From: Acidimicrobiia bacterium
GTDB taxonomy: Bacteria > Actinomycetota > Acidimicrobiia > IMCC26256 > JAMXLJ01
DNA length: 36,783 nt
Direction of reading: 5' to 3'
Assembly (NCBI GenBank): GCA_024281095.1
Contig: JAMXLJ010000167.1
Span: forward strand, 1-36,783
In this document: piece by piece, positions 1 through 36,783 of the stretch
Numbering within the stretch: the first letter of the stretch is position 1
Layout: each line of letters begins with the position of its first letter
Program-made: the position numbers and the translations under genes
The notes under the pieces: model-generated
Database searches by the model: none
What the model was told of the DNA's origin: nothing
The model's input: only the letters and a program-made list of their open reading frames with translations

Positions 1-2715
1 CGGCGTCGAGGTCGGCGTCGTGGTGGGCTGGCTCGACAGCTCGGCGATGGTCGGGGGCGGCTTGCCCTGGAACAGCTGCGCGAGCGCGCCGTCGAGCGTC
101 GTGTCGATCACCGAGATACCGGCGTGATACACGACCACGAACCGGAACGACGGGATCTGCGAGCCTTGGGCGCCCTGCACGTAGACCGGCCGGATGTACA
201 TGAGCGAGTTGTTCACCGGGATCAGCTGCATCGAGCCCTGGATGACGGTCGACCCCTGCTGGCCGAGCAGGGTGAACGCCTGCGAGATCAAGGGGTTGGT
301 GACGAACAGGTTGCTGACCTGCTCGGGCCCGGCGATCGACGCCCCGATCGGCATCGTGAACGACTTGAGCTCGCCGTAGTGCTGCGGGTCGGAGTTCGCG
401 ACCATGAAGGACACGAGGTTGGTCAGCGCGTTGTCGCGCGACACCGGCACGAACGGCCGTAGCAGCAGGAAGTTCTCGGTCTGCTGGTCGGGCAGGCGGA
501 TGAGCATGTAGAGCGGGTCGATCCGCTTGCCGGTGGAGCTCGCCGCCTGCGGCTTCGACGTGCTCACGGTCGCGCCGGCACCGGTGTCGACCGTGCCCAC
601 CTGGCTGACGACGCCCGAGCCGGGATCCGGCGAGACGGCCCACAGTGCGGACTTGTTGTAGAAGGCCCGCGTGTCGACGACGTGGTACTGCGCGTACACC
701 GACGTCTGCATGTTGAAGAGGTCCTGCGGATAGCGCAGGTGATCACGCAGGCCCTGCGGCATCCGGTTCGCGTCCGTGAACAGGCTCGGGAACGCCTTGC
801 GGTACGCGCGCAGGAGCGGGTCCTTGGTGTCGAACGCGTACAACGTCACCGTGCCGTCATACGCGTCCACCGTCGCCTTCACCGAGTTGCGCACGTAGTT
901 GAAGCTGCCGCTGAGGCCGCCGTCGCCGGCGAAGCTCTGCGAATACGGATAGCGGTTCGTCGCCGTGTAGCCGTCGAGCACCCAGAGCACCCGGTTGTTC
1001 AGGATGACCGGGTATGCAGACTGGTCCCAGCGGAGGAACGGCGCCGCCTTCTGCACCCGGGTCTGGATGTCTCGCAAGTACAGGATCTTGGTGTTGCCCG
1101 AGACCGAACCCGAGATCAAGGTGTTCAAGTCGCCGAAGCGCAGCGCGAACGCGGCCCGGCGCAGCCAGCTCGTCATCGCGACGCCACCCTTCCCCGCGTA
1201 GCGGGTGAAGTGGTCGCTCTGGTCCTTCGAGCGGTAGTCGAACTCGGGCTGGCGCGCGTCGACGAGCGAGAACCCGCCCAGGTTCTGGCCGAAGTAGATG
1301 CCGGCGTAGCGCTGATCCAGGTTGATGTCGCCACGCGGCGGGATGTCGCTCAGCAGGTAGTCGGGCTGGCCACCGGGCTCGGTCGCCTTGTTGATCGGCG
1401 ACACCACGACACCGTAACCGTGCGTGTAGACGAGGTGGCGACTCACCCAGCTCTGGCTCGGCAGGTCCGGCGTGTTCAACTGCCGGGGCGATACGAGTAC
1501 CTGCGTCGTCTTGCCGTTGACCTGATACCGGTCGACGCTGGCGTCGTTGAACTTGTAGAAGGTCGACAGCGTCTGGAACGACTGGAAGTTGCGCAGGATC
1601 TCGGGCGGATCCCACAGTCGTGCGTTGTCGATCGTCTGGCGGTTGTCGTTGATCTGGGCCTGCGTGAGGTTGTCGCTGTAGTTGAACTGCTGCTCGTTGA
1701 CCGACCCCAGATTCCACGCGCCGCGCGTCGCGTTGATGTTTCGCGCGATGTACGTCCGTTCCTTTTGGTATTCGTTCGGATTGACGCGGAACTGCTGCAC
1801 GACGGCCGGGTAGATCGTGCCGACGATCAGCGAGAGCAACGCCCACAGCCCGACCGCGATCACGGGCAGGACCCACCCGCGCCGCCAGATGTTCCATACG
1901 AACAACGCGGCCGCGATCACCGCGATCGCGATGAGCAGCTGCAGCGCGCGCAGCTCGGCGTGAGTATCCGTGTAACTGGCACCCTGCACGACCCCACGTG
2001 TCGAGAAGTTCAGCTCGAACTGGGCGAGGTAGTACTGGACGCCCTTCACGAGCGCCATGACCCCGAGGATCACCGACAGGTGGGCCTTCACTTGGGGCGT
2101 GACGCGCTGGAACGGAGTCTGCAGCCGAATGCCACCGTTGAGGTAGTGGGCGACCGCGGTGACGATGAGCACGATGACGAGCGCGGCGAATGCCCACTCG
2201 AAGATGAAGCGCAGGAACGGCAGCGTGAACACGTAGAACCCGACGTCCTTGTGGAACTGCGGGTCCTTGATGTGGAAGTTGACGCGGTGGCGGAACAGGA
2301 CCCACTGCTGCCATTGGCCCGAGACGCTGCCTCCCGCGATGAGCGCGAAGAATGCCGCGACCACGACCCGGAGGCGCCCCTGATACGGAGCGACGACGTT
2401 CTGGTAGCGGTCGATCAGCTCGTCCTCGGGGCCCGCGGTGCGGCTCGCGGGGGCGAGCCGGTCCGCGATCACGAGGTTCGCCAGCATGAAGCCGAAGAAG
2501 ATGACGGTGAAGACCGCCGCGGGAACGAACTTGGCCAGGAGCAGCTGCCGCCAGGTGTCGCCGAAGCCCACGGAGTCGAACCAGAGATAGTCGGTGTAGA
2601 AGCCGGCGAGGCCGCGGAGGCTGAACAGCAGGACGACGATGAGCGCCGCGACGACGATCATCCACGCTCGAACGCGGAAGGGGCGCCGGCGCCGCTCGAT
2701 GGTGGGAACGCGCAT
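1..2715 (-). CDS. UPF0182 family large membrane protein (3' end outside window)
   Basis: The frame is open for 905 codons from the ATG at 2715 to the left edge without a stop, so the C-terminus is missing. The protein begins MRVPTIERRRRPFRVRAW and has several hydrophobic segments in its first ~320 residues, followed by a long soluble part rich in aromatic and Asn residues. This is the layout of UPF0182 (COG1615), membrane proteins of unknown function of about 900-1000 residues common in Actinobacteria. The visible end is a low-complexity Pro/Thr/Ser tail (PPPTIAELSSQPTTTPTSTP), typical of the family's acidic or Thr-rich C-termini, so little is probably lost. It follows the DivIVA-like gene by 48 bp, but it has its own -10-like hexamer 10 nt before the ATG. 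No biochemical role can be assigned. Confidence 0.9.
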   Translation of the reverse strand, partial: MRVPTIERRRRPFRVRAWMIVVAALIVVLLFSLRGLAGFYTDYLWFDSVGFGDTWRQLLLAKFVPAAVFTVIFFGFMLANLVIADRLAPASRTAGPEDELIDRYQNVVAPYQGRLRVVVAAFFALIAGGSVSGQWQQWVLFRHRVNFHIKDPQFHKDVGFYVFTLPFLRFIFEWAFAALVIVLIVTAVAHYLNGGIRLQTPFQRVTPQVKAHLSVILGVMALVKGVQYYLAQFELNFSTRGVVQGASYTDTHAELRALQLLIAIAVIAAALFVWNIWRRGWVLPVIAVGLWALLSLIVGTIYPAVVQQFRVNPNEYQKERTYIARNINATRGAWNLGSVNEQQFNYSDNLTQAQINDNRQTIDNARLWDPPEILRNFQSFQTLSTFYKFNDASVDRYQVNGKTTQVLVSPRQLNTPDLPSQSWVSRHLVYTHGYGVVVSPINKATEPGGQPDYLLSDIPPRGDINLDQRYAGIYFGQNLGGFSLVDARQPEFDYRSKDQSDHFTRYAGKGGVAMTSWLRRAAFALRFGDLNTLISGSVSGNTKILYLRDIQTRVQKAAPFLRWDQSAYPVILNNRVLWVLDGYTATNRYPYSQSFAGDGGLSGSFNYVRNSVKATVDAYDGTVTLYAFDTKDPLLRAYRKAFPSLFTDANRMPQGLRDHLRYPQDLFNMQTSVYAQYHVVDTRAFYNKSALWAVSPDPGSGVVSQVGTVDTGAGATVSTSKPQAASSTGKRIDPLYMLIRLPDQQTENFLLLRPFVPVSRDNALTNLVSFMVANSDPQHYGELKSFTMPIGASIAGPEQVSNLFVTNPLISQAFTLLGQQGSTVIQGSMQLIPVNNSLMYIRPVYVQGAQGSQIPSFRFVVVYHAGISVIDTTLDGALAQLFQGKPPPTIAELSSQPTTTPTSTP

Positions 2716-2725
2716 TCGGGTGGTG

Positions 2726-2731
2726 ATGCTA
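2726..2731 (-). promoter_or_regulatory. -10 element (TAGCAT) for the UPF0182 gene
   Basis: TAGCAT on the minus strand lies 10 nt before the ATG at 2715, giving a leader of only a few nucleotides. No clear -35 is seen. The same hexamer precedes the DivIVA-like gene. Confidence 0.4.
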
Positions 2732-2763
2732 GAGCGTCGACCCCCGGAAACCGACGCGGCGCG

Positions 2764-4581
2764 TCAGGTTCGCGAGGGCTCCAGGCCGCCGGGCGCGGCA
2801 CCGGCCTCGACCACGACCGCCAGCACGCACCGGCAGCCCGGGTGTGCGGGCGGGTGGGCCTGGCCCGTCGGGAACGCCTCGCCGCGAGCCGTGGGCTCGA
2901 GTGCGTTGTCGTCGCAGTCGGCGCACCGGCCCTCCTGTTCGGGGATCCAGCGCAGTAGTGAGCCTTCGGGCGCGGCGTCGACGGTGCCACGCCCCCATAC
3001 CGCCACCAGTGCGTCACCCACCGCGGCTTCGACTCCGGTCTTCCATTCGCGGTACCGGGCGTTGACGCGCTGCGTCACCTCGTCGTCGCTCTCGTCGAGC
3101 AGCGCGTCGTAGACGCGCTCCCGCAGCGGCAGCGCGAGGCCGCGCACGAGCTCGTCGACGAGCTCGTCGGGCGCCGGACGATCCTCCGCGGTGCCGGTGA
3201 CGGCGATGGCGGCGCTCGATGCGGCCGCGTCGAGCCCGGGCCGGATCGCGTCGGTCCAGCGCCCGATCTGGTCGTCGAGCGCGGGCAGCACCTTGTCCGG
3301 CGTCGTGCCGCCACGTTGCTTGCGCAACTCGTCGAGGAGCTCGTTCTGCTCGTCCTGCACGTGGCGCTTCACCTTGCGGACGAGGTCCCGTTGCAACCGG
3401 TCCAGCACGAGGTCGCGCTCGCGCACCACTGCGGCGTCACCATTCCGCTCCGGAGGCTCCTCCGAGGCCGCGGCCCCCGCTTCGAGATCGTGGCGCTCCG
3501 ACTTGCCGTTGCGAGCGACGGCCTCGGGCGGGAGGTCGTCGTGCGCCGGCACGCCTGCCGCGGCCGCGTCCTCCCGGCCGGCCCGCAGGCGGGCGAACAA
3601 CGCGTCGACGTCGCGCAGATCACGCTCGGGTCCGGGTGCATGTTCGCCCGGCGACGGTTCGGGTGCCGTTGCCGTGCCGGACGAAGCGACATCGGTGCCG
3701 GGCTCGGGAGCCTGCGGCGCGCTCTCCGCGCGCGCCACCGCTGCGAACACGGCGGACTCGACTGCGGTCGTGTCCGTGTCGAGCGCGGCCGCCTCCGTCT
3801 CCTGGGACGCAGCCGCCAGTGCGGCCGCGCCCTCGGCGTTGCTCAGCGCGTCCGCCGCCTCGACCAGCGTGCGGTGGACGACGCGGTACGCGTCGAGCAA
3901 CGCGTCGCGACCGGTTCGGAGCGCGTCGACCTGGGCCTGCAAGGTCGCACGGCGACGCGAGAGATCGGTGAGCACGCGCTCACGGACCGCGAATGCCTCG
4001 GCGACCATGTCACGACCCTGGTTGCGCGCGGTCTCCCGAACGGTCTCGGCCTCGTGCTCGGCCTCGTCGCGCAACGTGCCGATCTCGGTCTCGGCGTGCG
4101 TGCGTAGCGCGGCGAGCTCGCTCTCGACGTCGGCGCGACGGGCAGCGATGCCCTCCTCGGCTTCGCGGCGCAGCGCGCCGCACTGCGCTTCCGTCGTCTC
4201 GCGGAGCCGTTCGGCTTCCTCCTGCGACTCCTGCTGGAGCGCGGCGGCGCGTTCCTCGGCCTTGCGTCGGATGTCGTCGCCGGCCTCCTGTGCGGAGCGC
4301 AGCACGCGCGCCGTCTCCTCACCGAGCGAGTCGAGCAGTTGCTGCTCCGTGGGCGGCGGCGGGTTCCGCAGCCGATCTTCCAGCTGTTCGACCCGCGCCG
4401 CGAGCTCCCGCTCACGGTCACGCAGCGCGCCAAACTCGTCGGCGACCCGCTTGAGGAAATTGCGGACCTCGGTCTCCGAGATGCCGCGGAACGCGTTCGC
4501 GAACCCACGGTTGACGATCTCTTCGGGTGTGAGCCGGGTCGAGCTTCCGATGGTTCGGCGCGGCAGCTCCACGTCGGCCAT
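2764..4581 (-). CDS. DivIVA-domain coiled-coil protein with Cys-rich phage-head-protein-like C-terminus
   Basis: 605 residues. Residues ~14-70 are a DivIVA/Wag31-type N-terminal domain (TPEEIVNRGFANAFRGISETEV...FLKRVADEF), which in the family binds curved membrane and organises pole or septum growth. Residues ~50-230 are a charged Glu/Arg/Ala coiled coil, then an acidic Pro-rich linker. The last ~230 residues are globular and end with C553xxC556, then HPPAHPGC583RC585. The order CxxC...PPxHPxCRC is the ending typical of SPP1 gp7/Mu F-like phage head morphogenesis proteins and probably binds a metal. DivIVA proteins are usually 150-350 residues. The ATG at 4581 is preferred over the GTG at 4590 because GAGAGGGG sits about 9 nt before it. 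The DivIVA call is firm; the C-terminal relation is motif-level only. Confidence 0.85.
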   Translation of the reverse strand: MADVELPRRTIGSSTRLTPEEIVNRGFANAFRGISETEVRNFLKRVADEFGALRDRERELAARVEQLEDRLRNPPPPTEQQLLDSLGEETARVLRSAQEAGDDIRRKAEERAAALQQESQEEAERLRETTEAQCGALRREAEEGIAARRADVESELAALRTHAETEIGTLRDEAEHEAETVRETARNQGRDMVAEAFAVRERVLTDLSRRRATLQAQVDALRTGRDALLDAYRVVHRTLVEAADALSNAEGAAALAAASQETEAAALDTDTTAVESAVFAAVARAESAPQAPEPGTDVASSGTATAPEPSPGEHAPGPERDLRDVDALFARLRAGREDAAAAGVPAHDDLPPEAVARNGKSERHDLEAGAAASEEPPERNGDAAVVRERDLVLDRLQRDLVRKVKRHVQDEQNELLDELRKQRGGTTPDKVLPALDDQIGRWTDAIRPGLDAAASSAAIAVTGTAEDRPAPDELVDELVRGLALPLRERVYDALLDESDDEVTQRVNARYREWKTGVEAAVGDALVAVWGRGTVDAAPEGSLLRWIPEQEGRCADCDDNALEPTARGEAFPTGQAHPPAHPGCRCVLAVVVEAGAAPGGLEPSRT

Positions 4582-4619
4582 GCTCGCCACCCCCTCTCAA
4601 CCGGTCCGCCTGTCCCTCA

Positions 4620-4625
4620 ATGCTA
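4620..4625 (-). promoter_or_regulatory. -10 element (TAGCAT) for the DivIVA-like gene
   Basis: TAGCAT on the minus strand lies 38 nt before the ATG at 4581, in the 88-bp gap after the PDZ-Lon gene. The leader would carry the GAGAGGGG ribosome binding site. No convincing -35 is seen. Confidence 0.35.
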
Positions 4626-4669
4626 TTGGCGGGCTCGGCGCGGTTGCCGGACCCACCCACCCTCGACGA

Positions 4670-5812
4670 TCACGGCAGCGCTACGGGTGGAACGGTCGTG
4701 GTCGAAGGCGCGGGAGGAATCGGTGCTCCACCCGCGTCGTGCAACGCGCGGAGCGCGTCGTCGACCGTCCGCACGCCGACGACCTTCATCGAGCCCGCGT
4801 GGGCCCGGGCGTCGCGCACCTCGTCGACCGGCACGATGAAGAGCTTTGCCCCCGCGCGCCGCGCGGTCGCGGCCTTCTGGGCGACTCCGCCGACGTCGCC
4901 GACACTCCCGTCGAGCGCGATGGTGCCGGTGACGGCGACATTGCGGCCGCCCGTGAGGTCGCCCGGTGTGAGCTTGTCGAGCAACGTGAGCGTGAACGCC
5001 AGGCCCGCCGACGGCCCCGTGACGGGCCCCGGGTCGATCGTCACGTCGACACCGGGCGGGAACGAGAATTTCGCGTCGTCGGACGGCGTGATCCCGACGA
5101 GCGGCATCCCCTTGAGCGGCCCGTTCCTCGCCACGACGGTGCCGACGGTGACGTCGCGTCGAGCGCTCGCACGCTCGATCGTGAACCTCACGGGTTGGCC
5201 CGGCCGGCGCGCCCGCACCAGCGGGCCGACGTCGGCCGCCTTGGCCACAGGCTTGCCGTCGACCGCGAGGATGTGGTCGCCGACGCGGAGCCTTCCGCAC
5301 GCGGGCGAGCCGGGCGCTACGTCGAACACGATCACCCCCGTGCTGTTCGCGCCGACGTGATACCCGAGTCGCGCGAGTGCGACGGTCTTGGCCGCTTGTT
5401 GCGAGTCGGTCATCGCCATGACGTTCTGACGATCGTTCTCGGGCCGTGACAGACAACCCAGCTCGTTCTTCTCGGGCCGCACGTCCTGATCGGAGCTGAG
5501 CCACCCGACGAGCGTGCGGTACACGTTCGGCCGACCGTTCGTCACCGACACGGTGAGGAAGAGCAGCGCGCCGCGGTGCGGATAGGTCGGCACGCCCCGG
5601 ACCTTGACGACGCGGTCGACTGGTGTCGCACTGCCGGGCGAGATGACGACGTAGGGCAGCTTGACGAACACGCCCGCGACCGCGACGACGAGGACGATCG
5701 CCGCGATCGTGCCGAGGACCCGATTGCGTGTCCGTCCGCGCCTCGGTGGCGGAGTCCATGCCGCTGACGGTGAATCGGACGACCGCGACGTATCGGGCAC
5801 GCCACTCGTCAT
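4670..5812 (-). CDS. YlbL-like PDZ-Lon (S16) serine protease, membrane-anchored
   Basis: 380 residues. A basic N-terminus is followed by one transmembrane helix (~32-52), a PDZ domain (~150-215, with VAPGSPACGRLRVGDHILAVDG) and a C-terminal Lon-type proteolytic domain. The catalytic Ser is S268 in GPSAGLAF and the catalytic Lys is K313 in GGVAQKAATARRAG, 45 residues apart, close to the Lon Ser/Lys spacing. This matches the YlbL/SdrC-like PDZ-S16 family, which lacks the Lon AAA+ module and is thought to act at the outer face of the membrane. A Pro/Thr-rich tail ends the protein. It diverges from the HEAT-repeat gene with 114 bp between starts. The substrate is not predictable. Confidence 0.92.
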   Translation of the reverse strand: MTSGVPDTSRSSDSPSAAWTPPPRRGRTRNRVLGTIAAIVLVVAVAGVFVKLPYVVISPGSATPVDRVVKVRGVPTYPHRGALLFLTVSVTNGRPNVYRTLVGWLSSDQDVRPEKNELGCLSRPENDRQNVMAMTDSQQAAKTVALARLGYHVGANSTGVIVFDVAPGSPACGRLRVGDHILAVDGKPVAKAADVGPLVRARRPGQPVRFTIERASARRDVTVGTVVARNGPLKGMPLVGITPSDDAKFSFPPGVDVTIDPGPVTGPSAGLAFTLTLLDKLTPGDLTGGRNVAVTGTIALDGSVGDVGGVAQKAATARRAGAKLFIVPVDEVRDARAHAGSMKVVGVRTVDDALRALHDAGGAPIPPAPSTTTVPPVALP

Positions 5813-5913
5813 GAAGCCGGGTTCTTCTCACACACGACGACACCTCATTTGGCCCGCACCCGGCTCGTGCGGTCCAGACTGCCACGGCACCGGCGCCCGA
5901 CGCGCGCGAGAGG

Positions 5914-5919
5914 TACGTT
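5914..5919 (+). promoter_or_regulatory. -10 element (TACGTT) for the HEAT-repeat gene
   Basis: TACGTT ends 7 nt before the GTG at 5927, as expected for a leaderless transcript. No -35 is recognisable. Confidence 0.4.
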
Positions 5920-5926
5920 CCGCGCC

Positions 5927-6580
5927 GTGGGTGACCTCGACGAGCTGAGGTCCGACGATGCGGTCAAGCGGGCCGCCGCGGCCGTGACACTCGGATTGAG
6001 CGGTTCGCTCCCGCGAGGCGCGGCTGCGGTGCTCGACGGCCTCGCGCGCGACGACGGCGACCCTCGGGTCCGCGCCGGCGCGCTCGGTGCGCTGGTGCGC
6101 GCGGCAGGGGCACGGCGCGCACGGGCAGCATGGCGGCGCAGCGCGGGCGACCGCGATCCTGCGTTACGGCGCCGCGCCGCCGAGCTCGCCCCGACGCTGC
6201 GGGGAGGCGCTCCTGTCGGCACGGTCGTCACCTTGCTCGGCGACGAGGATCCCGGCGTGGTCGAGGCCGCGGCGTGGGCGCTCGGGGAACTGGGCGAGCC
6301 TGCACGTGCACGCGGGGCTGTCCCCGCACTCGTTCGCGCCTGCGGCGAGCACCCGGACCCGCTCGTGCGCGAAGCGGCCGTCGCCGCGCTCGGCGCGCTG
6401 GGTGATCGTCGCGGCCTCGACGCGATCCTCGCGGCCTGCGAGGACCGCCCGGCGGTCCGCCGCCGGGCCGTCCTCGCCCTCGCCCCCTTCGAAGGCAGGC
6501 AGGTACGAGCCGCCCTGGAACGAGCCAAGGCCGACCCTGACTGGCAAGTCAGACAAGCCGCCGAAGACCTCACCACCTGA
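5927..6580 (+). CDS. HEAT-repeat protein
   Basis: 217 residues from the GTG at 5927. The sequence is a run of ~30-residue alpha-helical repeats, for example DEDPGVVEAAAWALGELGEP and HPDPLVREAAVAALGALGD, matching HEAT/PBS-lyase-type repeats that form a curved scaffold for protein-protein contacts. No catalytic motif, signal peptide or membrane segment is present. An upstream ATG at 5849 would add 26 Arg-rich residues with no repeat character. The GTG is preferred because the encoded repeats begin there and a TACGTT hexamer lies 7 nt before it. The gene converges on mreB across a strong inverted repeat. No specific partner can be named. Confidence 0.78.
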   Translation: MGDLDELRSDDAVKRAAAAVTLGLSGSLPRGAAAVLDGLARDDGDPRVRAGALGALVRAAGARRARAAWRRSAGDRDPALRRRAAELAPTLRGGAPVGTVVTLLGDEDPGVVEAAAWALGELGEPARARGAVPALVRACGEHPDPLVREAAVAALGALGDRRGLDAILAACEDRPAVRRRAVLALAPFEGRQVRAALERAKADPDWQVRQAAEDLTT

Positions 6581-6645
6581 ACAAAACAAGCGGGTCCGCG
6601 CCCGGGTCGTCACCGCGCGCAGACATCCATGGCGCGTACCCGAAG

Positions 6646-6713
6646 GCGGAGGCGATCCGCTTCCGCGGAACGTTCGCCTACTGGCGCCTGGAGCGGAAGC
6701 GGATCGCCTCCGC
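6646..6713. terminator. Perfect 21-bp inverted repeat between convergent genes (probable bidirectional terminator)
   Basis: The left arm 6646-6666 (GCGGAGGCGATCCGCTTCCGC) and the right arm 6693-6713 are exact reverse complements, separated by 26 nt. It lies between the stop of the HEAT gene (6580) and the stop of mreB (6716). No T-run follows. A terminator is the simplest reading; a small mobile palindromic repeat is the alternative. The rest of the 135-bp gap shows nothing. Confidence 0.6.
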
Positions 6714-6715
6714 TC

Positions 6716-7723
6716 TCAAGTCTGCGCGCGGCCCATGAACATGTCCTTCAGGCGGTCGAACGACTCGAGACAGCGGCCCGCGCCGAGCACCACGCATTCG
6801 AGCGGCGCGTCGACGAGATGGACCGGCAGCGCGGTCTCCTCGGCGATGCGCCGGTCGAGGCCGCGCAGCATGCTGCCGCCACCGACGAGGTGAATCCCTT
6901 GGAGGATGAGGTCCTGCGCGAGCTCGGGCGGCGTCTGCGCAAGGGCGCGCACGACCGCGTCGCAGATGGCGCGCACGTGCTCCTCGATGGCGTCGCGCAC
7001 TTCGTCGGGCGAGAGGATGATCGTCTTCGGCAGGCCCGTCATGAGGTCGCGGCCGCGCACTTCGGCCTTGAATTCGTCGTCGAGCGGGAAGGCGGAGCCG
7101 ATCGCCAGCTTGATCTCCTCCGCTGTGCGCTCACCGATCGCGATGCCGTACTCGCGGCGGACGTACGACTGGATCGCGGCGTCGACGTCGAAGGACCCGA
7201 CACGCACGGCTTCGAGCGCGACGATGCCTCCGAGTGAGATCACTGCGACCTCGGTCGTGCCACCCCCCACGTCGACGACGAGGTTGCCGAGCGGTTCGTG
7301 GATCGGTAGGCCCGCACCGATCGCGGCCGCCATCGGCTGTTCGATGAGGTACGTGGCCGCGGCTCCGGCGCGACGAGCGGCCTCGAGCACCGCGCGTTGC
7401 TCGACGTGCGTGATTGCGGACGGCACGCAGATGAGCACTCGCGCGCGGTACAGGCGTGACACGCCCGCGCGCTGGAACAGCAGGCGGATCATGCGCTGGG
7501 TGATCTCGAAATCGGTGATCGCGCCGCCACGCAGCGGACGCACGGCGACGATGTAGCCCGGCGTGCGACCGATCATCTGCCACGCCTCGTGACCCATCGC
7601 GAGCACGTCCTGCGTGCGGCTGTTCAGCGCGATGACGGTCGGCTCGTTGAGGATGATGCCCTGACCGCGCGAGTAGACGAGCGTGTTCGCGGTGCCGAGG
7701 TCGATGGCGAGGTCCCTAGCCAG
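6716..7723 (-). CDS. mreB: MreB/Mbl-type actin-like cell-shape protein, apparent CTG start
   Basis: 335 residues if translation begins at CTG 7723. The N-terminus is then LARDLAIDLGTANTLVYSRG, the MreB opening with its first phosphate loop (DLGTANT). NEPTVIAL, EQPMAAAIGAGLP, the second phosphate loop VVDVGGGTTEVAVISLGG, the ALEAVRVGSFDVD segment and the adenosine motif LVGGGSMLRGLDRRI all follow in order, so it is full length. In this frame there is no ATG, GTG or TTG between the upstream stop (TGA, 18 codons before GAC) and the conserved start. The next ATG (7606) would remove the first phosphate loop. CTG has GGAG 9 nt upstream and overlaps the end of the small membrane-protein gene by 8 nt, so coupled translation is plausible. 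MreB polymerises under the membrane and guides wall synthesis; no mreC/mreD is next to it. Confidence 0.88.
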   Translation of the reverse strand: MARDLAIDLGTANTLVYSRGQGIILNEPTVIALNSRTQDVLAMGHEAWQMIGRTPGYIVAVRPLRGGAITDFEITQRMIRLLFQRAGVSRLYRARVLICVPSAITHVEQRAVLEAARRAGAAATYLIEQPMAAAIGAGLPIHEPLGNLVVDVGGGTTEVAVISLGGIVALEAVRVGSFDVDAAIQSYVRREYGIAIGERTAEEIKLAIGSAFPLDDEFKAEVRGRDLMTGLPKTIILSPDEVRDAIEEHVRAICDAVVRALAQTPPELAQDLILQGIHLVGGGSMLRGLDRRIAEETALPVHLVDAPLECVVLGAGRCLESFDRLKDMFMGRAQT

Positions 7724-7916
7724 CGCGCCGCGCTCCGGTGTGGCGGGAGCTTCGGGACGTGCGCCGCGTCATGCGGTCGTCGGGTGGCGCGAGTGCGTCG
7801 AGCCCTCGGGCGAACTCGTCGATGCTGGATTCCATGGACGTGGGCCGGCGATTGCGAACCACGATCCATGCGATGCCGACGATGCTCAGGATCGCCACCA
7901 TCGCCAAGTACTCCAC
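7716..7916 (-). CDS. Small membrane protein upstream of and overlapping mreB
   Basis: 66 residues from GTG 7916, with AGGAG six nt before it. Residues 1-20 (MEYLAMVAILSIVGIAWIVV) form one hydrophobic helix, followed by a basic stretch (VRNRRP) and a polar, Arg-rich tail with no recognised domain. The likely topology is N-out with a cytoplasmic tail. It begins 15 bp after moaE and its TAG stop lies inside the first codons of mreB, so the three genes probably share a transcript. The overlap and membrane helix suggest an MreB-associated anchor or a translational leader, but this is inference from position only. Confidence 0.6.
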   Translation of the reverse strand: MEYLAMVAILSIVGIAWIVVRNRRPTSMESSIDEFARGLDALAPPDDRMTRRTSRSSRHTGARRAG

Positions 7917-7931
7917 TGTCGGCTCCTCAGC

Positions 7932-8396
7932 TCAGGTGACCGCGCGCAGCGGATGATCGCTCGTCGCCCAGTCGGAGCCGCCGCGCCAGTGCTCGCGCTT
8001 CCAGATCGGGACCGTCTCCTTCAGCGTGTCGATGCAGAAGCGGGCCGCCTCGAACGCGTCGGCCCGGTGCGGTGTCGAGACGACCACCGCGACGGACACG
8101 TCCGAGAGGTCGAGATCGCCGGTACGGTGCAGCAGCGCCAGCCGTTGCACGACGGGCCACCGCCGTCGAGCCTCCGCGGCGACGTCGCGCAACGCGCGCG
8201 CCGCCTGCTCTTCGTAGGCCTCGTAGCTCAAGCCGACCACGCCGTCGCGTCCCTCGGAGTGGTCACGCACGACGCCGAGGAAGCACACGATCCCGCCGCT
8301 GCCGGGCGTCGTGACCCAACGAAGTGCTTCGTCGACCGGGAGCGGTGCGGTACCGAGGGCGACCCAGTCGTGGCTGCTCGCCGGGGGTGTCAGCAC
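7932..8396 (-). CDS. moaE: MoaE, large subunit of molybdopterin synthase
   Basis: 154 residues from GTG 8396. MoaE binds the thiocarboxylated MoaD subunit and inserts two sulfurs into precursor Z to form molybdopterin. Visible family motifs are GGIVCFLGVVRDHSEGR, LSYEAYEEQA, HRTGDLDLSDVSVAVVVS, HRADAFEAARFCID and the Lys-containing active-site stretch LKETVPIWKREHW. An in-frame start at 8492 would add 32 non-conserved residues. GTG 8396 is chosen because TACAAT sits exactly 6 nt before it and the MoaE fold begins just after. No moaA, moaC or moaD is nearby; it leads the transcript that continues into the small membrane protein and mreB. Confidence 0.93.
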   Translation of the reverse strand: MLTPPASSHDWVALGTAPLPVDEALRWVTTPGSGGIVCFLGVVRDHSEGRDGVVGLSYEAYEEQAARALRDVAAEARRRWPVVQRLALLHRTGDLDLSDVSVAVVVSTPHRADAFEAARFCIDTLKETVPIWKREHWRGGSDWATSDHPLRAVT

Positions 8397-8402
8397 GCAG
8401 CC

Positions 8403-8408
8403 ATTGTA
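8403..8408 (-). promoter_or_regulatory. -10 element (TACAAT) for moaE, leaderless spacing
   Basis: TACAAT on the minus strand is followed by 6 nt and then the GTG start at 8396. This near-consensus -10 predicts a leaderless mRNA. The -35 region is weak. Confidence 0.55.
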
Positions 8409-8487
8409 GGGACCGACCAGCTCGACACGCCCGCTCGGCCCGCCGCGATGGCAGGGCGCGCGCGGCCGATTCCGCCGTAGTGGTCGG

Positions 8488-8493
8488 TACACT
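8488..8493 (+). promoter_or_regulatory. -10 element (TACACT) for the HtrA-like gene
   Basis: TACACT is followed by 8 nt and the ATG at 8502. It lies in the 105-bp divergent gap with the moaE promoter. Confidence 0.5.
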
Positions 8494-8501
8494 CGCCCGT
8501 C

Positions 8502-9695
8502 ATGTCGGCCGGAAGCCCCGAAAACGAGGGCGAGGGCAGGCCGAGCGGGTCACCCCCGGATCCGATGGACCGGCCGTGGATTCACCCCGCCGAGCTGGGT
8601 GCCCGCATGCGCAGCGCACGTTCGCTTCCGGCCCGCGCCGGTCGTGAATGGCTCGTGGGGCTCGTCGCCGGCGCGGTCGGCGCGATGGTCACCGTGGGCA
8701 CTCTTGCCGCGTTCGGCGGGTTGGATCGCACGACCCGCATCACCCAGACCGCGAAGGAACGCCGCGCCGACAACGCCGAGCTCGTCGCGCGAGTCGTCGC
8801 GCAGGCGGGGCCGAGCGTGCTCGGAGTCACGGTCGCGGGCGCGACGGGCACGGGCTCGAGACGCGCATCGGCCGTCTGCATCGAGAAAGGTCTCGCACTG
8901 ACGAGCGCGGACGTTCTCGACGGCGGCGGCTCCGTGCAAATCTCCACGGTCGACGGCCGTGCTACGGACGCCAGCATCGTCGGCATGGACCCGGTGACGG
9001 ATCTGGCGTTGCTGCGCTTCGCCGATCTGACGGTTCCGGCGATCCAGATGGGCTCGGCCGACTCCCTCCAGGTCGGCCGGCAGGTGATCTCGGTCGGCGT
9101 CGGCCGGGTCGACCAGCACTGGGTGAGCACCGGGGTGATCTCCTCGCTCGACGGGCTCGTGGAGGCCCGCCCGGGGCGGACGCTCGCCCAAATGGTGCAG
9201 ACCGACAACACCGTCTCGTCGGAGGCCGGGGGCGGTGCCCTCGTCGACCAGTCCGGGGTGCTCATCGGCGTGCTCAGCGCCGTTCATGCCCAGTCGGGCG
9301 GTCTGGCCACGCCGGTGAACGTCGTGGCCGAGGTCGCCGAACAACTGCGGGGAACGGGCAAGGCGCAGCACGGGTGGCTCGGCGTCGCCGGGTCCGACCA
9401 CGAGGGCAGCCCGGGCGGCGTGGACGTGACCGCCGTCGTGCCACTGAGTCCGGCCGCCGCGGCCGGCCTCGCGCCCGGAAACGTCATCACGCGTGTCAAC
9501 GGTCACGCGGTCGACGGCATGGGGCAGCTCATGGCCGAAGTGCGCCGCCGGCGGCCGGGCGACACCGTGGACCTCACCATCGTGCAGGCCGGCACGTCGA
9601 GATCGGTCGTGGTGGCGCTCGCGGACTGGACCGACACGCCGTCCACCGCGGTCGCGCCCCCCACAACTGTGGGGAAGCTGACGACGTCGGGATGA
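8502..9695 (+). CDS. HtrA-like trypsin-fold/PDZ membrane protein lacking the catalytic His and Ser (pseudoprotease)
   Basis: 397 residues: a cytoplasmic N-terminus with DRPWIHPAELG, one transmembrane helix (~49-72), a trypsin-like domain (~90-275) and a PDZ domain (~290-375). Aligned with the active HtrA encoded near 30 kb, the His motif TNNHV is TSADV (Asp137 in the His position) and GNSGGPL is EAGGGAL (Gly243 in the Ser position). Only the Asp of DPVTDLALL (D167) remains. It therefore cannot act as a serine protease by the usual mechanism and probably binds peptides or regulates another protease; that role is inference. The frame is intact and the fold is conserved, so it is not a decaying gene. 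It has its own promoter, divergent from moaE, and lies upstream of the Ahb-like gene on the same strand. Confidence 0.85.
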   Translation: MSAGSPENEGEGRPSGSPPDPMDRPWIHPAELGARMRSARSLPARAGREWLVGLVAGAVGAMVTVGTLAAFGGLDRTTRITQTAKERRADNAELVARVVAQAGPSVLGVTVAGATGTGSRRASAVCIEKGLALTSADVLDGGGSVQISTVDGRATDASIVGMDPVTDLALLRFADLTVPAIQMGSADSLQVGRQVISVGVGRVDQHWVSTGVISSLDGLVEARPGRTLAQMVQTDNTVSSEAGGGALVDQSGVLIGVLSAVHAQSGGLATPVNVVAEVAEQLRGTGKAQHGWLGVAGSDHEGSPGGVDVTAVVPLSPAAAAGLAPGNVITRVNGHAVDGMGQLMAEVRRRRPGDTVDLTIVQAGTSRSVVVALADWTDTPSTAVAPPTTVGKLTTSG

Positions 9696-9774
9696 CCCCG
9701 CTCCACACGAGGCCGCCCGACGGGCCTGGGCGCCTTCAGGTCCGTCACGGGCCCTATGCGACAATGGAGCTGTC

Positions 9775-10866
9775 ATGAGCCAACGCACGGAACCCGGCGA
9801 ACGCACCGAGCGGGTCGAGGAACTTCACGATCTCGACCGTGAGTTGCTCAACGCGGTTCAGTGGAACTTCCCGCTCACCGAGCGACCCTACGCGGCGCTC
9901 GCCGAGCGCCTCGGCGTGACGGAGGGTGCGATCCGCGACCGCGTCGCGCACCTCAAGGACGTCGCCGTGCTGCGGCAGCTGTCGGCGATCTTCGACACGC
10001 GCGCACTCGGCTACAACTCTGCGCTGGTCGCGGCGAAGATCGACCCCGATCGCGTCGACGAGGCCGCGGCGGTCGTCAGCGCGCATCCGGGTGTGAGCCA
10101 CAACTACAAGCGCAACCACGCGTACAACCTGTGGTACACGATCGCGGTTCCCCCGGGCGCCTCACTCGACGCGCACGTCGACACGTTGCACGACGAATCG
10201 GGCGCGTTGGTGACGCGGAAGCTGCCGACACTGAAGCTCTACAAGATCGGCGTCAAGCTCGACATGACAGGAAACACCGCGGCCGACGCGCGCAGTGAGG
10301 TGCTCGAGCACGAGAAGCCGGAGCGGCGCCCCGACATGCCGGCGCCTGATCTGAGCGATCTCGAGGTCGCCGCGATCCGCGTCGTGCAGGAAGACCTACC
10401 GCTCGTCGAGCGACCGTTCGCCGTCCAGGGCGAACAGATCGGGTGCAGCGAGCGCGACGTGCTCGACATGTTGCAGTCGTTCAAGGACCGCAAGCTGATG
10501 CGACGCTTCGCGGCCGTGATGAACCACCGGAACGCGGGCTTCAAGGCGAACGCCATGGGAGTGTGGGCCGTTCCCGACGATCGGCTCGAGGAGCTCGGTC
10601 CCGCGATGGCCGGCTTCGCAGCAGTCAGCCACTGCTACCGGCGGCCTACGTACGACGACTGGCCCTACTCCGTGTTCACGATGGTCCACGGGCGCAGCGC
10701 CCGCGATTGCGAAGCGACGATCGAGGCGATTCGCGCCGAGACCGGTGTGGACGAGTACGCGCTGCTCTGGTCGATCAAGGAGTACAAGAAGGTGCGCGTG
10801 CGCTACTTCACGCCCGATTGGGGCGAGTGGTCGGCGACGCACCTTCCCGCGGTCAACCCGTCGTAG
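9775..10866 (+). CDS. Fused AhbA-AhbB/NirDL-type siroheme decarboxylase-like protein (Lrp/AsnC fold)
   Basis: 363 residues containing two tandem Lrp/AsnC-type units. Unit 1 (~15-165) has a winged-helix part (FPLTERPYAALAERLGVTEG) and the motif HNYKRNHAYNLWYTIAVP. Unit 2 (~185-350) has LPLVERPFAVQGEQIGCSER and SHCYRRPTYDDWPYSVFTMV. These ERP(F/Y)A and H-Y-[KR]-R...N/DWPY motifs define the siroheme decarboxylases AhbA/AhbB and the heme-d1 proteins NirD/L/G/H, which decarboxylate siroheme to didecarboxysiroheme. The two subunits are usually separate, although NirDL fusions are known. ATG 9775 has GGAG 6 nt upstream. No ahbC/ahbD, nirS or other heme genes are in the window, so the enzyme role is a family expectation. 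A redox- or heme-responsive regulator is the alternative. It is convergent with the SDR gene (6 bp). Confidence 0.85.
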   Translation: MSQRTEPGERTERVEELHDLDRELLNAVQWNFPLTERPYAALAERLGVTEGAIRDRVAHLKDVAVLRQLSAIFDTRALGYNSALVAAKIDPDRVDEAAAVVSAHPGVSHNYKRNHAYNLWYTIAVPPGASLDAHVDTLHDESGALVTRKLPTLKLYKIGVKLDMTGNTAADARSEVLEHEKPERRPDMPAPDLSDLEVAAIRVVQEDLPLVERPFAVQGEQIGCSERDVLDMLQSFKDRKLMRRFAAVMNHRNAGFKANAMGVWAVPDDRLEELGPAMAGFAAVSHCYRRPTYDDWPYSVFTMVHGRSARDCEATIEAIRAETGVDEYALLWSIKEYKKVRVRYFTPDWGEWSATHLPAVNPS

Positions 10867-10872
10867 CGCCCG

Positions 10873-11907
10873 TCAGCCGGCGCGCGAGCGACGGCGCCGG
10901 ACGCCCCAGGCCGTCACGCCGACCGCGAGGGCACCGGCGATCGCTCCCACAGCTGCAAACACGCTGCGATCCGATCGCAGCGAGTCGGAGGTCTCGAGGA
11001 TCGTGTCCTCGTTGGTGTGCGACGGGGCCCAGCCCGCGGCCCGGAGCCGGTCGTTGGCAACGACCCAGGAATGCACGACGTACGGCACGATGGACGGTGG
11101 CACGTCGCCGATGCCGAGCGACCATGCCCGCCGCAACAACGCCGTGACGAGCCGGGTCGGCAGGGCGGGAAAGAAGCGCCGGGGCATGAGCTCGAGCGCC
11201 CCCTCGGGTGACAGCCACGAGTCGGAGGCGACGTTGTACGCGCCCGGAAGCGGCGTGCGGACAGCGAGCGCGACCGCCGAGGCCGCGTCGTCGACGTGCG
11301 TGACCTGCACCGGCGGCGCGGCGCCGCGGATGCGAAGTGCGGGCCGGCCCGCGACGAGACGTGCGGGGAGTTGCCGCCGGTCGAGCGCGGCGCTCATCAC
11401 GGGAGCGAGCCGCAGCACGGTGACCACTGCGCCCGGATGCTCGTCACGCCATTCACCCAGCATGCGCTCGACTTCGGCCGCGTGCACGGCCGGGAGGAAC
11501 TCCGGGTTGGGGCGCAGCGGCGCGTCCTCGGTGAGCGGCACGGGATTGTTGGGCCAGGCGCCGTAGACCGCCGCGGTCGACACGCGCACGATTCGCTGGA
11601 CGCCCGCCGCGGCGGCGGCTTCGAGCAGCCGGCGCGTCGCGTCGACGTTGACCCGTGTCATCAGCGCTTCGTCCGCGATCGAGTCGGGCCACGAAGCGAG
11701 GTGCACCACGACGTCGACGCCGTCGAGCAGCGGCTTCAACTCCGTGCTCGCGAGGTCGACGCGGTGGAACTCGAACCGGCGGCAGCGCCGCGCCGGCTCG
11801 CGAACGTCGAGGCCGACGATCCGCTCGATATCGGGGTCGGGGTCGAGCAACGGCAGCACGTGCTGACCGATGAGACCGGAGACACCCGTGATGGCGACGC
11901 AGACCAT
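10873..11907 (-). CDS. NAD-dependent epimerase/dehydratase (extended SDR) with C-terminal transmembrane helix
   Basis: 344 residues from ATG 11907, where the Rossmann fold begins at once (VAITGVSGLIGQH, the TGxxGxxG dinucleotide motif). DVVVHLAS and the STAAVYGAWPN region follow; the usual YxxxK is not obvious, and H-A-A-E-V-E appears near the expected place, so catalysis is uncertain. A hydrophobic helix near residues 318-337 (VFAAVGAIAGALAVGVTAWG) followed by Arg residues would anchor it to the membrane. An open frame to 12294 only reads through the divergent gene and is rejected. Candidate roles are sugar-nucleotide or lipid modification; the substrate is unknown. Confidence 0.83.
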   Translation of the reverse strand: MVCVAITGVSGLIGQHVLPLLDPDPDIERIVGLDVREPARRCRRFEFHRVDLASTELKPLLDGVDVVVHLASWPDSIADEALMTRVNVDATRRLLEAAAAAGVQRIVRVSTAAVYGAWPNNPVPLTEDAPLRPNPEFLPAVHAAEVERMLGEWRDEHPGAVVTVLRLAPVMSAALDRRQLPARLVAGRPALRIRGAAPPVQVTHVDDAASAVALAVRTPLPGAYNVASDSWLSPEGALELMPRRFFPALPTRLVTALLRRAWSLGIGDVPPSIVPYVVHSWVVANDRLRAAGWAPSHTNEDTILETSDSLRSDRSVFAAVGAIAGALAVGVTAWGVRRRRSRAG

Positions 11908-11913
11908 GGTCCA

Positions 11914-11919
11914 TAGACT
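11914..11919 (+). promoter_or_regulatory. -10 element (TAGACT) for the DUF2342 gene, leaderless spacing
   Basis: TAGACT is followed by exactly 6 nt and the GTG at 11926. It lies in the 18-bp gap between divergent starts, so the SDR gene's promoter must overlap this gene's 5' end. Confidence 0.55.
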
Positions 11920-11925
11920 GACCGC

Positions 11926-13239
11926 GTGGGCGACGTACCTCAACCCGGCGGCGGCGAGCCCGACGACGAACGCGCCGGGTTTCCCTTCGGTGCCGGAGGA
12001 TTGGGTGCCGGGCCGTTCGGCCCCGGTGGGTTCGATCTGTCGCGCATCGACATGGCGCAGATGATGCGCATGCTCCAGTCGGCGGGCCCCGTCAACTGGG
12101 AGGTCGCGTCGCAGGTCGCGACATGGGTCGCGACGAACGGCGAACCGGAGCCCGAAGTCCCCGAGAGCACGCGTGAGCAGATGGAAGAGCTCGCGAGCGC
12201 GGCGCGGGCCCACGTGGTCGCCGAAACCGGGCTCACCACCGCGTTCCAAGCCCCCGTGCAGACGGTGAACCGCGCCGGCTGGGCCACCCTCCATGCCGGG
12301 GCGCTGCGCCGTGTGCTCGAGTCACTCGCGCGAAACCTCGAGGATGCGATGGCCGCCGCGCAGGCCGCGGAGGACCCCTACGATGCCGCCGAGGCGGGAG
12401 CACCGGAACCGGGGCAGCCGGATCTCGGTGCGCTGCTCGGGCTCCCCCCGGGCACGGACCCGTTCGGACGTCTGCTCACCACGCTTGCCCCGGTGCTGCT
12501 CGGCGTGCAGTCCGGATCGATGATCGGGTATCTGGCGCAGCACGCGCTCGGCCGCTACGACCTGCCACTCCCGGCCGGCGACGCGCCGAGCCTCGCGTTC
12601 GTCGCCCCGAACCTCGACGCGTTCGAGCAGGAATGGTCGCTGCCACGCACGGACCTCCGGTTCTACGTCGCGCTGCACGAGGTACTGCACGCCGCGCAGC
12701 GTCTCGTGCCGTGGGTACAGGAGCGGCTCGTGAGCCTCGCCATCGAGTACGTCGGCGCGTACGAGCTCGACCCCACCGCGTTCGAGAGCCGCTTCGGCGA
12801 CATCGATCCCACGAACCCGGAATCGCTTGCGTCGATCGCGTCACAACCCGAAGCGCTGCTCGGCGCAATGCAGTCCGACCGTCAGCGCGACGTGCTCCGA
12901 CGGTTGCAGACGTTCACGTCGGTGCTCGAAGGCTACGCAGACGTCGTGCTCGACCGCATCGGCGAACGCTTCATCTCGTCGTACGGTCAGATCCACGAAG
13001 CGATGAAACGTCACCGCCTCGTGCGCGGCGAGGCCGACCGGTTCATCGAGGGCCTGCTCGGTCTCCGCCTCGAGCGCGAGCACTACGAGCGCGGCGAGGC
13101 GTTCTGCCGTGGCGTGATCGAGCGTGCCGGTGCCGAGGGCCTCAACCGGCTCTGGGAGCGCGAGGCGATGGTGCCCACACCGGCCGAGCTCGAGGCGCCC
13201 GGTCTGTGGCTCGCCCGAATCGAGCTCCCCGACAGTTGA
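11926..13239 (+). CDS. DUF2342 zinc-dependent metalloprotease-like protein
   Basis: 437 residues. A Gly/Pro-rich N-terminus (~1-45) is followed by a helical domain and the zinc motif H251EVLH255 (ALHEVLHAAQRL). Further on, EGYADVVLD offers an acidic third-ligand region. LLGVQSGSMIGYLAQHALGRYDLPLP is a strongly conserved stretch of the family. These match the actinobacterial DUF2342/'coenzyme F420 biosynthesis-associated' putative hydrolases, whose substrate is unknown. GTG 11926 with the TAGACT-N6 promoter fixes the start. The only F420-linked candidate in the window is the LLM-class oxidoreductase about 21 kb away, so no pathway can be read from context. Confidence 0.9.
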   Translation: MGDVPQPGGGEPDDERAGFPFGAGGLGAGPFGPGGFDLSRIDMAQMMRMLQSAGPVNWEVASQVATWVATNGEPEPEVPESTREQMEELASAARAHVVAETGLTTAFQAPVQTVNRAGWATLHAGALRRVLESLARNLEDAMAAAQAAEDPYDAAEAGAPEPGQPDLGALLGLPPGTDPFGRLLTTLAPVLLGVQSGSMIGYLAQHALGRYDLPLPAGDAPSLAFVAPNLDAFEQEWSLPRTDLRFYVALHEVLHAAQRLVPWVQERLVSLAIEYVGAYELDPTAFESRFGDIDPTNPESLASIASQPEALLGAMQSDRQRDVLRRLQTFTSVLEGYADVVLDRIGERFISSYGQIHEAMKRHRLVRGEADRFIEGLLGLRLEREHYERGEAFCRGVIERAGAEGLNRLWEREAMVPTPAELEAPGLWLARIELPDS

Positions 13240-13282
13240 GCGGTCACGTTTGTCGCACTCGTACACCGACGGTCGAACCTCC

Positions 13283-13310
13283 GGTGATCGTCGACCGGTG
13301 ATCGTCGACC
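13283..13310. repeat. Two tandem copies of GGTGATCGTCGACC before the HBDH gene
   Basis: Positions 13283-13296 and 13297-13310 are identical and adjacent, 39 bp before the ATG at 13349. They could be an operator for a TetR- or MarR-type regulator of fatty-acid genes, or a chance duplication. The remainder of the 109-bp gap shows a weak AAAGGA ribosome binding site. Confidence 0.5.
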
Positions 13311-13348
13311 CGTCGGACCCCGACACGGAACGAAAGGATGGTCGCGGC

Positions 13349-14092
13349 ATGACGGACACCACACGGGTCGGCGTGCTCGGTGCGGGTGTGATGGGCGCCG
13401 GCATCGCGCAGGTGGCTGCCACCGCGGGGTACGAGACCGTCTGTTACGACGTCGATGCCGGCGCGCTGAACCGGGCGCGTGAGATCACGACAACCGGACG
13501 CTACGGGTTCGAGCGCGGGGTCGAGCGCGGCAAGCTCACCCGGGAAGAGGCGGAACGAGCGAGTGAACGTCTCTCGTTCACGAGCAACTTCGACGAGGCC
13601 GCGGCCACCGATCTCGTCATCGAGGCGATCCCCGAACGACTGGACCTGAAGGTCCGCGTCTTCCGCGACCTCGATCGTGCAGCAGCTCCGGAAACGATCC
13701 TGGCGTCGAACACGTCCGGGTTCCCGATCACCGCGCTGGCCGCCGCGACCGACCGGCCCGATCGCGTCGTCGGGTGGCACTGGGCGTCACCGGCGCCGGT
13801 CATGCGCCTCGCGGAGATCGTCCGCACGCGCGACACGAGCGACGCGACGGTGGACGCGATCACGCGAGTCGCGACCGCGTGTGGCAAGAACCCGGTGGTC
13901 GTGCGCGACGCGCCCAACGCCTGGGGCTTCGTCGCGAACCGGGTGTACTTCGCGATGATCGCGGAGGCTCAGCGCGTCGTCGCCGCCGGCATCGCCACAG
14001 AGGAACAGGTCGACCGGCTCATGATGGATTGTTTCAACTGGCCCGCCGGACCATTCGGAATGGTGAAGGGCGCCGGCTCCGGCTGGTCGTAG
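13349..14092 (+). CDS. 3-hydroxyacyl-CoA dehydrogenase family protein with short C-terminal domain
   Basis: 247 residues. The N-terminal NAD-binding domain begins with VGVLGAGVMGAGIAQVAA (GxGxxGxGIA), with VIEAIPERLDLK, LASNTSGFPITALA and the catalytic-His region RVVGWHWASPAP. The C-terminal substrate/dimer domain starts at GFVANRVYFAMIAEA but stops after WPAGPFGMVKGAGSGWS. Typical 3-hydroxybutyryl-CoA dehydrogenases run ~280-290 residues with another ~40 residues after this GP motif. Either this is a naturally short subgroup or the tail is lost. An upstream open frame to 13124 reads through the previous gene and is rejected. Expected role: NAD-dependent oxidation of 3-hydroxyacyl-CoA in beta-oxidation or an allied pathway. 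Convergent with eis (16 bp). Confidence 0.85.
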   Translation: MTDTTRVGVLGAGVMGAGIAQVAATAGYETVCYDVDAGALNRAREITTTGRYGFERGVERGKLTREEAERASERLSFTSNFDEAAATDLVIEAIPERLDLKVRVFRDLDRAAAPETILASNTSGFPITALAAATDRPDRVVGWHWASPAPVMRLAEIVRTRDTSDATVDAITRVATACGKNPVVVRDAPNAWGFVANRVYFAMIAEAQRVVAAGIATEEQVDRLMMDCFNWPAGPFGMVKGAGSGWS

Positions 14093-14108
14093 GAAGACCC
14101 GGCGCGGC

Positions 14109-15335
14109 TCAGAACCACGTCTGCGAGTAGGGCAACGGGTCGACCGCGAACATCGCGTCGGCGCGGGCGAGCGCTCCCGTGACGCTCTCTTCGACCAAGC
14201 CCGCACGGGCCAGCTCTCCGGCTCGAACACCGCCGAGGAACATGCTCGCGAGCTCGGTCGTATGACAGGTCAGGTCGGGAGCGGCACTCGTACGCGCGCA
14301 CTGCGCGCCGTCGGGGCCGCCCGTCAGCCGGAACCGTCCACCCGCACCGGGGCGGAACGCGTCGTGCACTTCGAGCACGAGCTCACCCCCGACGGCGTAC
14401 CGCCGCGAGGCCAGTGCGGCGGCGACGTCGACGAACCGGGCCCAGAGATGGTCGTGCAGCCGCACGACCGTTTGGCGGCGCGACTCGCGCAGCATCCAAC
14501 GCAGTGGTTCGTCCACGGGCGAGTTCCACGTCCGGATGGTCTCGACGAGGTCCACGTCGGCGATGTAGCGCCACAACGCACGACGCGCTCCCGCGGAGGT
14601 CGTCGTCAGCTCGCGCACACCCAACCGGTTCCGCGGGATCCCGTTGTCCCAGTTGTGCTCGATGCCGTAGGTGACGTAGCCGTCGAGCTCGCCGGTCGAG
14701 GCCTCGTGCACCACGTGGAACGACGTACCGGAACCCACCTTCGACTCGTCGAAGTTGAAGTACTGACTCGGCCACCACGACTCCGGCCGCGAGATCGCTC
14801 CCGGCTGGGCGCGGCGCGCGCGTTCGAAGATCTCCGGAAGCACCTTGCGCGCGTCGTCGTCGCCGATCAACCGGCACCGTCCGTCGACGTTCACTTCTGA
14901 AAGGAACGCACTGTGGCCGCGGTCGAGCTCGAGCGACGAGTGCAACGTCGCGACGCCGTACCCGAACCTGCGGTAGATGGTGCCTTCCGAGGCCGTCAGC
15001 ACCGCCGTCGATTCACCGCGCGCCTCGGCGTCGTCGAGCTGCTGTTGCATGATCGCGGTGAGGATCCCGCGCCGGCGGTGCGTCGGCAGCACACCGATCG
15101 CGCTGACGGCCGCGGTCGGCACGGTCGCGCCACCGGGCAACGTCAGCTCGAGCGAGTAGATGCGCCCCGTACCGACGACTTCGTCGCCGTCGAACACGGC
15201 CAACGTGCGGTCGAGCTCTCCGGTGGCCCACGCGGGGTGCTCTTCACCAGGCCATCGCTCGCCGAACGCCGTGAACTCGGCCCGGGCGAAGTCGTCGAAC
15301 TCCTCGGGAGCGATCGGACGGAGGAAGTAGCTCAT
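14109..15335 (-). CDS. Eis-family GNAT N-acetyltransferase
   Basis: 408 residues, matching the ~400-residue Eis family. An N-terminal GNAT domain (acetyl-CoA loop [15 protein letters not shown], ~85-105) is followed by a second degenerate GNAT region and a C-terminal SCP2-like region. [11 protein letters not shown] places a Tyr where Eis uses its general acid. The chain ends in ...SQTWF, so a terminal aromatic carboxylate is available as in Mycobacterium Eis. Eis proteins acetylate amines on varied substrates, including aminoglycosides in mycobacteria; the natural substrate here is unknown. ATG 15335 is fixed by the start of the fold and by TACAAA exactly 6 nt before it. The longer open frame reaching 16112 lies over the MFS gene and is rejected. 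Confidence 0.9.
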
Positions 15336-15341
15336 CGTACG

Positions 15342-15347
15342 TTTGTA
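15342..15347 (-). promoter_or_regulatory. -10-like element (TACAAA) for the eis-like gene, leaderless spacing
   Basis: TACAAA on the minus strand is followed by 6 nt and ATG 15335. The sixth base departs from T. It lies in the 41-bp gap after the MFS gene. Confidence 0.4.
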
Positions 15348-15376
15348 CCGCGCCCGACGAGCCCGGCGAGCCGGAA

Positions 15377-16666
15377 TTACGCGCTGCCGGGCGCCGGATC
15401 CGGACGGTCGGGCGGCGTGGGTCCAGGCGGGAGCGCGCGACGTGCCTGCGCACGCGTCGACCGCAAGCTTCCCGCGTACGAGAGCCCGGCGAACCCGAGC
15501 ACGAGCGCGAGCACGAAGAAGCCGAGGCGGCGGGTGATCACGCTGTACAGGGCGACGGGTATCAGCGCGCCGAGCACCCACACCAGTTGAAACCGCGTCT
15601 CGAACCGCGCGAACGCGCGCCCCCGCATCTCGTCGGGACCATCGCGCTGCAACAGGCTGTCGAACGCCAGCTTCCCGCCCCCCGCACCGAACGCGAGTGC
15701 AGCCGCGGCGACGGCGAGCATCAACCGCGTACCGGAGCGGGCGGCGAACAGCGCCACGATGGCCGGCGCGAGCAGCGAACCCGCGAGGATGGTCTCCTCG
15801 CGCACGCGCCGGCGCAAGAGCGGCGCGACGACGACACCGAGCAGGCCCCCGCCCGCGCTCGCGATCAGCACGATTCCGTACCACAGCGCGCCTTCGTTGC
15901 TGCGCTTCAGCGAGAACGCGGCGAAAAACGTGAGAAAGCCGACCGCGCCGCGCAAGACCGCCATTGCCGTGGCCCCGAGCGTGATGCTGGGAATGGCCAG
16001 CTCCGAACGTTCGACCGTGCGCTCCGCAGGGGCGACAGAACGCGCCTTGTCGATGCGCAGCGACAGCACCGCGCCGACGGCGAACACGAGCATCGCGAGA
16101 TAGAGCGACCACTCGCCCCCGAACAGCTTCAGGATGGCCGCCGCCGGCAGGCCACCGACGAGGCTCGCCAACACCGAGATGAGCGCGAGCCGGGAGTTCG
16201 CCTCGACGAGCTCCTGCTCGCTGCTCACCGTGGTCGGCACGAGCGAGCTCTTGGCGACGGACTCACCCTTCGAGAGCACGAGCGCTCCGAACGCGAGCGG
16301 GAACAGCAAGAGCCCGTGCAGGTGCTTGGCCATGAAATAGACGATGACGGCACGACCCGCGCAGCTGAGGAAGACGAGCAGCCGGCGGCCGCCGCGGGTG
16401 CGGTCCAGCGCGGGCCCGATGATCGGCGCGACGACGGCGAACGGCGCCACCGTGAGGAGCAGGTACAGCAGCACCTTGGGCCGGGCCGCACCGGGCTTCA
16501 GCGAGAAGAAGATCGACCCGGCGAGCGCGACGGTGAGACACGCGTCGCCGATGACACTCGCTGCGTGAGCCATCGCCAGCCGGCCGAACGGCGTGGTCTC
16601 GTAGTCACGCAGCTGACGGGACATCGCGGCACCATCGTCGCGCCCGCTGCCGGCCGAGGCGCTCAC
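15377..16666 (-). CDS. Major facilitator superfamily transporter
   Basis: 429 residues with about 10-12 hydrophobic segments, a central charged loop (~[22 protein letters not shown]) and a hydrophilic Pro-rich C-terminus. The short motif [12 protein letters not shown] after the second segment is the MFS loop 2-3 signature (family A-like G-x-x-x-D-R-x-x-G-R-R). This points to an efflux-type MFS carrier, but the substrate cannot be told. The start is GTG 16666 by frame; ATG 16624 ([17 protein letters not shown]) is a good alternative because homology usually begins there. It lies directly upstream of eis on the same strand (41 bp) and diverges from ppk1 with 141 bp between, in which only the ppk1 promoter is recognisable. 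Confidence 0.88.
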
Positions 16667-16795
16667 GCCGGCACTCGCCCGGCCGTTCCGCTGCGCGTCA
16701 TCTGTCGTTCATCCGCGCGCCAGATGCCCCGCGTCGGAGTGGCCGCGGACGGGCGGGCAGAGAATGTCGGCGTTCTGGTCGAAGGTGCACCCCGG

Positions 16796-16801
16796 TACGA
16801 T
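16796..16801 (+). promoter_or_regulatory. -10 element (TACGAT) for ppk1, leaderless spacing
   Basis: TACGAT is followed by exactly 6 nt and ATG 16808. TTCTGG lies near the -35 position but matches poorly. Confidence 0.5.
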
Positions 16802-16807
16802 TCCCGT

Positions 16808-18919
16808 ATGCCGCCGCTCGAGTCACCTGTGCATGCCGTGACAGCGGAGGGTGAGGAGTCGCGGTTCCTCAACCGCGAGCTGTCGTGGCTCGACTTCAAC
16901 GCGCGGGTCCTCGCGCTGGCCGAAGATCCGGCGGTGCCACTGCTCGAGCGGGCGAAGTTCCTCGCGATCTTCAGCCAAAATCTCGACGAGTTCTTCCAAG
17001 TCCGCGTGTCGGGACTGCAGGAACAGCTCGCAGCCGGTTTGCGCTCGCGCTCACCGGACGGCCTCGACCCGCTCGGACAGTTGCGCGCAATCCGCGCCCG
17101 CGTCGAAGAGCTCGTCTCACGGCAGGCTGCGATCTTCACGAAGGAGATCGTTCCCGCCCTGGAGGACGTCGGCATCAGGTTCTGGCGGTGGGACGAGCTC
17201 TCCGACGACGATCGAGCGCGGCTCCACAGCGTCTTCGAAGAGCACGTGTTCCCGGTGCTGACACCCCTCGCGGTGGACCCCGCGCATCCGTTCCCGTACA
17301 TCTCGAACCTGTCGCTGAACCTTGCCGTCATGGTGCGCGACCCGAAGACCGGTGACGAGCGATTCGCGCGCGTCAAGGTCCCCCCGATTCTGCCGCGATT
17401 CGTGTCGCTCGCCGACGGGCGTGGGTTCGTGGCACTCGAACAGTTCATCGCCGCCCACCTCGACGTGCTGTTCCCGGGCATGGAGATTCTCGAGAATTAC
17501 CCGTTCCGGGTCACGCGCGACGCCGACTTCGAGCTCGAGGACGAGGGCGAAGATCTGCTGGAGGCGATCGAGAGCGTGCTGCGGCGGCGCAGCAAGTTCG
17601 GACACGCGGTACGGCTCGAGGTCGACTCGCACATGTCCGAGGAGGTGCTCGGCCTGTTGTGCCGGGAGCTCGATCTGTCCGAACACGACGTCACCGTCGT
17701 CGACGCGCCGCTCGACCTCGGTGGGCTGTGGGCATTGCACGGCCTGAGCCGCCCCGAGCTGCGCGACGAGCCGTGGACCCCCCAGACCCCCGCCGTTCTC
17801 GGCGGCACCGCGGAACGCTCGCTCGACATCTTCCGCCTCCTCGAGCAGGGCGACGTGCTCGTACACCATCCGTACGACTCGTTCGCCACGTCGGTCGAGG
17901 CGTTCATCGACCAGGCTGCGCGCGACCCGCACGTCCTCGCGATCAAGCAGACGCTGTACCGGACCGCGGGCCCCGAGAGCGGCATCGTCAAGTCGTTGAT
18001 CTCCGCAGCCGAGGCCGGCAAGCAGGTCGTCGTGCTCGTCGAGCTCAAGGCCCGGTTCGACGAACAGGCGAACATCGAACGTGCACGCGCGCTCGAAGAG
18101 GCGGGTGCACACGTCGTCTACGGGCTCGTCGGCCTGAAGACCCACGCCAAGATCCTTCTCGTCGTGCGCCAGGAACCCGGCGGGATCCGCCGGTACTGCC
18201 ACGTGGGCACGGGCAACTACAACCCGCAGACCGCGTCGCTGTACGAGGACATCGGGCTGCTGTCGGCCGACCCCGACCTGGGCGCGGACCTCACGGAGCT
18301 CTTCAACCATCTCACCGGCTACAGCCACGCCAGCACGTACCGCCGCCTCCTCGTCGCGCCCGGCACGATGCGCGCGGGCCTGATCGAACGCATCGGCCGT
18401 GAAGCGGCGAAGGGCGCCGCCGGTGCGATCACCATGAAGATGAACAGCCTCGTCGACCCGGACGTGATCGACGCGCTGTACGCGGCATCCCGGGCCGGCG
18501 TCGGCATCGACCTCGTCGTGCGCGGAATCTGCTGCCTCCGCCCCGGTGTGCCGGGGCTCTCCGACAACATCCGCGTGCGATCGATCGTCGGCCGGTTCCT
18601 GGAGCACTCCCGCATCTACCGCTTCGGCACGGGCGGCGACGACGCAGAGCACTGGATCGGTTCGGCCGACCTGATGCCGCGCAATCTCGATCGTCGCGTC
18701 GAGTCACTGATACCCGTCACCGACCCGCGTCTGCGTGCCCGCATCGACGAGATCCTCGCGATCAACCTCGCCGACGACGTCCTCGCCTGGGAGCTCGAGC
18801 CCGACGGCAGCTGGCGTCAGGTGCCGACGGTGGACGGAGTCGACACCCACCTCCGGCTCGAGGAGCTGGCAGTCGCGCGTGCACAGGCCACGGCAAGGGT
18901 CGCAGATGGCCGAGGATGA
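16808..18919 (+). CDS. ppk1: Polyphosphate kinase 1
   Basis: 703 residues, full length for PPK1. The N domain opens with [21 protein letters not shown]; the head domain runs ~115-325; two phospholipase-D-like catalytic domains follow. The autophosphorylated His is H446 in [11 protein letters not shown], and the second catalytic His is H600 in [27 protein letters not shown] and [10 protein letters not shown] are the ATP- and metal-site motifs. PPK1 reversibly transfers the gamma phosphate of ATP to polyphosphate. The ATG at 16808 is chosen over the long upstream open frame (from 15587), which reads through the MFS gene antisense; the fold begins just after it. The stop overlaps the CHAD gene by 14 nt, so the two are translated as a unit. 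Confidence 0.97.
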
Positions 18920-19847
18920 GGTCTTCGCCGCCGTCGAGCCGCGACGACCTCACGCACGGGCGCCGCTCGACGTACCGCCCGTCTCACCGGGCGCGCCGGC
19001 CGGTGTGGTCGTGCACGCGTCGATCGCAACCGCGGTCCGCACGCTGCTGATACATGAGCCGCAACTGCGCGACGGCATCGATGACGACGCGGTGCACCGC
19101 GCCCGCGTCGCGACACGACGACTGCGCTCGGATCTGCGTACGTTCACTCCGCTGCTGGAGCGCGACTGGGTGACGTGGACGACGGAGGAGCTCCGGTGGC
19201 TGGGCGGCTGTCTCGGTGAGGCGCGCGACGCGGACGTTCTTCTCGCGCGGATCGACGGTGCGCTGAACCGCGTGCCCGTGGCCCAGGTCGACCACGACGC
19301 ACTGCTCGCGCCGCTCGCGCAACGACGCCAGACCGCCCGCCGTGCGCTGCGCGACGCGCTCCGAACCCGACGCTACGGTCGCCTGCTCGACACCCTGGAG
19401 GGCGCGGCGCGCCAGCCGCAACTGCGGGGTGCGGCCCACAAGCGGGCCACCAAGGTGCTCGCGCCACTGGTCGAGGACCGGTGGCGCGCGCTGCGGCACG
19501 AGGTGAAGCGGACGGGACGCTCGCCCGCGCCCGACCAACTGCACAAGATCCGGATCCGAGCGAAGCGGCTGCGCTATGCGGCGGAAGCGGCGAGCCCTGC
19601 GTTCGGCACGCCGGCCCGACGGTTCGCGAAGCGGATCGAAGAGGTACAGGAGCTCCTCGGAAACCATCACGACGCGGTCGTCGCCGCGGCGTGGCTGCGC
19701 GAGATCGGGTCAGAGGCCGACGCTCGCCTGGCGTTTCTGGCCGGCGAGATCGCGGGCATCGAGGAGGCGGAAGCGGCCGCGGTCACGCGCGCCTGGCCGG
19801 CGGCATGGAAGCAGGCCCGGCGCAAGCGACACCGGGCGTGGCTTTGA
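18906..19847 (+). CDS. CHAD-domain protein (polyphosphate-binding family)
   Basis: 313 residues from ATG 18906. The CHAD helical domain spans ~40-310 with its conserved basic and His residues: [30 protein letters not shown], and [22 protein letters not shown] domains bind polyphosphate through this positively charged channel and are often encoded beside ppk. Here the gene overlaps ppk1 by 14 nt and its stop overlaps the Nudix gene, so a polyphosphate granule or polyphosphate-handling role is well supported by context. No CYTH domain is attached. No signal peptide is present, so it is cytoplasmic. Confidence 0.93.
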
Positions 19848-20254
19848 CCGCGAGCGAGGGCAGCGGCACGGTGCTCGCCGCGGGTGGGGTCGTGCGCCGC
19901 CCGGGTGCCGGCGGCGACGAGATCGCGATCGTGCACCGGCCCCGCTACGACGACTGGAGCCTCCCGAAGGGAAAGCTCGAGCCGGGCGAGCCCGCGGAGG
20001 CCGGCGCGCTCCGCGAGGTGGAGGAAGAGACGGGGCTACGCTGCCGCCTCGGACCGGAGCTGTCGTCGACGCGCTACCGCGATCGCCACGGACGTCCCAA
20101 GCAGGTCCGCTACTGGATGATGGAGCCGATCGACGACACGGGCTTCGTCCCGAACCACGAGGTCGACGAACTCCGGTGGTGCCCGCCTGCCGACGCGGTC
20201 AAGGTACTGAGCTATCCGCATGACCGCCGGCTCGTCGAGGGTCTGCGCAAGTAG
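19838..20254 (+). CDS. Nudix hydrolase (MutT1-like N-terminal half)
   Basis: 138 residues. The complete Nudix box G-x5-E-x7-REVEEETG-L is present (GKLEPGEPAEAGALREVEEE then TGL), preceded by WSLPKG. Nudix enzymes hydrolyse nucleoside diphosphates linked to another group. The start is GTG 19838, or TTG 19844 whose TTGA overlaps the CHAD stop; both are in frame and give nearly the same protein. Six bp downstream is a histidine-phosphatase gene. In mycobacteria the two domains are one protein, MutT1 (8-oxo-dGTP and ApnA hydrolysis), also encoded next to ppk1, so this pair looks like a split MutT1. The substrate is inferred from that parallel. Confidence 0.9.
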   Translation: MALTASEGSGTVLAAGGVVRRPGAGGDEIAIVHRPRYDDWSLPKGKLEPGEPAEAGALREVEEETGLRCRLGPELSSTRYRDRHGRPKQVRYWMMEPIDDTGFVPNHEVDELRWCPPADAVKVLSYPHDRRLVEGLRK

Positions 20255-20260
20255 GACGGC

Positions 20261-20719
20261 ATGAAGCACTTCGTGGTGCGACACGCAGATGCCGGCGATC
20301 GCCACCGCTGGAAGGGACGCGACGAAGATCGGCCGTTGTCGCGCAAGGGTCGCCGCCAGGCCGAAGCGGTCGCATCGCGCCTCCGCGACGAGCACATCGC
20401 CAAGATTGCGTCGAGCCCGTTCGTACGGTGCGTACAGACGGTCGAGCCGTTGGCCGAGCGGCTCGGTCTCCCGGTCGAGCTGGCGCCCGAGCTCGCCGAG
20501 GGGTCAGGCGCGACCGGGGTGCTGAAGCTGGCGATGAACGCCGACGACAGCACCGTCATGTGCACCCACGGCGACGTCGTCGATGCATTGCTCGAGCACC
20601 TGCGCGGCGAAGGCGTCGACCTCGGCAAGAAGCCGAGGTGCACGAAGGCCTCGACGTGGGTCCTCGACGTGCGCGCCGGCCGGGTCGTCGCCGCGACCTA
20701 TCTGCCGGCTCCCGGCTGA
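20261..20719 (+). CDS. Histidine-phosphatase (SixA-like) domain protein, MutT1-like C-terminal half
   Basis: 152 residues. The phosphoacceptor motif is RHADAGDR with H8, followed by RPLSRKGRRQAEAVASRL, ASSPFVRCVQTVEPL and the second active-site His in CTHGDV. This is the histidine phosphatase branch related to SixA and to the C-terminal domain of mycobacterial MutT1. It follows the Nudix gene by 6 bp, with AGGA before the ATG, so they are co-translated and may act in sequence on nucleotides, the Nudix product being dephosphorylated here. Alternative: a phosphohistidine protein phosphatase. The 64-bp gap downstream carries the surE promoter. Confidence 0.9.
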   Translation: MKHFVVRHADAGDRHRWKGRDEDRPLSRKGRRQAEAVASRLRDEHIAKIASSPFVRCVQTVEPLAERLGLPVELAPELAEGSGATGVLKLAMNADDSTVMCTHGDVVDALLEHLRGEGVDLGKKPRCTKASTWVLDVRAGRVVAATYLPAPG

Positions 20720-20771
20720 GGTCGCCGCCTCGCGGATCACCGCCGGCAACCTCGCCGCAACCCGGTGCCGA

Positions 20772-20777
20772 TAGGGT
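20772..20777 (+). promoter_or_regulatory. -10 element (TAGGGT) for surE, leaderless spacing
   Basis: TAGGGT is followed by exactly 6 nt and GTG 20784. The 6 nt (CGAGAG) could alternatively serve as a poor ribosome binding site. Confidence 0.45.
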
Positions 20778-20783
20778 CGAGAG

Positions 20784-21572
20784 GTGCGCATCCTCGTGAC
20801 GAACGACGACGGCGTCGGGTCGCCGGGAATCCTCGCGCTCACCGCGGCGCTCGCGGCGGACGGCCACGACTGTCTCGTCGTGGCGCCGAGCTCGGATCGC
20901 AGCGGCGCGAGCGCGGCGATCGGAGCGCTGCACCGTCTCGGGCCGATCCCCGTCGAGGAGATCTTCTGGCCCGAGCTGCCCGGCGTGCCGGTCGTGGCGA
21001 TCGACCAGCCACCCGCGACGGCGGTGTACGCGGCCTGCCTCGGTGGGTTCGGTGATCCGCCCGATCTCGTCGCGTCCGGCATCAACCCGGGCCCGAACAC
21101 GGGCCACCTCGTGCTGCACTCGGGCACCGTCGGCGCGGCGCTCACCGCAGCCGGCCTCGGGTTCCCCGGCCTCGCCGTCAGCATGGGTGTGGGTGACGAC
21201 ATGCACTGGGAGACCGCAGCGACGCTCGCGGCCGCGTGCGTCGACTGGGCGGCGGATCCCCATCGTGGCCCCCGTGTGCTCAACGTCAACGTGCCGAACT
21301 GTCCTCTGTCCGAGTTGCGGGGCATACGGGAAGCCCACCTTGCGCCGTACGGCACCGTGTGGGCGGGCTCGGCCGACACGAGCGGCGGACACGTCCAACT
21401 CGAGTTCAAGGGCAACGACGTCGCGGGCGACCCCGACACGGACCTCGCGCTCGTGCGTTCGGGATACGCGGCCGTCACACCGCTCTCCGGCATCGCGCGC
21501 GCCGACTTGTTGGGTGCCGCTGCGGCTGCGTGCAAGGCGCTCGAGGTGGGTGTGGATCACACCGCGTCGTAG
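20784..21572 (+). CDS. surE: 5'/3'-nucleotidase SurE
   Basis: 262 residues, the usual length. The metal site is visible: RILVTNDDGVGSPGI (N7, D8, D9), PSSDRSGASAA (the Ser/nucleophile loop) and SGINPGPNTG (the Asn ligand), with HSGTVGAAL following. SurE removes phosphate from nucleoside monophosphates, and E. coli SurE also shortens polyphosphate, which fits its place after ppk1-CHAD-Nudix-phosphatase. GTG 20784 is the only start that gives the canonical N-terminus. It has its own promoter and is followed by the peroxiredoxin gene. Confidence 0.95.
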   Translation: MRILVTNDDGVGSPGILALTAALAADGHDCLVVAPSSDRSGASAAIGALHRLGPIPVEEIFWPELPGVPVVAIDQPPATAVYAACLGGFGDPPDLVASGINPGPNTGHLVLHSGTVGAALTAAGLGFPGLAVSMGVGDDMHWETAATLAAACVDWAADPHRGPRVLNVNVPNCPLSELRGIREAHLAPYGTVWAGSADTSGGHVQLEFKGNDVAGDPDTDLALVRSGYAAVTPLSGIARADLLGAAAAACKALEVGVDHTAS

Positions 21573-21575
21573 ACT
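21570..21575 (+). promoter_or_regulatory. -10 element (TAGACT) for the peroxiredoxin gene
   Basis: TAGACT overlaps the surE stop codon (TAG at 21570-21572). The predicted leader is ~26 nt and carries the AGGAGAGGATCC ribosome binding site before GTG 21608. Confidence 0.4.
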
Positions 21576-21607
21576 CCGCACCTTCACACCTTGTCAGGAG
21601 AGGATCC

Positions 21608-22069
21608 GTGACGATCAACGCCGGCGACCGCGCGCCCGAGTTCACACTCAAGGACCAGAACGGCAACGACGTGAGCCTCGCCGACTACCGCGGCAAGCAG
21701 AACGTCGTGCTCGTGTTCTATCCCTTCACCTTCACGGGCGTCTGCCAGGGCGAGCTCTGCGAGCTGCGCGACGACCCGGCGTCGTTCGAAGCCGCCGACG
21801 CGCAGGTGATCGCGATCTCGTGCGACACCCGTCACGCGCAGGCACAGTGGGCACAGCAGCAGGGTTTCTCGTTCCCGGTGCTCAGCGACTTCTGGCCCCA
21901 CGGCGCCACCGCGAAGGCGTACGGGGTGTTCAACGATGACCTCGGTTGTGCGAACCGGGCCACGTTCGTCATCGACAAGAGCGGCGACGTGACCGCGACG
22001 TTCTCGTCGGCGAATCTCGCCACGCCACGGGCGCGATCGGAATACGAAGCCGCGCTGGCGAAGTTGTAG
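21608..22069 (+). CDS. Peroxiredoxin, AhpE-like with a PrxQ-type second cysteine
   Basis: 153 residues. The peroxidatic cysteine is C46 in YPFTFTGVCQGEL, close to the AhpE signature P-x-x-F-T-G-x-C-Q-G-E-L. A second Cys, C51, lies five residues on (C-QGEL-C), the spacing at which PrxQ/BCP enzymes carry their resolving Cys; mycobacterial AhpE lacks it. The enzyme reduces peroxides with the C46 thiol and probably recycles through an intramolecular C46-C51 disulfide. AGGAG before GTG 21608 gives a strong start. It converges on regX3 across a terminator. The link to the neighbouring phosphate genes is only positional. Confidence 0.93.
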   Translation: MTINAGDRAPEFTLKDQNGNDVSLADYRGKQNVVLVFYPFTFTGVCQGELCELRDDPASFEAADAQVIAISCDTRHAQAQWAQQQGFSFPVLSDFWPHGATAKAYGVFNDDLGCANRATFVIDKSGDVTATFSSANLATPRARSEYEAALAKL

Positions 22070-22085
22070 CCCGGTCAGACCGGCT

Positions 22086-22110
22086 AAAGCTGCGGTCAGA
22101 CCGCGGCTTT
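22086..22110. terminator. Bidirectional hairpin terminator between the peroxiredoxin gene and regX3
   Basis: AAAGC...GCTTT flank a near-perfect stem (AAAGCTGCGG / CCGCGGCTTT, one G-U) with loop TCAGA, so either strand ends in a short U-run. The motif GGTCAGACCG occurs twice, at 22073-22082 and 22094-22103. The regX3 stop codon (22096-22098) lies inside the hairpin. Confidence 0.75.
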
Positions 22111-22812
22111 GGGTCGCTCGTAGCGATACCCCACACCCCGCACGGTCACGATGCGCTCGGGATGGCCGGGGTCGAGCTCGACCTTGCTGCGTAGGCGCTT
22201 CACGTGCACGTCGAGCGTCTTGGTGTCGCCGTAGTAGTTCGGGCCCCAGATGCGATCGATCAGCACGTCGCGAGTCAGGACGCGCCCGGCGTTCGCGAGG
22301 AGCAACTCGAGGAGCTCGAACTCCTTGAGCGGCAGAGCCACCGCGTCGCCGCGGATCGTCACCTCATGGCGACCCACGTCGAGGCGGACGTCGCCGATCT
22401 CGAGCACGTCTGCACGGTGGAGATCGTCTTCCTCCGCCGTCGGAACGCGCCGCAGGTGCGCGCGAACGCGGGCGATGAGCTCGCGCAGGCGGAACGGCTT
22501 CGTGACGTAGTCGTCGGCTCCGACTTCGAGGCCGACGACCGCGTCGATCTCGGCGTTTCTCGCCGTCACCATCACGATCGGCACGCGCGTCCCGCGGGCC
22601 CGAAGCTCGCGACACACGTCGACGCCTGACATCCGGGGCAACATCACGTCGAGCAGCACGAGCGACGGGCGGGCGGCTTCGAAGCGCTCGAGCGCTTCCA
22701 TGCCGTCAGCGGCGACCTCGACGAGAAAGCCCTCGCGGCGGAGGGCCACCGCGAGCGCGTCGCGATAGGACTCTTCGTCGTCGACAACGAGAATGGTCGG
22801 CGGATCGGCCAC
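22096..22812 (-). CDS. regX3: OmpR/PhoB-family response regulator, RegX3-like
   Basis: 238 residues. The receiver domain has the acidic pair D11-D12, phospho-acceptor D55 in LVLLDVMLPRMSG and K105 in YVTKPF. A linker leads to a C-terminal winged helix (~140-235) ending TKTLDVHVKRLRSKVE...TVRGVGYRYE, typical of OmpR/PhoB DNA-binding domains. It starts one nucleotide after the kinase gene (GTG 22812), and the pair follows pstSCAB, so it is the phosphate-starvation regulator RegX3/PhoB. It is the likely binder of the repeated boxes between pstS and phoU. Symbol chosen by context and family. Confidence 0.92.
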   Translation of the reverse strand: MADPPTILVVDDEESYRDALAVALRREGFLVEVAADGMEALERFEAARPSLVLLDVMLPRMSGVDVCRELRARGTRVPIVMVTARNAEIDAVVGLEVGADDYVTKPFRLRELIARVRAHLRRVPTAEEDDLHRADVLEIGDVRLDVGRHEVTIRGDAVALPLKEFELLELLLANAGRVLTRDVLIDRIWGPNYYGDTKTLDVHVKRLRSKVELDPGHPERIVTVRGVGYRYERPKAAV

Positions 22813-22813
22813 G

Positions 22814-24052
22814 TCAAGACACCTTCAGGTTGGTGCCGCCGGCGTGCCGGCGTGCAGTCGGGAGGAACAACGTGAATGTCGACCCCTCGCCTTCGCGCGA
22901 CTCCACCTTCACCTCACCGCCGTGCGCCTGCACGACGTGCCGCACGATCGACAGACCGAGGCCTGTGCCCCCGGTCGCGCGGCTGCGCGCGCGGTCCACG
23001 CGATAGAACCGCTCGAAGATCCGTTCGAGATCGCGCGAAGGAATGCCGATCCCGTGGTCGCGCACGGTCAACGCGATTCGGTCCCCGTCGACTCGACCGT
23101 CGAGCTCCACCGGCCGTCCCGGATCGGAGTACTTGATGGCGTTGTCGAGCAGGTTCGCGATCGCGCTCACAACCTGCCGCGCATCGCAGCGAACCACGAG
23201 ATGGGGCGGCACGGGCGCCACCACGAGCGGGATACCGGCGAGATCCGCCGCCTCGCGCACATGGTCGACGGCGTCGTTCAAAAGGACGTGCACCGGCACC
23301 GGGTCGCGCGTCGGCGTCTCCTGGGCCTCGATGAGGCTGAGGTCGAGGAGATCGTCGATGATTCGCCCCAGCCGGTCTGCTTCGCGCACCATGCGCTCCG
23401 CGAGCTGCTGAGCGACGGTCGGGTCGTCGCCCATCGCGACGGTCTCGGCGAGCAGCGCGAGCGCGCCGATGGGCGTCTTGAGCTCATGCGTCACGTTGGC
23501 GACGAAGTCGCGGCGAACGCTCTCGATTCGGCGGGCCTCGCTGACGTCGCGGACGAACGCGACCGCCCCGATGACCTCGTCGTGACGCATCAGAGGGATC
23601 GACTCGACGAGCAACACCTGACGCGGTGGGCCGAAGAGCTGCAGCTCGCGGCGTGCGCTCTCGCCTTGACGGGCCCGGTCGAGGAGCTCGGTGATCACCT
23701 CGGCCGCGAGCGCGTCGGCGTGGCGCGGGTCGACGTATCGCTGTGCGGCCTCACTGCGCAGGACGACGTCGCCGTCCGTGTCCACGACGATCACGCCGTC
23801 GGGCGACGCCTGCATCGCGGCGGTCAACACATCACGCGCCCGTTCGGCCTCGCGGGCCTGCCGGTCGGCGTCAGTGGCGGCGCGTTCCAGCCGCGCGAAC
23901 GCCGTCTCGACGCCGCCGTCGGACAGGCCGTCGACACCGAAACGATCGGCGCTGGCCTGGAGCTCTTTCCGCAGCGCCCGCTCGGTTCGCCACGCGACGA
24001 GGACGGCTGTAACCGCCACGACGAGTGCGACGGCGGCGATGGCCCAACTCAT
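22814..24052 (-). CDS. senX3: Sensor histidine kinase, SenX3/PhoR-like
   Basis: 412 residues. One N-terminal transmembrane helix (~3-22), a charged coiled-coil linker, a PAS domain (~75-175, AMQASPDGVIVVDTDGDVV), the dimerisation/phosphotransfer helix with H189 (FVANVTHELKTPIGAL), and an HATPase domain with N box LLDNAIKYS, G1 DHGIGIP, F box FERFYRVD and G2 GGTGLGLSI. Without an extracellular sensor it probably reads the Pst/PhoU state, as in PhoR/SenX3 systems. It phosphorylates the adjacent regulator. The 123-bp gap before it, after pstB, holds no gene or clear promoter, so it is probably co-transcribed with pstSCAB. Confidence 0.93.
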   Translation of the reverse strand: MSWAIAAVALVVAVTAVLVAWRTERALRKELQASADRFGVDGLSDGGVETAFARLERAATDADRQAREAERARDVLTAAMQASPDGVIVVDTDGDVVLRSEAAQRYVDPRHADALAAEVITELLDRARQGESARRELQLFGPPRQVLLVESIPLMRHDEVIGAVAFVRDVSEARRIESVRRDFVANVTHELKTPIGALALLAETVAMGDDPTVAQQLAERMVREADRLGRIIDDLLDLSLIEAQETPTRDPVPVHVLLNDAVDHVREAADLAGIPLVVAPVPPHLVVRCDARQVVSAIANLLDNAIKYSDPGRPVELDGRVDGDRIALTVRDHGIGIPSRDLERIFERFYRVDRARSRATGGTGLGLSIVRHVVQAHGGEVKVESREGEGSTFTLFLPTARRHAGGTNLKVS

Positions 24053-24175
24053 CGCGGCCCCGGATCACGATGCGCGCGGCGGCCGTGACGGGCGAACGTT
24101 GCTCGCGCGCTCACCGGCGACCTCCGCACCGCGCGGTCGACTCCGAACCGAACGTCGTCTCCAGAGGATCGTGGA

Positions 24176-25027
24176 TCAGCCGAAGCGGCCAGTGATGTAG
24201 CCCTCCGTGCGCGGGTCGGACGGGTGCGTGAAGATCGTCGCCGTGCGGTCGAACTCCACCAGACGGCCCGATCGGCGCCCCGAATCGTCGACTTCGGTGG
24301 TGAGGAAGGCGGTGCGGTCGGAGACACGGGCCGCCTGCTGCATGTTGTGCGTGACGATCACGATCGTGTAGTCGCGCTTGAGCTCCTCCATGAGATCCTC
24401 GATGCGCGCGGTCGCGATCGGGTCGAGCGCGGAGCACGGCTCGTCCATCAGGAGGACGTCGGGCTGCACCGCGAGTGCACGCGCGATGCAGAGGCGCTGT
24501 TGCTGGCCTCCCGAGAGTGCGAGTGCGCTTCGCTTGAGCTTGTCCTTGACCTCGTCCCAAAGTGCCGCCTGCGAGAGCGCCCGCTCGACGGTCTCGTCCA
24601 TGTTGCGACGCATCTTGTTGATGCGCGGCCCGTAGGCCACGTTGTCGTAGATCGACTTCGGGAACGGGTTCGGGCGCTGGAACACCATGCCGATACGGCG
24701 TCGCACCTGTGCCGGGTCGACCTTGGGGTCGTACAGGTCCTCGCCGTGATAGCGCACCAGACCTTCGACTCTCGCTCCGGGAACGAGGTCGTTCATCCGA
24801 TTCAGGCACCGGATGAACGTGCTCTTGCCACATCCCGACGGCCCGATGACCGCGGTGATCTCGTTCGACGCGATGTCGAGCGTGATGTCGCGCACCGCGA
24901 CCGCGCTGCCGTACTTCACCGCGAGGTTGCGCACCTCGAACACGATCTCGGGCGCGAGCTCCGGCTGCTCCGGCTCGGCCTGCTCGACCGGCTCGGGGCC
25001 GCTTCGCGTCGTCCAGACCTCGCTCAT
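24176..25027 (-). CDS. pstB: Phosphate ABC transporter ATP-binding protein PstB
   Basis: 283 residues. Walker [10 protein letters not shown] (62-70), [19 protein letters not shown] (Q-loop, PstB-specific), signature [16 protein letters not shown], Walker B VLLMDEP and the H-loop [13 protein letters not shown] are all present. PstB hydrolyses ATP to drive phosphate import by PstSCA. It carries ~30 extra N-terminal residues, Glu/Pro-rich. ATG 25027 is preferred over ATG 25057 because GGGGAG lies 7 nt before it and it clears the pstA stop by 26 nt. Fourth gene of the pst operon. Confidence 0.97.
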
Positions 25028-25053
25028 CGAACGGCTCCCCGTGGGAATGATGG

Positions 25054-25929
25054 TCATGCCCGGCTCCGGCGGTCGAAGCGCGCCGCCACGAGGCGGGCGA
25101 GCAGTGTAAAGACGAAGACGATGACGATCAGTGTGAGGGCTGCTCCCCACGCGAGATCCTGCGCCGCCGTGAACGGCGACGTTGCGTTGCGGAAGATGAG
25201 GAACGGCAGGGCGACATTGGAACCATGGAACAGATTGGTGTTGGTCCGGGTGGTGAATCCGATCGCAAAGAGTAGAGGCGCCGTCTCCCCGGCGGCGCGG
25301 GCGATCGCGAGCAATGCGCCGCTGAGGACCCCGGGCACCGCCGCCGGCACGACGATCCGGCCGATCGTGGTGGCCTTCCGGCCTCCGAGGGCGTAGCTGG
25401 CGTCCCGCTGCTCGGCGGGCACGAGTCGCAGCACCTCCTCGGTGGTGCGGATGACCACGGGCAGCATGAGGCAACCGAGGGCCAGCGAGCCCGCGAATGC
25501 GCTCTGGTTGTGAAAACGAAGCACCCAGATCGTGTAGATGAAAAGCCCCATGACCACCGACGGCACGCCGGTCATCACGTCGGCGAGGAACCGCACGACG
25601 ACAGCCGTGCGCCGATTTCCGCCGTATTCGTTCAGATAGATGCCACCGAGCACGCCGAGCGGCACAGCCATGAGCGTGGCGACGCCCACGATCAGCAGCG
25701 TGCCGACGATGGCGGGCCCGATACCGCCGTCCGCCGACCGGTCGATGATGGGCAGGTCTCTCGTGAGGAAGTCCCAGCTGATGATGCCCGCGCCGCGCTG
25801 CAGCACGTACCCGACGATCAGCACGAGCGGCACGAGCATGATGAGGAACGAAAGGATCATGAATCCGGTCGCGAGGCCGCTGCGCAACTGGCGGCTCCGA
25901 TCGGACGACGTCAACATCGAGGCCGTCAT
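25054..25929 (-). CDS. pstA: Phosphate ABC transporter permease PstA
   Basis: 291 residues with six hydrophobic helices. The inner-membrane permease EAA-type loop is visible near [37 protein letters not shown] and [15 protein letters not shown] are PstA landmarks. ATG 25929 overlaps the pstC stop as ATGA, indicating coupled translation; the upstream extension to 25977 lies inside pstC and is rejected. With PstC it forms the membrane channel for phosphate. Confidence 0.96.
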
Positions 25930-26918
25930 CGCACCGCTCCCGTCGCTACTTCGTGCGCGGAACGGCTGACGATCCATCGGGCGAACACGTTCACCAGGAG
26001 TGTCAGCACGAACAGCGCCACGCCGAGGCCGATGAGCGCGGACCGATGGATGCCCGCGGCCTCACCGAATTGGTTCGCGATGACCGCCGCCATCGAGTCA
26101 CCCGAGCTGAACAGGCGCGCGGTGATCTGGGCCGACGAGCCGATCACGAGTGCGACGGCGATCGTCTCACCAAGGGCTCGGCCGAGACCGATCATCACGC
26201 CCGCGACGACGCCGCTACGGCTGTGCGGGAGTACCGCGCCGCGGATCATCTCCCAGCGCGTCGCGCCGAGACCGTACGCGGCTTCCTTCTGCTCGCTCGG
26301 CACGGTCGCGAAGACGACTCGTGCGATCGACGTGACGATCGGCACGATCATGATCGCCAGGATCACGCCCGCGGTCATGATGCTGCGGCCCACGACCGGG
26401 TTTCCGCTGAACAGCAACCCGAACACGGGGACGCCGGAGAAGAAGTCGGCGACGTTCTGGTAGAAGCCCTGGACCGCCGGCGCGAACACGAGGATGCCCC
26501 AGAGCCCGTACACGACCGAGGGGATCGTCGCGAGCAGGTCCACGACGTAGATCACCGGGCGGCGGACCCAGTCGGGGGCCACTTCTGTCACGAACAGTGC
26601 GATGCCGAGGCTGACCGGCACACCGAGCGCCAACGCGATCACCGACGACACGACCGTGCCGTAGATGAGCGCGAGCGCACCGAACTTCATGTGCGCGGGG
26701 TCCCACGTCTTCGACCAGACGAACGACAGCCCTTGGAACTTGAAGGCCGGCCATGCCTCCTTCGTCGTCGACCATGCGATCAACGCGAGGATCACGAAGA
26801 CGAGAAGTCCGGCGCCCAGCGCGACGTAACGGAACACCCGGTCCGTGGTGCGCCCGGTCGGGGCTCGGCCCTCGCCGAGCTTTTCCGGTGTGGGCGGCGG
26901 TGCGATGTCGATACTCAT
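25926..26918 (-). CDS. pstC: Phosphate ABC transporter permease PstC
   Basis: 330 residues from ATG 26918. A hydrophilic N-terminus (~1-28) is followed by six transmembrane helices. [14 protein letters not shown] and [25 protein letters not shown] are the PstC-type loop and EAA motif. A longer in-frame start at 26975 would read through the intergenic hairpin and is unlikely. It follows pstS by 67 bp containing a stable hairpin that should lower its expression relative to pstS. Confidence 0.96.
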
Positions 26919-26943
26919 CCTGCGTCTCGTTCGTGCAGTGGCA

Positions 26944-26973
26944 GGGAGCGGGCGCGGGGGTTCGCCCGCTCCC
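26944..26973 (-). terminator. Hairpin between pstS and pstC (attenuator or mRNA-stabilising stem)
   Basis: Arms 26944-26954 (GGGAGCGGGCG) and 26963-26973 are exact complements with an 8-nt loop. No U-run follows. Placed just after the pstS stop, it suits the higher amount of binding protein needed over the permease. Confidence 0.6.
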
Positions 26974-26985
26974 ATGCCACGGTCG

Positions 26986-28071
26986 TCACGGAATGACGAT
27001 CTGGTTCAGTTGCGCCATTGCGGGCGTGAGGATCGACGCGGGCAGACCCGCGAAGTCCACGGAGCTCGCGAGACTCTGCCCGTCCGAGGACAGGATGTAG
27101 CCCAGGAACGCCTTGAGGTCGGTGCCCTTCGCGTGATCGGTCTGCTGCTTGTAGATCATGATCCACGTGGGCGAGGTGATCGGGTAGGCATCGGCGCCGC
27201 TCGCGTTGATCGGGTTGTAGCTGAGGTCGGGCGCCGGCGTGACTCCTGCGAGGGCCGCGGTCGCACCCGCGAGCGAGGCCTTCACGTAGTTGCCGGCCTT
27301 GTTCTTGACCTCGGCGAACGAGAGCCCGGCTGCCTTCGCGTCGGAGAAGTCGACGTACCCGACTGCGCCGCTCGTGCTCTTCACGATCTGCGCGACGCCA
27401 CCGTTGCCGTTGCCGGCCTGCGTGCCCGAGGGCCACGCGACCGTCGTGTTCGCCCCGAGCTTCCAGACGCCCGGTGCGGCCGAGTTCAGGAAGGTCGTGA
27501 AGTTGTTCGTCGTGCCCGACGAGTCGGACCGGTGAACCACGGTGATCTTGGTGCTCGGCAGGTTGGCGCCCGAGTTCTCCGCCTTGATGGCGGGGTCGTT
27601 CCATGTCGTGATCTGGGCCTGGAAGATCTTCGCCAGCGTGTCGGCCGAGAGCTTCAGGGTGTCGACCCCGCTCAGGTTGTACGACACGGTGATCGGCGCG
27701 GCGACCGTCGGGAAGTAGAGCAGTGGTCCACCCTTGTACGTCGGCACGTCGGCCGCCTTCGGCAGCGCATCGGTGCCGGCGAAGTCGACGATCTGACCCG
27801 CGAGGTCCGTACGGCCCTTGCCGGAGCCGCCGCCCGCGTAGTTGATCTGCACACCCGAGTGGGCCTGCGTGAACTTCGCGATCGCGGCCTGGTCGTAGGC
27901 TTGCTGGAACGTCGAGCCGGAGCCGTTCAGCGTGGCACCCGGAAGCGCGGCTCCAGTCGTGCTGCTGCTGCTGGGCTTCGACTTCGAACTGCTGCCGCAC
28001 GCGGCGGCCACCAGCACGAGCGCCACGAGCGCGCCGGCGAGCCGTGTGGTGCGGGCGGATACACGGAGCAT
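26986..28071 (-). CDS. pstS: Phosphate-binding lipoprotein PstS
   Basis: 361 residues. A signal peptide (ARTTRLAGALVALVLVAAAC) ends in the lipobox V-A-A-A-C, so the mature protein is lipid-anchored at a Cys followed by a Ser-rich linker. The phosphate-binding fold follows: LNGSGSTFQQAYDQA (family T/S-G-S-T-F motif), FAGTDALP, and VVHRSDSSGTTNNFTTFL, the binding-loop R-x-D-x-S-G-T. PstS captures phosphate outside the membrane and hands it to PstCAB. ATG 28071 is preceded by GGGGAGGATCC about 11 nt upstream. First gene of the operon; repeated 11-nt boxes lie upstream. Confidence 0.97.
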   Translation of the reverse strand: MLRVSARTTRLAGALVALVLVAAACGSSSKSKPSSSSTTGAALPGATLNGSGSTFQQAYDQAAIAKFTQAHSGVQINYAGGGSGKGRTDLAGQIVDFAGTDALPKAADVPTYKGGPLLYFPTVAAPITVSYNLSGVDTLKLSADTLAKIFQAQITTWNDPAIKAENSGANLPSTKITVVHRSDSSGTTNNFTTFLNSAAPGVWKLGANTTVAWPSGTQAGNGNGGVAQIVKSTSGAVGYVDFSDAKAAGLSFAEVKNKAGNYVKASLAGATAALAGVTPAPDLSYNPINASGADAYPITSPTWIMIYKQQTDHAKGTDLKAFLGYILSSDGQSLASSVDFAGLPASILTPAMAQLNQIVIP

Positions 28072-28174
28072 GGTGATGGATCCTCCCCAGGATCGGTGAC
28101 TGGTTCCCCCGTCGTGATGCGCCGCGAACGTATGGAGCCGCCTTAGCGGGGGGTTGTCCCCCGAGCATCGGAGA

Positions 28175-28203
28175 GGTGAACACCGGGTGAAGCTCGGGTG
28201 CCG
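28175..28203. promoter_or_regulatory. PHO-box-like site 1: three 11-nt-spaced repeats upstream of pstS
   Basis: On the plus strand GGTGAAC (28175), GGTGAAG (28186) and GGTGCCG (28197) recur at exactly 11-nt steps; read toward pstS this is GTTCACC-N4-type repetition. Direct repeats of this form are the binding sites of actinobacterial PhoP and RegX3 regulators. A TACGTT at 28127-28132 (minus strand) may be the pstS -10. A G6/C5 palindrome lies at 28148-28162. Confidence 0.75.
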
Positions 28204-28269
28204 GCCACCGGGGACTTGGGTCATCTCGCCCCGTTTTCCCACGAAACGGACGGCCAAAGCGGACATTTC

Positions 28270-28298
28270 GGTAGCGGCCGGGTGAACGAGAGGCGAAC
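28270..28298. promoter_or_regulatory. PHO-box-like site 2: 11-nt-spaced repeats upstream of phoU
   Basis: GGTAGCG (28270), GGTGAAC (28281) and GGCGAAC (28292) again recur at 11-nt steps in the same orientation as site 1. It is 50 bp before the first possible phoU start and could serve phoU, pstS or both. Together the two sites occupy most of the informative part of the 276-bp divergent gap. Confidence 0.65.
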
Positions 28299-28326
28299 AG
28301 TGGGAGCACGCCCCGGCTCCCGCTCG

Positions 28327-28343
28327 CGGGCGGTTGCCGCCCG
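28327..28343 (+). other. Hairpin in the phoU leader abutting the ribosome binding site
   Basis: CGGGCGG (28327-28333) and CCGCCCG (28337-28343) pair with a 3-nt loop. The right arm ends in the first G of GGAGG, so the stem could limit initiation at ATG 28348/28351 and favour the internal GTG 28387. Confidence 0.45.
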
Positions 28344-28347
28344 GAGG

Positions 28348-29079
28348 ATGATGAACGAGCCGACGAGCGAGTTCGAGGAGATCGACGTGAGCACGACACC
28401 CGAGGCCCGCAAGAGCTTCCAGGAGGCGCTCGAGGACCTCCGCGCCGACGTGATCCGCCTCGGCGCGCTCACCACCGAAGCCATCGGCGGCGCCACGCAG
28501 TCACTCCTCGACGCCGACCTCGCGGCCGCCGAGAAAGTCATCGAGCACGACGACCTCGTCGACCACCTCTACCACTCGATCGAGGACCGCTGCTTCCTGC
28601 TGCTCGCCCGACAGCAGCCCCTGGCGTCGGACCTGCGGGCAGTCGTCACGGTCCTGCGCATCATCCACGAGCTCGAGCGGTCGGCCGACCTCATGGTCAA
28701 CGTCGCCAAGACGACCCGGCGGATCTTCCCCCACCCGCTCGACCCGAAGGCCCGGGGCATCATCGACGAGATGGGCATCCAGGCCGCGAACCAGACCCGC
28801 ATCGCCATCGACGCGTTCGCCGACGCCGACGGTTCACGGGCCGCCGCGCTCGCCGACATGGACAACACGATGGACGACCTGTCGAAGAGCCTGTTCCGCC
28901 ACATCTTGTCGTGGGGAAACACCGACGAGGGCTCGATCCAGCAGGCCGTGCAGCTCGCGCTCGTGGCCCGGCACTACGAACGGGTCGCCGACCATGCCGT
29001 CACCATCGCCGAGCGGGTGCAGTTCATGGTGACCGGCATGCATCCGGGCGCGGAGCCGACCGACGAGGTGTTCGCCTGA
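28348..29079 (+). CDS. phoU: Phosphate-signalling protein PhoU
   Basis: 243 residues from ATG 28348. Two PhoU three-helix repeats are seen, each with the metal-binding E-x-x-x-D type motif: VTVLRIIHELERSADLMVNVAK in the first half and ALVARHYERVADHAVTIAERV in the second. PhoU links the Pst transporter to the kinase and keeps the regulator off when phosphate is plentiful. The start is uncertain: ATG 28348/28351 sits almost on top of GGAGG, while GTG 28387 has GAGGAG 6 nt upstream and would give a 230-residue protein closer to the usual ~220. Divergent from pstS and convergent with a small unknown gene (25 bp). Confidence 0.95.
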   Translation: MMNEPTSEFEEIDVSTTPEARKSFQEALEDLRADVIRLGALTTEAIGGATQSLLDADLAAAEKVIEHDDLVDHLYHSIEDRCFLLLARQQPLASDLRAVVTVLRIIHELERSADLMVNVAKTTRRIFPHPLDPKARGIIDEMGIQAANQTRIAIDAFADADGSRAAALADMDNTMDDLSKSLFRHILSWGNTDEGSIQQAVQLALVARHYERVADHAVTIAERVQFMVTGMHPGAEPTDEVFA

Positions 29080-29104
29080 CCGGGATCCGACCGCGTTCTC
29101 GGGG

Positions 29105-29374
29105 CTACTCGGCCTCCTCGTAGCCGAGGTCCCACTCGAGAATCAGGCGCTCGCGCTCCGCGTCCCGGGCGACACGTTCGCGGTTGCGCCGGAACTGGGG
29201 GTCGTGCGGCGGCAGGAGCTGCAACCGGGCGAGCGCACGCTGACGGAACTCGTCGATCACCTGCCGGTCGCCGAAGACACCGTGCACGTCCCAGTGGGGC
29301 GACGTCGGGCCGAGGTAGACGATCTTGACGTGACCTTGGGGCGGTTGCTGTTCGAGCTCGTCGGCGTCCTGCAT
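29105..29374 (-). CDS. Small conserved-looking hypothetical protein
   Basis: 89 residues, soluble and charged. It opens with a Gln/Asp-rich stretch, then VKIVYLGPTSPHWDVHGVFG, a central part predicted helical (DRQVIDEFRQRALARLQLLPPHD) and a strongly charged Arg/Glu helix (RRNRERVARDAERERLILEW) ending in acidic residues. No known domain is recognised. The regular amphipathic pattern and clear separation from neighbours make it a likely real gene. It lies between phoU (convergent) and htrA, with the 29-bp direct repeats just upstream of its start. Function unknown. Confidence 0.65.
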   Translation of the reverse strand: MQDADELEQQPPQGHVKIVYLGPTSPHWDVHGVFGDRQVIDEFRQRALARLQLLPPHDPQFRRNRERVARDAERERLILEWDLGYEEAE

Positions 29375-29410
29375 GCGGGAGCAGCCTACTGGGCGCCGTG
29401 AATCACCGGG

Positions 29411-29513
29411 TCCGCTCGCCTCCCGGCTCGCTCGCTCAGGTCTCCGCTCTTGCCGCCTGCGGCGGCGGGCCGCTCGGCCCCGCTTCCGCTCGCCTCCCGG
29501 CTCGCTCGCTCAG
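29411..29513. repeat. 29-bp direct repeat flanking two small hairpins, overlapping the end of htrA
   Basis: Positions 29411-29439 and 29485-29513 are identical (TCCGCTCGCCTCCCGGCTCG followed by CTCGCTCAG). Between them are GCCGCC-TGC-GGCGGC and GGGCCG-CT-CGGCCC. The right copy contains the htrA stop codon (29510-29512). This may be a dispersed intergenic repeat acting as the htrA terminator. Confidence 0.7.
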
Positions 29514-30988
29514 CCGAGGTTCTCGGGGCGCGCCGCGAGGGTGACGTCGATCGACTTGGTCGTGCCGCCGCGGTTGACCACGAGCGTGATCTTGTCGCCG
29601 GGGCGGTGGCCACGCACGGCGTTGCCGACGTCCTGGGCCTGCTTCACCTGGGTGTCCGCGACCTTGACGATCACGTCGCCCTGTTGCACACCGCCGTTGT
29701 CGGCCGGCGAATTGGGCTCGACGCGCTGCACCACGGCCCCGGTAGTCACCTTGAGGTTCAGCTGGTTCGCGATCGCCGGTGTGACCGTCTGGGTCACGAC
29801 GCCGAGGAAGGCCGGCTGGATGATCTTCCCGGCTCGCAACTCGTCGACGATCGGCTTGGCCTGGTTGACCGCGATCGCGAAGCCGACGTTCTGGGCCTGT
29901 GAGGGATCGGCGATCGCCGTGTTGATGCCGACGACCTGTCCGGCCGAGTTCACGAGTGGCCCGCCGGAGTTGCCGGGGTTGATCGCGGCGTCGGTCTGGA
30001 TCATGTGGTCGAGCGTCGTGTTGATCTGCGTGTCGATCGAGCGGTTGAGCGCGGACACGATGCCGCGCGTCACGCTGGGCTGCCCCGGTAGGGCGAGCGC
30101 ATTCCCGATGGCGATGACCTCGTCGCCGACGACCAACTTGTCGGAGTCGCCCAACACCGCCGCGGTGAGCCCGGTGGCGTCGGTCTTGAGCACCGCGAGG
30201 TCGGCCGAGGGGTCCTGGCCGACCAGCGTCGCCCGTTTGTGCGTGCCGTCGTTGAACGTGACCTCGATGCGGGTGCCCGCCCCGTTGATGACGTGGTTGT
30301 TCGTCACGATGTAGCCGTCGGAGCTGATGACGATCCCCGTGCCGGCGCCGCCGCCCGAGCCCGGGCTCTGCCCGAAGAGGTTGTCGCCGGCGGCCGACCC
30401 TGTGGTGATCGCCACGACGGCAGGCTCCACCTTCTCGAGCACCGCGTGCACGTCGTTCGGGCTCGGGAACGCGGACGTGTTCCGGGCCGCGGCCACCGTA
30501 GGGCTCGGGTTCCCGGACCGGTCGTTGTCGGCGCCGACGTAGACGGCCGCGGAGACGCCCGACGCGACGAGGGCTCCGACGAGGGCTCCGAGCAGCACCT
30601 GACGCAACCCGCCGCCACCGCGCCCGCCGGCCGGCGCCGGGGAGACGGGGGGAGCCCCCCAGGCGCCGGACGGGGGCGTGGCCGCAGCCCAGGAAGGGGG
30701 AGGCGGGGCCGCGTGACCGGGTGAAGCCGCGGGTCCGACCGGTACTGCGAACGCAGCGGCATCGTCTGCGCCGTCCGCCGCGGGCGTGGTCGTGGGGAGC
30801 TCGCCCGTGTCGCCCGCCGGCGCAGTGACGTGCTGGGGTGCGGTCGGCTCGGCACCCGGCTCGGCGGCACCGGGCTCGCCGGCACCGGCCGGGTCGGGCG
30901 CGCCCCACGGCGGCGGGGACGACGGCCCCGGGCGCGCCCACGGGCTCGGCCGCGCCGGCCCCTCGGCTCCCTCGTCGTGCTCGCTCAC
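29510..30988 (-). CDS. htrA: HtrA/DegP-type serine protease, membrane-anchored
   Basis: 492 residues from GTG 30988. A long Pro/Ala/Gly-rich cytoplasmic N-terminus (~1-125) leads to one transmembrane helix (~129-151), a trypsin-like domain with full triad H232 (TNNHVING), D263 (SADLAVLK) and S341 (NPGNSGGPL), and a C-terminal PDZ domain (~400-488). It degrades or refolds damaged proteins outside the membrane. GTG 30988 has GGAGG six nt upstream; the ATG at 31066 lacks a ribosome binding site. An ECF-type promoter-like sequence lies ~120 bp upstream, and the cognate sigma operon is 2 kb away. The DegP-like protein at 8.5 kb is a catalytically dead relative. Confidence 0.95.
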   Translation of the reverse strand: MSEHDEGAEGPARPSPWARPGPSSPPPWGAPDPAGAGEPGAAEPGAEPTAPQHVTAPAGDTGELPTTTPAADGADDAAAFAVPVGPAASPGHAAPPPPSWAAATPPSGAWGAPPVSPAPAGGRGGGGLRQVLLGALVGALVASGVSAAVYVGADNDRSGNPSPTVAAARNTSAFPSPNDVHAVLEKVEPAVVAITTGSAAGDNLFGQSPGSGGGAGTGIVISSDGYIVTNNHVINGAGTRIEVTFNDGTHKRATLVGQDPSADLAVLKTDATGLTAAVLGDSDKLVVGDEVIAIGNALALPGQPSVTRGIVSALNRSIDTQINTTLDHMIQTDAAINPGNSGGPLVNSAGQVVGINTAIADPSQAQNVGFAIAVNQAKPIVDELRAGKIIQPAFLGVVTQTVTPAIANQLNLKVTTGAVVQRVEPNSPADNGGVQQGDVIVKVADTQVKQAQDVGNAVRGHRPGDKITLVVNRGGTTKSIDVTLAARPENLG

Positions 30989-31111
30989 CAGCCACCTCCG
31001 TCGTGGACGCACCGTGCCGCCGCCGGCACCGCCGGGGACTCTGGCCCGACGCTTGGGTCGGACCATCGTCGCGCCCGGTCACAGCGCCTTGATGCCGCAT
31101 ACGGCTCGCTG

Positions 31112-31138
31112 AACGCCCTACGCTGCGGGCCAGGTTCC
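31112..31138 (-). promoter_or_regulatory. ECF-type promoter upstream of htrA (GGAACC-N17-CGTT)
   Basis: On the minus strand GGAACC (31138-31133) and CGTT (31115-31112) are separated by 17 nt, one more than in the other two copies in this region. The transcript would have a ~115-nt leader to GTG 30988. Spacing makes this the weakest of the three. Confidence 0.5.
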
Positions 31139-31164
31139 ACCACGCGCCTGAGGATCAGCTGAGA

Positions 31165-31185
31165 AGCCGGCGAAAACGGCCGGCT
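31165..31185. other. Hairpin between the divergent htrA and whiB promoters
   Basis: AGCCGG (31165-31170) and CCGGCT (31180-31185) pair around a 9-nt A-rich loop; GCTGAGAA is repeated at 31158-31165 and 31183-31190. It lies between the two ECF-like -35 elements, so it could be an operator for both promoters. Confidence 0.4.
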
Positions 31186-31197
31186 GAGAATCCGCCA

Positions 31198-31224
31198 GGG
31201 AACCTACTCGTCGCCTCCGTCGTT
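31198..31224 (+). promoter_or_regulatory. ECF-type promoter for whiB (GGGAACC-N16-CGTT)
   Basis: GGGAACC (31198-31204) and CGTT (31221-31224) are spaced by 16 nt, identical to the site before the sigma operon. The transcript would begin just before the GAAGAGG ribosome binding site of the ATG at 31240. Confidence 0.7.
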
Positions 31225-31239
31225 GGAAGAGGCAACGCC

Positions 31240-31506
31240 ATGGACTTCCCTCTGCCCCCCGACCAAGAACGCGAGCACACCTGGATGCTCGACGCCCGCT
31301 GCCGGGAGTACGACCCCACGTCGTTCTTCCCGTCCGACGGGGTCGGCGTGGAACGGGCACGACGCATCTGCGCCGAATGTCCCGTGCGAGTCGAGTGCCT
31401 CGAGTATGCGCTCGAGTTCCGCATCGACCACGGCGTATGGGGCGGTGCGTCCGAGCGTGAACGCCGCCGTATCCTCCGCTCGCGGCGCGTCGGAAGTCCC
31501 TCGTAG
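31240..31506 (+). CDS. WhiB-family iron-sulfur regulator (copy 1)
   Basis: 88 residues. The four cluster cysteines are C21, C44, C47 and C53 (C-x22-C-x2-C-x5-C), followed by the G-V-W-G-G turn (~65-69) and the basic tail SERERRRILRSRR that contacts DNA. WhiB proteins hold a 4Fe-4S cluster and bind region 4 of the primary sigma factor, linking redox or NO signals to transcription. ATG 31240 has GAAGAGG 8 nt upstream. The ECF-type promoter in front suggests it is induced with envelope stress. It converges on the RseB-like gene. Subfamily not assigned. Confidence 0.95.
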   Translation: MDFPLPPDQEREHTWMLDARCREYDPTSFFPSDGVGVERARRICAECPVRVECLEYALEFRIDHGVWGGASERERRRILRSRRVGSPS

Positions 31507-31547
31507 CGACCCTCGCACCGACGACAGCGCGACGGGGTCGCGCGGCG

Positions 31548-32573
31548 TCACTCCCAGCTGAACGGCGCCAGCACGAAATGCGTCAGGCCCGCGACAACAC
31601 CGCGACCACGGTGCGCGGGCAGCTTGGCGAGCAGTGCCTCCACCGCGGTCGGCCCGGCATCGGTGACGCACGCGTAGACCGCTCGATCGGTGTCCCAGAC
31701 GAAGGTACGCGCGCCGGCACTGTCGTAGACGCGCACGCGATGCCCGTCGAGCGTCGCGTCATGCCCGCCGCTCGGAAGCGCGTCATGGTTGAGCCGGCCG
31801 TGCAACTCGAACACCGACATCCCGTGCAAGCCGTCGGTGTAATACAGCTGCAGGCTGCCGTCCTTCCGGCGGTACGCGTCGACGAGCTCGAAGCCCGCGC
31901 CGACTCGGCGTGGTGCCTGCCACCCACGGCCGAGACTCGCCGGGGAGACTTGTGACGCGCGATCGTGCGCACGTGGCAGCGTGGGCGGCGGCGTCGCCGC
32001 CGGCCGCACGGCGGAGATGGCGACGAACTCCACGGTGCGCACGGTGCGTCCGTGCTCGATCTGCTGGCGGCGCAGCAGCACTCCGGTGTCGCGGTCGAGG
32101 TAGAAGCGCTCGCGCAACGGACCGTGGAGTTGTACCGCTTCGATCACGCGGGTCTGATGGCCCGCCACGACACCGTCGGTCAACGCCGTGAAGCGGTAGT
32201 TCACGGTTGCCGCCGGGCCGGAGTCTGTCGACGCATCGGCACCGAGCGCGACCCAGCCGTCGCTCTCGCGCACGAGCCCTTCGTCGCCGTCGGCCATGAC
32301 GCGTCGCTGCGAGCCGACGACGAGCAGACCATCGTCGTCAGCGACCTTCACCTCCTGTGAGTGGCGCTTCGTGCCGTCGACCCACTCCACCCGCACGGTC
32401 CCCGTGAAGGTCGACTTCGTCACCGCGTCGCGCGCGACGGCCAGCGGGTCGGGTACGGACGGCTCGGGCTCGCGTTGGGTCGCGGCGGAGGCGTGCACGC
32501 CTACACCGGCCGCGACCACGGTCACCGTGACCGCGGCGCACGCCACGGCGACGCGCGTGCTTCGGAACCCCAT
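31548..32573 (-). CDS. RseB/MucB-like sigma-regulatory outer protein
   Basis: 341 residues. A signal-anchor helix (~6-28, VACAAVTVTVVAAGVGV) is followed by a beta-rich exported part. The middle (~40-190: VEWVDGTKRHSQEV, REERFYLD-like RERFYLDRDTGVLLRRQQI) resembles the MucB/RseB N-terminal domain, which has a lipoprotein-carrier (LolA/LppX) fold. RseB senses envelope damage and protects the anti-sigma factor from cleavage. The gene begins 10 nt after the anti-sigma gene in the same operon, which supports the role. Family assignment rests on fold-like motifs and context; length and topology agree. Confidence 0.75.
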   Translation of the reverse strand: MGFRSTRVAVACAAVTVTVVAAGVGVHASAATQREPEPSVPDPLAVARDAVTKSTFTGTVRVEWVDGTKRHSQEVKVADDDGLLVVGSQRRVMADGDEGLVRESDGWVALGADASTDSGPAATVNYRFTALTDGVVAGHQTRVIEAVQLHGPLRERFYLDRDTGVLLRRQQIEHGRTVRTVEFVAISAVRPAATPPPTLPRAHDRASQVSPASLGRGWQAPRRVGAGFELVDAYRRKDGSLQLYYTDGLHGMSVFELHGRLNHDALPSGGHDATLDGHRVRVYDSAGARTFVWDTDRAVYACVTDAGPTAVEALLAKLPAHRGRGVVAGLTHFVLAPFSWE

Positions 32574-32583
32574 CACGTCGCGC

Positions 32584-33015
32584 TCATCGGCGGAACCCGA
32601 TGGGCGCCAGCTGCGTGATGGGATCCTGGCTGAGTGAGGATCGCGTCGCGTGCGAGTCCACGAGCGTCGCAACGGACGGCGACGCGTGATGAGGAGAGGG
32701 CACGAGGAACGCGACCGCCACCACCGCGGCCGCGGCACCGCCCGCAATCCACCCGAGCGGGCCGCCGACTCGGTGGCGCGTCACACGACTCCGGCGCGGG
32801 CCCTCGTCGAGAACCGCCTCCCAGAAACCACTCGGTGGTTCAGGCAGCGGCAACGCGCGTACACGCGCGCGGACGTCGGTGATCTCCGCGAGCACGGCGA
32901 CCCACGCGGCCGACCGTGCCAGCTCCTGTTCCACCGCGGCGCGCTGGACCGGGCTGAGCTCGCCGTCGAGGTAGCCGGACAGCAGGTCTTCGGGGAGCGA
33001 TCCGGGGGCGCTCAT
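32584..33015 (-). CDS. Anti-sigma factor (RseA-like, no zinc motif)
   Basis: 143 residues. The N-terminal helical part (PEDLLSGYLDGELSPVQRAAVEQEL) is the anti-sigma ASD-type start seen in actinobacterial RseA/RskA-like proteins, with LxGYLDGEL-type motif. One transmembrane helix (~88-105, GWIAGGAAAAVVAVAFLV) leads to a short outer tail. There is no Cys, so the H-x3-C-x2-C zinc motif of redox-controlled anti-sigmas is absent; release is more likely by proteolysis. ATG 33015 overlaps the sigma stop (ATGA). It would hold the ECF factor at the membrane. Confidence 0.88.
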   Translation of the reverse strand: MSAPGSLPEDLLSGYLDGELSPVQRAAVEQELARSAAWVAVLAEITDVRARVRALPLPEPPSGFWEAVLDEGPRRSRVTRHRVGGPLGWIAGGAAAAVVAVAFLVPSPHHASPSVATLVDSHATRSSLSQDPITQLAPIGFRR

Positions 33016-33524
33016 CCGGGCACACCTCCTTGCTGCAGCGCCGCTCGCAGCATCCGCCGCCCGCGATGGATCCTCGAACGAACCGTCCCGACCGGCGCCC
33101 CCGTGGCGACCGCGATGTCCTCGTAGGCAAGGTCCGCGACGTCGCACAGCACCACGGCGACCCGGAACTCCTCGGGGAGTGACGACAACGCGGCCTGCAC
33201 GTCGGCGGACAGTTCGGCGCTCGCCTCGTCGGCCGAGGGCGCTGCCGGAAGCACCCGGTCGGGGTCGTCGGGCAGTGCGGTGACAGGCCGGCGGCGGCGC
33301 CGTCGCACCTCGTCGAGGAAGACGTTCGTCACGATCCGGGCCAACCACCCTTCCAGCGATCCCGGCTGGTACGTCTCCAGGCCCTTGCGGACACGGAGCA
33401 GCGCCTCTTGCACGAGATCGGCGGCGTCGTCGCTGTTGCCTGTCAGTCGGTAGGCGACCTGATAGAGGAACCGCCCATGTTCACGGGCGACTTCGTCCCA
33501 GGTCGGTACACCGTCGGATGTCAC
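33012..33524 (-). CDS. ECF RNA polymerase sigma factor, SigE-like
   Basis: 170 residues. Sigma-2 region (~15-75): FLYQVAYRLTGNSDDAADLVQEALLRV, ending WLARIVTNVFLDEVRRRRRR. Sigma-4 region (~105-162): ALSSLPEEFRVAVVLCDVADLAYEDIAVATGAPVGTVRSRIHRGRRMLR. No sigma-3 domain, so it is an ECF factor. GTG 33524 is fixed by the fold and by the promoter GGGAACC-N16-CGTT immediately upstream, which it probably recognises itself. First gene of the operon sigma / anti-sigma / RseB-like. Neighbouring htrA and tatA recall the mycobacterial sigE-rseA-htrA-tatB cluster. Confidence 0.94.
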   Translation of the reverse strand: MTSDGVPTWDEVAREHGRFLYQVAYRLTGNSDDAADLVQEALLRVRKGLETYQPGSLEGWLARIVTNVFLDEVRRRRRRPVTALPDDPDRVLPAAPSADEASAELSADVQAALSSLPEEFRVAVVLCDVADLAYEDIAVATGAPVGTVRSRIHRGRRMLRAALQQGGVPG

Positions 33525-33527
33525 GAC

Positions 33528-33554
33528 AACGTCAGGGGTGCGCAGGAGGTTCCC
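33528..33554 (-). promoter_or_regulatory. ECF-type autoregulatory promoter of the sigma operon (GGGAACC-N16-CGTT)
   Basis: On the minus strand GGGAACC (33554-33548) is followed after 16 nt by CGTT (33531-33528), with GTG 33524 three nt further on, so the mRNA would be nearly leaderless. This matches the SigE/SigH-type consensus GGAAC-N16-18-GTT. Confidence 0.75.
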
Positions 33555-33599
33555 GCGTCCAGCCTCGCCGGGTGGACGCGGCGGGGTGGACCAACCCGG

Positions 33600-33773
33600 C
33601 TACGGCTTTGCCTCGGGTGGATGGGGCTGCTCGCGGGCGCCTTCTTCGAGCCCCTTCTTGAACTCCTTCGACGCCTGACCCATCGAGCGGGCGAGCTTGG
33701 GCAGGCGGGTGCTCCCGAACACGAGGAGCACGACAGCGAGGATGATCAGGAGCTCGGGAACGCCGAGGTTCAT
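33600..33773 (-). CDS. tatA: TatA/TatB-type twin-arginine translocase subunit
   Basis: 57 residues (below the usual length cut-off for ORF calls). The N-terminus MNLGVPELLIILAVVLLVFG is the short transmembrane helix with the Pro-Glu of Tat proteins, then the F-G-x-x-x-L-P hinge (FGSTRLPKL) and the amphipathic helix ARSMGQASKEFKKGLEEG, ending in a Pro-rich tail. TatA multimers form the pore for folded proteins. ATG 33773 has AAAGGG about 5 nt upstream. It is 33 bp after the oxidoreductase gene on the same strand and 75 bp before the sigma operon. TatA is more likely than TatB because of the FGxxxLP hinge and short length. No tatC is nearby. Confidence 0.93.
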   Translation of the reverse strand: MNLGVPELLIILAVVLLVFGSTRLPKLARSMGQASKEFKKGLEEGAREQPHPPEAKP

Positions 33774-33806
33774 GGGAGCCCTTTCGGAGAGTTGCCCGCG
33801 GAGACG

Positions 33807-34850
33807 TTACCGCCGGCGCCCGGCCGCAGGCTCGTTGGCAGGCACACGAACCCGGGCGGCCGCGGCGGCGAGGAGCTCGACGTCGTCCAGCGAGGCGACC
33901 TGGAACGGCACCGCGCCCGCCCCGAGGATGATCGTCTCGACACCCAGCGCGTCCCAGTCCGAGAGTTGCTCGGCCACCTGCTCCACCGTGCCGACGAGGC
34001 GGCCGGCCCGCCATTCGTCGAGGGTCACACCGTCGAGGACTCCCGGCGGCGTCACGGCGTGAAGTCGCTCGAACCTGCGCTCTAGGTCGCGTTCGTCCTC
34101 GCCGCACAGCGCGTACAGGCCGACGGACCGCCACACCGTGCCCGGATCGCGCCCGATCTCGTCGCACGCGCGTCTGAGGGTCTCGAGCCGCTGCCCATAC
34201 TGCTCCGTCGTCCACACCCAGGACGCGTTCCAACCGTCGGCGTGGCGCGCCGCGAGCCGCACCAGGCGGTCGCCCTTGCCCCCGACGAAGACCGGTGGCC
34301 GCGGCCTCTGGACCGGCGGGGGGTCGTTCCTTGCGGCGACGGCGCGGTGGTAGCGGCCCTCGAAGGTGAACCCTTCTGCGTCCGGGCGCGCGGTGAGCAT
34401 CCCCTTGCAGACCTGCACCGCTTCGGCAAGACGGGCCAGGCGGACGCCGGGCGGAGGGAACTCCATGCCGACCGCCTCGTAGTCGGGCTCGTACCAACCC
34501 GCGCCGAGCCCGACGTCGATGCGGCCGCCGCTCAACCGGTCGAGCGTCGCGACGGCTTTGGCGAGGACCGACGCCGGCCGCATCGCCTCGCAGAACACGA
34601 GCGCGCCGAGCCGGACGCGTGCGACCGTGCGACTCAACGCTCCGAGGGCCGCAACCGGCTCGAAGGTGCCGTAGCGGCGACCGTCGGCGCCGTACTTCGC
34701 GAGGTCGAAGACGACGTGGTCCGAGACCCACACCGAATCGAGGCCGACCTCCTCGGCGCGCACCGCATGGTGCACGAGCGTGTCCCACCGGACCGGCGAC
34801 TCGCCCGGTACGGAGTAGTCGTAATGCGGAAGAGCCAGACCGATGCGCAC
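33807..34850 (-). CDS. LLM-class (luciferase-like) flavin/F420-dependent oxidoreductase
   Basis: 347 residues. The TIM-barrel luciferase-like fold is marked by RIGLALPHYDYS, VGLDSVWVSDHVVF, the substrate/cofactor region VATLDRLSGGRIDVGLGAGWYEPDYEAVG and PPVFVGGKGDRLVRLAARHADGWN. In Actinobacteria this group mostly uses coenzyme F420, elsewhere FMN; which applies here cannot be seen. GTG 34850 is chosen because TACAGT lies exactly 6 nt before it; GTG 34853 is one codon longer. It starts 26 bp from the divergent formiminotransferase gene and precedes tatA. Substrate unknown. Confidence 0.92.
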   Translation of the reverse strand: MRIGLALPHYDYSVPGESPVRWDTLVHHAVRAEEVGLDSVWVSDHVVFDLAKYGADGRRYGTFEPVAALGALSRTVARVRLGALVFCEAMRPASVLAKAVATLDRLSGGRIDVGLGAGWYEPDYEAVGMEFPPPGVRLARLAEAVQVCKGMLTARPDAEGFTFEGRYHRAVAARNDPPPVQRPRPPVFVGGKGDRLVRLAARHADGWNASWVWTTEQYGQRLETLRRACDEIGRDPGTVWRSVGLYALCGEDERDLERRFERLHAVTPPGVLDGVTLDEWRAGRLVGTVEQVAEQLSDWDALGVETIILGAGAVPFQVASLDDVELLAAAAARVRVPANEPAAGRRR

Positions 34851-34856
34851 CACGCC

Positions 34857-34862
34857 ACTGTA
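34857..34862 (-). promoter_or_regulatory. -10 element (TACAGT) for the LLM oxidoreductase gene
   Basis: TACAGT on the minus strand, 6 nt, then GTG 34850. It lies two nt from the -10 of the divergent gene, so the two polymerases cannot bind at once. Confidence 0.55.
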
Positions 34863-34864
34863 CG

Positions 34865-34870
34865 TAACGT
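34865..34870 (+). promoter_or_regulatory. -10 element (TAACGT) for the formiminotransferase-like gene
   Basis: TAACGT, 6 nt, then GTG 34877, predicting a leaderless mRNA. Confidence 0.55.
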
Positions 34871-34876
34871 TGCGGC

Positions 34877-35758
34877 GTGCTCGAATGCGTGGTGAACGCG
34901 TCGGAAGGCCGCGACGCCGAAGCGCTGGACGACCTCGCCGATGCCGCGGGGCCCACGCTCCTCGACGTGCACACCGACCACGATCACCATCGGTCGGTGT
35001 TCACGCTCGCGGGTGACGCCGGCGCGGTGGAGCAAGGAGTCCGCTCACTGGCCCGGCGTGCCGCAGCGCGGTTGTCACTCGCGGACCACCACGGCGTTCA
35101 TCCACGGCTCGGGGTGGTCGACGTCGTGCCGTTTGTCGCGCTGGACCCGACCCCGCGCGATGTCGCGCGTGAGGCCGCGCTCCGGTACGCCGAGTGGTCG
35201 GCTGCCGAGCTCGGCGTACCGGTGTTCCTCTACGACGATGCCGACGAGCAGCACCGCACGTTGCCCGACGCGCGCCACGACGCGTTCACGCGGCGGCGCC
35301 CCGATCTCGGCCCGGCCGCGCCGAATCCGCGTCTCGGCGCGACGGCGGTCGGTGCGCGCGCACCGCTCGTCGCGGTGAACTGCGAGCTCGACCGCGATGA
35401 CGTACGCCTTGCGCGTGCCATCGCCGCCTCGGTGCGCGAGCGCGACGGTGGCCTACCCGGTGTCCGTGCGCTCGGGCTGCACCTCGCGTCGCGCCGGCGA
35501 GCCCAGGTCTCGATGAACCTCGTCGCACTCGAACGCACCGGTTTGGAACGTGCCTGTACAACGGTGCGCGACCACGCGCGCGCTGCCCACGACGATGTCA
35601 CGCGAGTGGAGCTCGTGGGGTTGGTACCCGGGGCGGAGCTCGCTCGGTGCAGCGACGCGTTCCGCGTGTGGACCGGGATCAGCGAGACATCGACGATCGA
35701 GGCCCGCGCCGCCGCCGCGGCGCGCAACGCCGCGCGGGGGCGGGTTGACGGGGTCTGA
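34877..35758 (+). CDS. Glutamate formiminotransferase-like protein (FTCD N-terminal family)
   Basis: 293 residues. Visible motifs are ECVVNASEGRD (start of the family), TDHDHHRSVFTLAG, the catalytic-His region DHHGVHPRLGVVDVVPFVAL with H75, and GVPVFLYDDAD. The second half carries NCELDRDDVRLARAIAASVRE and GLPGVRALGLHLASRRRAQVSMNL. The family transfers the formimino group of N-formimino-L-glutamate to tetrahydrofolate in histidine breakdown. No hut genes are nearby, so a different folate-linked role is possible. The long C-terminal cyclodeaminase domain of eukaryotic FTCD is absent. It converges on whiB2, with a weak hairpin at 35770-35782. Confidence 0.9.
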   Translation: MLECVVNASEGRDAEALDDLADAAGPTLLDVHTDHDHHRSVFTLAGDAGAVEQGVRSLARRAAARLSLADHHGVHPRLGVVDVVPFVALDPTPRDVAREAALRYAEWSAAELGVPVFLYDDADEQHRTLPDARHDAFTRRRPDLGPAAPNPRLGATAVGARAPLVAVNCELDRDDVRLARAIAASVRERDGGLPGVRALGLHLASRRRAQVSMNLVALERTGLERACTTVRDHARAAHDDVTRVELVGLVPGAELARCSDAFRVWTGISETSTIEARAAAAARNAARGRVDGV

Positions 35759-35769
35759 CGCTGCCGCGC

Positions 35770-35782
35770 CGGCCTCTGGCCG
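35770..35782. terminator. Short hairpin between convergent genes
   Basis: CGGCC-TCT-GGCCG lies between the formiminotransferase and whiB2 stops. Five base pairs and no T-run, so termination efficiency is doubtful. Confidence 0.35.
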
Positions 35783-35794
35783 ACGCGACGTCCG

Positions 35795-36127
35795 TCATGC
35801 GGACGCGGCCGCCCGGCGCGCGAGGGCACGCTGACGGCGGAGCCGTCGTCGTTCGCGCTCGGAGAGGCCGCCCCAGATGCCGAACTTCTCGCCGTTGCAC
35901 AAGGCGTACTCGAGGCATTCGAGGCGCACCTCGCAGCCGCCGCAGACTGCCTTGGCCTCGCGCGTCGAGGCCCCCCGCTCGGGGAAGAAGAGGTCGGGGT
36001 CGACGCCGAGGCAGTTGGCGCGCTCCTGCCACCGCCGCTCCCCGTTCTCGCCCGGGCCTCCAGCAGTTCCCAAGGTGACGGGCACAGGGCCCGCGGACAT
36101 CCGGTTGGCGATGAGCATCTCGTGCAT
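35795..36127 (-). CDS. WhiB-family iron-sulfur regulator (copy 2)
   Basis: 110 residues from ATG 36127. Cluster cysteines C39, C62, C65 and C71 (C-x22-C-x2-C-x5-C), an extra C77 just after, the G-I-W-G-G turn (~83-87) and basic tail SERERRRLRRQRALARR. The preceding WQERANCLGVDPDLFFPERG is the entry typical of WhiB2/WhmD-like proteins linked to septation, but the subfamily is inference. Start: GAGGGGGG lies ~7 nt before ATG 36127; longer in-frame starts exist (to 36313) but add an unconserved Arg-rich stretch. A 315-bp non-coding region lies upstream, shared with the divergent macrodomain gene. Confidence 0.93.
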   Translation of the reverse strand: MHEMLIANRMSAGPVPVTLGTAGGPGENGERRWQERANCLGVDPDLFFPERGASTREAKAVCGGCEVRLECLEYALCNGEKFGIWGGLSERERRRLRRQRALARRAAASA

Positions 36128-36202
36128 CGGCCGCCCCCCTCGCTTTCTGACCCGCATGCGCGCGTCGAACTCCTCTCGAAGCACGCCGGCTGTTCGAACG
36201 TC

Positions 36203-36221
36203 CCCGGGCTTGACGCCCGGG
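36203..36221. other. Hairpin in the whiB2 upstream region
   Basis: CCCGGGC (36203-36209) and GCCCGGG (36215-36221) pair around a 5-nt loop, ~80 bp before whiB2. It may be a leader structure or an old terminator. Confidence 0.45.
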
Positions 36222-36314
36222 CACGGCACCGCTGGAATCGGCCGGCGGAAGTGCCCGTCGACCGTTCTCCCCTCATGGGAACTCCATGCCCGTAATTTCG
36301 GCCTTGGAATCACC

Positions 36315-36332
36315 CTGTTGGAATTACAACAG
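36315..36332. promoter_or_regulatory. Dyad operator-like site in an A+T-rich patch between whiB2 and the macrodomain gene
   Basis: CTGTTG-GAATTA-CAACAG is a perfect 6-6-6 dyad in the most A+T-rich part of the window's intergenic DNA. TTGGAA (36318-36323) and TATGGT (36339-36344) could be a plus-strand -35/-10 pair with 15-nt spacing for the macrodomain gene. The rest of the 36128-36442 gap shows only the hairpin above. Confidence 0.5.
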
Positions 36333-36442
36333 TGTCACTATGGTCGGTTGCGGCGCCGGGTGCAAGTGGCAACTTCTCGCGACGTGGTCACGCGCCCACG
36401 CTGCCGAACGTGCGTTCGCTGCGCCGCGGGCGGTCTGAGGCC

Positions 36443-36783
36443 GTGATCCTCGAGACCCGGTTGGGCGACATCACCGAGGAGCGGGTGGACGCGATCGTCA
36501 ACGCGGCCAACCAGCACCTCGCGGGTGGCGGCGGCGTCGACGGCGCGATCCACCGGGCCGCGGGAGCCCGGGAACTGCGCGCCGCGTGCGCCGCACTCGG
36601 CGGATGCGCCACGGGCGACGCCAAGGCGACGGAGGCGTTCCGGTTGGCGGCCCGTTGGATCATCCACGCCGTCGGCCCCCGGTATCGCGGGGGCGGCCAC
36701 GGCGAAGCGGCGCTGCTCGAGTCGTGCTACCGCCGCTCCCTCGAGGTCGCCGACGAGCTCGGTGCCCGCTCGGTCGCGTTCCC
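36443..36783 (+). CDS. Macrodomain protein (ADP-ribose/O-acetyl-ADP-ribose deacetylase-like), 3' end outside window
   Basis: 113 complete codons from GTG 36443 to the right edge with no stop. The macrodomain core is clear: [35 protein letters not shown], which contains the A-I-V-N-A-A-N ribose-binding motif and the G-G-G-V-x-G-A-I loop. [23 protein letters not shown] and [21 protein letters not shown] follow, as in YmdB/MacroD-type enzymes that deacetylate O-acetyl-ADP-ribose or remove ADP-ribose from proteins. Full-length members are ~170 residues, so about one third is missing. GTG 36443 is weakly supported by GAGG; GTG 36410 is an alternative. Confidence 0.9.

Follow-up and report, generated by a model that had tools for sequence, protein, structure and literature searches.

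The intergenic region at positions 31112-31224 of the window, by which we mean the whole stretch of 36,783 nucleotides of Acidimicrobiia DNA that was analysed, is very probably the divergent regulatory region of an autoregulated envelope-stress regulon of the SigE/RseA/RseB type that takes in the genes for an ECF sigma factor, a Wbl protein, HtrA and HtpX. One promoter code, conserved across related uncultivated actinobacteria, appears to be common to the sigma, protease and Wbl genes, and the circuit belongs, as a well-preserved variant, among the stress circuits already known and is no new kind. The features of the window on which this reading draws are:

29510..30988, minus strand, htrA, a trypsin-like protease with one PDZ domain and an N-terminal membrane segment
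31138..31112, minus strand, ECF-type promoter of htrA, GGAACC-N17-CGTT
31148..31164, plus strand, direct repeat CTGAGG-N5-CTGAGA with an 11-bp period, 9 bp upstream of the 5' end of the htrA -35 element
31198..31224, plus strand, ECF-type promoter of wbl (named 'whiB' in the first-pass annotation), GGGAACC-N16-CGTT, with GGAACC from 31199
31240..31506, plus strand, wbl gene, 88 aa, four cysteines and GVWGG (PF02467, E 3.4e-23)
31548..32573, minus strand, MucB/RseB-family protein, third gene of the sigma operon (profile matches)
32584..33015, minus strand, anti-sigma factor, overlapping the sigma stop codon (ATGA), one membrane segment
33012..33524, minus strand, ECF sigma factor, closest to SigE of M. 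tuberculosis (profile and structure-database matches)
33554..33528, minus strand, sigma operon promoter, GGGAACC-N16-CGTT, with GGAACC from 33553
33600..33773, minus strand, tatA/B-like gene directly upstream of the sigma gene, a syntenic marker
35795..36313, minus strand, second wbl gene, the WhiB/WhiB2 ortholog (105 bits to Streptomyces WhiB)

Three ECF-type promoters within 2.4 kb

A pattern search of the window for GGAACC-N15..19-CGTT returned three matches against 0.40 expected (sd 0.59; none of 100 shuffles reached three) and no fourth site anywhere in the window. The positions and ECF-type form that the first-pass annotation had given for these sites were thereby confirmed, as were its further observations that the wbl and sigma promoters share the same spacing, that the window holds no other GGAACC with a correctly placed CGTT, and that the sigma factor lies 2 kb from the divergent pair (its start at 33524 is about 2.3 kb off). 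The genome-wide scan with a control that it had recommended yielded 54 matches in 4.39 Mb compared with 19 for the reversed pattern, so three sites in 2.4 kb form a strong local cluster. All three carry a SigE-type -35 element (GGAAC with C at -31), followed by GGAAC-N17-CGTT spacing at wbl and the sigma gene and N18 at htrA, and the SigE consensus published for actinobacteria from C. glutamicum, GGAAC-N17-18-cGTT, is the same (PMC10012870).

Among 58 distinct assembly sites with GGAAC-N16..18-CGTT, 48 fall within predicted genes and are probably chance matches. The ten that do not include the wbl, htrA and sigma-gene sites as well as one 24 nt before htpX. Two further intergenic sites precede a folE-like gene by 41 nt (L153:1502 in G000) and a gene for a 302-aa protein by 27 nt (L170:1502 in G000). 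Elsewhere in the window, PHO-box-like direct repeats (GGTGAACaccgGGTGAAG; GGTGAACgagaGGCGAAC) are present at 28175-28192 and 28279-28299, upstream of pstS and phoU.

A SigE-like sigma operon that carries its own motif

Read along the minus strand, the locus runs from the tatA/B-like gene through the ECF sigma gene and the overlapping anti-sigma gene to the MucB/RseB-family gene. The far best family for the sigma factor is NCBIfam NF007229, the SigE equivalog (E 6.6e-64), at a score of 215 bits that lies below the curated cut-off of 265, and for this reason we describe the protein as SigE-like and do not file it as a SigE equivalog. It also matches PDB entry 9m9d (E 8e-52), and its named relatives at ≥59% identity come from Acidimicrobiia or from Actinomycetota MAGs that are not placed further. 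Many other ECF factors are encoded in the genome (49 candidates), which weighs against assigning the promoters to this one. The anti-sigma factor, of 143 residues, gives a weak zf-HC2 match (E 1.8e-5) and contains no cysteine at all, so that the HCC zinc motif of ZAS proteins such as RseA is absent from it. Taken alone, the window's RseB-like protein falls below the Pfam cut-off; a profile made from 24 aligned family members hits Pseudomonas MucB (6in8) at E 1.1e-15, with PF03888 found in 17 of the 24 members and PF17188 in 10 (E up to 0.05). Because of these MucB and MucB/RseB-domain matches we regard the third gene, for which the first-pass annotation had offered no identity, as encoding an RseB-type envelope protein, the predicted structure of which has a pLDDT of 82.

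The motif precedes the sigma gene at 26 of 26 loci, the same loci as those of the wbl survey below, and occurs only once in 215 upstream regions of seven other neighbour genes (phoU, rseB, asig, llm, ftcD, tatA and the second wbl); upstream of the tatA/B-like gene it was found at none of 32 loci. No other single result carries as much weight as this internal control, which cannot be accounted for by base composition or relatedness. In the window, CGTT stands 3 nt from the GTG start of the sigma gene (33524-33554), which implies either that the sigma mRNA is leaderless or nearly so, or that the start codon lies further in.

A possible two-input promoter at htrA

From the sequence we propose that htrA begins at GTG 30988, behind GGAGG; the longest open reading frame starts at 31066. 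Of 34 sigma-positive genomes, 22 have GGAAC-N15..18-CGTT on the htrA side, as do 2 of 11 sigma-negative ones, where 0.7% would be expected. Conservation of the divergent pair is wide on the wbl side and narrower on the htrA side; the absence of the htrA-side motif from a third of the sigma-positive genomes counts against the regulon reading.

Before htrA there is also a CTGAG-N6-CTGAGA direct repeat that the first-pass annotation had overlooked. Repeats of the form CTGA[AG]-N6-CTGA[AG] were present in 17 of 34 sigma-positive and 6 of 11 sigma-negative genomes (0.07% expected per region), and where repeat and ECF motif occur together the repeat lies 7-10 bp upstream of the -35 element in 14 of 15 genomes, exactly 8 bp in ten of them. 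An 11-bp direct repeat at such a position is the usual form of an activator site of the OmpR/PhoB family, and the CTGAG repeat, resembling such a site, is a putative operator for an OmpR-family response regulator. This bears on the possibility that htrA is driven mainly by a response regulator with a minor contribution from GGAACC-N17-CGTT, for which the more frequent retention of the repeat than of the ECF motif in sigma-negative genomes (six compared with two of 11) and the direct regulation of pepD/htrA by MprA in M. tuberculosis and C. glutamicum (PMC3062566, PMC12113857) both speak. We nevertheless judge it unlikely, because the fixed separation of about 8 bp suggests one composite promoter, and the htrA region may be an example of a two-input promoter that combines a response-regulator box with an ECF -35 element.

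The strict repeat occurs in three copies in the genome, one of them just behind an OmpR-type regulator/kinase pair (L211:5264-7335; G000 C75), and the regulator with this adjoining copy is a candidate for acting at the htrA repeat. Three copies of TCTCA, spaced at 11 bp, directly follow the kinase gene of the pair, between convergent genes. Sequences close to the CTGAG repeat stand some 20 nt ahead of MprA-like regulator genes, orthologs of that pair's regulator, at 6 of 30 loci; near-matches also adjoin a second regulator class, and assignment of the repeat to one regulator was dropped. In a sister species a CTGAG direct repeat is found about 160 nt before another wbl paralog (G001:C8:63837-63853).

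Co-occurrence of the wbl promoter motif with the sigma factor

The wbl gene is convergent to the sigma operon and divergent from htrA, and synteny of the locus is kept through the order. Four cysteines and G[VI]WGG were found in 49 of 51 orthologs of the protein. We searched for GGAAC-N16..18-CGTT up to 220 nt upstream of the wbl start in these 51 orthologs and recovered it in 37 of 38 sigma-positive compared with 5 of 13 sigma-negative genomes; the Fisher value (p = 1.6e-5) ignores shared ancestry, and since the sigma-negative genomes come mostly from one family (f9) it overstates independence. Two genomes were scored sigma-positive as the anti-sigma or RseB-like gene runs to a contig edge, and scoring both as negative gives p = 8e-5, a value with the same limitation. 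One genome, G025, was scored as lacking the motif only because the region searched was short, and does have it. Dinucleotide shuffles of the same regions carry the motif in 0.5% of cases. Across about 40 genomes the wbl promoter consensus is cGGGAACC-N16-CGTT, with usually 7-15 nt between the end of CGTT and the first start codon (15 nt before ATG in the window), and we predict that the wbl and sigma mRNAs have very short leaders or none. The main outcome that the first-pass annotation had named as refuting its reading, a lack of motif conservation in orthologous intergenic regions, did not arise on the wbl side, where the motif is conserved and its presence follows that of the sigma factor.

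At htpX orthologs the motif was likewise associated with the sigma factor, being present in 17 of 22 sigma-positive and none of 7 sigma-negative genomes (p = 5e-4, or 3e-3 with a contig-edge genome scored negative). htpX belongs to the SigE regulon of M. tuberculosis (PMC2851646).

Since five sigma-negative genomes keep the wbl motif, another ECF factor may read it there: G009 and G033 retain the motif and G003, G007 and G013 have GGAACG/GGAACT forms, with no SigE ortholog found in any of the five. Extended to all of these sites, the argument would make them real ECF promoters that are read mainly by a different, SigH/SigR-like factor, the neighbouring sigma factor being minor, in keeping with the finding that SigH of C. 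glutamicum reads every SigE promoter tested (PMC10012870). We consider this quite improbable, given that SigE-absent genomes lose the motif at wbl (8 of 13) and at htpX (7 of 7) and that the sigma gene itself bears it at every one of its 26 loci. Chance matches within a GC-rich intergenic region, which the many sites within predicted genes might bring to mind, can be set aside as scarcely credible against a position and spacing conserved far above the roughly 0.5% expected per region, and for the wbl and sigma promoters a chance origin is refuted by that conservation. The neighbouring SigE-like factor thus remains our preferred reader of the promoters; we regard the motifs, their conservation, their sharing with the sigma gene, their link to sigma presence and the repeat spacing as established by genome comparison.

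A class-restricted Wbl and lineage variants of its promoter

The motif-bearing gene, which had been named whiB, is an Acidimicrobiia-restricted Wbl. It scores 73 bits to Streptomyces WhiB compared with 105 for the second wbl gene of the window, which rules it out as the WhiB/WhiB2 ortholog; that ortholog sits 4.5 kb away and had no ECF motif before it at any of 33 loci. Among 198 genomes across the phylum, every match to the motif-bearing Wbl above 95 bits was in the same class, and the best match outside it reached 87 bits.

Other Acidimicrobiia MAGs keep the sigma-wbl arrangement with a wbl motif that is not GGAAC..CGTT. By a by-eye count, the block GGGAACTTTC-N6-ATCTGGGCGTA precedes wbl in 12 of 17 of them, and no copy of it was seen before their sigma gene. 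In the Acidimicrobiia MAG loci L305-L326 a block of about 35 bp, TTTACGGGAACTTTCCCC...GATCTGGGCGTACTAC, is nearly invariant before wbl and longer than an ordinary ECF promoter; it is without a copy before the sigma gene. A class-wide search for a GGGAACTTT...CGTA block retrieved a single genome in 247, and this variant is therefore confined to a lineage poorly sampled in that set. In one other family GGAACC-N16-CGTC stands before four wbl orthologs, and the -10 element seems to vary by lineage.

Comparison with known systems

The SigE-RseA systems of M. tuberculosis and C. glutamicum resemble that of Acidimicrobiia in having the closest sigma factor, the same promoter consensus and htpX in the regulon. 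The M. tuberculosis sigE neighbourhood also contains htrA and a tat gene, as at the Acidimicrobiia locus, and C. glutamicum has an operon sigE-cseE-tatB (PMC10012870). The Acidimicrobiia differ in having a MucB/RseB-family gene in the operon, a cysteine-free anti-sigma factor and a wbl gene that separates htrA from the sigma operon; moreover, their sigma gene carries the motif, whereas no SigE-type promoter was found at C. glutamicum sigE (PMC10012870).

ECF control of a wbl gene is of an already known kind: S. coelicolor whiB is a target of sigma-E and is induced by vancomycin (PMC6767563). The suggestion that an ECF-driven whiB would be unusual does not hold in view of this precedent, in which an envelope-stress ECF factor similarly drives a Wbl gene, and within its order the supposedly unusual local circuit is the rule. 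In S. coelicolor, however, the target is true WhiB and is unlinked, and sigma-E, which lacks an anti-sigma factor, has a different -10 element, whereas the Acidimicrobiia target is a different, class-restricted Wbl adjoining the sigma operon. The SigR-WblC loop of Streptomyces also joins a Wbl and an ECF factor in one circuit (PMC6282962), but that loop responds to thiol-oxidative or antibiotic stress with WblC as an activator of sigR, while the Acidimicrobiia motif points from sigma to wbl. Control of htrA/pepD by MprAB is comparable in tying an OmpR-family regulator to an HtrA protease and to sigE, and MprA-like regulators are present in the window's genome; the box in the Acidimicrobiia, CTGAG-N6-CTGAGA, is unlike the MprA motif of C. 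glutamicum, TKTTAAGAAM. A literature search on wbl in Acidimicrobiia returned nothing on this circuit.

Proposed regulon

That this particular sigma factor does the reading, what signal activates it, which response regulator takes part and what the Wbl protein does are all inferred. On envelope stress the anti-sigma factor would release the sigma factor, with the MucB/RseB-like protein as the likely envelope sensor alongside it. The sigma holoenzyme would then read GGGAACC-N16-CGTT at its own operon and at wbl, GGAACC-N17-CGTT at htrA, and the htpX promoter, so that HtrA and HtpX could repair or remove damaged envelope proteins. At htrA, an OmpR-family response regulator on the CTGAG repeat just upstream of the -35 element would provide a second input. 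The Wbl protein would relay the signal to further genes, probably by contact with sigma region 4, as is the case for other Wbls (PMC6282962). More speculatively, and in our view doubtfully, the Wbl may serve this sigma factor alone: produced solely while the latter is active, it would bind region 4 of this or the housekeeping sigma factor and, through its iron-sulfur cluster, make the envelope-stress response conditional on redox state or NO. The preserved sigma-wbl pairing is compatible with such a role; binding to sigma region 4 is known for Wbls, a number of wbl genes are neighbours of sigma genes, and there is one Wbl-ECF fusion, WblP (PMC6282962).

What sets the Acidimicrobiia system apart is that its Wbl target is class-restricted and has a fixed place next to the sigma operon, that it includes an RseB-type component, and that htrA probably receives a second input. 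The uncultivated Acidimicrobiia thereby gain a predicted envelope-stress regulon and a testable promoter code, with a Wbl gene kept under an ECF promoter throughout an order. Together with sigma-E and whiB of S. coelicolor, this suggests that the coupling of envelope stress to an iron-sulfur Wbl regulator arose, or was kept, more than once.
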